Below, piece by piece: positions 1-64,000 of a stretch of 64,000 nucleotides of DNA. Made by a program: the position numbers and the translations under genes. This DNA is from Sphingomonas immobilis. GTDB lineage: Bacteria > Pseudomonadota > Alphaproteobacteria > Sphingomonadales > Sphingomonadaceae. The notes below the pieces were generated by a model that saw only the letters and a program-made list of their open reading frames with translations, did not search any database and was not told the DNA's origin. How positions within the stretch are numbered: the first letter of the stretch is position 1; each line of letters begins with the position of its first letter. The stretch spans positions 1 through 64,000 of the forward strand of contig NZ_JAUQSZ010000003.1 of NCBI RefSeq assembly GCF_030580995.1, in the 5' to 3' direction.

Positions 1-16
1 GATAGGCCTTGCTCAC
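1..16 (-). CDS. possible start of thiolase-like gene, cut by window edge
   Basis: A GTG codon overlaps the stop of the truncated DUF35 gene (GTGA) and opens a frame reading MSKAY before the window ends. DUF35 OB-fold proteins are commonly encoded directly before a thiolase whose N-terminus looks like this. Only five codons are visible, so the identity is inferred from context. Confidence 0.3.
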
Positions 17-255
17 GCCGCCGTCTCCGGTGCGAACAGCGGTACCCAAAGATCCTGCGATTGTTCGAAACGTACCGCGACCTTCATGCCGATGAACATG
101 CTTTCGGGATCGCAATCGACGATATTGGTGGCGAGCCGCACATCGTCACGAGCTGCACGGTCGACCATCACGCTCACCGGCCGGACCGGCTCAACGCGCT
201 CGAATTCGGAATCATGACCCCGCTGGTCGATGTCGTCACCGATGCGGCGCGGGAT
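13..255 (-). pseudogene. N-terminally truncated Zn-ribbon/OB-fold (DUF35) protein
   Basis: The minus-strand frame ends at the TGA at 13-15 and is open back to an in-frame TGA at 256-258, about 80 codons. The C-terminal half reads like the OB-fold of DUF35 proteins that accompany thiolases in acyl-CoA and steroid catabolism, with the motif TNIVDCDPE followed by IGMKVAVRFE. The N-terminal zinc ribbon with its paired cysteines is missing, and there is no good start codon, so the gene is probably an inactive remnant. It points away from the plus-strand operon that starts at 466. Confidence 0.6.
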
Positions 256-314
256 TCAAAGAGGCCAAGGACGCCGCCGGCTGACGGGTCGATCGCGCGT
301 CGCCCGGAAGAACA

Positions 315-345
315 TTGACCCAAAGAATAAAACGATAAATAAATA
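315..345 (+). promoter_or_regulatory. candidate promoter of the VOC/SDR operon
   Basis: TTGACC at 315-320 is followed by an A/T-rich stretch containing TAAATA copies at 336-345, in a very GC-rich background and 120 bases before the first gene. Spacing to a -10 is ambiguous (15 or 19 bases). Its AATAAAACG core recurs at 1133-1141, before the SDR gene. Confidence 0.35.
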
Positions 346-465
346 CTGTGAGAGGCGCGGCAGATATCAGACCGCGCTCGGAGGATGCGACGATCGAACG
401 ATCCCGGCGGCCGATGGCTTTGCCCGGGGGCGCAGCGATGTAGTAACCATTGAAGGAGCACGCCG

Positions 466-1074
466 ATGAGCGCAGTCGAAGCCGCGGAACAGGCGGCGAC
501 ACGGCCTACCAACTATTTTTATCAAGGGGATTGGCCAGGCGGAGACTATACGTTCTTCCAGACCGCCTGGATCGTAGATGATCTTTTCGCCGCGATGCGC
601 AGATGGACGACAGTTTACGGCGTCGGTCCGTTTCTGGTGCTGCCGAAACGCAGCCAACTCGTCGACTATCGCGGCGAGGAGATCGAACTGGAAATTCAGC
701 TGGCCGTGTCGCAAAGCGGGCCGGTACAGCTCGAACTGATCCAGCAATTTTCGGATCGGCCCAGCGTATACCGCGAGATCTTCGGCGATCGGCCGGGCGG
801 GTTTCATCACGTATGCACGATCAGCAAGGCCTTCGAGGAGACCAAAGCGCATTACGAATCGCTCGGCTATCCGTCGATCGCGCGGATTAAGGGGCCGATG
901 AAGGTCGAATATTTCGACACGTTTAAAGATTTCGGCCATATCACGGAACTCGCTGAATATTCACCGGAATTTTTCGGTGCGCATGTCCGCAATGCCGAGA
1001 TCTGCAAAACTTGGGACGGGACCGATCCCATTCGCATGCTCACACGCGGCGGCTATCGTTTGCCGGAAAGCTGA
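466..1074 (+). CDS. VOC (glyoxalase/bleomycin-resistance fold) family protein
   Basis: This 202-residue protein has a single vicinal-oxygen-chelate fold: FQTAWIVDDLFAAMRRW near the start, a central ELIQQ strand, FHHVCT near residue 108 and ITELAEY near residue 160. In this superfamily, His and Glu in such strands bind a divalent metal, and members are isomerases, epimerases or ring-cleavage enzymes. A purine-rich ribosome site (AAGGAG) lies just before the ATG. It is the first gene of a plus-strand catabolic run, and a second VOC protein follows at 2016. Substrate is unknown. Confidence 0.8.
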   Translation: MSAVEAAEQAATRPTNYFYQGDWPGGDYTFFQTAWIVDDLFAAMRRWTTVYGVGPFLVLPKRSQLVDYRGEEIELEIQLAVSQSGPVQLELIQQFSDRPSVYREIFGDRPGGFHHVCTISKAFEETKAHYESLGYPSIARIKGPMKVEYFDTFKDFGHITELAEYSPEFFGAHVRNAEICKTWDGTDPIRMLTRGGYRLPES

Positions 1075-1145
1075 CGTTTGCGCAGCTGTTTCCAAGGTCC
1101 GCCCGGCCGCCACCGAACCGCGTAACCCATAAAATAAAACGGCGA

Positions 1146-1165
1146 TTGACAATATTTGACGCCGA
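1146..1165 (+). promoter_or_regulatory. possible secondary promoter before the SDR
   Basis: The roughly 155-base gap between the first VOC gene and the SDR contains TTGACA at 1146-1151 and a second TTGAC at 1156, again beside an AATAAAACG element. This could be an internal promoter or a regulator half-site pair. No experimental support is visible. Confidence 0.3.
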
Positions 1166-1230
1166 CGACATCGTTGGCGCCATCGGATCAGATGGCGCAG
1201 CACGACGCCGCGGGGATGAGGGTGACGGGA

Positions 1231-2019
1231 ATGATGTTGCGCGACAAGGTTGCCGTCATCACCGGCATCGGTCCGGGGCTTGGCCGGGCGCTGGCGCTGC
1301 TCGCGGTACAAGAGGGCGCGACGATCGCTATCTGCGCGCGCACCGCCGAAAAGCTCAATGCCCTGGAACACGACATCCTCGCGCTGACCCCCGACGCGCG
1401 GGTGTTGAGGCAGACGACCGATGTCTCTGACCGTGACCAAGCCCGGGCGTTCGTCGATGCCGTGGCGACCCGGTTCGGCAGAATTGACGTGCTGATAAAC
1501 AGCGCCTACACGACCGGCGCCTACCAGCTCGCGGCGGAAGCCGATCTCGACGACTGGCGGCGGACGCTGGACGTCAATCTGTTCGGGTCGATGAACATGA
1601 TACAGGCGACGGTGCCGCATATGCGGGCCGGCGGTGGCGGATCGATCGTCAACATCAATACCAAGGTTAGCCGGATGCCGCTCGAGACGATGGGCGGCTA
1701 TGCGGTTTCCAAAGCGGCGCTGCGGATGGCGACCGCCCAGCTCGCGAAGGAGCTCGGTGGTGATCATATCCGCCTCAATTCGATCTTTCCGGGTTGGATG
1801 TGGGGCACCACTGTCGAACAGGGGATGGTCGAGCGGGCGAAGCTCCAAGGCACCACCGTCGCGGCATTGCGCGCCGAGATCGAAAAGGCGATCCCGCTCG
1901 GCGCTATTCCGACCGACAGCGAGTGCGCCAAAGCGGTGATCGCACTTTCCTCGGACTATTTCTCTGCGGTAACCGGCGCGTGCCTCGATCTCAGCGCGGG
2001 CGAGTATATGCCCGTATGA
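1231..2019 (+). CDS. short-chain dehydrogenase/reductase (SDR)
   Basis: Classical SDR of about 262 residues. It has the NAD(P)-binding motif TGIGPGLG near residue 10, an NSA motif near residue 90 (usually NNAG) and the catalytic YAVSK with Tyr157 and Lys161. The usual catalytic Ser, 13 residues before Tyr, appears to be Thr (INTKVS). I chose the ATG at 1231 because GGGTGACGGGA precedes it; 1216 is an alternative in-frame ATG. The stop overlaps the next start (ATGA). It likely oxidises a hydroxyl or reduces a ketone of the pathway substrate. Confidence 0.85.
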   Translation: MMLRDKVAVITGIGPGLGRALALLAVQEGATIAICARTAEKLNALEHDILALTPDARVLRQTTDVSDRDQARAFVDAVATRFGRIDVLINSAYTTGAYQLAAEADLDDWRRTLDVNLFGSMNMIQATVPHMRAGGGGSIVNINTKVSRMPLETMGGYAVSKAALRMATAQLAKELGGDHIRLNSIFPGWMWGTTVEQGMVERAKLQGTTVAALRAEIEKAIPLGAIPTDSECAKAVIALSSDYFSAVTGACLDLSAGEYMPV

Positions 2020-2480
2020 TCGATGCGGTGCTCGCAGGCTTGCATCCTCCGCAGCTCTTCCACGTCGGCGTGGTCGCGGCGGACATTGATGTTGCGATGC
2101 GCGAAATGTCTGCCAGCCTGGGCCTCGCCTGGAAAGGCGGGAAAGCCAAGGTCATGGACCTCTGTCTGTATGGGCAAGAGCGTAAGGTGGAGATGCGGAT
2201 AGCGCATTCCCGGCAGGGGCCCCCGCATGTCGAGGTGATACAGGCGGTGCCGGACAGTCCGTGGGCGCTGCCGCCTGCGACGGGAGTGCACCACCTCTGC
2301 TACTGGTCGGAGGATTCGGCTGCGATCTGCGCGCGCCTCGAGGCGGCCGGCAACCGCCGTGTTCTCGGCAAGCCGAGTGCGCCGTCCGGTTATTTCCTTT
2401 CGCCAAGCGGGATGTATGTCGAGATCATCGACAAGGATCTGCACGATAGTATCGCGGGCTGGCTTGCGCGTGACTCGTGA
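2016..2480 (+). CDS. second VOC (glyoxalase-fold) family protein
   Basis: A 154-residue VOC protein starting inside the stop of the SDR (ATGA overlap), which indicates translational coupling. It has FHVGVVAADID at the start, HVEVIQ mid-protein, GVHHLCYW near residue 90 and a C-terminal GMYVEIID strand, matching the repeated beta-alpha-beta-beta-beta units of the fold with His/Glu metal ligands. It may act as a methylmalonyl-CoA-epimerase-like or lyase-type enzyme. Exact chemistry cannot be read from the sequence. Confidence 0.8.
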   Translation: MIDAVLAGLHPPQLFHVGVVAADIDVAMREMSASLGLAWKGGKAKVMDLCLYGQERKVEMRIAHSRQGPPHVEVIQAVPDSPWALPPATGVHHLCYWSEDSAAICARLEAAGNRRVLGKPSAPSGYFLSPSGMYVEIIDKDLHDSIAGWLARDS

Positions 2481-2514
2481 CTTGCCTTGCCCGGCAAACC
2501 GATGAGGTTTCGTA

Positions 2515-3624
2515 ATGACCGATGATGAAACTGCGGCGCTGAAGAAAGTCTGGAACGACTATCTCGACGGCTTGAAATCGGCCGGCGAGCAGCTGTTCCG
2601 AACGACCACGCCATCTGACCAGACGACCGCAGCGGAAGGGCTGCGGCATTTGTCGCGACTGACCCGCCTCGGGCTGGTCGCGATGATGGAATATGCCGAT
2701 CCCGATTTTCCGGTGCTCGCACGCTACGTCGACGAAGTCACCAAGTTCGGATGTGACAACCCCGACACCATCTACCAGCGCGCGCTCATCAACGGCGCGC
2801 ATCGGTATCGTATCGTGGGGACGCGTAATAGCATCGACTATCTGAGCTTCATCACCGCCAAGCCAGGGGAGAACGGCCGTCAGGACCAGATCGGGCAGAT
2901 CGATACCAAGACGCTGAAGGTAGGATCGGAGGGTACGTTCGAAATCACCTTGTCGCCCGAGCGGTCCGGCGAAAACTGGCTGCTGATGACGCCTGAAACG
3001 AAATCCGTGTCGGTGCGGCAGACCTATCTCAACCGCGCGACCGAAAAACCTGCCGATCTGCGCATCGAGCGGCTCGGCGAGGCCGTCACGCCGCCGTTGC
3101 TGACGCTTGAGGCGGTAAAAGCCAAACTGGCGGCTGCGAGTGGCTATACCCAATATTGCGCGACGCTGTTTACCGACTGGACCGAGAGCTATCTCGCGCA
3201 TCCCAATACACTTCCGCCAGCGGATCAGGACGCGTGTCTGCGCGCGGGCGGCGACCCCAACATCTATTTCTACCGGTCTTTCTGGTCGCTGGCACCCGAC
3301 GAGGCGCTGGCCGTCCATATCGCGCATATTCCCCAATGCGACACTTGGAACCTTCAGGTCGATAATTACTGGCAGGAGTCGATGGATCACCGATATTTTC
3401 GCAGCAGCGTGAACAAGCACACCGCTTGGCTCGACGCGGATGGCGGCGTGACGATCGTGATCGCGCATCGCGACCCCGGCCATCCCAATTGGCTCAGCAC
3501 CGCCGGACACAGGCTTGGCCATTTCGCGATGCGCTGGATCCGTGCCGCCGAGCACGTCGATCCTGTGGCCCGGCTGATTTCGTTCGACGAAGCGCGGGCA
3601 ATTCACGGAAAGGCCAAAGCATGA
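2515..3624 (+). CDS. DUF1214 domain-containing protein
   Basis: A 369-residue soluble protein whose C-terminal third (from about residue 230: YFYRSFWSLAPDEAL, then WNLQVDNYWQESMD and PGHPNWL) matches DUF1214, a domain often found near aromatic or steroid catabolic genes in actinobacteria and sphingomonads. The N-terminal part is helical and resembles nothing else I recognise. A GAGGTTTCGTA site precedes the ATG. The stop overlaps the sulfotransferase start (ATGA). Biochemical role unknown; the operon context suggests work on the same small molecule. Confidence 0.75.
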   Translation: MTDDETAALKKVWNDYLDGLKSAGEQLFRTTTPSDQTTAAEGLRHLSRLTRLGLVAMMEYADPDFPVLARYVDEVTKFGCDNPDTIYQRALINGAHRYRIVGTRNSIDYLSFITAKPGENGRQDQIGQIDTKTLKVGSEGTFEITLSPERSGENWLLMTPETKSVSVRQTYLNRATEKPADLRIERLGEAVTPPLLTLEAVKAKLAAASGYTQYCATLFTDWTESYLAHPNTLPPADQDACLRAGGDPNIYFYRSFWSLAPDEALAVHIAHIPQCDTWNLQVDNYWQESMDHRYFRSSVNKHTAWLDADGGVTIVIAHRDPGHPNWLSTAGHRLGHFAMRWIRAAEHVDPVARLISFDEARAIHGKAKA

Positions 3625-4805
3625 GCGACGATGCGATGTTTTTCCCGCAGGCGCTGATGGACGCCGCGATGGAGCGTACGGGTTTCAGCGATTTCGGTGA
3701 CATGGATTTCGTCTCGCCGATGAGGATCCTGTGCGACTCGCTTGATCGCGAGGCACCGCTCTCGCCCGCGGGACGGGCGGTGCATCGCGAGCGTCTGATC
3801 GGCACGCTGGTCAATCGACTAAACCTTTTTGAATGGCTGCGGCGTCATCCCGACATTGCCGATGAGGAGATTGGCGCGCCGATGATCATCGCGGGTCTGC
3901 CGCGCACCGGAACGACGATGCTGTACCGGATGCTGGCGGCGGCGGAGGGGGTGTGTACCCCCAAATTCTACGAGGTGACGAACCTCGCGCCCGCTTTCGA
4001 TTGGGATTTCGATCCTGTCACCGACGCGCGCATTCCCGCTGCCGAGGTGCGCGTCGCGGGAATGATGGCGGCGATGCCCGAACTGGCGTCGATATATCCG
4101 TTCGAGGCGATGGCGCCGGAGGAGAGCATCTTCCTCTATTACGGATCCTTCGTCTCTACGCACGAGCAGTCTTCGGCTTTGGTGCCGTCGTACAACGATT
4201 GGTTTGCCACCGCCGACAAGACGCCGGCCTATCGCTATCTCAAGCTCGCGGTGCAATTCCTTCAATGGCAGCGCCGCAGGGCCGGCACGCATCGCGATGG
4301 CAATCGCTGGCTGCTCAAGACGCCCGACCACCTTCATGGGTTGCAGGAATTGCTCGACGTATTCCCGGGCGCCAATATCATTCAGACACATCGCGATCCG
4401 ATCCAGACGATCCCGTCGATCTGTTCGTTCATCCGTGTGCTTCATGCGCCGACCGTCGCACGCGATGACGCCAAGGACATCGGCGATGCCTGGAGCACGA
4501 TGTTCGCCCACAGCATGAACAAGGTGCCAGCGATTCGCGCGGCCAGTCCGGGACGGTTCCTCGACATCTGGTACCGCGACACTGTCGCCGATCCGCGCAA
4601 GGTCGCCGAGGCCGTGTTCGATTTCATTGATCAGCCGCTCACCCAGGCGGGTTGGAACGAGATGCAAAAGTGGCGTGATGCCAACAAGCGCGAAGAGCGT
4701 CCGGCGCATAGTTATACACTGGAGGAATTCGGTCTTTCCGAAGCGCGCATCCGCGACGATTTCGCCGCTTACCGTGCTGACTATATCGAGCAGGTAGTCG
4801 CCTGA
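3621..4805 (+). CDS. sulfotransferase family protein (PAPS-dependent type)
   Basis: This 394-residue protein carries the 5'-phosphosulfate-binding loop GLPRTGTT at about residues 92-99 and a second nucleotide-contact region THRDPIQTIPSICS near residue 258, as in the Sulfotransfer_3 family. The ATG overlaps the DUF1214 stop. Such enzymes move sulfate from PAPS to hydroxyl groups of lipids, steroids or glycans. Several sphingomonad and mycobacterial catabolic clusters carry this subfamily, where actual sulfotransferase activity is unproven. It overlaps the next gene by one base. Confidence 0.85.
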   Translation: MSDDAMFFPQALMDAAMERTGFSDFGDMDFVSPMRILCDSLDREAPLSPAGRAVHRERLIGTLVNRLNLFEWLRRHPDIADEEIGAPMIIAGLPRTGTTMLYRMLAAAEGVCTPKFYEVTNLAPAFDWDFDPVTDARIPAAEVRVAGMMAAMPELASIYPFEAMAPEESIFLYYGSFVSTHEQSSALVPSYNDWFATADKTPAYRYLKLAVQFLQWQRRRAGTHRDGNRWLLKTPDHLHGLQELLDVFPGANIIQTHRDPIQTIPSICSFIRVLHAPTVARDDAKDIGDAWSTMFAHSMNKVPAIRAASPGRFLDIWYRDTVADPRKVAEAVFDFIDQPLTQAGWNEMQKWRDANKREERPAHSYTLEEFGLSEARIRDDFAAYRADYIEQVVA

Positions 4806-5662
4806 TGGCGTTCCTGGCGACGATCGGGGACGTGCGGATCACGGCGGTGTCGGAAATCGAAGCGGTGTTACCGGTCGGCGTGCTGTTCCCCGGGGCGAGC
4901 GCGACCGAGCTTGCGGCGATCGATTGGCTTGGCGAACCGTTTGCAACCGCCGCGGGCGAGATCCGTCTGGCGATCCAGGCATTCGTCGTCGAGACGCCGC
5001 GGTTGCGGATCCTGATCGATACCTGTCTGGGCAACGACAAACACCGCGCGTCGGGATTCGGGCACATGCTCAAGACTGATTTCCTGGAACGGCTGGCAGC
5101 CGCCGGCTATCCGCGCGAGCGCATCGACGTCGTTCTATGCACGCACTTGCACACCGATCATGCCGGCTGGAACACGATGCTGGTCGATGGTCGTTGGGTG
5201 CCGACCTTTCCCCATGCGCGCTATCTGTTCGGACGCGCGGAATTCGAATATTGGCAGCAGGCACAGAACGGCGACGATGCCGCGATGTTTCAGGATTCGA
5301 TACAGCCGATCGTCGATGCCGGGCTGGTCGATCTGGTCGAGGTCGACCATCGGATCGACACCGGCATCCGTCTGACTCCGACGCACGGGCATACGCCGGG
5401 CCATGTTAGCGTCGTTATCGAAGGCCTAGAAGCAAGCACGCAGGCCTTTATTACCGGCGATGCCTTCCATAGCCCTGCCCAGGTAGCGCGGCCCGGTTGG
5501 GGTGCGTTTGTCGACCATGACTCTCAGCTAAGCGGCGCGACGCGCGTCCGGCTGCTCGACGAGCTGGGCGATAGCGGCGTGCGCGTATTCGGCACGCACT
5601 TTCCTGCTCCGATTTGCGGGACGATCGTCCGTGAAGGCGACGGATACAGATTTCTGAGTTGA
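4805..5662 (+). CDS. metallo-beta-lactamase-fold hydrolase
   Basis: A 285-residue MBL-fold protein with the zinc motif HLHTDHAGW from residue 114, a further His in HGHTPGH near residue 197, the bridging Asp in FITGDAFHS near residue 219 and a late His in GTHFPAP. That complete ligand set implies a dinuclear-metal hydrolase. Relatives include lactonases, alkylsulfatase-like and thioesterase-like enzymes. Its start overlaps the sulfotransferase stop (TGATG), so it belongs to the same operon, where it may hydrolyse a lactone, ester or CoA thioester. Confidence 0.85.
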   Translation: MAFLATIGDVRITAVSEIEAVLPVGVLFPGASATELAAIDWLGEPFATAAGEIRLAIQAFVVETPRLRILIDTCLGNDKHRASGFGHMLKTDFLERLAAAGYPRERIDVVLCTHLHTDHAGWNTMLVDGRWVPTFPHARYLFGRAEFEYWQQAQNGDDAAMFQDSIQPIVDAGLVDLVEVDHRIDTGIRLTPTHGHTPGHVSVVIEGLEASTQAFITGDAFHSPAQVARPGWGAFVDHDSQLSGATRVRLLDELGDSGVRVFGTHFPAPICGTIVREGDGYRFLS

Positions 5663-5723
5663 CCTGCCCGATTCGAACGCCGAGGGTGAGATGATGGGCG
5701 CTCCGCGAGAGTGACGGGCAGGT
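5662..5723. terminator. inverted repeat after the operon
   Basis: ACCTGCCCG at 5662-5670 is matched by CGGGCAGGT at 5715-5723, starting at the MBL stop codon. The arms are perfect over nine bases with a 44-base loop and no T-run, so this could be a weak terminator, an mRNA-stabilising hairpin or the edge of lost mobile DNA. Confidence 0.4.
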
Positions 5724-6029
5724 GCTGCATGCGATCCCGCAATACAAACTAAAGCAGCTTTGCCTGCCAGCGTCGGTGAGAATCTGCATCGGCGCGGTCG
5801 GCACGTCAGCGTTATGCCGTCCTAATTCTCAATCTCCTGAGCGACATTCTCCCGCAGTTCTGGCGCCAGGGCGGACTGCGCATCGAAGACAACGGGCGCT
5901 AGAAGAGCCGTTCGCCGCTCGTCGGTTATTTGGGGCCCGGAGCACAATCGGTACGGAAACGATAAATACTCACCCATCGAGCGCGCGATGTATACCGTCC
6001 AGCTGATCGGCGAGTACCTGAGCCCTGCC
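5724..6029. other. gene-poor debris with short open runs
   Basis: About 300 bases with no intact gene. A plus-frame run from 5931 (WGPEHNRYGNDKY, then SPIERAMYTVQL) looks protein-like and is continuous with the peptidase remnant, but I do not recognise it. Another run near 5830-5900 reads LSDILPQFWRQGGLRIEDN before a stop. Both are best read as scraps of deleted genes. Confidence 0.4.
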
Positions 6030-7098
6030 CCGCCGACCTTCGAGAATACTATCGTGGGACTGGGATCGCTATGCCGAACAGGTCCGCAAGGCCCGGTCCG
6101 ACCTCGACGAGGGTGCGGTAAAGCCCTATGTCGAAATCAATACCGTGCTTGAGAAGGGCGTTTTCTGCGCCGCCCGGCAACTATACGGCATCACCTTCAA
6201 GGAACGCCACGACATTCCGGTCTACAATCCGGACATGCGCGTGTTCGAGGTGTTCGACCATGACGGCAAGCACCTCGCGCTCTGATACTGCGACTATTTC
6301 AAGCGCGACAATAAGCAGGGCGGCGCATGGAACAGCAGCCTCGTCGGCCAGTCGAAGCTGCTCGGCAAGAGCCTGTGATCTACAACGTCGCCAACCTGCC
6401 CAAGCCTGCGCCCGGCCAGCCGCGCTCATCAGTTCGACGACGTGACGACGATGTTCCACGAGTTCGGCCATGCGCTGCACGGCTTCTTCTCAACGATCGC
6501 CTATCCTTCCGAGGGGGCCTCGGCGCGCGACTTCGTCGAGTTTCCCTCGCAGTCTAACGAACACTGGGCGCTCGATCCAAAGGTGTTCGCCAATTATGCG
6601 GTGCACTACAAGACCGGCGCGCCGATGCCCGCGCCGCTGGTCGCCAAAATCCGCCAGGCCGCGAAGTTCAACCAGGGCTATGCGCTCGGCGAACTGATCG
6701 CGGCGGCCGAACTCGACATGCAGTGGCACGCGCTCCCCGCCAGCGCGCCCAAGCAGGATGTCGACGCGTTCGAAAGCGCCGCGCTCGCAAAGATCGGGCT
6801 GGACGTCGCGCACGTGCCGCCGCGCTACCGGACCAGCTATTTTCAGCATATCTGGTCCGGCGGCTATGCGGCCGGATATTACGGCTATCTCTGGACCCAG
6901 ATGCTCGAGAACGACGCCTTCGCCTGGTTCACCGCGCATGGTGGCCTTACGCGCGCCAACGGCGACCGCTTCCGCGATCTTGTTCTCTCGCGCGGACATA
7001 GTCAGGAGTACGATACGACGTTCCGCGCATTTTACGGCAAGGATCCGGATATCGCGCCGATGCTGCAGGATCGTGGACTTGCCAATCCGGGGCAATGA
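6030..7098 (+). pseudogene. M3-family peptidase (oligopeptidase/Dcp type) pseudogene
   Basis: The 3' part (6442-7098) reads cleanly through the zinc motif HEFGH and the rest of an M3 catalytic domain. Upstream the same protein is broken. PPTFENTI, normal near the N-terminus of the family, is joined out of frame at about 6054 to WDWDRYAEQV of the catalytic domain, implying a deletion of several hundred residues. A TGA at 6283-6285 (probably from a Trp codon) and two frameshifts near 6375 and 6420 follow. The remaining ORF lacks the N-terminal lobe and is unlikely to work. Confidence 0.85.
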
Positions 7099-7155
7099 CC
7101 TCGGCTGACGCAGGCTGCATGTTCGACGAAGACGTAGGACAATCCTTCTTGCAGG

Positions 7156-8274
7156 TCATTGCTCTGCTTTTGACGCAGGCAGATCGCCCGCTGGCATCAA
7201 CCCATCCATGATCGCCGTCAGGGCAAGCGCGGTCTGAAGCTCCATCGCGCTATGCCCGGCATTGGTGCGCACGTAGCTGACCGGCGCCGCGCCGACGGCC
7301 GCCAGCGCGTCGATCAGGCGCGATGCCTGGGTGAGCGGGCATACCTGATCGAAGCGCCCGTGGACGATGTGGATCGGGATGTTCGCGATCCGGTCGACAT
7401 TGCCGAGGATGTAATCGGGCGCGAGGAACAGATGCTGGGCGAAGAAATGCGCCTCGATCTGCGCGAAGGACAAGGCGAACTCGGCGTCGCCGAACTTGCC
7501 GGGATCGTCGTCCTTAGGAATGAGGTTGGAGATCGTGCCCTCCCACACCGACCAGGCGAGCGCGGCGCGCAGTTGCCGGTCGCGGTCGGCATCGCTTGCC
7601 GGCACCAGGTCGAAGATCGCTTTGTAAGCCGCCATCATGTCGCCGCGCCCAGCGGTTGAGATGACCTCTACGAACGCCTTCCACTCGTCGGGATAGGCGA
7701 CGTAGCTACCAGGTTCGGTGAGCGCGAAGGGCGACTCCGCGAAGGTCGCGGCATTGCCCTGGTACATGTAACGCAGATCGTCGCGCGATCCGATGAAGAT
7801 GCCCCGCAGGATCAGCGTGGCGACATTCTCCGGATGCCGGATCGCATAGACGAGCGCGAGTGTGCTGCCCCAGCTTCCTCCAAAGACGTGCATCCTGCCG
7901 GTAATGCCGAGCGCATCGCGCAGGGCGTTGATGTCCTCGACCAGATCGTCGGTCGTATTGCGAACGAGCGCGACCTCCGGTCCCGCCTGGGCTACGGTCG
8001 GCGTGCTTTTCCCGCACCCGCGTTGGTCGAACAGGATGACGCGGTAGCGCGCGGGATCGAAGAAGCGGGCCATGACCGGCGCGCAGGCTCCACCGGGGCC
8101 GCCGTGCAGGAACATAACGGGTTCGCCCGCCGGGTTTCCGTAATCCTCCCAGTAGAGCGTGTGATCGGGCGCCGTGTCGACCTGCAGCATGCCGCTCTTG
8201 TTCGGCATGGCGGCGGGATATTTCCATTCATTGGTGATCGCGCTGGTCGTCTGGAGTCCGGAGAAATCGATCAT
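7156..8274 (-). CDS. pip: proline iminopeptidase (S33 alpha/beta hydrolase)
   Basis: A 372-residue alpha/beta hydrolase with the oxyanion HGGPGG near residue 57, DQRGCGKS, the nucleophile elbow GGSWGS, a C-terminal HGRFDQVCP carrying the acid, and GHSAME with the catalytic His. This order matches proline iminopeptidase, which releases N-terminal proline from peptides in the cytoplasm. I chose the internal ATG at 8274 (MIDFSG) because GACGAGGGCAAG precedes it and upstream residues look non-homologous. Confidence 0.88.
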   Translation of the reverse strand: MIDFSGLQTTSAITNEWKYPAAMPNKSGMLQVDTAPDHTLYWEDYGNPAGEPVMFLHGGPGGACAPVMARFFDPARYRVILFDQRGCGKSTPTVAQAGPEVALVRNTTDDLVEDINALRDALGITGRMHVFGGSWGSTLALVYAIRHPENVATLILRGIFIGSRDDLRYMYQGNAATFAESPFALTEPGSYVAYPDEWKAFVEVISTAGRGDMMAAYKAIFDLVPASDADRDRQLRAALAWSVWEGTISNLIPKDDDPGKFGDAEFALSFAQIEAHFFAQHLFLAPDYILGNVDRIANIPIHIVHGRFDQVCPLTQASRLIDALAAVGAAPVSYVRTNAGHSAMELQTALALTAIMDGLMPAGDLPASKAEQ

Positions 8275-8414
8275 CTTGCCCTCGTCGCTTGTGAGCGCAG
8301 CTAGGCGCATGCGGTTACACCGGCAAGGCAAGGCGGAAGGCGCCGAACGATGAAAGCCTGCGCCAGCGATAGATCGGCGGTGAACGGCGTCGCCGCCACA
8401 CCGCACCGCCGCCG

Positions 8415-9221
8415 TCAGTCCTGCGCCGTCGCAACGTTCTCGATCGCGGCCGTGATCTGCGCGCGCAGATCCCGATCGCGGGTGACGTCCAGCAACGACG
8501 TCAACGTGGCGCGCGCATCATCGGCGGCGCCCGACATGAGTTGATATTGTGCGAGGGCCCACCATCCATGGACTGCCGAGGGCGCGATCTTCGTCATGCG
8601 CTCGTACACCGTCCGGGCGCGCTCATGGTCGCCTTCCTGCTCCGCCCGGCCGGCCTGATTGTTGAGCAGACGGACGATCACATCGCGCGCACTCATCCCG
8701 AAAGTTTTCTGAGCCACGCCGCGCGCAACGCCCTTCTCGATGCCGAGAGCGACGTCCAGTTGCGCAGGGTCGACGCTCGCCCCGCCATCGAAGACGTCGA
8801 TGATCGCAGGATCGTCGGGTCCGACCTGCACGAGGACGTGGCCGGGGAGGTTGAGGACGGTCGCGGTCCAGCCGACCTGCCGCGCAACCGCGACATAGAT
8901 GATCGCTATGCTGATCGGCAGCCCGCGCCGCCGGTCGAAGACCCGGATCATGTCGGCGTTGACCGCCGCATCGTAGGTGTCGCGGTCACCCGTGAAGCCG
9001 TGCTCGCCGTATATGACGTCGGCGAGGATCTCAGCCTGCCGAGCTCCCGTTCGGGCATCCGATCCTATGGCCGAAACCCGCGCCGCCATGTCCGCGACGA
9101 CCCCGAGATAGTCCGTCACGCTCGCCTGGTGGTGATCCAGGGCCGACAACTCCAGCGCTGCGGCCTCGACCGGAAAGGCGTCGTCGTCCATCAGTCCGAA
9201 AAATTCGATTGCCGCGCTCAT
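8415..9221 (-). CDS. SirB1 family protein (transglutaminase-like with TPR)
   Basis: This 268-residue protein has the SirB1 pattern: RRGLPISIAIIYVAVAR followed by LNLPGHVLVQV in the transglutaminase-like core, then a C-terminal helical part (RAEQEGDHERARTVYERM) resembling TPR repeats. The usual papain-like Cys is not evident, as in many SirB1 proteins, so it may be a scaffold rather than an enzyme. Start chosen at MSAAIEFF (9221), where homology begins. It is followed downstream, on the same strand, by proline iminopeptidase. Confidence 0.8.
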   Translation of the reverse strand: MSAAIEFFGLMDDDAFPVEAAALELSALDHHQASVTDYLGVVADMAARVSAIGSDARTGARQAEILADVIYGEHGFTGDRDTYDAAVNADMIRVFDRRRGLPISIAIIYVAVARQVGWTATVLNLPGHVLVQVGPDDPAIIDVFDGGASVDPAQLDVALGIEKGVARGVAQKTFGMSARDVIVRLLNNQAGRAEQEGDHERARTVYERMTKIAPSAVHGWWALAQYQLMSGAADDARATLTSLLDVTRDRDLRAQITAAIENVATAQD

Positions 9222-9464
9222 GCCTGCTTTCCTCAGGGGCCGGATCGTCCTCAGCCCGAAGTCAATGTGCTGACCCCGAGGTAGGAGTTCGTGACGTCGC
9301 AACAAGCCTCGCACGGATCGAGAGATGCGCTCACACTCACCGCCGCTCCCGCGAGATCCACGGAACGTTCATCGCCGCGACTTGAGGGGCCGAAATACGT
9401 CCTGCGTTCGGAGACCGCTGTCGCAGCCGAAAGCCGCACTCTGCGCTCGACCCAGGAGGGCGGG

Positions 9465-9650
9465 TTACTGATACCCTCCCTCTTTCCGGTCTTCAGCCGC
9501 ATCTTCCTGTGCGTGCTCCATATCTTCAGCCTCCGTCTTCCCCGGCTCCTCTTCGAGCGTGTGCTCCGACCCGCTATCCTTCGCGTGGTCCAGTTCGTTG
9601 ACGTCGGTCTCGAAACCGGGCTCGTCTTCTTCAGGGGCAGCACTTGTCAT
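9465..9650 (-). CDS. small acidic protein, paralogue of 19466-19636
   Basis: A 61-residue, strongly acidic, probably disordered protein. The shared core DEPGFETDV..E.DH....GSE.TLEE and the later EHA.ED are found again in the 56-residue protein at 19466-19636. I chose the ATG at 9650 because it aligns with the paralogue's start and a GAGGAG site lies nine bases upstream in both. Function unknown; no signal peptide or membrane segment. Confidence 0.65.
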   Translation of the reverse strand: MTSAAPEEDEPGFETDVNELDHAKDSGSEHTLEEEPGKTEAEDMEHAQEDAAEDRKEGGYQ

Positions 9651-10155
9651 GGTCATCATCTCCTCATGCTCCTCCAACGATCCGGTCGGCTTGAAAGATG
9701 CGAGCGCTTTCGGCCCCTTCCTGGTTTTCTAGGACGGACGGGCGGATTTCAGATGGCAGTTGTTCGGCAACCAGACGCCTCCCTGGCTGGCCTGTAACGT
9801 CCAACGCCAGTCGGGCGAGACCGGCTGTGAAGACGCGCCCTTGTCGGATCCGATCGTGGCTGCCGAGCTTCCTGATGAGGACGCGGCCCAGAAAGTGCGT
9901 GCTGCCTATGCCGAGTTCGACGCTGAAGGGTTGTTGAGATCGATTAGGTTTTGCCACCCGGAGATTGACCGCCGGATTGAAGAACGGAAAGCCGCATTGC
10001 CAAGCTCAGCGCGCGGTCACCGCAAAGGCCCCTGCCCGTTCGCTACCTCGCGCCCGAGATTTCGGATCTGGCTCTCGCTATTCGGCAGGCGCGAGCTGTG
10101 AATAATCAATATCTTAACCCACAGTGCCGATACACCCTCCCCTGGAGGAAGGCGC
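9651..10155. other. about 500 bases without a convincing gene
   Basis: Two open frames oppose each other here: plus 9760-10101 and minus 9664-9957. Neither matches a family I know, and both look compositionally plausible. The plus frame (FGNQTPPWLACNVQRQSGET) could be a small hypothetical protein. The end of the stretch holds the leader of the BLUF gene. Confidence 0.4.
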
Positions 10156-10554
10156 ATGCTGCAACTCGTGTATATCAGTACTGCAGTTCCGTCGGTGGGC
10201 GAGAATGACCTCTCCAAAATCCTCGCTCGCTCGCGCACCAACAATCGGCACGATGAACTGACGGGGTTTCTTCTCTTCAATGGCCAGCGGTTTCTTCAGG
10301 CGCTCGAGGGGCCTGACGCACACGTTGAGAGCACCATCGCGCGGATCGCGACCGACCCGAGACACCGCGCGCTTGTCACGCTCTCACGCCGCGCGATCGA
10401 CGCGAGAGAGTTTGGCGAATGGGCGATGGCCTCGTTCGGCTTGCGCGATCGTGATGGCGCAGCCGCCATCGCCCGGGTCGATGCGTTGACGACCAAGGCC
10501 TCGCCGAACGTGCGGGCTCAGTTTACCAGCTATGCAAGGCTACGGGCCGCCTGA
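10156..10554 (+). CDS. BLUF-domain blue-light photoreceptor
   Basis: A 132-residue single-domain BLUF protein. MLQLVYIS carries the flavin-proximal Tyr6. SRTNNRHDELTGFLLFNG with Asn29/Asn30, and GQRFLQALEG with the second conserved Gln48, match the FAD-binding core. BLUF domains sense blue light through FAD hydrogen-bond rearrangement. With no output domain, this short protein must act through a partner, probably by protein-protein contact. A strong site (TGGAGGAAGG) precedes the ATG, so expression may be substantial. Confidence 0.9.
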   Translation: MLQLVYISTAVPSVGENDLSKILARSRTNNRHDELTGFLLFNGQRFLQALEGPDAHVESTIARIATDPRHRALVTLSRRAIDAREFGEWAMASFGLRDRDGAAAIARVDALTTKASPNVRAQFTSYARLRAA

Positions 10555-10576
10555 AGTCGCAAGCGCCGCGCAGCGG

Positions 10577-10778
10577 TCACTTCGGCCGGTCCGCCGGATA
10601 CTCCTCGGGCGTCACGTTACCGACATTAAGGCGGTCTTCGACCGTCTCCGTCGGCTGGCCACCCGGCGTGTCGGTCTGCCCGCGATCGAGCGTGTCGCTG
10701 GGGCTGCGGGCATCGCCTTCCTGCTGGTGCTCGGTCGAGATGTTCGGCGCAGGCTGCGTCTCGGTCGCCGAAAGTCAT
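10577..10778 (-). pseudogene. small polar protein with an apparent 1-base frameshift near its start
   Basis: The minus frame from about 10770 to the stop at 10577 encodes a polar, disordered-looking protein (TETQPAPNISTEHQQEGDA ... NVGNVTPEEYPADRPK) but begins after an in-frame TGA with no start codon. An ATG at 10776-10778 lies one base out of frame. Removing one T from its TTT run would give MTSATETQP and restore a 66-residue protein. It is either a recent frameshift or a sequencing error. Confidence 0.5.
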
Positions 10779-10881
10779 TCTACACGACGAAGATCACGCG
10801 CGCTGGCTTGGCGCCCCGATAGAGGATGCGCTGTCGCTCGGCTGGGCCTTCCCGAGCCAATTGCTCGCGGTCGACGCCTGA
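10768..10881 (+). pseudogene. C-terminal remnant of a SRAP (YedK/HMCES-like) protein
   Basis: The plus frame ending at the TGA 10879-10881 reads KVILHDEDHARWLGAP then EDALSLGWAFPSQLLAV, which matches the extreme C-terminus of SOS-response-associated peptidases. The N-terminal catalytic Cys2 and the rest of the domain are absent. The fragment starts within, and antisense to, the small protein at 10577-10778. Confidence 0.5.
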
Positions 10882-10891
10882 TCTCGCCCCA

Positions 10892-11230
10892 TTAATGGGC
10901 CATCGAGGTGCCGCCAGGTACATTTCCGCGCAACGCCAGCACGAGCGACAGCAGGCTCTGGCCCGTTCCTTCCTGCGCTGCGCGCAGTTCCTTGGTCCGG
11001 CGCTCGACATGCTTGGCCACGGTCTGCGCGCCGAGCCGCAGGTGGCGCGGGGTCGTCAGATGCGTATCATTGTCGAGCAGAGTCGCCGTGCATAGCGACA
11101 GGAAATCGATCACGTCGTCCGCGCAAACGTCCCCATCGGAGCTGACGGACGCGAGCGCGTCGAACAGCTGGGGCATGACCTGCTGCACAAGCTGGAACTT
11201 TGCGGCGTCGTCGACCTTGAACGTGTCCAT
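10892..11230 (-). CDS. conserved small protein, paralogue of 42386-42760
   Basis: A 112-residue soluble protein. Its centre, DDVIDFLSLCTATLLDNDTH followed by LTTPRHLRLGAQT, is closely similar to the centre of the protein at 42386-42760 (DDLYSFFGLCVGALIDNDSH, then ITTPRDIRLGAET). Helical throughout, with no catalytic motif I recognise. A GGAGTAAG site precedes the ATG. Function unknown; two divergent copies in one window suggest a lineage-specific family. Confidence 0.7.
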   Translation of the reverse strand: MDTFKVDDAAKFQLVQQVMPQLFDALASVSSDGDVCADDVIDFLSLCTATLLDNDTHLTTPRHLRLGAQTVAKHVERRTKELRAAQEGTGQSLLSLVLALRGNVPGGTSMAH

Positions 11231-11240
11231 GTCTTACTCC

Positions 11241-11447
11241 TCATGACCTGAAGCGATTGATCGCTCGTTTCCATTCTCCCATGTCTGGCATGCGGAGCCG
11301 AATATCAGCCTCGGTTTCCGCGACGAGTGCCAACCTCGCGGGGCGGATGCGCCTGCGAAGCTGCGCGCCACACTTACGACACCAGAAGCGAACGCATGCC
11401 GCGCGCAGATTGTCGTCCCAGCCACGCTTGTGAAAATGCCACCACAA
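11241..11447 (-). CDS. small basic hypothetical protein
   Basis: A 68-residue basic protein with a CRKCG pair and a C-terminal DMGEWKRAINRFRS. Similar short proteins with a CxxCG and a terminal WKR motif occur in sphingomonad genomes next to DUF6771-like genes, as here. A single CxxC suggests a half zinc site. The reading frame may extend upstream of the first ATG. Confidence 0.5.
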   Translation of the reverse strand: MWWHFHKRGWDDNLRAACVRFWCRKCGAQLRRRIRPARLALVAETEADIRLRMPDMGEWKRAINRFRS

Positions 11448-11486
11448 ACCATGCGGGTTGAACGCCGCGCTGTGCGGGCAGCAGCT

Positions 11487-11747
11487 TCATATTGGCCGCA
11501 CCGCATGGTGCCACGCTGCCGCTTCGAAAATGAAGGTCGCGATGAATTGATCGGGATCGGTCGTGCAAGGGCTCGCGACTCCAGCGGCAATCGCACGCGC
11601 CAACTCTTGCGCCGCGCGCTCGCGTAGGCACGGATCAGGCATAGTGATGCCGACACGCGCCCAGCCGGGAGCAGCAAGGATCGACTCCGCAATGGCTGTG
11701 TCAGGCGTCAGGAGCGCGAATCGAGTCACAACAAGAGAATAGAACAA
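11487..11747 (-). CDS. DUF6771-like small protein
   Basis: An 86-residue protein whose middle, ESILAAPGWARVGITMPDP followed by LRERAAQELARAI, matches a short helical family common in sphingomonads (DUF6771-like). No membrane segment or catalytic motif. It is encoded 40 bases upstream of the small CxxCG protein on the same strand, possibly as a pair. Confidence 0.55.
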   Translation of the reverse strand: MFYSLVVTRFALLTPDTAIAESILAAPGWARVGITMPDPCLRERAAQELARAIAAGVASPCTTDPDQFIATFIFEAAAWHHAVRPI

Positions 11748-11800
11748 ACAACGAACGTATCAACCTGTGTCGGCGCGCCGCGGCGCGACTCACGCGCCCG

Positions 11801-12328
11801 TCAGGTGCCCTTGCGATCCTCGGTCTCGTCGAGCTTTGCGAGGTTTGCTTGCGGGTCGGTAGCGTTCGCCATCGAGTTCGCTTCAGCATCGAGCCGAGAC
11901 GATAACAGCGGGTTATCGCGACGCTGGTCTTCTAGAAGCTCGATAACCTTCGCGATCTTTTTTTCGCTCAGCACGGCAATCTGGAGCGTGAGGCGCGCAC
12001 GCTTTTCAGCAAGCACATCTTCGTGCCGCTGTGTCGTGAGAATGAGCAGCGCGACAAGCAGCGCAGCAATCGTGGTAGAGATTTCCAGGCTCGGAAATGG
12101 GAAGGCATCGGGCGCAGGCACGCCGATGTGCGCAAGCACGACGTTGCCGGCCATCCAAGCCAGTATCATGGCCAGGATGATACCAGTCGCAACGGGCTGT
12201 CCCAAAACGCCGGTGAACCGGTCCGCGAGCCTCTGCAGCAGCCCTGCTTCCGCGTTATGGGCCTCGTAGATTGCAGCGAGCGCCTCGATCGTCTCGTCGA
12301 CATGCTTTTTGGGAGTGTCGTCCGCCAT
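11801..12328 (-). CDS. DUF1003 inner-membrane protein
   Basis: A protein of about 175 residues with two membrane helices (VATGIILAMILAWMAGNVV and ISTTIAALLVALLILTT) separated by a short periplasmic loop, followed by a charged cytoplasmic tail beginning QRHEDVLAEKRA. This is the DUF1003 pattern. I chose MADDTPKK (12328) as the start; MARSAT at 12346 is possible. The role of the family is unknown. Neighbours are small stress-type proteins. Confidence 0.75.
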   Translation of the reverse strand: MADDTPKKHVDETIEALAAIYEAHNAEAGLLQRLADRFTGVLGQPVATGIILAMILAWMAGNVVLAHIGVPAPDAFPFPSLEISTTIAALLVALLILTTQRHEDVLAEKRARLTLQIAVLSEKKIAKVIELLEDQRRDNPLLSSRLDAEANSMANATDPQANLAKLDETEDRKGT

Positions 12329-12642
12329 CGTTGCTGAACGAGCCATAGACCCGAAAGACCCTTTCGCCCGTTCCGTCATCAAATAAAGGAGCGCCACTCA
12401 AGATGGCTTGGCGCGCTCCTTCATATGTACCGGCTGTGCATGCGAGCCGCGACCAGATCGCGGGTACCCACCCGTCGAGCACGAACCGCTTCGATGTAGC
12501 GACTTCAAACACATGCGGCGGATCAAGCGCCAAGACGCACCACCTCACCCATTGGGCCCGCGCCGCGAAAATCGCCTGCTGCGAGGCAGATCAGTTCTTT
12601 GTGAACCAGCGGCTTTGTCACGACGAGCAAGTCGCTTGATGT
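12329..12642. other. stretch without a certain gene
   Basis: A minus frame (12255-12548) and a plus frame (12403-12639) are open. The minus frame has a protein-like middle (HVFEVATSKRFVLDGWVPA) but ends inside the DUF1003 gene in another frame. Neither is recognised; a short hypothetical protein on the minus strand is possible. Confidence 0.35.
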
Positions 12643-12834
12643 CTAGCGGGATGCGCGTTCCTTCGCGGCCAAATTAATCGCGGTCTTGCTTAACGTCTCT
12701 TCCGCACCGTCCGCCATGGTTTCCCAAACGGCCGCGGCACGCTCATGCATTTCACGACGGTTTTGCAGCTTCGTCTGCGCTGCGGCCGCGCGCTGGGCGG
12801 CTGCATTGGCGCGGTACGTCTCGATGGCGTTCAT
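12643..12834 (-). CDS. small helical hypothetical protein
   Basis: A 63-residue Ala-rich helical protein beginning MNAIETYRANAAAQRAAA with HERAAAVWETMADGAEE in the middle. Short proteins of this look are widespread in sphingomonads. No known function. The 248 bases upstream (12835-13082) hold nothing I can identify. Confidence 0.55.
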   Translation of the reverse strand: MNAIETYRANAAAQRAAAAQTKLQNRREMHERAAAVWETMADGAEETLSKTAINLAAKERASR

Positions 12835-13082
12835 TCAGGATCCCGTGCGACTTCAGCACCGTGCCGCATCAGATCTAAACCCGCCGGGACGGACCCGAGT
12901 TGCATCTCTTTTGAACAACGCGTGGATCGGGCGTCGTCGAGCTCGTTTTGGCGTGGCGGTAAGATCAGGGAAAGGCAGATCAGCGCTTAAAAGGGCGCAC
13001 TGATCTGGTGGAGCGGCGGATCTGAATGCCCGAGCGCGCCATCATCGACGGGGCACGACGGGCAGCCTCGAAGGGCTGAAAA

Positions 13083-14510
13083 TCAGGTGCGCATCGCTTG
13101 CTCCGGCCGGACACCCTGCCGGCGTAGCCCAAGCAGCACGTTGCCCTCGGTGGAGAGGTAGTTGTGGGCATAATCGAAGCGCGGCGTGTCGGCGAACAGC
13201 AGGTAGTAGTATTTCATCTGCTCGGACCACCAATAGCCGGGACAGTGATCGGCCTGGCGCTTGGGCCTTGCAGTGACATCGGCAAGATCAGTGTAGCCGA
13301 ACCGCGCCTTGTTCCAGCGCTTCATCGCAAGGAAATGGTCACGACCGATCTCTCGCCAGCGCGGATTGCGGTCAAGCAACCAGAGGGTGAAGGCGGCGTC
13401 GGCAAGCTCCGGGCGAAGCGCGTTGGTCACCTGGGCCGGCTTGGCGGTGGCATAGTCATAGCCCTCGGGCAGCACGCCGAAGCGACCCTGCACCTTCGCC
13501 CAGCTCTCCGTGTAGGCCGCGCCTAGCTTCAACGCCCCGCCCTGCCCCAGCAGTCCGCCGTAGAAGGAGGCGAGTTCGTCTTGCTCGGTCGAGACCACCG
13601 CGCCGGTCTCGAAGTCGACGTCCGCGAACCACAGGCTGCCGTGCTTCCAGACCTGTTGGTGTTTCAGGATCGCGGCGGTGCAGACATCATACATGCGCTT
13701 GCATTCGGCATCGCCGAACAGTTGCCACCCGTCCCAGAGATATTCGAAGAAACTGTCGCAATAGGAGCCGACGGTCGCGCGGCGGTCCCGCCATGCGCCG
13801 GTCAGCACGTCGATCTGCGTCGCCACGAGGTCGAGCTTCGAACGCCGCTCGAAAATGGCGACCGCGGCCTTGCGCGCCGCGCGGCCGTAGCGCGGATCGC
13901 CGGTCAGTTGGCTGAGCATCTCCCATTCGGGAAGATAGGTCGCGATATCGGCGGGGCTGGTGACCGGCTCGCTCGATGCGTGCGTGCGCAGGTTGATCTT
14001 GCGGTACGGCATGCCGGTGGGCGTGTCGAACGCCGGGAGCAGGCGGTCGGCGAGATCGCGCGCCTTTGCGAGCAGCACCGGATCGCCACAAGCGTGGTGC
14101 GCGGAGAGCAAGCCGCCGAGCAGCCGGATCGAGGTCTCGAACACCGAGACCACGCCATCGACGTCGAAATCGAGGTTCGCCTTCACCCAGTCGACGCCGT
14201 CTTGGAAACGACTGTCGAGGCCCATCACCCAGAGCGTATCGAGCGCCTCGACGAGGCTCAGTCCGAGGTGACGGTCCTTGAGCGGGAAGCTCGACACGCC
14301 GCCGCTGACCGGCTTGATCTCGTCCTTGCCCCAGGCATGGGCCCTGTAGAGATCCCAGGCCCAGATCATCTCGGCCCTGACCTCCTCCCCAAGCGCAGCC
14401 CAGTCCGTAGCTCTGTCCCGGCGCGCAGCACCCCAGAGTGGTCCGCCTGCCATGAGACTACCCGTAGCCGCCGCTGTACCGACCAAGAGCCTACGACGAT
14501 CGCTGCGCAT
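13083..14510 (-). CDS. Tat-exported GH47 family alpha-mannosidase-like protein
   Basis: A 475-residue protein with an N-terminal twin-arginine-type signal (RSDRRRLLVG, then a hydrophobic stretch). The mature part shows GH47 hallmarks: WAWDLYRAHAWGKDEIKP, VEALDTLWVMGL, FETSIRLLGGLLSAH, LPEWEMLSQLTGDPRY, CDSFFEYLWDGW, and near the C-terminus YLSTEGNVLL with the Thr-Glu pair used for calcium binding. GH47 enzymes trim alpha-1,2-linked mannose and are mostly eukaryotic; bacterial members are few and periplasmic. Start chosen at MRSDRRR (14510) to fit the signal. Confidence 0.85.
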   Translation of the reverse strand: MRSDRRRLLVGTAAATGSLMAGGPLWGAARRDRATDWAALGEEVRAEMIWAWDLYRAHAWGKDEIKPVSGGVSSFPLKDRHLGLSLVEALDTLWVMGLDSRFQDGVDWVKANLDFDVDGVVSVFETSIRLLGGLLSAHHACGDPVLLAKARDLADRLLPAFDTPTGMPYRKINLRTHASSEPVTSPADIATYLPEWEMLSQLTGDPRYGRAARKAAVAIFERRSKLDLVATQIDVLTGAWRDRRATVGSYCDSFFEYLWDGWQLFGDAECKRMYDVCTAAILKHQQVWKHGSLWFADVDFETGAVVSTEQDELASFYGGLLGQGGALKLGAAYTESWAKVQGRFGVLPEGYDYATAKPAQVTNALRPELADAAFTLWLLDRNPRWREIGRDHFLAMKRWNKARFGYTDLADVTARPKRQADHCPGYWWSEQMKYYYLLFADTPRFDYAHNYLSTEGNVLLGLRRQGVRPEQAMRT

Positions 14511-14576
14511 ATCCTGCGTCTCCTTCACCCCCACCATGCGCCGAGACCGAGGCGATGCAAGATCGAAGGCGGGCCG

Positions 14577-14826
14577 TCAGCCGCGCGCTGGCCCGTCCAG
14601 GCCGAGCAGAAGCGTCGGTATGAGTTCCGAGACGGTGGGATGAACCGCCACCGCCCAGCACAGCACATCGAATGGTTGGCCGGCCGACATAGCGTCGAGG
14701 ATGCCGTGAATCGCCTCATTGCCGCCGTTGCCGAGGATGGCGGCGCCGAGAATCCGCAGCGTAGCACGGTCAGCGACGACCTTCATTAGCCCTTTGGTCT
14801 CGCCCTTCTCTTTGGCGCGGCCTCCG
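14577..14826 (-). pseudogene. C-terminal fragment of a mercuric-reductase-like flavoprotein
   Basis: The frame contains KEKGETKGLMKVVADRAT, RILGAAILGNGGNEAIHGIL and HPTVSELIPTLL, which match the dimerisation domain of class I pyridine-nucleotide disulfide oxidoreductases. FAD- and NAD-binding domains are absent, and upstream the frame breaks just after a possible MTR match at about 14846. It lies between the aldo/keto reductase and GH47 genes on the same strand. Confidence 0.7.
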
Positions 14827-14917
14827 CGTCCTCGGGCGCGTCATGATAAGCACGTCATGGCCCTACGCAGCCAAAGCCAAGCATGCGATCAGCGATTTTG
14901 CCTGGGGATCGGGTTCG

Positions 14918-15748
14918 TCACAGCATCTCGAGGGCGACCGGACCGCGCGGAGCCCGGAACACCGCGTCAAGCTTGTCGAGCGTGACCCTGTCCAGCACCA
15001 CATCTGCCGCCGCGCGGTTCTCCCGAACATGGGTGACATCGCTTGCCTTTGGAATGGCGACCAGGTTTGGCTGTCGCAGCGTCCAAGCCAACGCCAACTG
15101 TCCGGGCGTAAGCTGTGCCTCAGCGGCAATCGTCGCCAACTTTTGATCTCCGATGAGCCTGCCTTGCTCGACCGGACTATAGGCCATCACGGCCATATCG
15201 TGCTGCTCCAGCCACGGGATCAAAGCGTGTTCAGGCCCTCGCCGCGTGAGGTTGTAAAGGATCTGGTCGGCTACACAGACAGCGCCGCCTGCCGACAGCA
15301 ACTCGATCATATCATCGGTGTCGAGATTGCTAACGCCCCAGTGACGGATCTTCCCGTCGCGCCGAAGCGCCTCCATCGCCTCCACTGTTTCGGAAAGCGG
15401 TATCCGCCCACGCCAATGCAGAAGGTAGAGATCCAGCCGATCCGTCCCGAGCCGTCGAAGGCTAGCTTCGCATGCACGCGCAAGGCGGTCTCGCGACGCA
15501 TTCTGCGGATAGGCTTTGCTGACCAGAAAGACCTGGTCACGCAGTCCGGCGATGGCTTCTCCCACCAGCGTTTCGGTAGCGCCGTCACCGTACATTTCCG
15601 CCGTATCAATGAGCGTCATGCCGAGTTCGATGCCCACGCGGAGCGCTCGGATCTCGTCGTCGCGGCTCTGAGAACGCTCGCCCATGTTCCAGGTGCCCTG
15701 GCCGAGGCAGGGTACGTCCTCGTCGCTGGTCAACCCGATGCGTCGCAT
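14918..15748 (-). CDS. aldo/keto reductase
   Basis: A 276-residue AKR barrel: GMTLIDTAEMYGDG (catalytic Asp and Tyr), VSKAYPQNA with the conserved Lys position, DLYLLHWRGRIP with the active-site His, WGVSNLD, and a NADPH-site region AIPKASDVTHVREN. These match bacterial aldo/keto reductases that reduce aldehydes or ketones with NADPH. It begins directly after intergenic DNA and precedes the flavoprotein fragment. Substrate not predictable. Confidence 0.88.
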   Translation of the reverse strand: MRRIGLTSDEDVPCLGQGTWNMGERSQSRDDEIRALRVGIELGMTLIDTAEMYGDGATETLVGEAIAGLRDQVFLVSKAYPQNASRDRLARACEASLRRLGTDRLDLYLLHWRGRIPLSETVEAMEALRRDGKIRHWGVSNLDTDDMIELLSAGGAVCVADQILYNLTRRGPEHALIPWLEQHDMAVMAYSPVEQGRLIGDQKLATIAAEAQLTPGQLALAWTLRQPNLVAIPKASDVTHVRENRAAADVVLDRVTLDKLDAVFRAPRGPVALEML

Positions 15749-15883
15749 ACGCCCTCACCAGCCCTCCAACTCGCGCGACGCCAACGCCTGGCACGCAGAA
15801 TCGGCCACGACCGCCACAGGAAATTGTGGAGCAACCAACACCTGATCAGCTATCGCGCGGAATCAGCTATCGCGCGAACGCCG

Positions 15884-17770
15884 TCAGGCCGTTCCGCGCT
15901 CCAACAGCCGCATGAGGCGCGCCGAGAAGGCACGCGGATCGAGCGGTAACTCGCCGTCAGCGATGCGGGCCTCATCGAAGAGAAGATGGGCGGCGTCCGC
16001 ACGAATGTCCGAACTCTCTTCGAGTGCACTCAGTTTCTCGACGAGCGCATGGCGCGGGTTGATCTCCAGCACCGGCTTGACCGCCGCGTCGAGCCGCCCT
16101 GCCCCTGCAAGCAGCTTCTCGAGCTGACGGTCCATGCCCTGCTCGGGCGCGACAAGGCACACCGCGCTTTCCGTCAGGCGATCGGACGGGCGAACATCGG
16201 AAACCGCATCGCCAAGCGTAGCTTTTACGAAAGCGATAAACCCTGTGACAGAAGGCGACGCCGCTTCTGCTGCTGGCGGCGCACCGTCCGCTAGCGGGAT
16301 CAGGCTGAGGTCAGAGATGCCCTGCGTCACCGATTTGAACGGCTTGCCACCAAAATCGATTCCCGACGACGCCCAGAAGCTGTCCACGGGATCGGCGAGG
16401 AGCAGAACCTCAATCCCGCGGGCCCTGAAGCCTTCCAGCTGCGGCGATGTCGCGAGCCGGTCGAGGTCATTGCCGGTCGCGTAATAGATCGCGGTCTGGT
16501 TGTCCTTGAGGTCGGCGACATAGTCCTTGACCGAGCGCCATTCGCCGACCGAAGTCGTCGTCTTGAACCGGGCTAGCCCGAGCAACGTCTCGCGGCGCGA
16601 GAAATCCTCGTAGAGGCCTTCTTTCAGGACCGGGCCGAACTCGTCCCAAAGCTTGAGATACGCTGCCGTTTCGTTGGCTGCGAGCTTCTCGAGCTCGGAG
16701 AGCACGCGATTGGACACGCCTCTCTGGATTGCCGCCAGCACGGGGCTTTCCTGGATCATTTCGCGCGAGACGTTGAGCGGCAGGTCGTTCGAGTCGACCA
16801 GACCACGGACGAACCGCAAATAGCGCGGTAGGATCTGTGCCTCGTCGGTGATGAACACGCGGCGGACATAGAGCTTCATCCGGCCGGCGCGGTCGGGATC
16901 GAACAGATCGAACGGCTTGGTCTCGGGAATGAAGGCGAGCACGGTATATTCGTGCAATCCCTCGGCGCGGTAGTGGAGCGTCAGCGCAGGCTCATCGAAC
17001 TGGCCAGCGGCGCTGCGATAGAAATCCTTGTATTCATCCGCCGTGATCTCGCTCTTGGCACGTGTCCAGAGCGCGGCGCCGTCAGCGATCTGCTTCGGCT
17101 CAGACCCCTGCGCGTCCTTGAGGAAGATCGGCACCGGAACATGGCCCGACTGGGTCTTGATCGTGCGCTCGATCGTGTAATCCTCGGTATAGCCGGCTGC
17201 CTCCTCCTTGAGGTGCAGGACCACGCGGGTCCCGCGTGCGGGCGCCTCTGCAAGCTCGACCGGCCGGATCGTGTAGGTGCCGAGGCCGTCCGAGGTCCAG
17301 GTCGCTGCGCTGTCGGCGCCGGCGCGACGGGAGAAGACGTCGACCTGATCGGCGACCATGAAGGCCGAGTAGAACCCGACACCGAACTGTCCGATGAGCT
17401 GGCTGCCTTCGGCATCCTTGGCACCGGCGATCCTGTCCATGAACGCCTTGGTGCCCGAGCGCGCGATCGTGCCGAGCGCGTCGGCGAGCTCGGCCTCGCT
17501 CATGCCGATGCCATTATCCTCGATCGTCAGGCGGCGGGACTTGGGATCAAGCGTCACGGTGATGCGCGGCTGCCCGTCATCACCAAGCAGGCTGGCGTCG
17601 CTCAATCCCTCATAGCGCAGCTTCTCGCACGCATCGGCCGCATTCGAGATCAGCTCGCGCAGGAAAACGTCCTTGTCCGAATACACCGAGTGCACCATCA
17701 GGTGCAGCAGCTTGGCGACATCGGCCTCGAACGATCGGGTTTCAGGTGCGGCTTCGGTCGTTGTCGTCAT
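15884..17770 (-). CDS. htpG: molecular chaperone HtpG (Hsp90)
   Basis: A 628-residue Hsp90. The GHKL ATPase domain shows FLRELISNAADA, DNGIGM and GQFGVGFYSAF; the middle domain has LPLNVSREMIQESP; the C-terminal dimerisation domain ends at about residue 628. The length is normal for bacterial HtpG. ATG chosen at 17770 (MTTTTEAAPE) because GGAAATCC precedes it and the upstream codons are not homologous. HtpG folds cytoplasmic clients under heat or oxidative stress. Confidence 0.97.
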   Translation of the reverse strand: MTTTTEAAPETRSFEADVAKLLHLMVHSVYSDKDVFLRELISNAADACEKLRYEGLSDASLLGDDGQPRITVTLDPKSRRLTIEDNGIGMSEAELADALGTIARSGTKAFMDRIAGAKDAEGSQLIGQFGVGFYSAFMVADQVDVFSRRAGADSAATWTSDGLGTYTIRPVELAEAPARGTRVVLHLKEEAAGYTEDYTIERTIKTQSGHVPVPIFLKDAQGSEPKQIADGAALWTRAKSEITADEYKDFYRSAAGQFDEPALTLHYRAEGLHEYTVLAFIPETKPFDLFDPDRAGRMKLYVRRVFITDEAQILPRYLRFVRGLVDSNDLPLNVSREMIQESPVLAAIQRGVSNRVLSELEKLAANETAAYLKLWDEFGPVLKEGLYEDFSRRETLLGLARFKTTTSVGEWRSVKDYVADLKDNQTAIYYATGNDLDRLATSPQLEGFRARGIEVLLLADPVDSFWASSGIDFGGKPFKSVTQGISDLSLIPLADGAPPAAEAASPSVTGFIAFVKATLGDAVSDVRPSDRLTESAVCLVAPEQGMDRQLEKLLAGAGRLDAAVKPVLEINPRHALVEKLSALEESSDIRADAAHLLFDEARIADGELPLDPRAFSARLMRLLERGTA

Positions 17771-18044
17771 AATGGATTTCCAGTAAGATTGCCTGGCGCA
17801 GATGGCCGGCGACGGCGGCGCTTTCAAGTTGTGCGGCTCTCCTCGCCTGGCGCCGGTCCGGGTTTTGACGTCGGCGCGATCAAATCGAAGCCGATCGCTG
17901 GCGGCGCCCCCTGTCCGAGGAAACCCGCACCAGCGCTGGCAAGTCCGCCGGCAATGCGTGAGATGCACCTTCGTGGCTGCGCCGCTTCTGCCCCCCAGTC
18001 ACCGCGCATTCGCTTGGAAGTGGCCCCGTCGCCGCCATCGGAAA

Positions 18045-18069
18045 TGAACCCGGAATGTTGCAGGGCGTT
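18045..18069 (+). promoter_or_regulatory. candidate general-stress (EcfG-type) promoter of the GST gene
   Basis: TGAAC at 18045-18049, a 16-base spacer and CGTT at 18066-18069 resemble the alphaproteobacterial EcfG consensus (GGAAC-N16/17-CGTT), about 35 bases before the GST start. One mismatch in the -35. It would place the GST under the general stress response. Confidence 0.4.
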
Positions 18070-18104
18070 CGACATCCGCACGCGAGCAGCGAGGGAGAGG
18101 TTTC

Positions 18105-18689
18105 ATGAAACTCTATTATGCCCCGGGGGCCTGTAGCCTTTCGGATCACATCGCTCTCCACGAGGCGAACATCGCGTTCGATCATGAGAAGGTCGACCTG
18201 AACGCCAAGGTTACGGAGTCCGGCGCCGACTACACGCAGATCAATCCCAAAGGGTATGTGCCTGCTCTCGCGCTCGATACCGGCGAAGTCGTGAGCGAGA
18301 ATGTCGCCATCCTCGAATGGATTTCGCAGCAGGACACTTTGCTCGTTCCGCCCGGTCCGCTCGGCCGCACGCATCTGCTCGAGGTCCTCGCCTATATTTC
18401 GAGCGAGGTGCACAAGGCTTTCAAGCCGTTCTTCTCCGGTGCCGGCGCGGAAGAAAAGGCCGAGGCCCGCAAGACGATCCTCAAGCGGCTTTCCTATCTG
18501 TCGGACACCATGCAGGGAAATTTCCTGTTCGGCGACGCGATCAGCGCGGCCGACTGCTATCTGTTCGTGATGTTGCTCTGGGCGACCAAGAACGAAATCG
18601 CATTGCCGGCGAAGCTCACGGGGCTGCGCGATCGCATGCAGGATCGTCCTGCCGTCCAGAAAGCCATGCAGCATGAAGGTCTGTTGTGA
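18105..18689 (+). CDS. glutathione S-transferase (beta-class-like)
   Basis: A 194-residue GST. The N-terminal thioredoxin-like domain reads MKLYYAPGACSLSDHIAL, with the beta-class Tyr/Cys region, and NPKGYVPAL with the cis-Pro that contacts glutathione. SENVAILEWI is the SNAIL-like motif, and an all-helical C-terminal domain follows. Start preceded by GGGAGAGG. The next gene begins in the stop codon (TGATG). Likely detoxifies electrophiles or peroxides in the cytoplasm. Confidence 0.9.
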   Translation: MKLYYAPGACSLSDHIALHEANIAFDHEKVDLNAKVTESGADYTQINPKGYVPALALDTGEVVSENVAILEWISQQDTLLVPPGPLGRTHLLEVLAYISSEVHKAFKPFFSGAGAEEKAEARKTILKRLSYLSDTMQGNFLFGDAISAADCYLFVMLLWATKNEIALPAKLTGLRDRMQDRPAVQKAMQHEGLL

Positions 18690-18904
18690 TGGGCGCTGAC
18701 CGGGACGTCCCCAGGATCGATATCAACATCGCGGACCAGGCAACGCTGGACGGCGTGGAAAGCCTGCGGGGCCACGGCCCGGAGATCGTCCGCTACCGTG
18801 CGGAGCGCGGACGGTTCACGGATCTGCGGCAACTGGATGAGGTGCCGGGGTTGTGCGGAAAGCTTGACGACGGTGATCGCGCGATGTTGACGGTCGGCGG
18901 CTGA
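18689..18904 (+). CDS. small helix-hairpin-helix (ComEA-like) protein
   Basis: A 71-residue protein with INIADQATLDGVESLRGHGP, EIVRYRAERGRFTDLRQL and DEVPGL, the layout of a ComEA-type helix-hairpin-helix domain. There is no signal peptide or membrane anchor, so it is not a classical DNA-uptake ComEA. The hairpin lacks the usual GIG (GHG instead). Translationally coupled to the GST gene by a TGATG overlap. May bind DNA non-specifically; role unknown. Confidence 0.65.
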   Translation: MGADRDVPRIDINIADQATLDGVESLRGHGPEIVRYRAERGRFTDLRQLDEVPGLCGKLDDGDRAMLTVGG

Positions 18905-18907
18905 GCG

Positions 18908-19366
18908 TCACAGCAAGCTCTTTGCCGTCCGGTAGCAGTCCTCGATATGGGCATTGCCGACCAGCTTCATGGCGCCGAAGCTGATCGCTGCGGCAACGCC
19001 GGAGCCGATCACAGGGACATATCTGGCGACTGACGCTGTGGCGACGCGTGCGCCGACACGCTTCAACAGGCTGGTGACCAGGCGTTTGGTGACCATTCGT
19101 CCGATCACGTTGTTGCCCATGCTCGCAGCCACGACAAAGATCCGCTCGGCGTTCTGAGGATCGAGTTTTTCGACCTGATCGTGGTCCAGGCCGAAGCGCT
19201 TGCTGATATCGGGCAGCAACGTCGCCAGCAGGCCGACATCGGCGACGATATCCGCGCCGGGGATGGGAACGACAGCGGCCCCTGCCGACATCATCGCGCG
19301 CGTTGTGACGACTCGGCGGCATTCGCGGCGGATGCGCTCGAGGTCCTCCAGGGTCTGATCCGTCAT
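18908..19366 (-). CDS. EcsC/DUF697-like membrane-associated protein
   Basis: A 152-residue protein with alternating hydrophobic helices: MMSAGAAVVPIPGADIVADV, then VATASVARYVPVIGSGVAAA. The PIPGAD motif followed by a long glycine/alanine-rich hairpin is seen in EcsC-like and DUF697/YcjF-like proteins, which sit on or in the inner membrane. Function unknown. Convergent with the HhH gene, four bases apart. Confidence 0.6.
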   Translation of the reverse strand: MTDQTLEDLERIRRECRRVVTTRAMMSAGAAVVPIPGADIVADVGLLATLLPDISKRFGLDHDQVEKLDPQNAERIFVVAASMGNNVIGRMVTKRLVTSLLKRVGARVATASVARYVPVIGSGVAAAISFGAMKLVGNAHIEDCYRTAKSLL

Positions 19367-19465
19367 GACGTCACCTGCGGTTGTGCCTTCGCCGTCGTCG
19401 ACGCCGCCGCTGGAGCGCGCAGGAACCCGGCGCGGCCCCGTTCGGCCAAACTCTGAGCTGCGACC

Positions 19466-19636
19466 CTATCGTGTTTCAACGGGATCTTCGCGCGCATGCT
19501 CTATCTCTCCCTGATCGGGGGAATCCGGCGCAGGCGCCTCTTCAAGCGTTCGCTCCGAGCCATTGTCGTTCCGATGGTCGCGTTCATCGACGTCGGTCTC
19601 GAACCCAGGTTCGTCGTCTTCGGGGCCACAGGTCAT
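19466..19636 (-). CDS. small acidic protein, paralogue of 9465-9650
   Basis: A 56-residue acidic protein starting MTCGPEDDEPGFETDVDE. It shares DEPGFETDV, the GSE.TLEE block and EHA.ED with the protein at 9465-9650, in the same order, and has the same GAGGAGA ribosome site nine bases before the ATG. The conserved core and leader argue that both are real genes despite low complexity. Function unknown. Confidence 0.6.
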   Translation of the reverse strand: MTCGPEDDEPGFETDVDERDHRNDNGSERTLEEAPAPDSPDQGEIEHAREDPVETR

Positions 19637-20208
19637 GGTAGGGTCTCCTCACCGTCCTCAACGAACCGGCGCCGCATAAGGGTTCTTGTCGCAATCCGGT
19701 TGGTTTCGCGCCGTCCGCGTAACGTCCCGCGACGACAGCATGCGCACGCCCACTTCCGCCGCTGACCGCCGCCTCGACGCGCAGCGCGGCAACCGTCGCA
19801 GTGTGACCGACTTTGGCGACGTCGGGCACCCCCGACGCTGGAGCCAGACGGACAGTCTCAACAACGCACTCGAGGGCAGCCCTCACCGCCCGCATCCGTG
19901 TCCGCACCGTTCTTCCGGATGAGGCGGCACAGGCGGCACTTTAATTCCGCTTTGGGCGCATTTCGCCGCCTTTAGCGCGCAACGGGAACCGGTGGCCGAG
20001 GATTAGCCTTCAGGATCCGAGCTCGACCCTCGTCGGCAGCGAAGTGCCCGGATGCTTGAGAGCGATCGGCCTTTCCCGCATCCACTGGACGACAGGTTCG
20101 ATCAGCCAAACACGCTGAAGCGCGCCCCGTTTCATCCTTTCAGCCAGGGCGCCGTTGGCGCCGGGAGGCCCCTATGGACCGACAGCCCTTGCGCGTCGCT
20201 CGTCCACG
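19637..20208. other. about 570 bases without a recognised gene
   Basis: No frame gives a recognisable protein. The stretch contains the leader of the acidic gene, a GC-rich middle and, at 20173-20211, a possible 12-codon frame (MDRQPLRVARPR) that overlaps the next start as ATGA. It marks the left boundary of the conjugation block; no traC, traB or traV remnant is readable here. Confidence 0.45.
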
Positions 20209-20571
20209 ATGACTGCCGATTCGCTCCGCGCGCTGAGCACAGCCGATGGCGGCCCCGATCCGGAAGCCTCGGCGATCTGCACGGGGTGTCACGCCGTCGG
20301 TGCGCTCGACCTCGAGATCGAGGCACGCGTCACCGCCCGGCTCGAGCGCGATGCCTGGATGTGGCGCTTCCGCCTCGTCGCGATCGAGACCCTCATGCTG
20401 GCGGCTCTCGTTGCCGCAGCCGGTCTGACATTGGGTCAGCCCGTCATGGTGGTACTCCGCGCGGCCCTGATCGTCGGCGCAACCTGCTTCGCAAGCGGCC
20501 TGTTGTTGCTCAGCCTGTCGGCCGGAACTGCGAGGCTGTTGACCAGGGTTCGACGCTGGAGGCACCGGTGA
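20209..20571 (+). CDS. small membrane protein at the head of the tra block
   Basis: A 120-residue protein. Its N-terminal soluble part contains a CTGCH motif, followed by two membrane helices (about residues 65-85 and 90-110). It overlaps the next gene by GTGA and is co-directional with traW, so it is probably part of the transfer operon. Position before traW is where TrbI lies in F, but the sequence does not look like TrbI. Confidence 0.6.
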   Translation: MTADSLRALSTADGGPDPEASAICTGCHAVGALDLEIEARVTARLERDAWMWRFRLVAIETLMLAALVAAAGLTLGQPVMVVLRAALIVGATCFASGLLLLSLSAGTARLLTRVRRWRHR

Positions 20572-20801
20572 GCGGCCTCCTGTCCTGCAGCCCCTCGCCG
20601 ATGGCGGTTCGCCTGTGCGTGAGTGCGACGATGCTCCTCTTCACACACCTCGCCTTCGTCCTGCTCGCGCCGGCGGTCACCGGCGCCGTGAAGATGCTCG
20701 GCTGGATCGTCGGCGTCGTCGCGCTGGCAGCCTTCGGGCTCGCCCTGTTCGGCACCTGGCCGGCAGCCTCGCAAATCTGGGGCGGGCGCGATGACCGCTG
20801 A
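20568..20801 (+). CDS. small two-helix membrane protein
   Basis: A 77-residue protein starting at the GTG overlapping the previous stop. Two hydrophobic helices (LLFTHLAFVLLAPAVTGAV and GWIVGVVALAAFGLALFG) and a short polar tail. It overlaps traW by 11 bases. Likely an inner-membrane accessory of the conjugation apparatus; unrecognised. Confidence 0.55.
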   Translation: MSGLLSCSPSPMAVRLCVSATMLLFTHLAFVLLAPAVTGAVKMLGWIVGVVALAAFGLALFGTWPAASQIWGGRDDR

Positions 20802-21459
20802 GCGCAGCGAGCGCCGCGCGCGAGCGATCGCCGCGGGGCAGTTCGGCACGACGATCCTGCTGGTCGTCGTCGCGGCCGGGCTCGCCGCGACGGCACGCGC
20901 CGACACGAGCACGATCGGCCGAACCTGGCCGGTCGCCGAACCGGATGCGCTTGCCGAGATCGAGGCGAAGGTCGCCACCTTGCCGCGCGACATGAGCAAG
21001 AATTTCGGGCCGCGCGACCGTTGGAGCGCGATGCGGGCGGCAACGCTCGGAATGGCCCCGGCCGATCGCGTCCGCACCGTCGTGCCCTTCTACACGCTCG
21101 ATATGGATGTGACGCTGCCGGACGGGCATGTGCTCTATCCCAAAGGCTACACCTTCAATCCGCTCGCCTATGTGTCGCTGCCGCAGCGGCTGGTGATCGT
21201 GCATCCGCGCGATCTCGCCTGGGCCTTGCGCGCCGCTCGGCCGGCCGATTTCATCCTGCTGACGGCCGGCGACGCGATCGCCGCCAGTGAACGGACCGGG
21301 CGCGCGATTTTCATTCTCGAGGAGCGCGTCAAGGCCCGGCTCGGGCTGACCGTCGCGCCCGTCATCGTCGCACAGGCGGGCCAGAAGCTCGTGCTGACCG
21401 AGATGGGACCGGAAAGCCTCGGCAAGCCCGCGCCGCGGACGACAGGGGCAAGCCGGTGA
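20791..21459 (+). CDS. traW: type-F conjugative transfer protein TraW
   Basis: A 222-residue exported protein with an N-terminal hydrophobic segment (IAAGQFGTTILLVVVAAG). The mature part has GRTWPVAEPDALAEIE, the motif VPFYTLDMDVTLPDG, YPKGYTFNPL, and a C-terminal Trx-like region with LTAGD. These match TraW, a periplasmic pilus-assembly protein of F-type type IV secretion. Start overlaps the upstream small gene; stop overlaps traU. Confidence 0.9.
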   Translation: MTAERSERRARAIAAGQFGTTILLVVVAAGLAATARADTSTIGRTWPVAEPDALAEIEAKVATLPRDMSKNFGPRDRWSAMRAATLGMAPADRVRTVVPFYTLDMDVTLPDGHVLYPKGYTFNPLAYVSLPQRLVIVHPRDLAWALRAARPADFILLTAGDAIAASERTGRAIFILEERVKARLGLTVAPVIVAQAGQKLVLTEMGPESLGKPAPRTTGASR

Positions 21460-22466
21460 GGCGGCAGCTTCGCCTTATCGTCGTTGCGCTGGCGCTGAGC
21501 CTCGCCGGTCTGTGCTGGCCGGCGGCGGCTCACGCCTCGGGCTGCGACAGCAGCGTCTTCAACCCGATCACCAAGGTCCGCTGGACCTGCATCTTTCCGA
21601 TCACGATCGGCGGGATCCGGATCGGATCGTTCGACAAGCTCGACAAGGCGCTCGACGCGCAATCGGCGTCGAAACCGCTCTGCGCATGCCGCAAGGGCCT
21701 GACCTTCTGGTTCGGAATCAAGGTCTCCTACTGGTCGCCCAACCGCATGGTCGACGTGGTGACCGAGCCCGGCTGCATGATGGCGCTCGGCGCCGATTTG
21801 CTGCCCACCCGCGGCAAATTGCAGGGCAGCCAATCCTCGATCTCGGACGGAACGAACACGCGCAAGATGTTCGCACAAATGCATTATTATATCTCGCCCG
21901 TCTGGAAGATGCTCGATCTGTTCACCGATCTGCCTTGCCTGCAGGACGACGGGTTCGACGTGGCGCTGGTCACCGAGGTGCTGCCGACCTGGCAGTCCGC
22001 GACACTCGGCGCGATCATCCAGCCGGAAGCCGTGCTATTCGGCAATCCGGCGGCGGGCCTTGCGTGCATGGGCGACAGTGCCGCGGCCGCGGCGGGCAAA
22101 GTGGTCGATCCGCTCTTCTGGTGCATGGGCTCCTGGGGCGCGACCTATCCGATCGCCGGCGACATCCATTTCGATGACAGCGTCGAAGCCTGGGCGGGAC
22201 TTGCCGCGCGTGGCACCTTCATGATGGGGCGGCTGGGCGCGCTGACCATCAGCACCAGCGACGGCTGCGCGTTCAAGGCCAGCCCGATCTGGACCAAGTC
22301 GCGCTACAAACTCCAGATCCTCGAACCGGTCAAAGGCGGCAAGTGCGTTAATATCGGCCGGCCGGGCGCGCTGTGGTCGAGCGCCAAGCACGCGCCCGGC
22401 AAGGACAATGCCCAGTTCATGCTTTTCGAAAAAGTGATCTGCTGCGCCGGGATCACGGTGCTGTGA
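21456..22466 (+). CDS. traU: conjugal transfer protein TraU
   Basis: A 336-residue periplasmic protein with a signal peptide (LRLIVVALALSLAGLCWPA, then AAHAS). TraU hallmarks include VFNPITKVRWTCIFPI, CACRKGLTFWFGIKVSYWSP, EPGCMM and many conserved Cys. The C-terminal WGATYPI is also typical. TraU is needed for DNA transfer and pilus function in F-like systems and depends on disulfide bonds. ATGA overlap with traW; GTGA overlap with the next gene. Confidence 0.93.
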   Translation: MRRQLRLIVVALALSLAGLCWPAAAHASGCDSSVFNPITKVRWTCIFPITIGGIRIGSFDKLDKALDAQSASKPLCACRKGLTFWFGIKVSYWSPNRMVDVVTEPGCMMALGADLLPTRGKLQGSQSSISDGTNTRKMFAQMHYYISPVWKMLDLFTDLPCLQDDGFDVALVTEVLPTWQSATLGAIIQPEAVLFGNPAAGLACMGDSAAAAAGKVVDPLFWCMGSWGATYPIAGDIHFDDSVEAWAGLAARGTFMMGRLGALTISTSDGCAFKASPIWTKSRYKLQILEPVKGGKCVNIGRPGALWSSAKHAPGKDNAQFMLFEKVICCAGITVL

Positions 22467-24571
22467 GCAGGTCGCTTCCCCGACACCTCGCGCATCTGTC
22501 CGGCTTCGTCCGGTCTGCCCGCCAAGGCCCTTGCGGCTGCCGACGGGTGCGCGGGGTGGGAGCGGCGCCGTTCTCCCTCGGCGGCGTCGCTCCACCTACG
22601 GTCAGTGCGGTCGCCGCGCCCTCACGATCCGGGGCCCCCTCCCCGTTCCGGATCGTTCTGGCGGCCGCACTGGCCACCACGGCCTTTTCGAGCGCAAACG
22701 CGCAAAGCATGGAGGACCGCGCGCGCGCTGCCGCCACGGCGTCGCGGGCCAAGACCAGCGACAGCGATACCCTACGCCAGAATTACGTGACGCCGGGGCT
22801 CGCCGGCCAGCCGATCTCGACGATCGACAGCAGCAAGAGCTTCAACCCGAATCTGAGCTGCCAGAAGACGGCGACGCTGATGGAGGTCATCGTGCAGCCT
22901 TCAGGCACCGGCGATCTCGGGGCGGTCAAGATCGCGCGCGATACCGATCTCGATGGTACGGTCGACACCCAGACGAGCCTGCCGGTTCCGGTCTCGGGGA
23001 TTTGCGCCAATGGCGTGATCGCCTGCATGCCAGGAACCTGGAACCAGTGCCGCTATTTCCGCTGGGCAGTCGATGCGAGCGGGGCGCTGACGCTCAAGGA
23101 AGGCGAGATGACCGAGCTCGCCGGCTGCTATTGCATCAACAACAGCTGCGGTTCCAACCTCGCCTGGAACAACCTGCCCTCGGTGCTCGGCGATCTCGGC
23201 GGCGGCATGGTCGGGGCGCTGACGACGGCGGATCCGCGCATCGGCGTGGCCGCGGCGCAGGTCGACGGGCCGGTCATCCGCTATGTCGGCGCCCAGACCA
23301 CGGCTTGCGCGGCCGACAAGACGCTGCCGCAGTCGGCCTATCTCGCCAATCCCGTAACGCTGGCGGGCGATGCGGCCGTCGCATCGAGCGGCAGCAGCGT
23401 GTTCCAGGCACTGACCAATTCGCCCGCCGGCCTCGGCAAGGTCCGACAGCTTCGCGCCTGCACGATCGAGCGGCAGGTCATGGTGACCAAGCGATCCGTG
23501 CCCGAGATCATCGATCGCATTTCCGGCGGCTACAACACCGTGATCCGCGGCAGTTCGGTCGACTTCTATCTCGGCGAGCCGCGCGACAATGTGAACCATG
23601 GCGGCAATTGCGGGCTGATCGATTTCAAGATGACGCTGCAGGTCGACGCCCCCGAACGGATCGTGGCGGCAGGGCTCGTCTATCTCGCCGCCGACGACTG
23701 GGCACAGTTGCGCGTCGATGGTCAATTGATCGCGTCCGGCGAATGGCCCTGGCTCTCGAACGGATATCCGCCCGGCGATTGCGAACAGGGTCGAACCTTC
23801 GAACAGCGCCCAAATATCGATCTCAAGCCCATGCTTACCAAGGGAAATCATGAAATCTGGCTGCGCCTCGGCGTCGGCGATGTCGGCGAGGGCATCGCGC
23901 AGATCCATGTCGACACCGACACCAGGTGCCAGAGTACGGAGCGGGTGGTCGATCAGTGCGGTGCCATCGCCGGAGACGCCCGCTGCCATCTCGACACCGA
24001 GACGGTCGACGGGGTCGATACCTTCCGGAACGGGGTGAAGACCGGCCTTACCCCCCTCGTCCAGACACGCGTGCTCGGCTCGGCCGAATGCCCGGTCCAG
24101 CTCACCCGGCCGTTCTTCGAGCGAAATCGCACCTATGCCTGCACGCTCGACAGCAATGCGATGGCAGAGCCCGATCTCAGCCGTGGGACCTACATCCTCG
24201 ACCATTCGACAGAGACCATCCTCGCGGACCAGACGCGGGCGGCGGACGGCACCGTGGCCGTGTCCACCCGGCCGTTCACCCTTCCCGACCGCGGGACGGT
24301 CCCGGCGTGCGAGCCGATCTGCAAGACGCGCGCGCCGAGCGCCAATACCGGCGCGGCGCCGGCGGGCGTCGTCGCCAGCCAGCAGAATGCGCCTGCGAGC
24401 CACGACACCTTCTATCACGTCTGTTCGGCCGACAATGTCTGTCCGCTCGAGCCGGGTGAGGAAATCGTCTCGGCCTGCGGTTGCCTCGACGATTTCCCGG
24501 AAGCCGTGGCGATGATGCAGGCCGTGCGCCTCGCCGGCGCCGACATGACCTGCACGACGGCGGTGCGATGA
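22463..24571 (+). CDS. TraN-like cysteine-rich mating-pair stabilisation protein (N-terminal type)
   Basis: About 702 residues if the GTG at 22463 is the start; an N-terminal segment (FRIVLAAALATTAFSSANAQ) about 60 residues in looks like the true signal peptide, so a later start is possible. The exported part is rich in paired cysteines (CACRK-free, but with GCYCINNSCGSN, CQSTERVVDQCG, CPLEPGEEIVSACGCL) as in TraN. It lacks the usual TraN C-terminal block, which is in the next gene. TraN is an outer-membrane protein that recognises the recipient. Confidence 0.7.
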   Translation: MSRSLPRHLAHLSGFVRSARQGPCGCRRVRGVGAAPFSLGGVAPPTVSAVAAPSRSGAPSPFRIVLAAALATTAFSSANAQSMEDRARAAATASRAKTSDSDTLRQNYVTPGLAGQPISTIDSSKSFNPNLSCQKTATLMEVIVQPSGTGDLGAVKIARDTDLDGTVDTQTSLPVPVSGICANGVIACMPGTWNQCRYFRWAVDASGALTLKEGEMTELAGCYCINNSCGSNLAWNNLPSVLGDLGGGMVGALTTADPRIGVAAAQVDGPVIRYVGAQTTACAADKTLPQSAYLANPVTLAGDAAVASSGSSVFQALTNSPAGLGKVRQLRACTIERQVMVTKRSVPEIIDRISGGYNTVIRGSSVDFYLGEPRDNVNHGGNCGLIDFKMTLQVDAPERIVAAGLVYLAADDWAQLRVDGQLIASGEWPWLSNGYPPGDCEQGRTFEQRPNIDLKPMLTKGNHEIWLRLGVGDVGEGIAQIHVDTDTRCQSTERVVDQCGAIAGDARCHLDTETVDGVDTFRNGVKTGLTPLVQTRVLGSAECPVQLTRPFFERNRTYACTLDSNAMAEPDLSRGTYILDHSTETILADQTRAADGTVAVSTRPFTLPDRGTVPACEPICKTRAPSANTGAAPAGVVASQQNAPASHDTFYHVCSADNVCPLEPGEEIVSACGCLDDFPEAVAMMQAVRLAGADMTCTTAVR

Positions 24572-25773
24572 TGCGCGCGCCTTCGCTTGCTTTGCTTGCC
24601 GGTCTTGGTCTGCTCGGCCTCGCGGTATCGGCTCATGCCGCGACTGCCATGCCGCAACGAACGCTGCCGACGGAAATCCGCGAGCCGGTCGAGCCCACAG
24701 ATCCGACCGGGCCGTCCGATCCCGGATCCCCGTCGAACAAGGGCGGACCATCGAACCCTGTCACCGGACAGCTCTGTGCCGCCGATCTCAATGGCAACGG
24801 TGACGCAGCGGATCCGGGCGAGATCGCATCCTGCGATCGGACGCAGGGCGGAGCCCCGCAATGTCCCATCGGCCGTGTCGCCTGCATCGCCGACGAGACC
24901 GGCACATATGGCTGTCCGATAGGGCCGCAATATGCCTGCATGACGCCAATCGGCGGCGGCAACCCGCAATGCTCGTCCAATGCGTGTGCGGACCCGGCGA
25001 TCACGCCGTTTCAGGAAACACCGCCGATCAACGATCCCGGCGCGCCTGCCGACGGCGCGGTCGATGCCGAGGGCAATTGCACGGCCAATATCGAGATCTT
25101 CGGCGGACGCGGCATGCGCTGCCGCCCGCCCGGCATCGCCAACACCTTGTCCAACTGCTGCAAGAACAAGGACAGGATCATCAAGGACGGCATGGGGTCG
25201 AAATTCTCGTCGCTGAGCCTCAAGATCCAGGTCATCAAAGGCGTGTTTCGCGGCGTCAGCGCAGCGTTCCAGGCGTTTCGTGCAGGCGCGACTGCCGGCG
25301 AGGCCGCCAGTGCCGGGTTCAACGCGATCATCGGCGTCGACCCGACGTCGATCGCGATCAACCTCGCCATCAACTTCCTGATCGAAGTGCTTCTGCAGGG
25401 CTGCGACCAGGAGGATATGGAGACGGGCATGCTGCGCAGCTCGGGCATGTGCCATGAGGTCGGCGCCTATTGCACGGTGAGCTTTCTCGGCCTGTGCCTG
25501 CAACCGGCGCGCGGCAATTGCTGCTTCAACACCAAGCTCGGGCGGATCATCCAGGAGCAGGGCCGGCCGCAGCTTAAGTCGTTCAACGGCATCGGCTGGG
25601 GCACGCCCGAGCATCCGGTGTGCCGCGGCTTCACGCCCGAGGAATTCCAGGCGCTCGATTTCAGCAAGATCGATCTGAGCGAATATTATGCCGAGATCGA
25701 GGCGCGAGCGCAGACGACGATCCAACTCGAGATGAAGGACCGCGTCGATGCGTACCTCCAGATCATGCACTAA
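24568..25773 (+). CDS. traN: TraN C-terminal-domain protein
   Basis: A protein of about 400 residues with a signal peptide (LALLAGLGLLGLAVSAHA), a proline/glycine-rich linker and a cysteine-rich C-terminal half containing GNCCFNTKLGRIIQEQGRPQ and GWGTPEHPVCRGFTPEEFQ, the most conserved block of TraN. It starts inside the stop of the previous TraN-like gene and overlaps trbC. Having this block in its own ORF next to a second cysteine-rich protein suggests a split TraN or two cooperating adhesins. Confidence 0.8.
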   Translation: MMRAPSLALLAGLGLLGLAVSAHAATAMPQRTLPTEIREPVEPTDPTGPSDPGSPSNKGGPSNPVTGQLCAADLNGNGDAADPGEIASCDRTQGGAPQCPIGRVACIADETGTYGCPIGPQYACMTPIGGGNPQCSSNACADPAITPFQETPPINDPGAPADGAVDAEGNCTANIEIFGGRGMRCRPPGIANTLSNCCKNKDRIIKDGMGSKFSSLSLKIQVIKGVFRGVSAAFQAFRAGATAGEAASAGFNAIIGVDPTSIAINLAINFLIEVLLQGCDQEDMETGMLRSSGMCHEVGAYCTVSFLGLCLQPARGNCCFNTKLGRIIQEQGRPQLKSFNGIGWGTPEHPVCRGFTPEEFQALDFSKIDLSEYYAEIEARAQTTIQLEMKDRVDAYLQIMH

Positions 25774-26608
25774 AGTGGGCGCCGCGCTGGCAGTCCTGCT
25801 CGCGAGCGCCGCGCTTGCGCAACAGCCGGCCGCTACGGGCCAGGACGCGCGCGCGGCGATCAGCGCGGAAGGCAAGGCCGCGATGGAGCGGCTGCGGGCA
25901 GCCGCCAAGCCCGCACAGGACCAGCTGACCGGGCCGACGCTGCCGAAACGCACCGATGACCCGGCCGCGAGGCGGGCGTTCGAAGGCTTGCGCAAGCGCG
26001 CGGCGGCCCCGGCCCTTGAGGCCCGTGTCCGCGGCGCCCTCGACGCCGGAGAGGCGCGGATGGCGGCCGAGCGCGAGGCCATGGCATCACGGCTGCGCCA
26101 GGCGCTCGGCCTCGCAGCGCCGGAGATGGCGGCGATCGCCAAGGCGACCCCGGCGCCCGGGCCCAAGACCTGGGTACCGCTTCTGCTCGTCTCCTCTTCA
26201 ATGCCGCTCGCCGAGCTGCGTACTTACGCGCAGCAACTCGAACGCGTGCGCGGCGTGCTTGCCTTTCGCGGCATGCCCGGCGGTCTCGCCAAGGTCGGAC
26301 CGATGGCAAAGCTCTCCGCCGATATCCTGCGCATCGATCCGGGCTGCAGCGGCCCGGCGTGCGCGATGCGGGGAGTCCAACTGATCGTCGATCCAATCGT
26401 GTTTCGCCAGCACAGTGTCACGCGCGTGCCGGCGCTCGCCATGATTCCCGGTGATCCGACCCAGGCCTATTGCGAGCGGGAAGCCGAAAGCCCGCGCGCA
26501 AGTCACGTCGTCTACGGCGATTCCGCGCTCGCCGGTCTGCTGGAAGAATATGCGCGCCTCGGTGGCAAGGAGGAGGTGCGCGATGCTCAGTCTCTGGCGG
26601 CTCGCTAG
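25748..26608 (+). CDS. trbC: type-F pilin assembly protein TrbC
   Basis: A 286-residue exported protein with a signal peptide (VGAALAVLLASAALAQ), a helical region, and a C-terminal Trx-like domain with LLVSSSMPLAELRTYAQQL and LRIDPGCSGPAC. This matches TrbC of F-type systems, which works with TraW in periplasmic pilus assembly. Overlaps the upstream gene by 26 bases and the S26 peptidase by 26 bases. Confidence 0.85.
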   Translation: MRTSRSCTKVGAALAVLLASAALAQQPAATGQDARAAISAEGKAAMERLRAAAKPAQDQLTGPTLPKRTDDPAARRAFEGLRKRAAAPALEARVRGALDAGEARMAAEREAMASRLRQALGLAAPEMAAIAKATPAPGPKTWVPLLLVSSSMPLAELRTYAQQLERVRGVLAFRGMPGGLAKVGPMAKLSADILRIDPGCSGPACAMRGVQLIVDPIVFRQHSVTRVPALAMIPGDPTQAYCEREAESPRASHVVYGDSALAGLLEEYARLGGKEEVRDAQSLAAR

Positions 26609-27176
26609 GGCAGCCGCGCGTCGGGTGCGCCGCCTGCCCCGCGAGGCAGCGGACGCGCTGGGCGGGCGCCATCTCGGCGAGGGCGCGCGTTCGGATCGGC
26701 TGTACCTGGCCATCCTCATCGTCACGCCCATCACTGTAATCTGCTGGTGGCTGCTTGGACAGGTCACGATCGTGATGAGTCCCTCGATCGAGGCCATGGT
26801 CGTGCGGCCCGATCCCGGACCGATCGCCAAGGGCGATTATGTGATGTTCACGCTGTCGCACGCCCTGGCGGGTGCGGAGCCGGTCAGCGTGACGAAGCAT
26901 GCTCTTTGCATGCCGGGCGAACGGCTCAACATGATCGAGAAACCCTCGAGCGTGTCGCGCAGCGAATGGGACGGCTGGTATTTCTGCAACGGCGTGCTCC
27001 TCAACGTCAGCAAGCCGTTCGCACGCGACGGGATGCACCTGCCGCATCTCTTGTGGGCAGGCCCGATCCCATCCGGGCTGGTGTTTGTCGGCTCGCCCAG
27101 CCCGAACGGTTTCGACAGCCGCTATTTCGGGCTCGTGCCGCTGGCGGCGCTGACCCGCGCCAGGAGGCTCTTATGA
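26583..27176 (+). CDS. S26-family signal peptidase of the conjugation system (TraF-peptidase type)
   Basis: A protein of about 197 residues with one membrane helix (LYLAILIVTPITVICWW), then VTIVMSPSIEAMVVRP carrying the likely catalytic Ser, and VTKHALCMPGERL with the likely general-base Lys and the PG(D/E) signature of S26 peptidases. It probably trims a pilin or another tra product in the periplasm. The start at 26583 follows AGGAGGTG. This enzyme is separate from the thioredoxin-like TraF downstream. Confidence 0.8.
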   Translation: MLSLWRLARAAARRVRRLPREAADALGGRHLGEGARSDRLYLAILIVTPITVICWWLLGQVTIVMSPSIEAMVVRPDPGPIAKGDYVMFTLSHALAGAEPVSVTKHALCMPGERLNMIEKPSSVSRSEWDGWYFCNGVLLNVSKPFARDGMHLPHLLWAGPIPSGLVFVGSPSPNGFDSRYFGLVPLAALTRARRLL

Positions 27177-28051
27177 TCCGTTCCCGCGCCGTGGCGGCGC
27201 TGAGCGGGTTGGCGGTCACGGCCTTGCCGGGCTGCGCCCTGGCGCAGGCCTCCGCCCCTGCTCCGCCCTATATGAACTACAAGCACGGCTATTGGTGGTA
27301 TGAGCCGCCCAAGCCTCCCGAGGCGAAGCCGGTCGAGCCTGACGCCGTCCAGAAGCCAGTCATCCCGCCAATGCCGGAGCTTGCGACCTGGACGCCGCCC
27401 CGGATCCGCAAGCTCATCGAGCAGCAGCGCGACTATGCGGCAACCGTGCTGACGGTGGAGGCAGTCGCCGACTTCTGGAAGCTCGAGGATTTTGCCCGGC
27501 GCAAGGCGCGCGCCTTTGCAGGCGTCACGCAAATGGCGATGCTGATCCATCCCGAGCTGAACGCGAAATCCGCCAACCCGATGGTCGGCGATGCGCGCGC
27601 AGCCCTTGGTGCGCAGAAGGATGCGGTGCGTCAGACCTATTTGCGCGCGAAAGCCGGCGAGTTCGCGCTGGTCATGTTCTCCCGGTCGTCCTGCGCCTAC
27701 TGCAGGGTAGAATGGCCGATCGTGCAGCGCTTTCAGGACGAGATGGGCTGGCAGGTGACGGCGATGGACCTCGATCGCCGCCCGGACCTCGCGCAGCGCT
27801 TTGGGGTGACGGTGACGCCGACGACGATGGTGATCCGTCGCGGCAGCCAGCAGCGGATGACGATCGCCAACGGCGTCGAGGATTATCCCAATCTGGCGCA
27901 GATGGCCTATCAGGCAGTGCGGTTGCTGAGCGGCGACATCAAGCCCGAGCAGTTCATGACGGGGCCGGGCGAGGATGGCGGCTTCTTCGACGCCTTGGCG
28001 AATGGTCCAGTCGCCGCGGCGGAAGGCGAACGGAATGGCCCGTTACCGTAA
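27173..28051 (+). CDS. traF: conjugal pilus assembly protein TraF (thioredoxin-like)
   Basis: A 292-residue exported protein. Signal peptide, then YKHGYWWYEPPKPPE (the TraF/HtrD-like W-Y-rich start) and a thioredoxin fold with FSRSSCAYCRVEWP near residue 173. The CxxC suggests redox activity, unlike E. coli F TraF, which lacks it. A cis-Pro region (TVTPTTMV) follows. Start overlaps the S26 gene by ATGA. Confidence 0.88.
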   Translation: MIRSRAVAALSGLAVTALPGCALAQASAPAPPYMNYKHGYWWYEPPKPPEAKPVEPDAVQKPVIPPMPELATWTPPRIRKLIEQQRDYAATVLTVEAVADFWKLEDFARRKARAFAGVTQMAMLIHPELNAKSANPMVGDARAALGAQKDAVRQTYLRAKAGEFALVMFSRSSCAYCRVEWPIVQRFQDEMGWQVTAMDLDRRPDLAQRFGVTVTPTTMVIRRGSQQRMTIANGVEDYPNLAQMAYQAVRLLSGDIKPEQFMTGPGEDGGFFDALANGPVAAAEGERNGPLP

Positions 28052-28160
28052 GCAGAATGCTGGCGCCGGAATGATTGCTGCTCGCTTCGCGCGCGCTTGA
28101 AATCCCAAGCGTCCACAACCAGATCCCTCTCATCGTCAACAGTGGAAAGGAGGTGGTCAG

Positions 28161-28235
28161 ATGTCTCATTGTCATATGCCGATCGCGGCAGGAACTTCGA
28201 GCTTAGCCTCCACCGCGGGGGTCCAGTTCGCCTAA
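28161..28235 (+). CDS. candidate 24-codon small ORF
   Basis: ATG at 28161 is preceded by an unusually strong ribosome site (AAAGGAGGTGGTCAG) and encodes MSHCHMPIAAGTSS then LASTAGVQFA before a TAA. A perfect hairpin follows 25 bases later. The combination of strong SD, short frame and terminator suggests a real micropeptide or leader RNA in the traF-traH gap. Nothing is known of it. Confidence 0.45.
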   Translation: MSHCHMPIAAGTSSLASTAGVQFA

Positions 28236-28260
28236 GCCGTTCCGCGTTCGCTGGACAATG

Positions 28261-28292
28261 GAAAGGCCGTCCCGGCAGCGGGACGGCCTTTC
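28261..28292 (+). terminator. strong stem-loop, probable terminator
   Basis: Perfect 14-base-pair stem (GAAAGGCCGTCCCG with its complement) around a GCAG tetraloop. The right arm ends in TTTC rather than a long T-run. It would end transcription of the small ORF or of the upstream tra genes. Confidence 0.65.
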
Positions 28293-28362
28293 ACATTCTG
28301 GCGCTTAGGAACTTGGGCGCAGACGTGTCGCACGGAACGCCGAAGAATACTGGTGTCGGCAA

Positions 28363-28566
28363 TCAGGCGGGCGCGACACCATCCGCGTTGACGATATTGT
28401 CGCCGACCAACGTGCCAATCACCCGGACACGCTTTTCGACATGATCGATCGGCACGCGGTGCAACTCGAGCTCGAAGCGTCCGCCGGCATCGCGCCGCAG
28501 AAAGAACGCTCCACCATCCCGAATCAGCGTGCCGGTTTCGTTGATGCGGGTTCCAATGCTGGCCAT
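28363..28566 (-). CDS. DUF5818-like small protein
   Basis: A 67-residue all-beta protein (IGTRINETGTLIRDGGAFFL, then GGRFELELH and KRVRVIGTLVG) matching the short DUF5818-type barrel common in sphingomonads. The frame extends a little upstream (MPLNLKRGRGYHLA), but the start at 28566 fits the family length. Antisense to the tra operon. Function unknown. Confidence 0.65.
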   Translation of the reverse strand: MASIGTRINETGTLIRDGGAFFLRRDAGGRFELELHRVPIDHVEKRVRVIGTLVGDNIVNADGVAPA

Positions 28567-28642
28567 GGCCAGATGGTATCCCCTGCCCCGCTTCAGGTTC
28601 AAGGGCATGTTCGCAAACTTCTGTAAATAGCACCGCGCCCGC

Positions 28643-29644
28643 TTACCAGGACGGCAACACCGGCGGTGGTCGTTGCGCGCTCCATGCTGCGAAAAAGGGC
28701 GCAAGTTCGCCCGGCAATTGGGCCTCGAACCCTGCATCGAGCGGGTATTGTGGCATCGCTTCAGCGACCGCGTCGAGCAGCAGCATGCCCTGTTTGTGAT
28801 CCTTGGGCCGCTTCTGCGGGTTTCGCTTCTTCTGCTCGGCCATCCACAGCTTCTGGAGCGCGAACCAGCGCGGGTCTGGCGCGATGATGCGCGCGGGCGA
28901 GCCGTCGCGGCAGACGACAACATGACTGACCGGCGTGCCCAGTAACAACCATTCCTGCTCCGGAAGCGGCACAGGGCGTGGTCGATCGGCCCGCGCCATC
29001 GTGCCAGCCCGCGAGGGCGCGACGAGGATCTCGACTTCGTAGGCTTTTGCGTTGCGGGCCTGGAAGGTGCGCTCGGTGTTGACGGTGAATGTCGGATCGA
29101 CCGTCTTAAGGAGATCCCAGACACGCTGATCTTCCGCTTCCCGCTCGGCTGCCCAGGCAAGATCGAGGTCTTCGGTCTCGTCCGGAAGCTGGCGGATGAA
29201 GCCGTTCGCCTCGATCGCATAGGCTGTTGTCGCGTTCGTGCCGATGACCAGGAGATCGGACCCAAGAAGCGACCGTCGATCGGCTTCGCGCAGGATTGGC
29301 CCGGCCGCGCTGGCAAGCATCGGGAGGCGGAGCGCCCGGTAGAGCCGCGCACTTTCGGCGAGTGTGCCGGCAGCCCCGTCCCGTCGCAGTTTCGCGTCGG
29401 CCTTGGCGGCACGATAGGCGCCGAAGCGCGCTTCCTGCGCCGCAGACCACGGCCCAAGGCTCTTTCCGTTGCCGCCGCGATCATGGATTTCGTAGAGATA
29501 GGCTTTACCGGCAACCTCCTTGCGCCGGAGGTCATAGGGCATTTGGTGCAGCGTCTGTTCGGCAGACATCCAGGCGTCGTAGCGCTGGTGCAGATTGACA
29601 AGCAGCCTCGCCTGTTCTTCCGTGAAGGGTGTGACCGTCCGCAT
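28643..29644 (-). CDS. GSU2403-type nucleotidyltransferase-fold protein
   Basis: A protein of about 333 residues. LLVIGTNATTAYAIEANGFI followed by TEDLDLAWA fits the NTase core G(S/T)xxD..D layout, as in GSU2403-like proteins; EILVAPSRAG and a C-terminal HKQGMLLLDAVAE block also fit. The family is uncharacterised and often sits in mobile or defence contexts. The first ATG pair (29644/29647) sits in a palindrome, suggesting autoregulation; ATG 29692 is an alternative. It is antisense within the tra operon. Confidence 0.7.
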   Translation of the reverse strand: MRTVTPFTEEQARLLVNLHQRYDAWMSAEQTLHQMPYDLRRKEVAGKAYLYEIHDRGGNGKSLGPWSAAQEARFGAYRAAKADAKLRRDGAAGTLAESARLYRALRLPMLASAAGPILREADRRSLLGSDLLVIGTNATTAYAIEANGFIRQLPDETEDLDLAWAAEREAEDQRVWDLLKTVDPTFTVNTERTFQARNAKAYEVEILVAPSRAGTMARADRPRPVPLPEQEWLLLGTPVSHVVVCRDGSPARIIAPDPRWFALQKLWMAEQKKRNPQKRPKDHKQGMLLLDAVAEAMPQYPLDAGFEAQLPGELAPFFAAWSAQRPPPVLPSW

Positions 29645-29645
29645 C

Positions 29646-29686
29646 ATTATCCCACATAGCACGGAAGGATAAGAACGTGGGATAAT
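29646..29686. promoter_or_regulatory. inverted repeat, probable operator of the nucleotidyltransferase gene
   Basis: ATTATCCCAC (29646-29655) and GTGGGATAAT (29677-29686) form a perfect 10-base inverted repeat with a 21-base centre. A third half-site, GTGGGATAA, lies at 29757-29765. The repeat covers the start of the nucleotidyltransferase gene, so a bound regulator would repress it. Confidence 0.55.
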
Positions 29687-29793
29687 TACCATCTGAGCGT
29701 TAAAACGCGTTATCGCTTTACGCCTACTGTCCCGCAAAGGGGACGTTCTTCACTTTGTGGGATAAATGGCGATAGAGAGGCGCGCTGCCACAT

Positions 29794-30110
29794 CTACTGC
29801 AGCGCATCCCGTCGCTCGATGTCCCATCGTTGCGCGATCTCGGCGGCAGCGGCCCGAACATAAGACGCGCCCTGCGGCACGAGTTGCGCAAGCGTCCATT
29901 GGACACCGGGGCCCACATCGGGCGCCGCAAGAATGCGGATGCTGGGCTGCGTAATGTCACCCGCCCGCCGCCACGTCGCTAGGGTCGAGCGCCCGCACGC
30001 GCAGCTCGCCGACCGGCTCGAGCATCGAATTCCTGACGATCTCCGAACTGTGTGCAGTCCCCCCGACGAGCGGTCGCCGCTTCAAATTGGCTTGAAGTGC
30101 AGAGGGCGTC
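29794..30110 (-). pseudogene. hypothetical gene, apparently frameshifted
   Basis: Two minus frames join logically. The upstream part ends SMLEPVGELRVRALDPSD before a stop. One base out of frame, the downstream part reads DITQPSIRILAAPDVGPGVQ, then AEIAQRWDIERR to a TAG at 29794. Deleting one G in a GGGCGGG run near 29959 would make one continuous protein. Neither frame has a clear start. It could be the partner of the nucleotidyltransferase, but this is speculative. Confidence 0.35.
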
Positions 30111-30199
30111 CCTTGCCCCAAGACGCGACGCCGGTGCCCTAGCGGCACGTTATTGCCCACCGCATTGTCCAGCCACGGACGGTGTCGCATCCCGCCGGC

Positions 30200-30814
30200 A
30201 TGAGCAGTCCCTTCATGTCCGTCTGGCCGGTCGTGCGCGCCGTGCCCCTGACTATCCTTTCCGGCATCGGTGCGACCGCGCTTGTGATGCCGAACAGCGC
30301 GGCGGCGCAAGCCGATCGCACGGCGGCGGCCCGTGCGGCAGTCCATCCGGTCCAGAACGAGAGCGCCCTGAAGCTGTGGCTCGGCCGCGTTCCGCTGACG
30401 CACGCCTTCCCGCCCGATTTCGCCGACACACTGAAGGGTCAGGCGCCGCTCTATCTCATCGAGATGACAACGGCGCCGGGCTGTCTCGCCTGCGCCGATC
30501 TCTGGGCAGCTTTGGGCGCCCTGCGCGTGCGCTACGGATGGCAGGTCCGCACGATCCCCGGCGAGGAGGCGATGGTGCGGTCAGGACGGCTCGGCTTGCC
30601 CTGGGTCGGACACCCGGTCGCCTGGGTCCGGCCTGTGGCCGACGAGACGCGGCTGATCCCGATCGCGGTGGGCACGGATCACCCCCTCAATCTCGCGCGC
30701 AACCTCTATCTTGCCGCCAAGATGCTGACCGGCGTGCGGCCTGCGGTCGCCGTACGCGCCATGTCGAAATTCACTGGAATCGTCAGCCCGGTCCGCGAGG
30801 GCGTTTCCCGATGA
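30200..30814 (+). CDS. TrbB-like thioredoxin-fold conjugation protein
   Basis: A protein of about 204 residues with an export signal (VVRAVPLTILSGIGATALVM). The mature part has YLIEMTTAPGCLACADLWA with a CxxC near residue 94 and GLPWVGHPVAW with a cis-Pro-like turn. Likely a periplasmic disulfide isomerase-type factor (TrbB/DsbC-like) serving cysteine-rich TraN, TraU and TraH. An in-frame GTG lies at 30182. Its stop overlaps the traH start (ATGA). Confidence 0.7.
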   Translation: MSSPFMSVWPVVRAVPLTILSGIGATALVMPNSAAAQADRTAAARAAVHPVQNESALKLWLGRVPLTHAFPPDFADTLKGQAPLYLIEMTTAPGCLACADLWAALGALRVRYGWQVRTIPGEEAMVRSGRLGLPWVGHPVAWVRPVADETRLIPIAVGTDHPLNLARNLYLAAKMLTGVRPAVAVRAMSKFTGIVSPVREGVSR

Positions 30815-32292
30815 GCCCCGCGATCAGAGGTAAGGCCTTGGGCATCTGGCCTTTGTCCAAAGCGTTGCGGCCGCCATCCGCGCTCGTGAAGTTCGCAGCC
30901 TGGCTAGTCTTGATGGTGGCCGTATTCGGCGCCTCGCCCGCGAGCGCCCAAGGCTGGGCCGAGAGCTGGTTCGACAATGTCACCTACACGAGCCCCGGCA
31001 GTTTCGAGGATCAGACCCGCGGCTATCTGACCGCCGGCGGCATGTCGGGGCGCGTCGACGTCCACAATGACTATCTGATGTCGCTCTCACTCCCCAAGGT
31101 GAAGGCGGGCTGCGGCGGCATCGACATGTTTCTGGGCGGCATGTCGTTCCTCGATCCCGAATATCTCGTCCAGAAGCTCGAGAGCATCCTGCAGGCAGCC
31201 CCCGCGGTCGCGTTCCAGTATCTCCTTGAGACGCTCGACGAGAAGATGGGCAACATCATCTCGAAGATGGAGGCCGCGACCAACTTCCTCAACTCGATCC
31301 AGGTCAACGACTGCCGCATGGCGAACCGGCTCGTCCAGATCGCCAAGGGCGATGATAATATGTCCGGGATTATCGAGGAGATGACCGGCTATCGCTCTAT
31401 CAAGCAGGGGTTCGCCAAGAGCTTCCAGCAGAGCCGTGAGAAGATCGAGGCCAACAAGAACAATCCAACCGAGGATCTGAAGGACGCACTCAACAATTGC
31501 CCGGCCGAGGTCACCGACATCTTCCGGACCGGCTCCTTGCTGGGCCATGCCGCGGCGCGCGTCGGCGCGGGCGACTGGGCGGGCGTGATGCGCGCGCGGG
31601 TCGGCGACATCTACATGCGCTGGGATCCGACCGACAAGGTGCCGCTCTTCTCGGCGATCCCGGCGTGTCCCAACCAGGATACCGAGAGCGCGCAGGATTT
31701 TCTGACCGGCCGCGTTCAGACCCGCGCGCTCAATGTGCCGAGCTCGCCCGCCGACTGCCGGCAGGACGGCAGCGGCAAGGGCGCGCTGATCCTCGCGCGC
31801 AACCGGATGCAGTCGATCGCGGTCAAGATCCGCACGCGCGCGACGCTGGCGCCGGAGGAGAAGCAGTTCGTCGCCAATGTCCGCACGCTCCCCATCTACC
31901 GCATGCTCGAATGGGGCGTGCGCCAGGGCGTGGTCGACTCGGTGGTCGGCGATACCGACGAACTGGTGGCGCTGACCCTCGCCTATCAGATGCTCAACGA
32001 CCTCACCCGCTCGATCGACTTCGCGGTCAGCAATGCGGAGCGCGGCGCGACGGTCGCGGGAGCCTCAGCGCCCGACAGTCCAAACATGTGTCAGACCAAG
32101 ATCCTGACCAAGGGCCTCGAGCAGCTGCGCGACCTGCGCGACGAGGTGCTGCGCCAGCGCGCGCAGATGCGGCAATCCTATATGGCCGCGCTGAACGCGG
32201 CGAACCTGTCAGCGTCTTATGCGGGCCTTGTGCGCCAGCGCGACCGCGATGCGCGCGATGCCGTCGGGACAGCCTCAACCCGAACCCCTTGA
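30811..32292 (+). CDS. traH: conjugal transfer protein TraH
   Basis: A 493-residue exported protein. Signal peptide (FAAWLVLMVAVFGASPASAQ), then DQTRGYLTAGGMSGRVD, LPKVKAGCGGIDMFLGG and FQYLLETLDEKMGNIISKM, the TraH hallmarks. C-terminal helices follow. TraH is needed for pilus biogenesis at the outer membrane. It ends 16 bases from the 3' end of hipA, which is convergent. Confidence 0.92.
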   Translation: MSPAIRGKALGIWPLSKALRPPSALVKFAAWLVLMVAVFGASPASAQGWAESWFDNVTYTSPGSFEDQTRGYLTAGGMSGRVDVHNDYLMSLSLPKVKAGCGGIDMFLGGMSFLDPEYLVQKLESILQAAPAVAFQYLLETLDEKMGNIISKMEAATNFLNSIQVNDCRMANRLVQIAKGDDNMSGIIEEMTGYRSIKQGFAKSFQQSREKIEANKNNPTEDLKDALNNCPAEVTDIFRTGSLLGHAAARVGAGDWAGVMRARVGDIYMRWDPTDKVPLFSAIPACPNQDTESAQDFLTGRVQTRALNVPSSPADCRQDGSGKGALILARNRMQSIAVKIRTRATLAPEEKQFVANVRTLPIYRMLEWGVRQGVVDSVVGDTDELVALTLAYQMLNDLTRSIDFAVSNAERGATVAGASAPDSPNMCQTKILTKGLEQLRDLRDEVLRQRAQMRQSYMAALNAANLSASYAGLVRQRDRDARDAVGTASTRTP

Positions 32293-32308
32293 TATCGACC
32301 GGGATGCG

Positions 32309-33640
32309 TCACTCAAGCTCGGCAAAGGCCGTTTCCAGGCGGTCCAGACGACCCGCGATCGCGGCTTTCACAGTGGAATGGACGTCGTCCTTGAAGTCGT
32401 CGGGCATCGCGCCCCTCGCGAGGTCGGCGGCGGTGGCGGCCTTTTCGCGAACTTCCGTCACTACCTTCCTGATGACGGTCGGCCCCATGCCAGCGATCTT
32501 CGCGGTCTGCACGAAATGCCGCCCCAACACCTCTTCCATGCGGTAGTGGCGATTCTTGCCGGCCGACATGGCCAGACGGAAACGCTTGCGATCCAGCTGT
32601 CCGCGATCGACGGTCCCCTGCACCGTCAGCACGTCGTAAAAGGGCGTGAGCCTGAAACCCCCACCGGGGCGCAAAAACAGGCTGAAGTTCTTGGCATGCC
32701 CATCCGTCGCTCCGATCAGCCAAAAGATGATCTGGCTGGCGAGGAATGCAGCCTGGTCGGCGGTTGAATCATCGCTACCGCCGAGCAAGCGGATGATAGC
32801 GGCAGCCGTCGGGCCGCCCTCGTTCTGGTATTTCTGAGATGACGGTATGCCGAGAGCCTGACAGCAATCCTCCTGGGGAAGGCGCAGGAGCCGGCCATCC
32901 GCGTGCCATTGCCGGTCGAAGCGTTCGACGACCAGCACGCGGCGCTTGCCAAACGTCGCGATCTCGGTGCGGGCGACGGGCAGCCCGAACGCGCTCATCA
33001 GGGCAAGGCAGTAATGCTCGTTGTCGACGCTTGCGGTCATGTCGATCGTACCGGTTGAGGTGGGAATTTCTCCGAGCTGAGGCTTCAGGATGTGCGTGGT
33101 CGGCGTTGTGCCGGTCGGCCGCACCCATGTGTCGTTGTGGCGCAGCAGCGCTGTCTTCTCCTGGGCTCCCGCGATCGAGATGCGGAAGTCCTGGTCCGGA
33201 TTGATGCCCAGCGGCGCGCCTTTGAGGCCCGCAAGGATTTTCTCGATATCGTCGTCATTCACCGTGCCGCCCTGGACGGCATCACCGGCATTGAAGGCCT
33301 CGCCCTCTGGCAGGAACTGCATCGCCCCGACGCAGTCCCGGCCGATGCGCGCGAGCAGGCTGTAAGGATCTGTTCCGTCGGCGCCCGTGCGCTCGGCGAC
33401 ACGACGGCGGATATCGCCGCTGTCGGGCAGGAGATTGTCGAACACGGCCAGAACCGGCGCACCGCGATAGGCAGCCGCGCGAAGCGGCAGCGACAGCGAT
33501 GCGGCAAAAGCGTGCTGCCAGTCGAGCCAACTCTGGTCGTATTGGAACATTATGGCGCCGCTCGACTCTTTGGAGAGCCGGCCGACATGGCGACTGTTGA
33601 TCAGCACGTTCAGGGGCGCGTGAGTCTTCTGCCGCGACAT
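32309..33640 (-). CDS. hipA: HipA-family serine/threonine kinase toxin
   Basis: A 443-residue HipA. It begins with the N-subdomain (LNVLINSRHVGRL, FQYDQSWL). The kinase core has ISIAGAQEKTALLRH, THILKPQL with the ATP-contact Lys, EHYCLALM, RFDRQW, and DGHAKNFSLFL, the catalytic-loop Asp, then LTPFYDVL in the DFD-like position. All key residues appear intact, so it is likely active. HipA kinases phosphorylate tRNA synthetases and arrest growth. Start at MSRQKTH (33640), one base after hipB. Confidence 0.93.
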   Translation of the reverse strand: MSRQKTHAPLNVLINSRHVGRLSKESSGAIMFQYDQSWLDWQHAFAASLSLPLRAAAYRGAPVLAVFDNLLPDSGDIRRRVAERTGADGTDPYSLLARIGRDCVGAMQFLPEGEAFNAGDAVQGGTVNDDDIEKILAGLKGAPLGINPDQDFRISIAGAQEKTALLRHNDTWVRPTGTTPTTHILKPQLGEIPTSTGTIDMTASVDNEHYCLALMSAFGLPVARTEIATFGKRRVLVVERFDRQWHADGRLLRLPQEDCCQALGIPSSQKYQNEGGPTAAAIIRLLGGSDDSTADQAAFLASQIIFWLIGATDGHAKNFSLFLRPGGGFRLTPFYDVLTVQGTVDRGQLDRKRFRLAMSAGKNRHYRMEEVLGRHFVQTAKIAGMGPTVIRKVVTEVREKAATAADLARGAMPDDFKDDVHSTVKAAIAGRLDRLETAFAELE

Positions 33641-33641
33641 A

Positions 33642-33890
33642 TCAGAAGATCTCACCGATATCCGCGCCGCCCTTGTCGCGGGGTCCGATCCGCATATCGA
33701 GATCCAATGCAGCCAGAATGCCGAACAGGGTCTCGAGCTTCGTGCCGAGCTGACCGCCTTCGATACGCGAGATGGTTTTCTGGCCGGTTCCAACCAGGTC
33801 CGCCAGGGCTTGCTGCGTCAGGGCGCGATGCACCCGCGCATTGTGGATGAGGGTGCCGAGCTGTTTCGAGGATCTTGCGAGGTGGGTCAT
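33642..33890 (-). CDS. hipB: HipB-type antitoxin (XRE HTH)
   Basis: An 82-residue protein with a clear XRE helix-turn-helix: LTQQALADLVGTGQKTISRI followed by EGGQLGTKLETLFGILAAL. This is the HipB antitoxin and repressor, binding palindromes upstream of its own gene. Start ATG 33890 is preceded by AAAGG; ATG 33908 is possible but would overlap the first operator. It is the promoter-proximal gene of the hipBA pair. Confidence 0.92.
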   Translation of the reverse strand: MTHLARSSKQLGTLIHNARVHRALTQQALADLVGTGQKTISRIEGGQLGTKLETLFGILAALDLDMRIGPRDKGGADIGEIF

Positions 33891-33911
33891 GGGGATGCCT
33901 TTCAGCATCCA

Positions 33912-34011
33912 TATACCCCGCAGGGAATAAAATTGCAATATACCTTGTGGGGCATATTCGGGAATTATACCCTATAAGGCATAATATCTACTTATGCCCT
34001 ATAGGGTATAA
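33912..34011. promoter_or_regulatory. four-site HipB operator array, 27-bp period
   Basis: Four palindromes related to TTATACCCTATAGGGTATAA occur at 33912-33929, 33938-33957, 33965-33984 and 33992-34011. Their centres (about 33920.5, 33947.5, 33974.5 and 34001.5) are exactly 27 bp apart, and the two sites farthest from hipB are the best palindromes. They lie between hipB and traG in an AT-rich island. HipB normally binds such TATCC/GGATA-type palindromes cooperatively. Confidence 0.85.
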
Positions 34012-34278
34012 CGCTCCAGCTTCGCGCAATCACAGAAGTGTCGTATCGCGAAACTCGACCTCGCCGCCTCAGATCGCGACATTGCGGGACATGTACCGCA
34101 AGGGCGCCGCGAACGGCACTTCAGTGCCCTCACGGTGGCGGGCGCAGTTCCGCTCCGCCAGGCTCCACGGACCATTTTTCGAAAGGATCGAGTTCATGCG
34201 CCCGTCGAGCTGGACGGTGGCCCGGCCGCGTCGTGCGCCTTCGGCGCGCTTGGTCCTGCCGGCAGCGAGAGCCTGACC

Positions 34279-37200
34279 ATGGAGACCAGCTTCCACACCT
34301 ATGATGGCTTCGCCGAGACGGTCGAGGCGTTTCGGCTCGTCTCGATGATCTTCGCTGATCCCCGCTACGAGACGCTCGTGCTGATCATCGCGACGGTCGG
34401 GATCGGACTCGGCGCACTGCTGGCGAGCGTTCGGGGTTCCGGTGCCGGCCTGATGGCGTTCGGGTTCCAGATCCTGGTCGGGATCGGCCTGTTCGTGGGC
34501 CTCGTGAGTGTGACGGGCACGGTCCATGTCTACGACCGGGTCAGGAACGCCTATCAGCCGGTCGGCGGCGTGCCGGTGCTGCTCGTGCTCGTGGCCGGCG
34601 TCACCAATCTGATGGAGCGCGCGCTGGTCGAGACGATCGACGACAACACGCTCGATCCGAATGCCAAGATCGAGTTCGGCGCGGGCGGGCACAGTTTCGA
34701 CCTGTTCCTCAATGCCGTCTCCCCGCGCGGCCCGATGACCGACACGTTTCTCGACGCGACGATCAAGGACTATGTCCGCCAATGCTATCCAGTCGCGCGC
34801 GTGTCGCCGGCCTACGGCGTCGACGACGACAAGCTGTTTCGCACCACCACCGATCTGCCGGCGGCGTTCGCCGCGATGGCCGGCCCCTCGACCTTCTCGA
34901 CCGTCTACACCCAAGGCGACAAGGGCGGCACGACGGTGAGCTGCGAGGAAGCCTGGACGCTGATCAACGAGCGCCTGTCCGACCCCAATCTGTTCGATGC
35001 CTACACGAAGCAGATCTGCGGACAGACCGGGTTCGACACGGCCGTCCCGGCGCAGCTCCAGCGCTGCCGGTCGCAGCTGGGCGACATGGGCCAGATGATG
35101 CTCTCGCGCCCGCTGTCGACCCAGGGCCTGTTGACGCACATCCTGCTCGGCAATGCGGTCGGCGACGTGCTGTTCGAGGATTCTCCGGCAACGGCCGCGC
35201 GGGTGATGGCGAACCGCGCGGTGATCTCGAGTGGGCTCTCGACCATGTCAGCCGCCAACGAGTGGATGCCGACGATCCGCGCGACGGTCTTCGGCATCAT
35301 GCTGTTCATGGTGCCGATCGCGCTGCTGTTCATCCTCACGCCGATCAATCTGCGGGTCGCGAGCTTCGCGCTTGGCCTCTTCGTGTTCGTGGCGCTGTGG
35401 GGCGTGATCGATGCCGGCATTTACCAGCTGTCGCTCGGCCGCGCGATGGGGGTGCTCGGCGAGATGCGGAGTAACGCGCTCGGCGCCAACGCCTGGTTGA
35501 TGGCGCCCTCTGCCGCCATGAAGGCGCTGGCGATCTTCGGCACGTTCCGGACGGCGGCGGCAGGCCTTGCGGGCGCGTTCGTGTTCACGGTGTTCCGCTT
35601 CTCCGGCAACGTATTCTCCTCGCTCACCGGCGGCGCGCTCGGCGCGGTCGGCCAGGCGAGTGCGGCTGCTGCCCCGCTTGCGACATCCGAAGGCTATGCG
35701 AGCGCGCTCGAGGCGCAGGCGTCGGCCGCGGGGACGCGCGCCCGGGCGGGCGCTGCCAGCAGCTTCGGGGATTTCGGGGAGCGGTCGAGTTTCCAGCAGA
35801 CCCGCACCTTTGGGGAGACGGGCACGATCATCGGCGAGGGCTCGGGCCCTCCCGGGGGGACGGCGCTGGCAATGGGCGGGATCGATGGTGCCCGGGCACT
35901 CGGTGGCCTCGCCCCCGCCATGGGCGGCCGCGACCTGTCCGACCCGGCGGTCGCGCGTGCGGTCCAGGCCAATGCTGCAACGGGCGCAATCCACCAGTTC
36001 GCCGAGAAGGACGCGCTCAGAAGCCTTGGCACGACCTATTTCGGCCAGGGCCAGCAGGGCGAGAAAGCGTTCGCCGCCTTCGCCCAGAACATGGTGCAGT
36101 GGCGCGCGTTCGGCGACGAGCGCGCCTACGACATGATGCTCTCGGGCGCGCAGCGCCATTTCGAGCGTAGCGGCTACGATGCCAAGGATGCCGCGCTGAA
36201 GGCGTCAGGCGTGATCGGCGAGGCGCAAAGCAATCCCCTGTTCGCCAAACTCACCGCCAATGCGTTCGACCAGGAGCAGATCCTCACCAACGAGCTGACC
36301 GCCGCGCAGGTCCAGGTCGGCGCGATGGCGGGGCGCCGCGATTTCGCGGGCGCGGATGTAGCCGGCGTCGAGCGCCGCAACGTCGCGACCGAGCAGGCGA
36401 GCCGGAGCGGCACCAACCAGGGCCAGCGCGACGCCGCGCAGATGCTCGGTCTCCCGGTCCAGGAGACGAGCCGCCGCATCGGCTTCATCACCGCGCTCTC
36501 CGGGGAAGCCCGCTCCTCCGCCCTCACCCAGCTCGCCCGCGCGACCGGCCGCAACGAGGCGCAGGTGCTGAAGGCGATGGAGACCTATAGCGCCGCCACC
36601 CAGCTTGGGACGGCGGACGGTGCGACCGCGGAGGCCGCACGCGAGGGCACCACGGTCTACGGACGAAGCAGAGACACGGCGGGCTATGACTTCGCCGAAC
36701 GGGCCGGCAAGCTCGATGCGCAGAAAGAGACCGGGCTCGACGGCACGCGGAGTGCCGCCCGGATCGGCGAACAGCGGCGACAGGCCGACAATGAGGGGTT
36801 CGCGGCGGGCGCAGAGGCGGCGGGCATGTCCACCCGCGAGGCCGCGCGTCTCGACAGCTTCATCCGGACGCTCGGCCAGGCGGCGGGCAACCAGGTCGAC
36901 ATGGCCGAGGGCGGTGCGCAGGGCATTGCGGACCGCGCCAGAAACGACCGCACGACCAGAATCGTCGACAGCGAGCGGCTGTCGCGCATGCAGGCGCTGC
37001 TGCGGGCGAACGGGGTCACGATGACCAAGCGTCAGCTGGCGATGGCACAGAATGGCGACCTGGCGCTTAACGTCAGCCCGCAGGTGGCAAGTCAGCTTCA
37101 CAAGGCCGGTCTTATTAGCGACAGCCAGTACGGCGCGATCGCGCAGGGTGGCCATGCCCGCTTCAGCTTCGCCGCCAACGACCTGTTGGTTTCGAGCAGC

Positions 37201-37929
37201 AGCGATTTCCAGAAATCCGCCAGGGCCGACACCAGCACGCGGTTCGAGGCAGGCAAGCAGGCCGGGCCCGACACGATCGAGCATTTCCTCGGCGGCGGCA
37301 AGGAAGGCCATGCTGCGATGGCGAACTGGCTCAAGGGCGGGTTCGAGATGGACCGCACCGGCCACTGGCGCCTCAAGCCCCAAGTCGCCGATACGCTTCA
37401 GCGCGACGTGCAGGCGGTCATGGCGCAAACGGGTTGGCAGCGCGCGCTCACACGAAGTGAGCAGCATCAGATGACGATCGGCGACGCGGTTAGCGGGCAA
37501 GTATCGGGGGGCGCGTCTGCGACTTCTTCTGCTGACGCGAAAGGGCGTTCCGTTGGCCGAACAAGAGGGAGCGCAAGCTTTGCGCTAAGCGGTTCTAGCT
37601 CGGACGCGGCGGTCAGTTCAACGGCTGCCAACGGCACGATCGACATAGTCAACTACGACGTCCGAAACGCGATCGCCGAAGCTGAGCGGATTGCTTCGCG
37701 GTCGAGCACGCCAGAGCAGGCTTTCAGTGCCGAACTGAGCCGACAAGTACTGGGCGGCAGGGGTCTGCGGAATCGCTATCTCAGGGAAGCGGACGCGGGT
37801 CGCGGCTTAGGTGACTTCTTGGCGCCGTTGTCGTCGCACGAGCAGGAACAAATCCTGAGCACTGGTCGCTTCTCCGGAGATTTGGACAACGGCCAATGGG
37901 ACGGTAACCCGGAGTTCAAAAAGCGGTAG
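34279..37929 (+). CDS. traG: conjugal transfer mating-pair stabilisation protein TraG
   Basis: A 1216-residue protein. N-terminal inner-membrane part (FHTYDGFAETVEAFRLVS, then several membrane helices to about residue 450) and a long Gln/Ala-rich periplasmic or translocated C-terminal part, as in F TraG, which assembles pili, stabilises mating pairs and is the target of entry exclusion. The last roughly 150 codons look less GC-biased than the rest. The 267 bases between the operator array and this start contain no gene I recognise. Confidence 0.88.
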   Translation: METSFHTYDGFAETVEAFRLVSMIFADPRYETLVLIIATVGIGLGALLASVRGSGAGLMAFGFQILVGIGLFVGLVSVTGTVHVYDRVRNAYQPVGGVPVLLVLVAGVTNLMERALVETIDDNTLDPNAKIEFGAGGHSFDLFLNAVSPRGPMTDTFLDATIKDYVRQCYPVARVSPAYGVDDDKLFRTTTDLPAAFAAMAGPSTFSTVYTQGDKGGTTVSCEEAWTLINERLSDPNLFDAYTKQICGQTGFDTAVPAQLQRCRSQLGDMGQMMLSRPLSTQGLLTHILLGNAVGDVLFEDSPATAARVMANRAVISSGLSTMSAANEWMPTIRATVFGIMLFMVPIALLFILTPINLRVASFALGLFVFVALWGVIDAGIYQLSLGRAMGVLGEMRSNALGANAWLMAPSAAMKALAIFGTFRTAAAGLAGAFVFTVFRFSGNVFSSLTGGALGAVGQASAAAAPLATSEGYASALEAQASAAGTRARAGAASSFGDFGERSSFQQTRTFGETGTIIGEGSGPPGGTALAMGGIDGARALGGLAPAMGGRDLSDPAVARAVQANAATGAIHQFAEKDALRSLGTTYFGQGQQGEKAFAAFAQNMVQWRAFGDERAYDMMLSGAQRHFERSGYDAKDAALKASGVIGEAQSNPLFAKLTANAFDQEQILTNELTAAQVQVGAMAGRRDFAGADVAGVERRNVATEQASRSGTNQGQRDAAQMLGLPVQETSRRIGFITALSGEARSSALTQLARATGRNEAQVLKAMETYSAATQLGTADGATAEAAREGTTVYGRSRDTAGYDFAERAGKLDAQKETGLDGTRSAARIGEQRRQADNEGFAAGAEAAGMSTREAARLDSFIRTLGQAAGNQVDMAEGGAQGIADRARNDRTTRIVDSERLSRMQALLRANGVTMTKRQLAMAQNGDLALNVSPQVASQLHKAGLISDSQYGAIAQGGHARFSFAANDLLVSSSSDFQKSARADTSTRFEAGKQAGPDTIEHFLGGGKEGHAAMANWLKGGFEMDRTGHWRLKPQVADTLQRDVQAVMAQTGWQRALTRSEQHQMTIGDAVSGQVSGGASATSSADAKGRSVGRTRGSASFALSGSSSDAAVSSTAANGTIDIVNYDVRNAIAEAERIASRSSTPEQAFSAELSRQVLGGRGLRNRYLREADAGRGLGDFLAPLSSHEQEQILSTGRFSGDLDNGQWDGNPEFKKR

Positions 37930-37942
37930 AATAATCGGCTTA

Positions 37943-38401
37943 TCAGACCTGTCTCACCGGGTGCGCGGGATTTAACGGACTGGCCGGGTTTGTGGGGTTG
38001 GCAAGTGACAGCGGGTGATTGGCATCGATCATTATATTCGTAGGAGCATCAAAACCAAAATCGCTATCGTCGCCATCAGTGCATTCAAGTCCTTGTTCAT
38101 CATCGCCAAGTTTCCAGCGAAAGAAAACGACCGCCCTGCACCAGAAAAATAACAGCGTGAAGATTATCGTTTGCGGCAGAAGTAAAGCTGGGAACATAAC
38201 CCCATCGCGCCATGCCGCGATTTGACGTAGATCAGTGCTGTGGGCAGCATACTTCAAAGAACAATATACAAGGCAGGTGACCCACCAGACCTTCACATAC
38301 CATGGCCGCCAAAAGAAATCTGACAGTCGTGGCCCCTCAGGATTGACGATTGGCTCATTGGCCTCCTTCGCCGTTTCGAGATCTTCGTTCACAATGCTCA
38401 T
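37943..38401 (-). CDS. two-helix membrane protein, candidate entry-exclusion (TraS-like) factor
   Basis: A 152-residue protein with two membrane helices (VWWVTCLVYCSLKYAA and FPALLLPQTIIFTLLFFW) and acidic cytoplasmic ends, terminating in a Pro/Asn-rich tail (NPASPLNPAHPVRQV). It is 13 bases from traG, tail to tail, in a lower-GC stretch. Its size, inner-membrane topology and position beside traG resemble F TraS, but the strand is opposite and no homology is visible. Function is inferred. Confidence 0.55.
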   Translation of the reverse strand: MSIVNEDLETAKEANEPIVNPEGPRLSDFFWRPWYVKVWWVTCLVYCSLKYAAHSTDLRQIAAWRDGVMFPALLLPQTIIFTLLFFWCRAVVFFRWKLGDDEQGLECTDGDDSDFGFDAPTNIMIDANHPLSLANPTNPASPLNPAHPVRQV

Positions 38402-38582
38402 CCCATCCAATCTGAAAATGACCGAGCTAATATGGTTCAGGAATGAACAGTTAAGACCGACCTTGCCCGAGAAAGGCTTTTGTGTCGACGCAAACTAGCA
38501 CGATCCTGCCAATCTGGCAGAATTTGTTCTCTTTCAAACACGCAATCATTTAATCGTTCGAAGTACTAATGCCGGCCAGGCA

Positions 38583-39512
38583 TTATATCGATTTTTTGGA
38601 TAATTCAGACGTAAGCACCGAAATTTGCTCAGTGCAGATCGCGTGAACGACACGCCCGAGTTCCTCCGCGTGAGTCCCCAGCCACGTGAGTTCTTCCAAA
38701 TCGATCCGGTAGTGTTTTGAATACCGAGCCTTCACGTATGCGTCTTTAAGCTTCTCAAATGCCGCACGATCCTTGCGTTTCTCTCTCGGCCAAGCTTCGA
38801 ATAGCCGTCGGTCGAGACGTTCAGCCTGCGTACGAAGAAAAATGAGATTATGAACATGCGGAGTGTAGAAAGTACGGACAAGCAAAACGCAGTGGTAGAG
38901 GCGCTCTACACATTGGTGCAGTTCGAAAGCTGCCTTCTTGTATCGATGCTTTTCGGTGTTCGCCCGAAAATCGTCGAAAAATTCTGCAGCACTGGGAAAC
39001 CACTCCTCGAAATATTCGCGGGCGAGCGCCAATGCCTGTTCCGGTGTTTTCGGCTTCGGCTGGTGTAGCTCGGTATCGTCAGACTGGTAGAGTGCGATAC
39101 CGTCGTTCGCGATATCGATGAAAAAGTAGCGCCCGTGCGCAAGCCCATCGTTCACTTGCTGAAGCGTGTGAACGATGAAATTCACCGGAGTGTGGAGCGC
39201 TTTCGTCACGGCCAATTCGACGTTCAGGCGCTCTTCTGCTCGCGACCAATAATCCAGTCGATCGGTCAGCTCGTCCTGGTTGACGATCACAAGAAGGTCG
39301 AAGTCGGAGCGATAGGCTTTGGAGGTATGCGGCTCATCAACCCAGCCTCCCCGCGCGTAGCTTCCGTAAAGAATGATCTTGAGGATCCGCCCGTTTTTCG
39401 TGTCACCGGTCGCCAGCTTGGTGGCGTCGTGCAATTCCTCGAATAGGATCTGGACGACGCGGTCGAGCTCTCGCTGTTTTGCTGCCGGGAGATGATCAAG
39501 GTCGGTGCGCAT
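38583..39512 (-). CDS. nucleotidyltransferase-HEPN fusion protein
   Basis: A 309-residue protein. The N-terminal MNT-type NTase core shows ILYGSYARGGW and SDFDLLVIV, the GSxxRG...DxD active site. The C-terminal HEPN half contains LLVRTFYTPHVHNL, in which R-x5-H fits the HEPN ribonuclease motif (Rx4-6H). MNT-HEPN pairs are toxin-antitoxin or tRNA-modifying modules in which the NTase adenylylates the HEPN RNase. Here both halves are fused. Start at MRTDLDHL (39512). The 250 bases upstream hold nothing recognisable. Confidence 0.75.
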   Translation of the reverse strand: MRTDLDHLPAAKQRELDRVVQILFEELHDATKLATGDTKNGRILKIILYGSYARGGWVDEPHTSKAYRSDFDLLVIVNQDELTDRLDYWSRAEERLNVELAVTKALHTPVNFIVHTLQQVNDGLAHGRYFFIDIANDGIALYQSDDTELHQPKPKTPEQALALAREYFEEWFPSAAEFFDDFRANTEKHRYKKAAFELHQCVERLYHCVLLVRTFYTPHVHNLIFLRTQAERLDRRLFEAWPREKRKDRAAFEKLKDAYVKARYSKHYRIDLEELTWLGTHAEELGRVVHAICTEQISVLTSELSKKSI

Positions 39513-39765
39513 CAGGATCTTCCTAGCCCACGATTTCGGCTCGTGCCCAGCCCCACTCCGCTTTCCCCCCACCAATGACCGCACCGGACCGCATCAAAGA
39601 GCAGACACGCAAACGCGCTCTCCCTCCCCTTCCTGGCGTCATATGGGCACTGGCGCTCGAAATAGGCTATCCGCGAAAGAGCGGGTCCCGATCGAAGCTA
39701 GCCTGGTTGCAACAACATCGGACAACACCGATCCTGACCTGACGAAGCGGCAGGCAGGCAGATGG

Positions 39766-40803
39766 TCATCTCTTCGTTTTGGCTTTTGCTGACCGGTTAC
39801 GGCGAACCGCCGCTGTAGCGCTATTGTCCGCATTCTCCTGTGCGAGCTTGCGCCATCGCTCGAAGCGAGCGGAATCAAGATGGCCGTTCGCCATGGCGGC
39901 GCGGACCAAACATCCGGGTTCGCTCCCATGGGTACAGTTCGCGAACCGGCACGTCAGCGCGACTGCGGTTACGTCATCAAAGACTTCTGTCACGCCGGAG
40001 CTCACTTCAGACATCTGGAGCTCGCGCATGCCCGGCGTGTCCACGAGCCAGCCGCCTTCGTTCGCACCACCGGCGATGCGATGCATCTCTCGGACTGTCG
40101 TCGTGTGCTGCCCCTTGCCGTCACCTTCGCGAACGGCCTGTGTCGCGATGCTGTCCGATCCTTTGAGCGTATTTACGAGAGTCGATTTGCCGACACCGGA
40201 CGACCCCACCAGCGCGACCGTCTTTCCGAGGCCGCAATACCCCGCGAGACGGGCGGCGCTCGTCGGGTCACGCCCGTTTATGAGTTCCACTCGCAACCCG
40301 GGCTCAAGCGCGCGTGCCGCGTCGACGAAACGCTCAGGTTCAGGCGACCGGTCGGCTTTCGTGAGCACAACCACCGGCTGGACGCCGGTGTCGCGCGCCA
40401 GCACCAGATAGCGTTCAAGCCGCGCGATATTGAAATCCTGATCGCAGGACGAGACGATGAAAAGCGTGTCCACGTTTGCAGCAATGAGCTGCACCCGACG
40501 CTCATCGCCCGGAGCGGGTCTCTTGAACAGGCTCGACCGATCGAGGATGCGCACGAGACTTCGTGTGTTCCGATCAACCAGCAACCAGTCGCCGACGGTG
40601 GGGCGCTCCTCTGCACCTCCTGGGACAGGGAGGCTGGACGAGATCGAGTCCTCGATCCCTTCGCCAGAGACGGTCACCATTCCGCGGTGAACTGACATCA
40701 CGCGAACGGGCTGGCAATCGTTACGCTCTTCGGCGGCGACCTGCTCGCTGAAGAACGGCCTCCAGCCCATTTGGACGAGCGTTAAATCGGACGGCTGCAT
40801 CAT
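39766..40803 (-). CDS. rsgA: ribosome small-subunit GTPase RsgA
   Basis: A 345-residue circularly permuted GTPase: an OB-fold start, then G4 (VVVLTKAD), G1 (LVGSSGVGKSTLVN), the switch region with GQHTTT and G3 (VDTPGM). A C-terminal zinc knuckle carries CRFANCTHGSEPGC. This is RsgA, which helps mature the 30S subunit. Start chosen at MMQPSDLT (40803), where the OB-fold begins. Confidence 0.93.
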   Translation of the reverse strand: MMQPSDLTLVQMGWRPFFSEQVAAEERNDCQPVRVMSVHRGMVTVSGEGIEDSISSSLPVPGGAEERPTVGDWLLVDRNTRSLVRILDRSSLFKRPAPGDERRVQLIAANVDTLFIVSSCDQDFNIARLERYLVLARDTGVQPVVVLTKADRSPEPERFVDAARALEPGLRVELINGRDPTSAARLAGYCGLGKTVALVGSSGVGKSTLVNTLKGSDSIATQAVREGDGKGQHTTTVREMHRIAGGANEGGWLVDTPGMRELQMSEVSSGVTEVFDDVTAVALTCRFANCTHGSEPGCLVRAAMANGHLDSARFERWRKLAQENADNSATAAVRRNRSAKAKTKR

Positions 40804-40816
40804 CGCGTCAGGGCGC

Positions 40817-40972
40817 TCATGATATGCCTGATGGATCCGCACCGGGCGTTGCCTGCTCGGCTGCCCGTTTCTCCAGCTTGGCTTGCGCCTTCTTTGCGGT
40901 CTCGACCGCCTTGGCACGTTCGCGCTCTCGGCGCTCGAAGTCGTAATTCGTTTTGCGGGGTATGTCAGTTGC
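40817..40972 (-). CDS. small charged protein without canonical start
   Basis: The minus frame just upstream of rsgA reads TDIPRKTNYDFERRERERAK, followed by an Ala/Lys-rich helix and ending ADPSGIS. It looks like a small conserved coiled protein, but the position where Met is expected is GCA. A further-upstream CTG is the only near start. Either an unusual start is used or the gene has lost its initiation codon. Confidence 0.35.
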   Translation of the reverse strand, partial: ATDIPRKTNYDFERRERERAKAVETAKKAQAKLEKRAAEQATPGADPSGIS

Positions 40973-41092
40973 TCCGGATCGGCGCGCAGACGCGAACAGA
41001 ACGCTCAGCCCGGGCCGTCCTCCCCGGCTACACGGATCTCTCGTTGGCGACTAGGCTAGCAGCAAAATGCGAGCACCGCTGCGATGCGAGCC

Positions 41093-41413
41093 TCAGTTGC
41101 CCTCGGCGTCGACCATGAATACCACCGGCTTGCCGCGCGACGTGGGCTCCCAACCCGCCGCCAACGCGGCGCGCACACCGCGCGAGATCGTCGGGTCGTC
41201 GAGTTGGAGGCGCCCGCGCGGCAAACCTTTCAACAGCCGCTTGGGCGGCGGGAATTCGAGGTGCGCTTCGCGTTTGGCATCCCGCTGCAACAGCGAAATC
41301 GTCATGCCCTTCCACCCGTCGTCATCCGACAGGTGCGGCTCGTGCTCGAGGTGCCACTCGTAGGTAAAGCCATCGACATCTACGGTGCCGGCGGTGTTCT
41401 GAGACTTCGACAT
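41093..41413 (-). CDS. hypothetical protein
   Basis: A 106-residue acidic, soluble protein (VDVDGFTYEWHLEHEPHLSD, then MTISLLQRDAKREAHLEF, then SRGKPVVFMVDAEG). A compact beta-rich fold is likely, with no catalytic motif known to me. Start at MSKSQNTAG (41413); an in-frame upstream ATG exists at 41449. Located between rsgA and the YecA/SEC-C gene, all on the minus strand. Confidence 0.55.
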   Translation of the reverse strand: MSKSQNTAGTVDVDGFTYEWHLEHEPHLSDDDGWKGMTISLLQRDAKREAHLEFPPPKRLLKGLPRGRLQLDDPTISRGVRAALAAGWEPTSRGKPVVFMVDAEGN

Positions 41414-41510
41414 ATCGGCGGACCTAGCACGTACATCTCGCGAAACCACGAGTCAGTCTTCAACCGAGGAAACGCGCAAGAGATTGTTCCGCGGGCTCAG
41501 GCGATTCGGC

Positions 41511-42173
41511 CTATGCGCAGCAGCGTTTGTATTTCTTGCCCGAGCCACAGGGACACGAATCATTCCTGCCGACCTTCGCGGGAATTACGGCCTTCGAGGG
41601 CGCTGCCGCCGAGACGTCGTCTCGCGCCCGCGCTGCATGGAGCCGAAGGATGCAGTCTCCGATATCTTTGGGTGCCTGGCTCTGCATCGCATTGATCTGC
41701 ACGCTGTCGAGATCGCTCTCGTTGCGGGCGATCGCGATCAGGCTCGACAGACCGGAAAGCGCTTGGGCTGTCACGGGATCGGCATTCTCGGCCCAAGCAG
41801 CCCAGTCGTCCGGCCGCAACGCCACCGCATCCGTGAATCCGTCGATCCACGGCTCCCAGAGCACATCGCCGTTGCGCTCGTCGATGTCGAAGATCGGTTG
41901 CGGCTTACCGCGCTCCAAATCGCGAAGAATCTCGTTATACCGCGCCATCACGGCATCGGCGAACCATTGGACGTCGAGCGGATCCTCGAACGGTGGCGTG
42001 CCGTTGTCGATGCCCCATACAAGCTGCATCCACTCGTCTGGCGCGACAGGTTCGGGCCCGACGAGAACGCCGGTAAGGAAGCCGTCCAGCTCGGTCAGCA
42101 GCATCGGCTCGTCGAGGGGAAGATCGGCGAGCGCGCCGTCGAGGCGGCGAAATCGTGAGGGGATTTTCTTCAT
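41511..42173 (-). CDS. UPF0149/YecA family protein with SEC-C motif
   Basis: A protein of about 220 residues. The N-terminal YgfB-like helical part (LTELDGFLTGVLVGPEP, then PFEDPLDVQWFADAV) precedes a C-terminal SEC-C zinc motif (RNDSCPCGSGKKYKRCC), the same knuckle as at the end of SecA. YecA-like proteins bind zinc and may contact the ribosome or SecB-type clients. Start at MKKIPSRF (42173) fits the family; 42236 is an alternative. Confidence 0.85.
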   Translation of the reverse strand: MKKIPSRFRRLDGALADLPLDEPMLLTELDGFLTGVLVGPEPVAPDEWMQLVWGIDNGTPPFEDPLDVQWFADAVMARYNEILRDLERGKPQPIFDIDERNGDVLWEPWIDGFTDAVALRPDDWAAWAENADPVTAQALSGLSSLIAIARNESDLDSVQINAMQSQAPKDIGDCILRLHAARARDDVSAAAPSKAVIPAKVGRNDSCPCGSGKKYKRCCA

Positions 42174-42385
42174 GGCGAGCCGTGCGATCATTGGAGTGCA
42201 AGGCGCGTCCATAGCCAGCCGACAGCGCCGAGACATGACAATTCTCTCTGCTCGATGAGCGCCTGACGTAAGATGAGCCCGCCTCGCGCACCCCTAAGGC
42301 AAAATTCGTCGGTTCGAATTCGCTCTTGTTCGCGATAGGGTCGCGCCCACAACGGACAAACCTGCCACCTTTCCGGAGACGATCA

Positions 42386-42760
42386 ATGGCGAAAGCCACC
42401 CCCCTGCCCGACCTGACGCTCAACGAGCAGGAACTGATGGGCACCTATTCAGAATTCATGCCCGTCGTGATGGATATGCTTCAGAGCTTTCATCCCGAGA
42501 CGCCCATCACCGGCGACGATCTCTACAGTTTCTTTGGTCTGTGCGTCGGTGCGCTAATCGACAATGACAGCCACATCACGACGCCGCGCGATATCCGCCT
42601 CGGCGCTGAAACCTCGGCGGTTCATGCGGTCGGGTGGGCCAAGCGCTTCCGCGAGATGCGCGGCGACGACGGGCCGAGTTTCCTCGCCTTCGTCCTGGAA
42701 GAAAAGCATAAGCTGGCCCAACCGCACGTGCATGGGCCGGGCTGCAAACACGATCACTGA
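42386..42760 (+). CDS. conserved small protein, paralogue of 10892-11230
   Basis: A 124-residue soluble helical protein. The central GDDLYSFFGLCVGALIDNDS and ITTPRDIRLGAE match the paralogue at 10892-11230. It adds a C-terminal tail with HVHGPGCKHDH that could bind metal. Start preceded by GGAGACGATCA. Function unknown. Confidence 0.7.
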   Translation: MAKATPLPDLTLNEQELMGTYSEFMPVVMDMLQSFHPETPITGDDLYSFFGLCVGALIDNDSHITTPRDIRLGAETSAVHAVGWAKRFREMRGDDGPSFLAFVLEEKHKLAQPHVHGPGCKHDH

Positions 42761-43097
42761 GGCTGCCCGATACCAGGCCCTCCTGAGCACGTCCTACATG
42801 CCGACGTCCAGCGAGATCAGGAAGGTCTTAGCATGGTTCGGGATCACCCCGAACGCCGCGGACGACTAATTGTACATAGCTGAGCTGCCGGACGGCTTTT
42901 GGGCCGGTTCCAGACTGGCAGCTTTTAGGAAGCAAATGCGAAAAGCCGCCTTTTCTGCAATGTCGAGCAAGCGCGATCGGTAAACTCTGACTTAAGTCAA
43001 ATTCATCGCAAGAGAGAATGAAATCGATAGATCGATATTCCGCGCATCTCCAAGTGAGATATATTAAAGCAGGTGACATTCTGTTCGCGCGGCAGCG
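42761..43097. other. about 340 bases without a gene
   Basis: AT-richer intergenic DNA downstream of the thiolase stop on the minus strand. A short plus frame ends at 42869 without recognisable content. GCTGCCGGACGGCTTTTGG near 42890 and CTGGCAGCTTTTAGGAAGC near 42916 resemble each other and may be remnants of a repeated element. No promoter could be assigned. Confidence 0.4.
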
Positions 43098-44606
43098 TTA
43101 CAGCGAGACGCCCCATATCTGGTCACCGGACTCGTCAATGACGATCACGCCAGTGCTACCAACTGGTTCAACCTGACCATCGGTCAGAAAAGCGATGCCG
43201 GCTATGTCACTCGCAGGCAGCTTGGCGAGTGTCCTCCCGCCGTCTGGCGTTCTCGCGACGATCACGCCCCATTTGACGGAGCCATCGCGTTGGTAGAGCA
43301 CAGTGTACGTCTCGATCGTCGCAGCACCCTCATACGCCTCGACGATCTGCGGAACGGCGCTCCGATCGGCATCCGCCTCCGCCTGAAAGTGGAAGTCGTT
43401 GGGAAACGCCGCCGCCGCGATGGGCTCGCGCCCGATCACGATCGTATGGTTGTGCGTAGCGAAGCCGCCGTTCGCGAAGAGAAGGCCGTACCTGCCGCTC
43501 TCGCGAAGCTTCAGGACCATGCTGACGACGGCATGGCTCATGTAGTTGCCGATCGGCCCCCCGCCGAAAGTGAGCCCGCCGAACACCGTCGCAGGCTTTT
43601 CGATCGGCCAGTCGAGCACGCGACGCGCCATCTTGGGCACGCACGGGAAACAGCTGTAGAGTTCCACAAGGTCGAGATCGGCGGCCCGCATCTTATTGAG
43701 GTCCAGTGTTCGGCGAATAGACACCGCCATACTGGGGCTGCGGTCATAACGATCGCGGCCAAGCGGGTCGTCTGGCTCATGCGCGGCGGCGCCCATGCCG
43801 ACGTAGATCAGTTGTGCGTCAGGAACGCCGCGCCGCCGTGCCTCGGCGAGGCTGGTAACGATGAACCCCGCACCCTGATTGACCGAAGAGTTCGCGACCA
43901 TGAACTTGGTATAGGGGAATGCGATCGGCCGGTTGTCCGCGGTCGGCTCTACGATCGTCGCTACGCTCGCCGGCTTGTGAATCCATGCGCCGGGATTGGC
44001 ATCGGCAACCTCCGAAAAGCGCGACCATATTTCGCCGCTTTCGTGCTGGGCTACAGCCAGCGTCTGGCCGTAGGCGGCACGTCCTGCGTTTTCGTAGAGC
44101 GGGTAGACGTCGACCGGCGCGACCAGGCCGTAGCGGCTGCGAAAGGATGGTTTTCCGCGTGACGACATCGCGCGGGACGCGTTCTGCGCCGACACGTCCG
44201 TTCCCTGTGCGGCGGCGGCGCGCTGCGCAGCCGTGCGCAACGCTTCGCCGCCCGCGACGGCGGCGATCTTGAGCTCACCGGTGCCGATGCGATTGGCGGC
44301 CTGGTTCAGCAACAGGATCGGGCTGTCGCCGCTGGCCATTTTCGTTTGCTCGCAGATCGCCGAATGCGCGCCAATCCGCTCCGCGAGGCCAGGCGCGATC
44401 GGATTGAGCGCGCGAAACGAAATCTGGTCGACGACCGCGAGCGAATCGAGATCGGCCAGCCATGTACCGCCGGCATCCTCCTCCGCCGCGCGCAACGCAG
44501 CCTCCATCAGGCCTGCGGAATCCAGGCCGGACTGCGGATCGGCAGGCCGGTCATTGACCTGCCCCACACCGACGATGACGGGAATACGCTCGGGATCGTT
44601 TCTCAT
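43098..44606 (-). CDS. thiolase-like acetyl-CoA acetyltransferase
   Basis: A 502-residue thiolase-superfamily protein. PVIVGVGQVNDRPAD at the start and AVAGGEALRTAAQRA mid-protein match the SCP-x/thiolase-like subgroup, as does GGLTFGGGPIGNYMSH with the late active-site region. A C-terminal extension of about 120 residues (WGVIVARTPDGGRTLAKLPA) resembles the add-on domain of this subgroup. The usual catalytic N-terminal Cys is not in its usual context, so the chemistry may be a retro-Claisen or retro-aldol cleavage. Last gene of the acyl-CoA operon. Confidence 0.8.
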   Translation of the reverse strand: MRNDPERIPVIVGVGQVNDRPADPQSGLDSAGLMEAALRAAEEDAGGTWLADLDSLAVVDQISFRALNPIAPGLAERIGAHSAICEQTKMASGDSPILLLNQAANRIGTGELKIAAVAGGEALRTAAQRAAAAQGTDVSAQNASRAMSSRGKPSFRSRYGLVAPVDVYPLYENAGRAAYGQTLAVAQHESGEIWSRFSEVADANPGAWIHKPASVATIVEPTADNRPIAFPYTKFMVANSSVNQGAGFIVTSLAEARRRGVPDAQLIYVGMGAAAHEPDDPLGRDRYDRSPSMAVSIRRTLDLNKMRAADLDLVELYSCFPCVPKMARRVLDWPIEKPATVFGGLTFGGGPIGNYMSHAVVSMVLKLRESGRYGLLFANGGFATHNHTIVIGREPIAAAAFPNDFHFQAEADADRSAVPQIVEAYEGAATIETYTVLYQRDGSVKWGVIVARTPDGGRTLAKLPASDIAGIAFLTDGQVEPVGSTGVIVIDESGDQIWGVSL

Positions 44607-44615
44607 GGCTCGCTC

Positions 44616-45422
44616 CTAACGTCCCTTCCAAACGGGCGCGCGCTTTTCCGCAAAGGCCCTCGGGCCTTCGCGCGCGTCTTCTGATCGCATCAGCGCGCCG
44701 CTTTCCTTACGCGTCTGGGCCCACGCGGTCTCATCGCTCGCGACTTTGCCATCGACCATGCCCAGCGCGATGCGCTTGCTCGCCTGCACGGACAGCGGTG
44801 CGTTGACCGCGACCCGCTCCGCCAGTTCCAGCGCAGCATCGAGCAACGTCGCCCGCGGGGCCACCGCGTTGATCAGCCCGAGGTCGAGCGCCCTGGCGGC
44901 ATCGATAGGATCACCGGTCAGCAACATTTCCATCGCGATCTTGCGAGGGAGCTGCTGGACGAGCCGGAATGCCCCGCCGGCGCCCGCCAGGATGCCGCGC
45001 TTCACCTCCGGCAACCCGAAGCTCGCCGTGTCTGCCGCAACCACCAGATCGCAGGCCAGCGCGATTTCGGTACCGCCGCCAAGCGCGGTGCCGTTGACGG
45101 CGGCGATAAGCGGCTTGGAAATCGGGTGCGCGACGATGCCCGCGAAACCCCAGGCGACTTTCTCGGGATCGGCCGGCGCGATCCGCTCGCCGCGCGACAG
45201 CGCTTTGAGATCGGCGCCGGCGCAGAAGCTCTGATCGCCGGCGCCGGTGACGATCACCGCGCGCACCTCGACATCACGCTCGGCTTCGGCCATTGCTTCG
45301 CCCGCGCCCAGCCACACCGCCTCGTTAATGGCGTTGCGCGCCTCCGGCCGATTGAGCGTCACGATCATGACATTGCCACGGCGCTCGACGAGCACGGCGG
45401 GTGCTGTGGAAAGCTCGGTCAT
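44616..45422 (-). CDS. enoyl-CoA hydratase/isomerase family protein
   Basis: A 268-residue crotonase-fold protein: VTLNRPEARNAINEA, then SFCAGADLKAL forming the first oxyanion hole and AVNGTALGGGTEIALACD the second. The crotonase Glu position after ALGGG is present (GTEIAL), and the second acid is in GLPEVKRGILAGAGG. It hydrates or isomerises an enoyl-CoA. ATG overlaps the CaiB stop (ATGA). Confidence 0.9.
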   Translation of the reverse strand: MTELSTAPAVLVERRGNVMIVTLNRPEARNAINEAVWLGAGEAMAEAERDVEVRAVIVTGAGDQSFCAGADLKALSRGERIAPADPEKVAWGFAGIVAHPISKPLIAAVNGTALGGGTEIALACDLVVAADTASFGLPEVKRGILAGAGGAFRLVQQLPRKIAMEMLLTGDPIDAARALDLGLINAVAPRATLLDAALELAERVAVNAPLSVQASKRIALGMVDGKVASDETAWAQTRKESGALMRSEDAREGPRAFAEKRAPVWKGR

Positions 45423-47686
45423 GCTGCGGTCTCCTCCGGCATCTTGAATTGCTCTAGAACGTTCGCCGCGATCAACCGCTCGATCTCCGCATCCGAAAGG
45501 CGCAGATCTTCCCGCAAGATCTTCGCCGAATGCTCGCCCATCAAGGGTGCGGGGCGCTCCGGCGGATCCGGAAGCCGTTCGGACACGATCGGCGTGGTCT
45601 CGACCTTGAATGCGCGCTTCATGTGCGGGTGCGTGACCTCCCGAAAATAGTGTCGCGCCTCGTAATAGTCGAAGCCGGGCAGCTCGGAGACCCGCAACAT
45701 CGCCCCGGCCGGCACCCCGGCAGTTTGCAACACCGCAGCAGCCTCGCGCGGCGCCTGACCCGCGAGCCATTCGGCGAGCGGAACACCCCCGGTGACGGTG
45801 GCCACGGCCTGCATGTCGGCCTGATCGCGGATCGTGACGACGCACCATTCGTCGTCACCGTGACAAGGATACACGGCGGACTGGGCGGGATCCTCGGTCA
45901 CGACATGCCCCGATCGCTCCAACGCATCGGCGGCGATCCGCGGTGCCATATGGCTCAGCATGACTTCGGCCTGGCTCACGCTGACCGATCCACCTTTCCC
46001 AGTCTGCAGGCGTCGGATCATCAGCGCGAGCACACCGATCACACCGATCCGTCCGGCGACATGATCCGGGTACACCGTGATCGCGTCGCTGAAGCTGTCG
46101 GGTTCGCCCGGATAGCGCCACTGCATGGTGAGGCCCGCCGAGGCCCGCACCAGCGGTCCGTAGCCAAGCCGCTTCGACCAGGGGCCCGTCGGGCCGAACG
46201 CCGAGCTGTCGGTGACGATGATGCGAGGGTTGACCGCTTTCAGCGATGCATAATCGAGCCCGAGCGACTCCAGCGTGCCGCCCTTGAAGTTCGACAGCAG
46301 CACGTCGGTCGTCTCGATCAGCTTGAGCAACAGCGCCTTACCCTCGGGATCGCGGACGTTGAGCGCAAGACTGCGCTTGTTGCGGTGCCCGGTGGCGAAC
46401 GTCGGCGAGATCAGTCCGCCGGTGCGATTTTGGCGCGACCCGTCGGGAAAAGCCGCATTCTCCACCTTGATGACGTCCGCGCCCTGATCGGCGAGCAACC
46501 GGCCGCCCTCCGCGCCAACCACGATTACGCCGAAATCGAGGACCCGCAAGCCCGATAGCGGTCGATCGCCACCAGCCTCTGGCCTTGCCGGCTTCGAACG
46601 CGGCGCCCATGCAATTGGCCCGCTCGGCACTTCGGGCGCGGGGCCGTCTATCCCCATCCGCACACCGTCTATCTCCAGCACGCCATCTGGAAGCGGAGCC
46701 AGTACGCCGGCTGCGATCTCGACCGGAACGAACGCCTTGCGGGCGATCATCTGCTCGCTCTGCAGCGCTTCGTCGAGATCGAGCACCGCCGCCGTCGGCA
46801 CGCCGAAACGCTGACCGGCCTCCTCCAGTTCGTACCGCGTCTTGTCAGCGAAGAAGCGCGTGATCGCCGGAATCAGCGTCGGCGACGCAAAGCGGGTTTG
46901 CAGAAGGTCGTACGAAGGATCGGCGAACGCCTCCGGTCGTCCCATCCACTCGAACATCCCACGCCATTGGCGCGCGGCCAGCACGCAGAGCCGGACGAAC
47001 CCGTCCTTACACGGAATGATCGGATATTGATGGCGCGCTTCCGCCCGCCCGCGCGGCAATTGCGACGCCGGGACCCCCGCCGTCGCGCTGCCGGCGATAC
47101 CGTATCCGGGATCGAGCGCTTGCGACGCCCCGTCGAGCGTCGAGAAGTCGAGATGATCGCCATGCCCCGTTTTCAGCGCGTTGTAGTAGGCCAGCAGGGC
47201 TACATACGCAGCCTGCACCGCCGCGCAGGTAAGAGCGAGATAGCCAGGCGGCGGCAATGGCTCGCGACCCGGTATGCCCGAGCGGGACAGTTCGCCCGAC
47301 AAGGCGTGGTAGACCGGACCGCTGCCGACCCAGTCGCGATACCCGTCGGTATCGCCGAAATCCGAAACGCTGAGCACGACCAGCGCGGGATTGGCGGCAC
47401 GCAGCGCCACCACATCGGTGCTTCCAAGCGGCGCGATCAGGATGTCGGTCTCGACGGCGAGCGCAGCGAGCTGCTCCACCGGCGCCGTACGCTTGCCGAG
47501 GTTGGCGGCGACGAAATCGAGGCTGACGCCGCCCGCCATCAATCCTTCGCGTCGGTCCTCCCCGCCGCCGGTCGGTTCGACGCGAACCACGTCCGCGCCA
47601 AGTTCGGCGAAGTGCCGCGCGATCGCCGCCATCGGGCCGCTGACCGCGTCGAGCACGCGCACCCCGTTCAGGGGCCGTTCGGTCAT
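45419..47686 (-). CDS. tandem CaiB/BaiF-type CoA transferase
   Basis: A 755-residue protein containing two CaiB/BaiF units: the first starting LNGVRVLDAVSGPMAAIAR and the second, about residue 385, LSGLRVLDFGVIVVGAEG, each followed by GADV(V/I)(R/K)VE. Class III CoA transferases move CoA between carboxylates without ATP. A fused double unit is like some known fused members and would make an intramolecular dimer. ATGA overlap with the hydratase gene. Confidence 0.85.
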   Translation of the reverse strand: MTERPLNGVRVLDAVSGPMAAIARHFAELGADVVRVEPTGGGEDRREGLMAGGVSLDFVAANLGKRTAPVEQLAALAVETDILIAPLGSTDVVALRAANPALVVLSVSDFGDTDGYRDWVGSGPVYHALSGELSRSGIPGREPLPPPGYLALTCAAVQAAYVALLAYYNALKTGHGDHLDFSTLDGASQALDPGYGIAGSATAGVPASQLPRGRAEARHQYPIIPCKDGFVRLCVLAARQWRGMFEWMGRPEAFADPSYDLLQTRFASPTLIPAITRFFADKTRYELEEAGQRFGVPTAAVLDLDEALQSEQMIARKAFVPVEIAAGVLAPLPDGVLEIDGVRMGIDGPAPEVPSGPIAWAPRSKPARPEAGGDRPLSGLRVLDFGVIVVGAEGGRLLADQGADVIKVENAAFPDGSRQNRTGGLISPTFATGHRNKRSLALNVRDPEGKALLLKLIETTDVLLSNFKGGTLESLGLDYASLKAVNPRIIVTDSSAFGPTGPWSKRLGYGPLVRASAGLTMQWRYPGEPDSFSDAITVYPDHVAGRIGVIGVLALMIRRLQTGKGGSVSVSQAEVMLSHMAPRIAADALERSGHVVTEDPAQSAVYPCHGDDEWCVVTIRDQADMQAVATVTGGVPLAEWLAGQAPREAAAVLQTAGVPAGAMLRVSELPGFDYYEARHYFREVTHPHMKRAFKVETTPIVSERLPDPPERPAPLMGEHSAKILREDLRLSDAEIERLIAANVLEQFKMPEETAA

Positions 47687-47702
47687 GTCCATGTCCCCAG
47701 TA

Positions 47703-48917
47703 TCAGCCGGTCACGGCGCGCGAGGTGCGGAATGGCACGTCGCGATCGAGCTCGATCTCGCGCGGCAGGCCGAGCACACGCTCGCTGATGATGTTGCGCT
47801 GGATCTGATCGGTTCCGCCACCGATCGACGTCATATAGGCGTTGGCCGTACGGTAGTTGACGTCGGCCGCGCGCTCGTTGTCAGCGCCGTCGAGCATGCT
47901 CGCCGCTCCGAGGATCTGCGTCATCACGGCGGCATCGGTGTGCAGGATACGCGACATGGCGAGCTTGCCGAGCGACATGATCGGCGATGACGTGCCCTGC
48001 GCCATTTCTTCCTTCGCGCGCGCGACATTGAGCGCGTTGAGCTGGCGATAAGCTGTTGCCCGCGCGATTTCCTGCCGGATCAGCGGATCGTTGATTTTCC
48101 CGGCTTCGCGCGCGATATCGATCAGGCTGACGACGTTGCTTTTGCTCGAGCCCTGGCGCCGCTCGCCGGCGCCATCGCCCATGATCAGGCGCTCGACCGC
48201 GAGCGCGGTCTGCAGCACTTTCCAACCTTCGCCTTCCTTGCCGACAAGGTTCTTTGCCGGCACAACGGCGTTATCAAGAAACACCTCGTTGAAGTGGCTG
48301 TCGCCCGTGATCTGGTTGATCGGCCTGATCTCGACGCCGGGCTGGCGCATGTCGATGAAGAAGAAGCTGATCCCTTGGTGCTTGGGCACGTCCCAGTCCG
48401 TCCTGGCGATCAACAAGCCGAAATCGGCCTTGTGCGCGCCGGACGTCCAGACTTTCTGGCCATTGACGATATATTCGTCGCCCTTGCGCTCGGCGCGCGT
48501 GCGCAGCGCGGCGAGATCCGAACCGGCGCCCGGTTCGCTGTATAGCAGGCAGTTCGTATATTTGCCGGTCAGAAAGCCCGGGATGAGCCCGCGCTTCAGC
48601 TCGTCGGTCCCGAAGGTCATCAGCGTCGCCGCCGAGATATTGGTGCGGTCCTGTCCTGCACCGGGCGCGCCGGCCTTGCGGAAAGCGGCAAGGACGGTGC
48701 GGGCATCATCCTTGTCTAGACCGCGGCCGAACCATTCGCGAGGCCAACTCGCGACCGCCCATCCCGCTTCGAAGACCTTCTCCATCCATCCACGGATGCG
48801 CCCGTCCGCATCTCGCGGCCGACCATTCTCCTTGTCCCAATGTTTCGTCAGGAAGGCTTCGACTTCGGCGGCGACGTCGCCCTCGACGACCACCGGCTGG
48901 CTAAGAACGTCGTTCAT
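47703..48917 (-). CDS. acyl-CoA dehydrogenase (larger subunit type)
   Basis: A 404-residue ACAD: LLYSEPGAGSDLAAL (FAD/substrate binding), GQKVWTSGAHKADF, NEVFLDNAVVPAKNLVG and SIGGGTDQIQRNIISERVL near the C-terminus. Start at MNDVLSQP (48917) overlapping the next dehydrogenase stop (ATGA). The pair of adjacent, unequal dehydrogenases resembles heteromeric ACADs of steroid side-chain degradation. Confidence 0.88.
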   Translation of the reverse strand: MNDVLSQPVVVEGDVAAEVEAFLTKHWDKENGRPRDADGRIRGWMEKVFEAGWAVASWPREWFGRGLDKDDARTVLAAFRKAGAPGAGQDRTNISAATLMTFGTDELKRGLIPGFLTGKYTNCLLYSEPGAGSDLAALRTRAERKGDEYIVNGQKVWTSGAHKADFGLLIARTDWDVPKHQGISFFFIDMRQPGVEIRPINQITGDSHFNEVFLDNAVVPAKNLVGKEGEGWKVLQTALAVERLIMGDGAGERRQGSSKSNVVSLIDIAREAGKINDPLIRQEIARATAYRQLNALNVARAKEEMAQGTSSPIMSLGKLAMSRILHTDAAVMTQILGAASMLDGADNERAADVNYRTANAYMTSIGGGTDQIQRNIISERVLGLPREIELDRDVPFRTSRAVTG

Positions 48918-50014
48918 GCTGCAGTCTCCAGAGCCGAAACATAGCGGTCGCGGTGATAGGCCGACGCACCGAATAGCTGCGCATCCACCCGCGCTCGTCG
49001 TAAATAGAGATGCGCGGGATGTTCCCACGTAAAGGCTATGCCGCCGTGCATCTGGATCGCCGCCGCAGCGACCTGATGAAAGGCGTCGGCGCATGCAAAA
49101 GCGGCGAGGCTCACCAGTGCGGCCGCATCGGGCGTACCCTTCGCAAGCGCCTGCGCGGCGGCACGTGCCGCCGACGTGGCGGACTCGACCTCGACCAGCA
49201 GGTCTGCCGCCATATGCTTGAGCGCCTGGAAACCGCCGATCGGCCGTCCGAACTGCACGCGCGTGCGAAGATACTCGACCGTGATGTCGAAGATCCGGCG
49301 CGCGGCGCCGGCCTGCTCCCCCGCCAGCGCGACACGCGCCAGATCGAGCGTCCGCTCGACCGATGAACTATCGACGCCTGCGAGCACCTTTGCCGCAACC
49401 TTGTCGAAGCGGATCCGCGACAACCGGAGTGTCGGATCCCAAGCCTGCAGAGGCTCAATCGTCACGCCGCCGGCTTTCGAATCAACCTCGAAAACGGCTA
49501 CACCGTCGCCGGCTATGGCGACGACCAGCAACACGTCGGCGATGTTGGCCGAAAGGACGTAGCTCGCCGTGCCGCTCAACCAGCCGGCCGTCGCAACGAC
49601 GCCGATATCGTCGCGCGTCCACAATCCGTTGTCGCCCGTCACCGCGACGGTGGCGATGGTCTCGCCGGAGGCGATCGCGGGCAGCAGGCGCGCCTTGAGA
49701 TCCGCGTCGGAGGATTCCGCGAGCAGCGCGACGGCCATCACACCGCCCGACAACAAGGGAGCGGCCAGCAAGGCGGCGCCCGCCTCCTCCATGATCGTCT
49801 CGACATCGAGGATACTGCCACCGACGCCGCCATGATCGGGATCGACCAGCAAGCCGGCGATGCCCATGTCTGAGATCGCCTTCCATAAATCCGTATCATG
49901 CCCGCTATCGGACGCCATGGTCCGCCGCAGATCGGCCTCGCTCGCTTTCTCGGACAGGAGCCGCGCGAAACCCTCGCGGATGGCGGCCCGCTCCTCTATC
50001 CCGATCGTGGTCAT
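48914..50014 (-). CDS. acyl-CoA dehydrogenase (smaller subunit type)
   Basis: A 366-residue ACAD-like protein: VDPDHGGVGGSILDVETIM, ALAGEQAGAARRIFDITVEY and MHGGIAFTWEHPAHLYLRR. The mid-domain is short and the FAD-contact motif weak, typical of the non-catalytic or partner subunit in heteromeric ACADs. ATG at 50014 is preceded by GAGAGG; it is divergent from the TetR gene with an operator between. Confidence 0.85.
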   Translation of the reverse strand: MTTIGIEERAAIREGFARLLSEKASEADLRRTMASDSGHDTDLWKAISDMGIAGLLVDPDHGGVGGSILDVETIMEEAGAALLAAPLLSGGVMAVALLAESSDADLKARLLPAIASGETIATVAVTGDNGLWTRDDIGVVATAGWLSGTASYVLSANIADVLLVVAIAGDGVAVFEVDSKAGGVTIEPLQAWDPTLRLSRIRFDKVAAKVLAGVDSSSVERTLDLARVALAGEQAGAARRIFDITVEYLRTRVQFGRPIGGFQALKHMAADLLVEVESATSAARAAAQALAKGTPDAAALVSLAAFACADAFHQVAAAAIQMHGGIAFTWEHPAHLYLRRARVDAQLFGASAYHRDRYVSALETAA

Positions 50015-50046
50015 GCGAATCCTCTCGTGACGTTCCGTAGCCATTT

Positions 50047-50066
50047 ACCAGACGGTCACCGTCGGT
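50047..50066. promoter_or_regulatory. palindromic operator between ACAD operon and TetR gene
   Basis: ACGGTCACCGT at 50052-50062 is a perfect palindrome around a central C, and TACC/GGTA flanks extend it imperfectly. It lies in the 70-base divergent intergenic region and is the likely site of the TetR protein encoded at 50085. Confidence 0.6.
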
Positions 50067-50084
50067 ATATCGATTGAATAAGCG

Positions 50085-50732
50085 ATGCAAGAGACTCCAA
50101 CCGATAGCGACGAAGCTCGGGCGACGGGACGCGGACGACCGCGTGACCCCCGGATCGAGACGCGCATATTGGATGCGGCGCTCGTCCTTTACGGCCGCCA
50201 GGGGTGGCTCGGGTTCAGCCTGGATGGCGTCGCGCGGGGCGCGCGGGTCAGTAAGGATGCTCTGTATCGGCGCTGGAAAACCCGGGAGGCGTTGCTTCAG
50301 GACGCACTGCACCAGCGGTGGGATTGGGTCGCAACGATCAACGAGGGCAATGTGCGGAGCGATCTGCTCGAACTCGGCGCACGCACTTTCGATACGTTCG
50401 CTGGTCCTTATGGTGAGGTCGCGCTGCAGTTGCGCGCGGACGCACGGCGCTTCAGCGAGGTTCGATCGTTCGCCGAGCCGTATCGCGAGCTAATGGTCCA
50501 TCAGGGCCGCGGCATTGTGCGTCTGGCTATTCAGCGTGGCGACCTGCCATCGTTTGCGAACCCCGGCATAATTATGGATCTGCTGGTCGGCGGCATTATC
50601 AATCACATCATCTCCACGCCGCGACGCCTGCGCGACGCGATGCTCGCCGGCGGTCCCGTGTTTGTGCGAACGATGGTTGATCTTGTGCTGGCCGGCGTGC
50701 AGCAGATCACGCATGACGAAACCGGACACTGA
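50085..50732 (+). CDS. TetR-family regulator of the acyl-CoA operon
   Basis: A 215-residue TetR protein. HTH at residues about 20-65 (RILDAALVLYGRQGWLGFSL, then GARVSKDALYRRWKTREALL), followed by an all-helical ligand domain. Divergently transcribed from the acyl-CoA dehydrogenase gene with a palindrome between, so it probably represses that operon until a pathway CoA-ester or acid is present. The next gene starts inside its end. Confidence 0.88.
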   Translation: MQETPTDSDEARATGRGRPRDPRIETRILDAALVLYGRQGWLGFSLDGVARGARVSKDALYRRWKTREALLQDALHQRWDWVATINEGNVRSDLLELGARTFDTFAGPYGEVALQLRADARRFSEVRSFAEPYRELMVHQGRGIVRLAIQRGDLPSFANPGIIMDLLVGGIINHIISTPRRLRDAMLAGGPVFVRTMVDLVLAGVQQITHDETGH

Positions 50733-51498
50733 TACGGCGTGCTTCGCGGCGGAGGATGGCGGTTACCGGCCGCTGAACTTGGCGCGAAGCTATTGGGGTC
50801 GGGATGCGCTGGGCGGTCGCGCCGTCGTGGGGCTGCTGGGCTATGAGATCGAGCGGCTGCATGGCGCCGATACGCTCGTACCGGCGCGGCTCACAGTCGA
50901 CATGTATCGCCTCGCGCCATTTGCCTCCCTACAGATCCGGTCGCGCGTCATCCGGGACGGGCGACGTCTGCGCCTGGTTGAGGCGGATCTGATCGCCAAC
51001 GGAGAAGCGGTGGCGAGAGCATCCTGCCAGTTTCTCGCGCCCACACCCCCGCCGGCCGGACGCGTCTGGTCGCCCGCACCCTGGAATCCGTCGCATCCCG
51101 ATACGATCAAAGACGAGAAGCGAGAAAAGCGCGGCGCGTTCGAGCAGCGAACGGTTTCGGGCCATCTAGGCGCCACAACCGAAAAGGGCTGCTGGATTCG
51201 CGAGCGTTTCGCTCTCGTCCAAGGCCAGCCCTTCACGCCGTTTTCGCGCGTTGCCGCCGCGGCGGACTTTGCCAGCCCCTATTCCAATATGGGAGATGCC
51301 GGCATCCGCTACATGAACACCGATGTCACCATCCATCTCCACCGCGTGCCGACCGCGGAATGGATCGGCTTCGAGGTCACGGGGCACGAGGCATCACAGG
51401 GAATCGCCGTCGGCCATTGCCGCTTGCACGACCTCGATGGACCGATCGGCTACGTTAGCTGCACTGCAATCGCCAACGAGCGACGACCGTCGTCATAA
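50713..51498 (+). CDS. thioesterase-like (double hot-dog) protein
   Basis: A 261-residue protein resembling the TesB-like thioesterase superfamily. It starts with NLARSYWGRDALGGRAVVG and contains RLTVDMYRLAPFASLQIRSR, then in the second half NTDVTIHLHRVP and GIAVGHCRLHDLDGPIGYVS, two hot-dog-like halves. It overlaps the tetR end by 20 bases (ATG 50713) and is likely co-expressed. It could release CoA or bind acyl-CoA for the regulator's pathway. Confidence 0.7.
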   Translation: MTKPDTDTACFAAEDGGYRPLNLARSYWGRDALGGRAVVGLLGYEIERLHGADTLVPARLTVDMYRLAPFASLQIRSRVIRDGRRLRLVEADLIANGEAVARASCQFLAPTPPPAGRVWSPAPWNPSHPDTIKDEKREKRGAFEQRTVSGHLGATTEKGCWIRERFALVQGQPFTPFSRVAAAADFASPYSNMGDAGIRYMNTDVTIHLHRVPTAEWIGFEVTGHEASQGIAVGHCRLHDLDGPIGYVSCTAIANERRPSS

Positions 51499-51544
51499 TG
51501 AGAAGTAAGTAAAGCAGCCCAGCGGTTGCGCGCCGACACTAGAG

Positions 51545-52132
51545 CTAAGGTCGTGGGCCATTGATCGCACTTTGCAGCGATTGCTCAAGCCAGCGACGCG
51601 TATCTGCGTCGATCCCGTTTGCAAAAACATCAAGCGGCAGCAGCTTCCAGTAAGTGAAGAATCCGCTGCACAACATTGATACCCGCGCGGCGCGAAGTGC
51701 GCCATCAGCGCCACCGATCCAGCGCCCGAGGGGTGCAACCACACGCTCGTCGAGCGTTGACAAGACAATCACCCGAGCCGTCGGATCGGTCATCGCCAAC
51801 AGCATTATCAGGAGCGGGTTAGGCGAATCACGTTCCCCATCGAGGAAATGCGCTACGACATGCTGACCGAAGCTTTCATGCGGCGTATCCAGCATGCGGT
51901 CGATATCCAGCGCCTCGGCCAGCGCGGCTGCGAATAGCCCCTCCTTCGACCCGAAGTAGCGGCGCACCAGGGATGCGTCGATACCAGCAAGTGCTGCGAT
52001 CTCGCGTACACCACCGCCGGTATAGCCGACAGTTGCAAACACGCTCTGCGCTGCCGCAAGAAGTTCAGAGCGAGTCCTCACGGCGTCCCTTTTTCGCGGC
52101 AAGTCCTCAGCTGTTGACATATAAGTAGCCAT
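51545..52132 (-). CDS. TetR-family regulator
   Basis: A protein of about 195 residues with an N-terminal HTH (RSELLAAAQSVFATVGYTGG, then AGIDASLVRRYFGSKEGLFA) and a C-terminal helical domain. Start at 52132 (MATYMST); an internal ATG (52120) is also possible. It is divergent from the alpha/beta hydrolase gene, with a gap of 61 bases, so it probably controls the hydrolase-SDR pair. Confidence 0.85.
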   Translation of the reverse strand: MATYMSTAEDLPRKRDAVRTRSELLAAAQSVFATVGYTGGGVREIAALAGIDASLVRRYFGSKEGLFAAALAEALDIDRMLDTPHESFGQHVVAHFLDGERDSPNPLLIMLLAMTDPTARVIVLSTLDERVVAPLGRWIGGADGALRAARVSMLCSGFFTYWKLLPLDVFANGIDADTRRWLEQSLQSAINGPRP

Positions 52133-52193
52133 GCCGCCATTAAGGCGTCGAAGAGCGCCGTGCGCAAGCGGTGACGAGGTGGGAGGGCAGGAC

Positions 52194-53129
52194 ATGACCT
52201 ATATTCCAGTCAGCATTGACGTAACCGAGGCACTGCCGGTGGATGTCACCGAAGGTGAGAAAATCGCCATTGCCGCCTGGATCTTTCCGGCAACCGGAAC
52301 CCCGCCACCCGTGCCAAGCGTGGTCGCGCTGCTCAACGGCGGGAGCTACGACAAGCGCTATTTCCATGTCGAGGTGCCGGGCCGCACGGGCTATAGCGTA
52401 GCTGAAGAACTCGCATCGCGGGGCCATCTCGTCATCCTCCTCGATCATCTTGGCGTCGGCGAGAGCTCGCGTATCCCGACGCAGATGAAGGCGACGCGGC
52501 AAATATGCGCGCTTGCCAACCACGCAGCCGTACTCGAAATCCACCAGCGTCTTGCGAACGGTACGCTCGATCCCGCGATCCCAGCGATGCCGCAGTTTCT
52601 GAAAGTCGGCGGTGGCCACTCGATGGGCGGCTTTCAGACCATCACCCAGCAAGCAGAACACGCGACCTACGATCGTGTCCTTATCCTCGGTTACACCGCC
52701 ATCGGCGTTCACCTGACCGTGGGCGGTCAGCAGGTCCCCGCTGAGCGGCCGATTGACCCCGCGATGGGCGACTATTGGCTGCTCGACCATGCCGGCATCG
52801 CGGAGAGCTTCCACTGGGACGATGTGCCGCGCGACGTGCTCAAGGTAGACGAGGAACTCGCAGTCGAGGTGCCGACGTTGCTATCGAACCAGTCGACCCA
52901 GATAGGCATCGTCTCCGATGACGCCGGTCGTATCACCGTGCCGGTCTATATTTGTCTCGGCGAACGGGACGTATCGCCGCGTCCTCATGACGAGCCAAGT
53001 TACTACAAGCGTTCAGGCGACGTGACGCTGCATATCCTGCCGAAATCCGGTCACTGCCAGTCCTTTGCCAGCACGCGAATGCAGATGATCGACCGCATCG
53101 ATGGCTGGATCAGAAGCTTGCCGAAATGA
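52194..53129 (+). CDS. alpha/beta hydrolase
   Basis: A 311-residue alpha/beta hydrolase. The nucleophile elbow GHSMGG is near residue 142, LLDHLGVGESS follows the first strands, VYICLGERDVSPRP contains the acid position and KSGHCQSFAS contains the catalytic His. The fold suggests an esterase or dienelactone-type hydrolase. The stop overlaps the SDR start (ATGA). Co-directional with the SDR. Confidence 0.85.
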   Translation: MTYIPVSIDVTEALPVDVTEGEKIAIAAWIFPATGTPPPVPSVVALLNGGSYDKRYFHVEVPGRTGYSVAEELASRGHLVILLDHLGVGESSRIPTQMKATRQICALANHAAVLEIHQRLANGTLDPAIPAMPQFLKVGGGHSMGGFQTITQQAEHATYDRVLILGYTAIGVHLTVGGQQVPAERPIDPAMGDYWLLDHAGIAESFHWDDVPRDVLKVDEELAVEVPTLLSNQSTQIGIVSDDAGRITVPVYICLGERDVSPRPHDEPSYYKRSGDVTLHILPKSGHCQSFASTRMQMIDRIDGWIRSLPK

Positions 53130-53878
53130 GGGGCGGCCATCTCGCCGATCGGCGCGCCCTGATAACGGGCGCGGGAAGTGGCCTCGGCGCCGCAATCGCA
53201 GGCGTGTTCGCGCGCGAGGGTGCGCGGCTGGTCCTTGTCGACAGAAACGATACCGGGCTGACCCAAGTCGCCGGCAAGCTAGGAGACGCGGTATCTCATA
53301 CTATCTGCGCCGATCTGAGCGATGCATCCGTTTGCGATAAAATAGTGCAGGAGGCGGTTGCGACCTTCGGCGGTCTTGACATCCTCGTGAATAATGCCGC
53401 AATCCTCCACTTCGCCTTGTCACCCGACGTCACGCCCGAGATGTGGGACAAGACGCTGGCGGTAAACCTCTCCGCGCCGTTCCACCTCATTCGCTCGGCT
53501 CTCCCGCATTTGCTTGCCGCCTGCGGTAATGTCGTCAATATCGCTTCGTCGGGCGCGATCATCGGCACCGCTTACACCACTGCCTATTCGACGGCGAAGG
53601 CGGGGCTGATTCACATGACCAAATGCCTTGCGATGGAATATGCGCGCCAGCCGATCCGGATAAATGCGGTTGCGCCGGGCGCGATGCGAACCAATATCGG
53701 CACTGACCTTTCGATCCCGGATGCAGCAGATCGAGACCTGATGGCGCGCTATAGCGGGCTCCGCCCGGCGGTCGACCCGATCGAGGTGGCAGAACTGGTC
53801 GCATTTGTCGCCTCGCCGCGCGGATCGGCAGTTCATGGTGCCTGCCTAAGCGTGGACGGGGGAGTCACCGCGGGTTAG
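53126..53878 (+). CDS. short-chain dehydrogenase/reductase
   Basis: A 250-residue classical SDR. TGAGSGLG near residue 14 is the cofactor loop, NNAA near residue 89, and the catalytic set is Ser in NIASSGA, Tyr and Lys in YSTAKAG. An Asp at the end of the second strand (VLVDRN) favours NAD over NADP. It ends SVDGGVTAG, typical of the family. Start ATG overlaps the hydrolase stop. Confidence 0.9.
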   Translation: MRGGHLADRRALITGAGSGLGAAIAGVFAREGARLVLVDRNDTGLTQVAGKLGDAVSHTICADLSDASVCDKIVQEAVATFGGLDILVNNAAILHFALSPDVTPEMWDKTLAVNLSAPFHLIRSALPHLLAACGNVVNIASSGAIIGTAYTTAYSTAKAGLIHMTKCLAMEYARQPIRINAVAPGAMRTNIGTDLSIPDAADRDLMARYSGLRPAVDPIEVAELVAFVASPRGSAVHGACLSVDGGVTAG

Positions 53879-53921
53879 GAAAAAGGCTCATCGGGGGCCA
53901 TCGGGATGTAAGAGTAATACG

Positions 53922-54175
53922 GCTCTGTCAAACCAAATGCACTGGGCGTTAGGGAGCGCACGGTAAGCGGCGTGAATGTCTCGCCCCGTCAACGCGCCAG
54001 GCCGTTCCGCTACTTCCGCTCGTCGCCTGAGGTGATTCGGCTGGTAGCGCTGATGTGTGTCCGCTTCCCGCTGTCGTTGCTAAACGTCGAGGACCTGCTG
54101 TTCGAACGCGGCATCGATATTTGCCACGAGACCGTGCGGCATTGGCGGAACAGGTTCGGCCCGATGTTCGCGGGC
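53922..54175 (+). mobile_element. truncated IS6-family insertion sequence
   Basis: GGCTCTGTCAAAC at 53922 resembles the terminal inverted repeat of IS6/IS6100-type elements. The ORF behind it (from 53972) reads SPEVIRLVALMCVRFPLSLL then ERGIDICHETVRHWRNRFGP, the N-terminal HTH of an IS6 transposase. The frame loses homology after about 54165 and the DDE catalytic domain is missing, so only the 5' fragment remains. Confidence 0.75.
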
Positions 54176-54432
54176 AATAACGGCGTTTCTGCCCACGGGT
54201 GCGTCCGAATGAGCTCGGACATCGCTCCCTCACCAAACAAGATGGCGAAATTGCTTTTCTGAGGTTAAGTCGCGGTCACCAGACCCTTTGATCGTAAGAC
54301 GCCACGCTGCGCAACGTTCGTGAAGCCCTGTCGCAGAGTCCATCGAAGCGAGAAGATTGCCAACGGTCGCCAGCTCACAAGTTTGCGGCTCAAAGCTTTT
54401 TGAGGATCGGTCGCAGCCTTACGGATTGCAAT

Positions 54433-54581
54433 GTCCGGTTCTCACCGCCGCGGCACGTTCATTTCGATGAGGCCGAGACATTACATGTGCTGGAAGGCAC
54501 CTTCGACTTCGAAATGTACGGGAGAAATCGCTGATCGTCGGCGCTGGCGATGTCGTGCACGCGCCGGCATCCGCACAATAG
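54433..54581 (+). pseudogene. cupin gene fragment with frameshift
   Basis: The frame starting near 54433 reads VRFSPPRHVHFDEAET, then LHVLEGTFDFEMYGRN, a cupin motif 1 with two His and a Glu. One base later the second motif continues out of frame as VGAGDVVHAPASAQ to a TAG at 54579-54581. N-terminal part and the rest of the barrel are absent. Non-functional remnant. Confidence 0.6.
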
Positions 54582-54639
54582 TTGCCAAAACGAAAGACCG
54601 CTTGCAACCCGCCGCAGAGGTTCATCGGTCGACTGAGCC

Positions 54640-54706
54640 AACGGCTGCTTTTGGCATCATTGGCAAGACGCTCGAACGACTGAAATTAGGGCGCAAAGTC
54701 GCCGCC
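54640..54706 (+). repeat. dispersed repeat copy A
   Basis: About 65 bases (GGCTGCTTTTGGCATCATTG followed by GAACGACTGAAATTAGGGCG) are similar to the copy at 61472-61535, in the same orientation, with scattered mismatches. Not part of any recognised gene. Possibly the end of a lost mobile element. Confidence 0.5.
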
Positions 54707-54810
54707 GGCTTCGGCCATTTTGGAACGCCCTCTTCCGCCTTGATCCTTGCATTTTTAATCAGTTGTTTTGCCGTCTGAAGGCAGACATGTTTGCATAGCA
54801 TTTCGGGAGC

Positions 54811-55416
54811 ATGGGACGATGCGGGCTGTTTGTCGGGCTTGTTGCGATATCAGCAGCGGCCGCGTTTCCCTGGAAAACATCTGCCCAACCGACAACGCGC
54901 CTATGCGGCCCGGTTGAAGAAACAGGCTCAGCATGCCTGCTTGCGAGAAAAGAACTCCCCGCCTTGGCTGCCGGCAAAGTCTTTTGGCACCTTGATCGGT
55001 TTTCATCAAAAAACTCCGCCGAGCGAGTTGCCATCGCAAGCAGCGTGATTGCGGATGCGTTTGGATCGACCCGGCTTTTCACCCTAGCGAACGCGGGATG
55101 GCGGTCGCGCGGCGGCAAACATATAACCACTGTCGGCCCTCTTCCGGTCGCGCCTGCCGGCACCTATGCCGTAGAATATCTCCGCTCCATCTTCAGCCTC
55201 GGCACCACGGCGCCATTGCATGTCCACTCGGGGTCGGAAGCATTCTACGCCGTCAAAGGCGATACTTGTTTTGAGACGCCGGACGGCGTTCAAATCGGGC
55301 AGCATTTGTCAGGGGAAACGAGGATACAAAGTCCACTACAAACTCAGCAAAAATCTAGCACGACCGCCTCGCCTTTACGGCGAGATACTCTATCTTTGAT
55401 TGCTTTCCAACTATAG
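54811..55416 (+). CDS. exported cupin-domain protein, C-terminally damaged
   Basis: A 201-residue ORF with an N-terminal signal-like segment (LFVGLVAISAAAAFPW) and a cupin motif at about residues 125-170: YLRSIFSLGTTAPLHVHSGS followed by EAFYAVKGD with the His/His/Glu metal ligands. After about residue 170 (QIGQHLSGETR) the homologous second cupin motif is missing and the frame runs into unrelated sequence. Probably truncated and inactive. Confidence 0.55.
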   Translation: MGRCGLFVGLVAISAAAAFPWKTSAQPTTRLCGPVEETGSACLLARKELPALAAGKVFWHLDRFSSKNSAERVAIASSVIADAFGSTRLFTLANAGWRSRGGKHITTVGPLPVAPAGTYAVEYLRSIFSLGTTAPLHVHSGSEAFYAVKGDTCFETPDGVQIGQHLSGETRIQSPLQTQQKSSTTASPLRRDTLSLIAFQL

Positions 55417-55429
55417 AGATGCCCTGCAT

Positions 55430-56380
55430 TCAATTACCTGAATAATTTTGCGCTGGTATGATGGTCTTTTTAGCCGAGGAGAAACAGCGGACCTCGTCCA
55501 ATATTTCCTGCAGTCGCTGGATCGCTATATCAATGCTTTCCATATCGGAGCGATCTGAGCGGTTGCCGTCCAAGTGCATTTGACCGACCGCATGGTGACA
55601 GTTCTCAACCAATTCGGCCAAGGGTGCACGACATTCTGCCTCGAGTCTAGAGATGCTCGCGAGACGGGCCGCCTGAAGCTTGCAAAGGTCTGTTACGCGA
55701 CAGTCCAACGTATCGGCGGCCATCCGGCATTCGGCTGCCTCAAGTGCCAATTCGTCTCGTGAATCCAGACTACGACCAAGTTCGATCGCCATCATGGCAA
55801 TATAGGCGCAGGCTGAAACGATTGAGATCAAAGCAAGCCAAGTTTTTACGCCCTGCTCAATTTCCTGCCCCGGCGGCAATGAGCCAAGCAAATGTACGAA
55901 AGCAACCGTCTCAACTCCCAAGATTAACAGCATCAACAGCCACATCTTGATTGGCGGTGTCAGATAGAAGGATGCGAGCAGCGGCACAAATACAAGCCAT
56001 AGAAGAAACGGTGATTTCAATCCGCCATAGGCATAGCTCGCCCAGAAGACGGTTACCGTCAGGTGCTGCAAAGACAGCAAGCTCAGCGCCCTATGGGACC
56101 CGCCAGCAGCCAAAATTGGCGGGTACAACCAAAAGAGAGCAACAAGGGCCGAATAAGCCAAAAGGCGCCCGTCTGGCGCAAAGCCAAGAACCAGGAGCAC
56201 GATACTGAGGCATAGACCGATGCATGGTCCATAAATGTGACTCAGTACGAACATTCGGGTGCAGCGCTGGTCAGGCGCACCGTGAACGGCTTCGGCCGCC
56301 AAGGCAGCAGGGGCGGTTTCCATCGAAGCAGCCTTCAGACGATCGATCACCGAAGAAGGAAATTTGCTCTGCCTGATCAA
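55430..56380 (-). CDS. multi-pass membrane sensor-like protein without output domain
   Basis: A 316-residue protein with a membrane region of about five to six helices (residues 45-210) followed by a coiled-coil tail (AAECRAPLAELVENCHHAVG). The membrane part is similar in layout to the N-terminus of the divergent GGDEF-EAL gene at 56435 (HIYGPCIGL / HAFGPLFGL). No HATPase, GGDEF or EAL domain follows. I chose TTG 56380 because GGAGGTG lies seven bases upstream; ATG 56323 is an alternative. May modulate its neighbour. Confidence 0.65.
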   Translation of the reverse strand: MIRQSKFPSSVIDRLKAASMETAPAALAAEAVHGAPDQRCTRMFVLSHIYGPCIGLCLSIVLLVLGFAPDGRLLAYSALVALFWLYPPILAAGGSHRALSLLSLQHLTVTVFWASYAYGGLKSPFLLWLVFVPLLASFYLTPPIKMWLLMLLILGVETVAFVHLLGSLPPGQEIEQGVKTWLALISIVSACAYIAMMAIELGRSLDSRDELALEAAECRMAADTLDCRVTDLCKLQAARLASISRLEAECRAPLAELVENCHHAVGQMHLDGNRSDRSDMESIDIAIQRLQEILDEVRCFSSAKKTIIPAQNYSGN

Positions 56381-56434
56381 GCCCTTGCACCTCCGTGTAA
56401 CCCGCAGTTAACGCCAGCGGCTTAATGGACCGTT

Positions 56435-58900
56435 ATGAGCGGCGACGTCCTTTCCTCGCTTTGGGTTAACGCAGCATCGCGGAGCCGATCGGCGCGGCTC
56501 CGGCGTGACCCTTTGTCATCCGACGACATCCGGGCGCGCAGCTTCTTCATTCTCCATGCTTTTGGGCCGCTGTTCGGTCTGACGGTATGCGGCGTGCTGA
56601 TCACAGTTGATCCCTCGCCGATTTCTGTCGGCGCGCTGTCGGTTTTGGCGGTGGTTCTGCAATGGCTGATCCCGAGCCTCGCGCGACGGCATCTGGAGAA
56701 GGCCGCTTTCCTTTCAGTGATGTTGATCAGCGGGATCAGCCTCACGGGGGCCTACTTTTTTGGTGGTATCAGCTCCCCGTTCTCGCCTTGGATCATCGTG
56801 GCCGTGCTGCTGGGTTTTCTTTACATTCCCGGGGCAGTGCATCGATGGACTGTTGCAATTGCGACAGAGGGCCTGCTTTTCGGATTGGCGGACTTGCTTT
56901 GGCCTTCGCCCACGCGGCTATCGGCGCCTGATCTTGGCTTTCTTTTCATGGCCTCGGCCTTCACAGCCACTTGCTATGTCGCGGTCATCGCGGTCTATTT
57001 CGGCCGCGTCCGGAAGGATGGATCCAAGCTTGCGCGGATCGCGCGTCGTCACGACGACGTTGCGCGCGCGGCTCGCCAGACGATTGCTGAGCTCGAGGAA
57101 GACGACCGCCGCGCCGTCGCCTTTATGGCGCGGATCAGCCACGAATTACGCACATCCCTGAATGTGGTCGTAGGCTACAGCGAATTGTTGCTGGAGGAAG
57201 CCGAAATTGACGAACGCGATCATGACGCGGCGCGCCTGTGGCAAGTGATGACCGCCAGCCGCAACCTGCTCACAGTCATCGCGGATAGCGATCGGCTAGC
57301 CGGGCCAACGCCGACGGTAGGCGTAAGCCTCAGACCATCAAATGAACTGCCTTCGACGCAGGTTATGGGAGCGCGCCCAGATTTGAGGAAGTGGCGGCGG
57401 ACACTTTCTGACGGCGCGCTTCCGATGGCTGTTTTTGCTTTCGCTTCTGGGGTTGCGACTGTGGCCGCCCCAACTGTGCTCCTGGCGACCATTCCAGGCT
57501 GCCTTGTGCTTGGTGGGCTTGCGATCCTTCTACGTAAACGAATGGCGGCGGCTCCGGACGACACGCCTGATCCCTTGACTGGCCTGCCACGTCGCACGGT
57601 TGTCATGCGGGCGCTAGACCAATGCCTTTCGGGTACGCGCGCGGCGTCGGCCGCTTTACTTTTCGCCGATCTCGACGGGTTTAAGGAGATCAATGACGGT
57701 CTCGGCCATGATGTTGGCGATCAGCTTCTTGCATCCATTGCGGCGCGCTTTTCCAGCGTTATGCCGGATGGAGTGATCCTTGCGCGTTTCGGTGGCGACG
57801 AATTCGGTGCTGTCGCCTTGGGCGATGACGCACAGTTGGTGTTGGAAGCATTCGCGACCGCGATCATCGACGCGCTGGTCGCGCCGGTCCAGACCGCAGA
57901 ACACTATTTGAGCGTGGGCGTATCTATCGGCATCGCCTTTGGCCATGCTGGTGAGCACTCTGGTAACGAACTGCTGCGCCGGGCCGACATTGCGATGTAT
58001 CGAGCAAAGAAAGACAAACGCGAGCCAATCCAAATTTTTCACGCCGAAATGGACGAAGGGCTCAATTTCCGTCGAACGATGCGCCAGGGCTTGGAGGAGG
58101 CCCTGTCCGGGAACCAGCTGGATCTACATCTGCAACCCGTGGTCGATGCGCGCAATGGCACACTCACCAGTGCCGAGGCGCTGCTACGCTGGACTCATCC
58201 TTTGCTTGGTCCGATCTCGCCCGCCAAGCTGATCGCGCTGGCGGAGGAAAGCGGGCAGATCGTCGCCGTCGACGACTGGGTTCTTGAGCGCGCGCTTCAA
58301 CACATTAAGCAGCTCGGTGACGTGCCCGTCGCGATCAATATCTCGCCGGTTCAGTTTCGCCGTCGCGACTTTGCACGTAAGATTGTCGACCGGCTCGAAG
58401 CGCATGGTGTATCGCCCGGCCAGCTCCGGCTGGAGATCACCGAAGGCGTGCTGGTTACTCATACGCGCGCCGCAGGGCGCGCAATTGCGGAATTGCGCGA
58501 GGCCGGCATCAAGATCGCTCTCGACGATTTCGGCACGGGATATTCGAGCCTTAGCTACCTCAAGGATTTCGGCTTCGACTTTCTGAAGATCGACCGCGGC
58601 TTTATCCGGGCACTTGACGATGGCCGTCAAGGTGCGGAATTGCTGCGCGCAATTGTCGATCTTGGGCACAGCTTGTCGATGCGCGTCATTGCTGAAGGCG
58701 TCGAGACCGCCGAACAAGCCGGCGCCGTGCAGCTCTTCGGATGCGATTACATCCAAGGCTATTTCACCGGCCGGCCGATGCCGATTGACCAGTTTCAAGA
58801 CTGGCAAGCGAATGCCGCAGTCAGAGAATTGCATTCGCTGGCCCCTCATAAGCCAGATATTGGCAACCTAGGATATCAGGTCAGCCAAGTCGTCAAATAG
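56435..58900 (+). CDS. HisKA-like/GGDEF/EAL membrane c-di-GMP protein
   Basis: An 821-residue protein. Membrane helices at about residues 35-190, then a HisKA-like dimerisation motif (ISHELRTSLNVVVGY, His about 236) without any HATPase domain, a second hydrophobic pair near 325-360, GGDEF with RFGGDEFGAV near 453 and EAL with EALLRW near 580. Both catalytic motifs look intact, so synthesis and hydrolysis of c-di-GMP are possible. The HisKA remnant may receive phosphate or only dimerise. Confidence 0.9.
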   Translation: MSGDVLSSLWVNAASRSRSARLRRDPLSSDDIRARSFFILHAFGPLFGLTVCGVLITVDPSPISVGALSVLAVVLQWLIPSLARRHLEKAAFLSVMLISGISLTGAYFFGGISSPFSPWIIVAVLLGFLYIPGAVHRWTVAIATEGLLFGLADLLWPSPTRLSAPDLGFLFMASAFTATCYVAVIAVYFGRVRKDGSKLARIARRHDDVARAARQTIAELEEDDRRAVAFMARISHELRTSLNVVVGYSELLLEEAEIDERDHDAARLWQVMTASRNLLTVIADSDRLAGPTPTVGVSLRPSNELPSTQVMGARPDLRKWRRTLSDGALPMAVFAFASGVATVAAPTVLLATIPGCLVLGGLAILLRKRMAAAPDDTPDPLTGLPRRTVVMRALDQCLSGTRAASAALLFADLDGFKEINDGLGHDVGDQLLASIAARFSSVMPDGVILARFGGDEFGAVALGDDAQLVLEAFATAIIDALVAPVQTAEHYLSVGVSIGIAFGHAGEHSGNELLRRADIAMYRAKKDKREPIQIFHAEMDEGLNFRRTMRQGLEEALSGNQLDLHLQPVVDARNGTLTSAEALLRWTHPLLGPISPAKLIALAEESGQIVAVDDWVLERALQHIKQLGDVPVAINISPVQFRRRDFARKIVDRLEAHGVSPGQLRLEITEGVLVTHTRAAGRAIAELREAGIKIALDDFGTGYSSLSYLKDFGFDFLKIDRGFIRALDDGRQGAELLRAIVDLGHSLSMRVIAEGVETAEQAGAVQLFGCDYIQGYFTGRPMPIDQFQDWQANAAVRELHSLAPHKPDIGNLGYQVSQVVK

Positions 58901-59155
58901 ACTTAATCTGGTTAGAGAACGATGTTGTGCGATTTACGCGACCGACAGGAAAGCTTCTGCAGTCGGTGCGACACGTCCATGACGGTGGGCGCGACGGTTT
59001 GGACATCCCCTTAACGCGCGCGTCTTGCAGGCGCAGGTCGATTGGGACCGAGTCCTCGTACGGCAAGGCGTTAGCCGCCGGGTCTTGGCCAGTGCCTCAT
59101 TCGCACCATGGGCGCTCCTGGCAGGCATGTGCGCGTTCTCATTGGGTATCTTTGC
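58901..59155. other. about 255 bases without a recognised gene
   Basis: The gap between the GGDEF-EAL gene and the convergent porin gene. Open frames on both strands lack family features; no strong hairpin terminator was found. Confidence 0.4.
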
Positions 59156-60547
59156 TTAAATATATGCGGTTACGTTGATAGATAGATATCTGGTATCGCC
59201 AGTGGCCGGGGCGTTCGGCGCGTTGAGCAGGAACCGGCCCTTAGCAAGCCACACGCCGTCCACCTCGAACCGCAAACGCTCCGGCACGATCCAGGCGCGG
59301 ACGCGCGCATCGAATTGCTGCCCGGCGAAGCTTCCGGAAGCCCCTGTCGCGTCGCGGACGCCTGTGCCGGAGAAGGTGTCCGTGGGTTCCGCGAGCCAGA
59401 GCAGGCGGTAGTTAAACATCACGTCGAACCGCTTGCCGGGCGTCGCCTCAACACGCGCGCCGGGCGTGACCACGTTGGTGCGCGCGATTGTGTTATAGAG
59501 CCCGACCGGCCCGAGATCCGCGCGGCGCATGCCGAACAGGCTGTCGAACCGGGTATAGGTCCCGCCCGCCTTGTCGCCGGACGCGATGTCGAACTCGGCC
59601 GTCAGTCGTGGCTTCCACCCGCCGGAGAAGGTGTAGCCGAGATCCGCGTGCGCGAACCACGCGCTGACCGGCACACGCGGCGCGCCCGCGAGATTGGTGG
59701 TGCTGATCCCGCCCGACTGGTAGATACCCTCGACCTGATAGTGGATGCGGCCGGGCTTCGGATCGCGCACCACGCGGGCATCAACCGTGTCGAGCGACCG
59801 GTCGCGCGTCGGGCGGCCCGGCGCATCGCGCTCGCCGAGGTGGAAGAAGCCGAGTTCGACCGTCGCGTCGCCGACCGTCCTGGCCCGCGAGACGAGGCCG
59901 CCCCAAAGCACCTGATCGAAACTCTCGCGGTCCAGCCCGCTTTTGTTGTCGAGCAACGAGGGCAGGTCATCCGGCAACCGCGCCTGCGGCAGTGTATAGA
60001 CCAATGTCGCCTTTACCCCGCCCCTCAGCCCGAGATCGGCGCGCAGGCCGGTGAAGGCGTTGGTCGTGTTGCGATAATCGTCCGCCGCCACGAGACGCCG
60101 AGAGCCGAGATCGAGCAGGAAGCGCCCCGCCTTCACCGTCAGCGCCGTGCCCGCGCCGAACGGATGCGCGATATCCGCCGCGACCCACGCCTGCACCGGC
60201 TCGAGCGTGTTGACCTCGTTGGTCGAGATCGGCGTGCGCGCATCGGCAAGCCAGGAGCGGCTGTCGTACACCTCGGCACCGATGCGGAGCGGTCCTGTCT
60301 TGTAGGTGGCGGTCACTATAGTGCGCAGGTCGATCAGCGCATCGCTCGCGTTGAATCCGGGCCGCACCTGCCCGTCGATCGTTTCATACCGCAGCCGCAT
60401 CGACGCGCCGATATCGAGGCCTTGCTTTGTGGGTGGCGGGTTCTGGGCGCGGGCCGGCGCGCCCTCGGCGGCACTACAGACCGCGATCACAAGAAAGATC
60501 GCCCGCAGCCGCGAGGCCACGCCTCGCTTCACTGTCGCGCTGGTCAT
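59156..60547 (-). CDS. alginate-export (AlgE-like) family outer-membrane porin
   Basis: A 463-residue exported protein. Signal peptide (RAIFLVIAVCSAAEGAPARA), then alternating beta strands across the length: LRYETIDGQVRPGF, GAEVYDSRSWL, FLLDLGSRRLVAADDYRNTT, LWGGLVSRARTVGD. This is the pattern of alginate_exp/AlgE-like 18-strand porins, used for anionic substrates. It ends with the aromatic-hydrophobic strand NVTAYI. Start ATG 60547 overlaps the ChrB-domain stop (ATGA), so the two are co-translated. Confidence 0.85.
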   Translation of the reverse strand: MTSATVKRGVASRLRAIFLVIAVCSAAEGAPARAQNPPPTKQGLDIGASMRLRYETIDGQVRPGFNASDALIDLRTIVTATYKTGPLRIGAEVYDSRSWLADARTPISTNEVNTLEPVQAWVAADIAHPFGAGTALTVKAGRFLLDLGSRRLVAADDYRNTTNAFTGLRADLGLRGGVKATLVYTLPQARLPDDLPSLLDNKSGLDRESFDQVLWGGLVSRARTVGDATVELGFFHLGERDAPGRPTRDRSLDTVDARVVRDPKPGRIHYQVEGIYQSGGISTTNLAGAPRVPVSAWFAHADLGYTFSGGWKPRLTAEFDIASGDKAGGTYTRFDSLFGMRRADLGPVGLYNTIARTNVVTPGARVEATPGKRFDVMFNYRLLWLAEPTDTFSGTGVRDATGASGSFAGQQFDARVRAWIVPERLRFEVDGVWLAKGRFLLNAPNAPATGDTRYLSINVTAYI

Positions 60548-61365
60548 GCCGCGGTCTTGGCGCGGGTCGGCGTGTGCGAGGTCCAGTCGTGTTTTTCGTC
60601 GCGGGCATCGCGGCACCAGCGGTAGAGCGCGTCGTAGACGAGCATCCCGGCCTCGAGCTGGGCATAGTCATCGGAATATGTTCGCGACAGGCCGAGCGAG
60701 ATCGCCAGGAGACCAGCCGCTTCGGGCGCGACCTCCAGCCGGTCGGTGTCGGCGCCGCGCACGATCGTCGCGAGATGCGCCGGCGATGCATGATCGGACA
60801 GCCCGAACGCTTCCAGCATCACATCGAACGTGCAAAGCTCGCCGCGATGGCTCCAGCGCACACGGTCGTCGGGGATGTCGAACGGCTCGGCGTGCTGCTG
60901 CGTCGCGACAGTCAGCACCTCGACCGGTGCGACGAACAGGAACCGCGCCGCGGGATCGACGAAGCGGCGGATAAGCCACGGGCAGGCGATGCGATCGACC
61001 TTGGGCCGGGCGCGCGTCACCCACCACGTCCGCCCGTCGTCGTGGCGCGGCGGCAAGGCACCCAGCGAAGCCGTGAGATGGCTGCCCGCGCGCGAAGCAC
61101 TGAAGCCGCCTTCCAGCGCCTCGACGGCAAGACCGTCGCTGCGCAGCACCGTCGCGATCGATGCTCCGGCCGAACCATCACTATCGACGATTACGACGCC
61201 GCCATTGATCTCGCGAGCCCATGTCAGAGGCGACGCCACATCGCGTAATATCGATCCGGGTACGGCCTGTTCGGGGTGGGCTCTAACGTCGATGATCGTC
61301 GGCGATCCCGGCAGCCCGATCAGACGGGCGAGTTTATCCGGAGCAATTTGATTACTGGCAGGCAT
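60544..61365 (-). CDS. rhodanese-like/ChrB-domain protein
   Basis: A 273-residue protein. The N-terminal half resembles a rhodanese (PTIIDVRAHPEQAVPGSI), but the usual active-site Cys is not seen in VVIVDSDGSAGAS. The C-terminal half carries the ChrB motif (TRARPKVDRIACPWLIRRFV), found in chromate-resistance regulators. A chrA transporter is not adjacent; the porin is. Start at MPASNQIA (61365). It may be a chromate or sulfate-stress protein. Confidence 0.8.
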   Translation of the reverse strand: MPASNQIAPDKLARLIGLPGSPTIIDVRAHPEQAVPGSILRDVASPLTWAREINGGVVIVDSDGSAGASIATVLRSDGLAVEALEGGFSASRAGSHLTASLGALPPRHDDGRTWWVTRARPKVDRIACPWLIRRFVDPAARFLFVAPVEVLTVATQQHAEPFDIPDDRVRWSHRGELCTFDVMLEAFGLSDHASPAHLATIVRGADTDRLEVAPEAAGLLAISLGLSRTYSDDYAQLEAGMLVYDALYRWCRDARDEKHDWTSHTPTRAKTAA

Positions 61366-61471
61366 GGCGCGTCCTCGTCGATCATCTGGACGCGATGCTT
61401 CGGCCGAAGCCTCGTGGGGAGATCGCGGTCCCCATGTACTCAATAAAGCGGTTGAGTTGCCCGGCTGTCAA

Positions 61472-61535
61472 GCGGCGGCTTTTGGGCTATGGCTAGAAAG
61501 CCTGAGCGGCTGAAATTGAGGCGCAAAGCCGCCGG
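61472..61535 (+). repeat. dispersed repeat copy B
   Basis: GGCGGCTTTTGGGCTATGG followed by GAGCGGCTGAAATTGAGGCG matches copy A at 54640-54706 in the same orientation, with about four in five bases identical over the core. It lies in the 276-base gap upstream of the ChrB-domain gene. Confidence 0.5.
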
Positions 61536-61641
61536 AGCAATGGTTTTAAGGCGCGTAGCAGTCACGGCGCACTACCGGCTTCGCGCGACCGCGTTTGCTG
61601 ACACTCGCGCAGTTCTGCGAACGCCGGACCGAGAGCGCAGC

Positions 61642-63717
61642 TCAGGCGTCGAGCAGCGTCCTGATCCTGACAGCCAGATGTTCGATCGCGAAAGGCTTGC
61701 GCAACAGCTCGACCCGGACACCGCCCACTTCGCCAAGCGCTGCCTCTTCACGGTCGTAGCCGGTTGCGAAGAGGACTTTGAGATCGGGATGCGCGCGCCG
61801 CGCTGCATCGGCAAGCTCACGGCCGGTCATGCCAGGCATGACCATGTCGGTGAACAACAGCTTCACGCCAGGTTGGGTCGCCAGGATATCGAGCGCCTCG
61901 GCACCGTTTGAAGCATGCCGCACGAAATAGCCGAGTTCGCGTAAAGCCTCGACGTTCGTCAGGCGCACCATCTCTTCATCCTCGGCGACGAGAATGATCT
62001 CCTCCGGCGATCCCGTTGGCACCATAGGACGAAGTTCGGGCACCTCTTCATTTTCTGCGGCCAGCCTTTCGCTGCGGGGCACCAACATCTCTACAGTCGT
62101 GCCTACGCCAAGTTGCGATTGGATCCGCACGCGACCGGCCGACTGATCGATAAAACCGTAGATTTGCGACAGTCCAAGCCCGGTGCCGCGCCCGACTTCC
62201 TTGGTTGTGAAGAATGGCTCGAAAGCCCGACGGATCGTTTCGGCGGACATGCCCTCGCCATTGTCGATGATCCGTATGCGCACATAATCCCCGGCGGAAA
62301 GGTCGACGCGAGCCGCTTGTGAAGAAGACAAATTCACGTTTGCGGTTGCGATGATCAATTCGCCGCCTGTCGGCATCGCGTCGCGGGCGTTCGCCGCCAG
62401 ATTGACGATCGCATTCTCAAACTGACCGCGATCAATGAGGACGCACCAGACGAGATCCTCGAAGTCGAACCGAAGTCGGACCGTCTCGTCAAGCGTACGG
62501 CTCAGTAAGGGCGCCATGGACTTTAGCAGATGATTGACGTTGGTGACGACAGGTTCGAGCTTCTGGCGCCGTGAGAATGCGAGCAATCTTCGTGTGAGCT
62601 CGGCGGCGCGATTGGCCCCGTCCATTGCATTGTCGATATAACGATCGACGTCGTCCCGGCCGCTCGCGCGGCGTCGCCGCGCCAGGTCGAGGCTGCCGAT
62701 GACAATCGCCAGCATGTTGTTGAAGTCGTGCGCGATTCCGCCGGTCATCTTACCGACCGCCTCGAGGCGGAGCGCCTGCTGCACGCGTTCGTCGGCTTTG
62801 CGCTGCGCCACCATCACGCGCATCAGCGTCCAGACGAGTCCGACCGCAAGCGCGATGCTGATGACCAGCGCGACGGTCGACGCGAAGTTGGACCACCACA
62901 AGGGCGTATCGAAGCGCGCCTTCGGCACAGCGACATGCGTTGACCATCCGGTGATCCGGGATGTCGAGAACGCCGTGTAATTCGCGAGACCTTCGAAGGT
63001 GACGCCCTGATAGATACCGCGCTGACCGCCCCGGATGGCGTCGAGCACGAAATGTGTGGCAGGTTTGCCGACACGGTCCGCGAAATTTTGCGTGCGGGCA
63101 ATGAACCTGCCCGACCCGTCGACGATCGCGCTTGTGCCCTCGGCCGGCGCGCGCGCGATTAGTTCCTTCTGAAAGATCGCAGGATCAAGGATGATCCTCA
63201 TGACGTATCGGATCGCGCCATTGCGCCGAACCGGCGCGTCGACGGCGATACACGGACAGCCTTCACCCGACCTCGTGATGCTTTCGAACGCGAGTGGCGC
63301 CGTTGCCAGGCGCTTGACGATCGCCGGATCGACTCGGAAGGGCTTACGCTCGCCAAAGGGCCGGCGAAGGTCGAATATTTCCTGACCGCTCTGCGTGTCG
63401 ATCAGACGGACCGACTTCCAGTCGTAGTTGAGCGCCCGCAACTCCTGCGCCCTTACATAGGCACCAGCCCAATCGTCGCGCTTTACGGTTGCGGCGCTCG
63501 CGAGGGCCAGCGCCGAGGCGCGCGTCCGCTGCATGTTGCCATCGAGCTCGGCCATAATGGCATCGGCCTTGGCGAGCGTCGCGGTCTCGAGCGATTGACG
63601 CTCCGCCCGGTACCCAAACCCGAATTGTAAGGCGACGAAGATCAGCGACGGCAGCAGGATGGCCGCAACGAGCAACGTGAGAGTGATTTTGTTCGCTGTC
63701 ACGGTCTTGTCGGCCAT
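61642..63717 (-). CDS. hybrid sensor histidine kinase
   Basis: A 691-residue protein. An N-terminal membrane helix (ITLTLLVAAILLPSLIFVAL), a periplasmic dCache-like sensor (about residues 45-265) and a second helix near 280. Then come HisKA with GGIAHDFNNMLAIVIG (His330), HATPase_c (NLAANARDAM, DNGEGM, GTGLGLSQIYGF) and a C-terminal receiver with Asp624 in LLFTDMVMPGMTG. All catalytic residues are present. No separate response regulator gene lies adjacent. Start at MADKTVTANK (63717). Confidence 0.92.
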   Translation of the reverse strand: MADKTVTANKITLTLLVAAILLPSLIFVALQFGFGYRAERQSLETATLAKADAIMAELDGNMQRTRASALALASAATVKRDDWAGAYVRAQELRALNYDWKSVRLIDTQSGQEIFDLRRPFGERKPFRVDPAIVKRLATAPLAFESITRSGEGCPCIAVDAPVRRNGAIRYVMRIILDPAIFQKELIARAPAEGTSAIVDGSGRFIARTQNFADRVGKPATHFVLDAIRGGQRGIYQGVTFEGLANYTAFSTSRITGWSTHVAVPKARFDTPLWWSNFASTVALVISIALAVGLVWTLMRVMVAQRKADERVQQALRLEAVGKMTGGIAHDFNNMLAIVIGSLDLARRRRASGRDDVDRYIDNAMDGANRAAELTRRLLAFSRRQKLEPVVTNVNHLLKSMAPLLSRTLDETVRLRFDFEDLVWCVLIDRGQFENAIVNLAANARDAMPTGGELIIATANVNLSSSQAARVDLSAGDYVRIRIIDNGEGMSAETIRRAFEPFFTTKEVGRGTGLGLSQIYGFIDQSAGRVRIQSQLGVGTTVEMLVPRSERLAAENEEVPELRPMVPTGSPEEIILVAEDEEMVRLTNVEALRELGYFVRHASNGAEALDILATQPGVKLLFTDMVMPGMTGRELADAARRAHPDLKVLFATGYDREEAALGEVGGVRVELLRKPFAIEHLAVRIRTLLDA

Positions 63718-64000
63718 GACTACTTTTCGCGTTGCGGCGTGCAAACGGCAAGGCGAAAGCTTGATGAGAGTAGGGCAGCTTTTGAGAACGCTAAGCGATT
63801 GTGCGAACGGCCGTATATGGGGTGCCCAGCCGACAGGCAGCAAATACCAGAAACTGCCAAGCGACTCTTGGGCCATGAGCTGCCTGACGGCTTCCACGCG
63901 CTCACTTGTATGAAGCAGCCCGGTGCGGCGGCCTGAATACGACGGTTTACCCTGAACGAGTCAATTTGCGCAGCGGCTTGTGCGCCGCCACTTCGAACGT
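63718..64000. other. window end without a recognised gene
   Basis: Upstream region of the kinase gene. Short open frames on both strands lack family features; a gene could begin beyond the window edge. Confidence 0.4.

Follow-up and report, generated by a model that had tools for sequence, protein, structure and literature searches.

A 27-bp ladder of predicted HipB operators upstream of a hipBA cassette inserted antisense between traH and traG in Sphingomonas immobilis

The hipBA cassette and its surroundings

The window considered here, a stretch of 64,000 nucleotides at the start of a Sphingomonas immobilis contig, harbors a hipBA toxin-antitoxin gene pair, which sits antisense between the plus-strand conjugation genes traH and traG. 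Upstream of hipB lie four imperfect palindromes, located by reading the sequence and by site search, which we name O1 to O4 and interpret as operators. The features referred to throughout are as follows.

30781..32292, plus strand: traH (F-type conjugation), with 16 bp from its stop codon to the hipA end
32309..33640, minus strand: hipA, encoding a kinase toxin of the HipA family (443 aa), immediately downstream of hipB
33642..33890, minus strand: hipB, an 82-aa Xre-family HTH antitoxin, with the recognition-helix stretch GTGQKTIS
33911-33930: O1, the predicted promoter-proximal operator palindrome, ATATACCCCGCAGGGAATAA, centre 33920.5
33938-33957: O2, predicted operator palindrome, ATATACCTTGTGGGGCATAT, centre 33947.5
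33965-33984: O3, predicted operator palindrome, TTATACCCTATAAGGCATAA, centre 33974.5
33992-34011: O4, the predicted distal operator palindrome, TTATGCCCTATAGGGTATAA, centre 34001.5
34012..34278, no strand assigned: the O4-traG interval of 267 bp, with scattered short matches only
34279..37929, plus strand: traG (F-type conjugation), lacking the signal-peptide-like start that its relatives have

The Couple_hipA and HipA_C domains (PF13657 and PF07804) score above the cut-off in HipA, as does TIGR03071, and the nearest solved relative is E. coli HipA (2wiu_A, E 1.7e-102, residues 13-431). The Xre/HTH antitoxin gene lies directly upstream of hipA, across a gap of 1 nt. HipB contains PF01381 above the cut-off; among NCBIfam models it scores best against the Y4mF-family antitoxin and E. 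coli HipB, with 52.5 bits for TIGR03070 and 37.2 bits for the E. coli HipB equivalog, both scores falling below the curated cut-offs. Weak structure matches of HipB include the HipB proteins of E. coli, Shewanella and Legionella.

The centres of the four palindromes, read directly from the sequence, are spaced by 27, 27 and 27 bp. The array begins 20 bp from the hipB ATG (33890, minus strand) and ends 267 bp from the traG ATG (34279). An earlier note on this DNA had described four palindromes with this spacing, directly upstream of hipB and within about 270 bp of traG, and the measurements bear out both statements. The single consensus that it gave for all four sites holds for O3 and O4, which are inverted copies of one another (95% identical) and represent the only matches in the window within 3 mismatches (two matches, against none in 100 shuffles), but it does not hold for O1 and O2, which are looser (5 and 6 mismatches by hand count) and yet in register. 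When only TTAT arms are assumed, a search of the hipB upstream region of the window returns exactly O1-O4. Across the whole genome (4.13 Mb), 5 places lie within 2 mismatches of TATACCCN4GGGTATA and four of these are O1-O4, whereas at 3 mismatches or fewer the 16 places found compare with 17 for the reversed control. A pattern search of the same 4.13 Mb found no second array of the O1-O4 type.

Among the relatives compared, hipBA is not a standard part of the F-type conjugation operon. A traG gene was found in 19 of the 298 genomes of the family (the window's included). Of the other traG loci, the 19 in which the 5' end of traG is intact all have traH directly next to traG on the same strand, with no hipB; some of these loci are near-identical (for example L125/L126/L131 and L117/L118), and L130, L133 and L134, whose match does not include the 5' end of traG, were excluded from the count. 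Homology to other hipBA loci starts at 32316 or later and, in the farthest-reaching cases (L003, L036, L009 and L014), stops at 34009-34010, the edge of O4; in other loci it stops earlier. The array therefore belongs to the cassette. As judged from these alignments, the hipBA cassette, array included, is inserted backwards between traH and traG, and its nearness to traG is therefore probably a by-product of the insertion place.

The insertion, or a later change, seems to have removed the start of traG. In 19 of 19 relatives a hydrophobic, signal-peptide-like stretch lies just before the point that corresponds to the window's traG ATG, with a maximum 12-residue hydropathy of 1.57-2.59, while the three plus-strand frames of the window reach maxima of -0.3, 1.24 and 0.5 at this place, none of them signal-peptide-like as judged by hydropathy. 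Without such a start, traG may not work at all. The interval 34012-34278 has no match in plasmids, and its matches in the 298 family genomes are fragments of 24-73 bp (E 3.5e-5 to 7.9e-4) in 19 genomes besides the window's. A 26-aa open reading frame (34196-34276), with a ribosome-site-like AAAGGA noted by eye, ends 2 bp before traG.

A cargo or stabilisation role for hipBA fits the arrangement of its neighbors elsewhere. Integrase-like genes are seen by eye within about 3 kb of hipBA in the nearest relatives, L002, L003 and L036. Among the loci of hipBA relatives, only that of Sphingopyxis H053 (L010) also carries traG, with hipBA about 4.3 kb downstream and a run of other toxin-antitoxin-like genes in between. 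The hipBA of Klebsiella michiganensis resides on a mobile element, a plasmid, which it has been shown to stabilise (PMC11487325). The only RPA replication gene detected in the S. immobilis genome lies on contig C16 rather than on C15.

The 27-bp period in related loci

Relatives were drawn from two sources. The first comprised the best 80 of at least 578 relatives from genome contigs and the second the 298 genomes of the family, of which 30, counting the window's own, match HipA with an E-value no higher than 1e-40. The resulting 111 loci were reduced to 87 with a hipB match and at least 200 upstream bases, and then to 79 distinct regions, including that of the window, by removal of near-duplicates; 68 of these, with runs of three sites, were used for the promoter logo and 66 for the covariation tables. 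Going by their record titles, the hosts among the best 80 of at least 578 relatives are mostly alphaproteobacteria, with a minority made up of a few Nitrospira/Nitrospirales, Verrucomicrobia, Spartobacteria and Gammaproteobacteria, and one Bacillus.

The earlier note had named irregular spacing in related hipBA loci as the sign of an accidental period. With TTAT arms assumed, 177 of the 206 spacings in the 79 regions are exactly 27 bp, against a 27-bp share of 2.0% in shuffled regions, and the near spacings are 26 bp (five cases) and 28 bp (one case). In 68 of the 79 real regions, but in only 2 of 3950 shuffled ones, three or more sites follow one another at 27 +/-1 bp; these runs have three sites in 31 regions, four in 34 and five in 3. 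The remaining 11 regions have no run of three, and they include L083 (HipA 76%), in which the arms differ from TTAT and an array is visible by eye. As a control, a dyad caller that assumes no letters gave 27 bp in 32 of 54 spacings, against 1.2% in shuffles; this caller scored offsets 4-10 only and so missed many sites. Autocorrelation of the upstream regions has its top lag at 27 (0.434; mean 0.260, sd 0.037), followed by 54. The period is conserved in most of the 79 regions, whose half-site letters and linkers vary, and the 27-bp spacing is therefore not accidental.

The comparisons do not support the word unusual, which the earlier note used of the nucleoprotein filament that the array might build. 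A 27-bp ladder is the norm among the relatives examined, and E. coli HipB is already known to bind four operators cooperatively in autorepression (PMC3376134). The two systems share four palindromic operators upstream of hipB with TAT...ATA outer arms. However, the E. coli operators (TATCCN8GGATA), as read from the genome, have centres 28, 39 and 28 bp apart and thus form two pairs, in contrast to the 27/27/27 of the window, and the half-site is TATCC there and TATACC here; the window's array does not have the E. coli layout. Series of inverted repeats are also described for the hipBA1 and hipBA2 promoters of Caulobacter, with reference to the E. coli higher-order complex (PMC7029023). In Legionella HipBST, several evenly spaced HipB operators likewise lie upstream of the operon, although these are three sites with 53-bp gaps, another motif and a split toxin (PMC10653801). 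A statement of the 27-bp rule was not found in the literature searched, which is weak evidence of novelty; nor was an operator spacing found in the text consulted on HipB, on H. influenzae HipBA and on HipA phylogeny.

Half-site letters and HipB residues

Within the half-sites the outer TAT/ATA is nearly fixed, whereas the inner bases depend on the clade (TATACC, TATACG, TATGCG and TATGATC). A blind scan of HipB columns against these bases points to two residues. For half-site offset 6 the best column is residue 38 (excess 0.87 bit; the next, column 42, has 0.69). For offset 4 it is residue 36 (0.76), with residue 38 close (0.73) and with column 35 slightly above column 36 by z-score, and for offset 5 it is again residue 36 (0.41). 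The scan gave no clear partner column in HipB for offset 3.

Locus by locus, the letters follow a pattern. Of the 13 loci with lysine at residue 38, 12 have A at offset 6 (the exception, L009, has G), while glutamate goes with G in 24 of 28 loci and with C in 4, and alanine or glycine goes with A in 22 of 22. At residue 36, tryptophan accompanies T at offset 4 (7/7 loci), arginine accompanies G (42/47), and glycine, glutamine, histidine or tyrosine accompanies C (12/12). Glutamine 37, which lies between the two, is invariant in all 66 rows. Residues 36, 37 and 38 align with K38, Q39 and A40 of E. coli HipB, which we take to lie in its DNA-recognition helix. Independent switches are few: on the HipA tree, 4 at residue 38 (pairs on starred branches) agree with the pattern or tie (p 0.125), and the tests of residue 36, with 3 and 2 switches, agree or tie with none opposite. 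E. coli itself falls outside the pattern, with A at the matching place of HipB by alignment and C at half-site offset 6.

A pattern of two sites at 27 bp, used without reference to any protein, matched 5 of 296 genomes of the order, with none for the reversed control, and a hipB-like gene lies beside the pattern in each of the 4 genomes other than the window's. In two of these four, hipB and a 27-bp operator pair occur with no P0001-like HipA behind hipB. In one of these (L151, genome G095) AbiEi/AbiEii-like genes come next by eye, and in the other (L155, genome G293) the only HipA-like match elsewhere in the locus is weak and partial (30%, residues 10-78).

The reading of the palindromes as HipB operators, put forward in the earlier note, is supported by the families of HipB and HipA and by the covariation of the half-sites with HipB. 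Because the half-site letters covary with residues 36 and 38, HipB is very likely the reader of O1-O4, a prediction made from sequence.

A further layer of order is found in those arrays whose operator arms differ (for example TTATCGGAT and TTATGCGCC), which make up 18 of the 66; the cut between symmetric and asymmetric arrays was chosen after the data were seen. Across the 18, like arms face one another over the linker (mean identity 0.545 vs 0.405), and only 1 of 3000 random flips scored as high. The facing-arm identity is at least 0.6 in 9 arrays, clearly so in L024, L027, L039, L077 and L080, and below 0.6 in the other 9 (four at 0.25, one at 0.08). In L024, L027, L039, L064, L075, L077 and L080 the arms alternate in orientation, which lays a 54-bp composite repeat over the 27-bp ladder. 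The 48 symmetric arrays, the window's included, have no flip signal (326 of 1000 random flips as high), and alternating orientation was consequently rejected as a general rule, being present only across the 18 asymmetric arrays. On one reading, facing arms mark which operators HipA joins into a pair, as the 39-bp gap may do in E. coli.

Probable control of hipBA and its possible bearing on traG

Alignment of the arrays suggests that the hipBA promoter lies within the array itself, with the following likely elements.

33933..33938, minus strand: likely -35 element, TTGCAA, within the linker between O1 and O2
33910..33915, minus strand: likely -10 element, TATATG, which overlaps O1 in its hipB-side arm, with a 17-bp spacer

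A TTG is present at the -35 place of the O1-O2 linker in 63 of the 68 aligned arrays, and it is this conservation that makes a hipBA promoter inside the array likely; the O2-O3 linker has no TTG-like consensus in the same 68. The -10 element and the operator arm are indistinguishable by conservation alone. A consensus promoter scan found nothing (0.6 expected), and the weak TTGCAA/TATATG pair was likewise not called. In E. coli the corresponding linker contains, by eye, a TATAAT box, as opposed to the likely -35 element of the window. With the promoter so placed, four palindromic operators would lie over it.

We consider, with a probability of roughly 0.87, that the array is the promoter-operator of hipBA and mediates autoregulation by HipB through the predicted filling of its four sites, a regular variant of the HipB autoregulation that is already known. 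HipB dimers would fill O1-O4 together, covering the -35 and -10 elements and repressing hipBA. Dimers on O1 and O2 would cover both promoter elements, and those on O3 and O4 would add cooperativity. By analogy with E. coli, binding to all four sites is probably cooperative, with HipA as a partner. As 27 bp corresponds to about 2.6 helical turns, adjacent dimers would sit on nearly opposite faces of the DNA and every second dimer on nearly the same face. Should HipB fall, either by protease loss or because the carrying element is lost, the array would open, hipBA would be transcribed and the antitoxin refilled. The pair probably serves to keep the conjugative element that carries it in the cell, to slow growth through the HipA kinase, or both.

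Any tra read-through from traH would have to pass the array before reaching traG, which raises the possibility of a roadblock, in which the array coated with HipB and HipA stops RNA polymerase on its way from traH into traG, so that hipBA throttles traG; on the reverse side, strong tra transcription would strip HipB off the array. Four tightly spaced dimers could form such a barrier, and no plus-strand promoter for traG was detected in the scan, a weak one that also misses the likely hipBA promoter. However, the placement is unique, as no such array precedes traG in 19 of 19 relatives, and similarly built arrays precede hipB in loci that showed neither traH nor traG within flanks of up to 8 kb, some of them about 1.5 kb or shorter. 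Moreover, traG, lacking its signal-peptide-like start, may be non-functional. An effect of this kind on traG is possible but unlikely.

A still less probable reading is that raised by the earlier note, in which HipB would control a traG promoter located at the array or past it, thereby coupling persistence to transfer. The distance from O4 to the traG ATG is short enough to invite this idea, but the adjacency of traH and traG in all 19 relatives implies that traG probably lacks its own promoter there, the weak scan detected none near traG, and the intervening sequence is not conserved. The antisense insertion of hipBA, the altered start of traG and the company of traG in just one of the relatives' loci, and there at a distance of kilobases, also weigh against it. 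Coupling through a promoter or shared operators was rejected with two further observations in mind, the lack of a second array in the genome and the end of homology at O4. That the array instead belongs to another regulator, or is a repeat with a structural or recombination function, with HipB binding elsewhere or not at all, is just as improbable: the assignment of HipB to the array comes from sequence and there are integrase-like genes near hipBA in three relatives, but the half-site letters change with HipB residues 36 and 38, and the array accompanies hipB even in L151 and L155. The neighborhood is in this respect misleading, since a backwards toxin-antitoxin cassette in a tra operon resembles transfer control when it is more likely to be cargo, possibly at the cost of traG.

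Returning to autoregulation by HipB, the comparisons lead to a broader but tentative proposal, that HipBA systems exist in two architectures. In one, that of E. coli, the operators are arranged in pairs (28/39/28). In the other, which would characterize a large and mostly alphaproteobacterial branch, a 27-bp ladder of 3-5 operators could be closed into a HipA-HipB fibre over the promoter, with the half-site specified by a two-letter code in residues 36 and 38 and with some loci marking pairs by alternating asymmetric half-sites (the 54-bp repeat). If this is right, HipB operators could be found from sequence by means of the two-residue code and the spacing rule, crosstalk between HipB proteins and operators among several hipBA copies would become predictable in the same way, and the exact 27-bp ladder would make it possible to ask, in a clean natural setting, whether HipA links neighboring operators pairwise or as a chain.

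Several other genes of the window deserve mention. The tra operon carries a second antisense insertion (28052-30181) with an NTP_transf_8 nucleotidyltransferase gene (28643-29737, minus strand), which separates traF from an open reading frame without a Pfam match (30182-30814); the two are adjacent in L160 and L161, the two relatives compared. Downstream of traG, a HEPN plus nucleotidyltransferase gene (38583-39584) is 68% identical to positions 6572-7495 of L010, where the copy lies among the toxin-antitoxin-like genes and hipBA. Finally, a gene on the minus strand at 13083-14537 encodes a glycosyl hydrolase of family 47 (E 4.9e-106), a family known mainly from eukaryotes.
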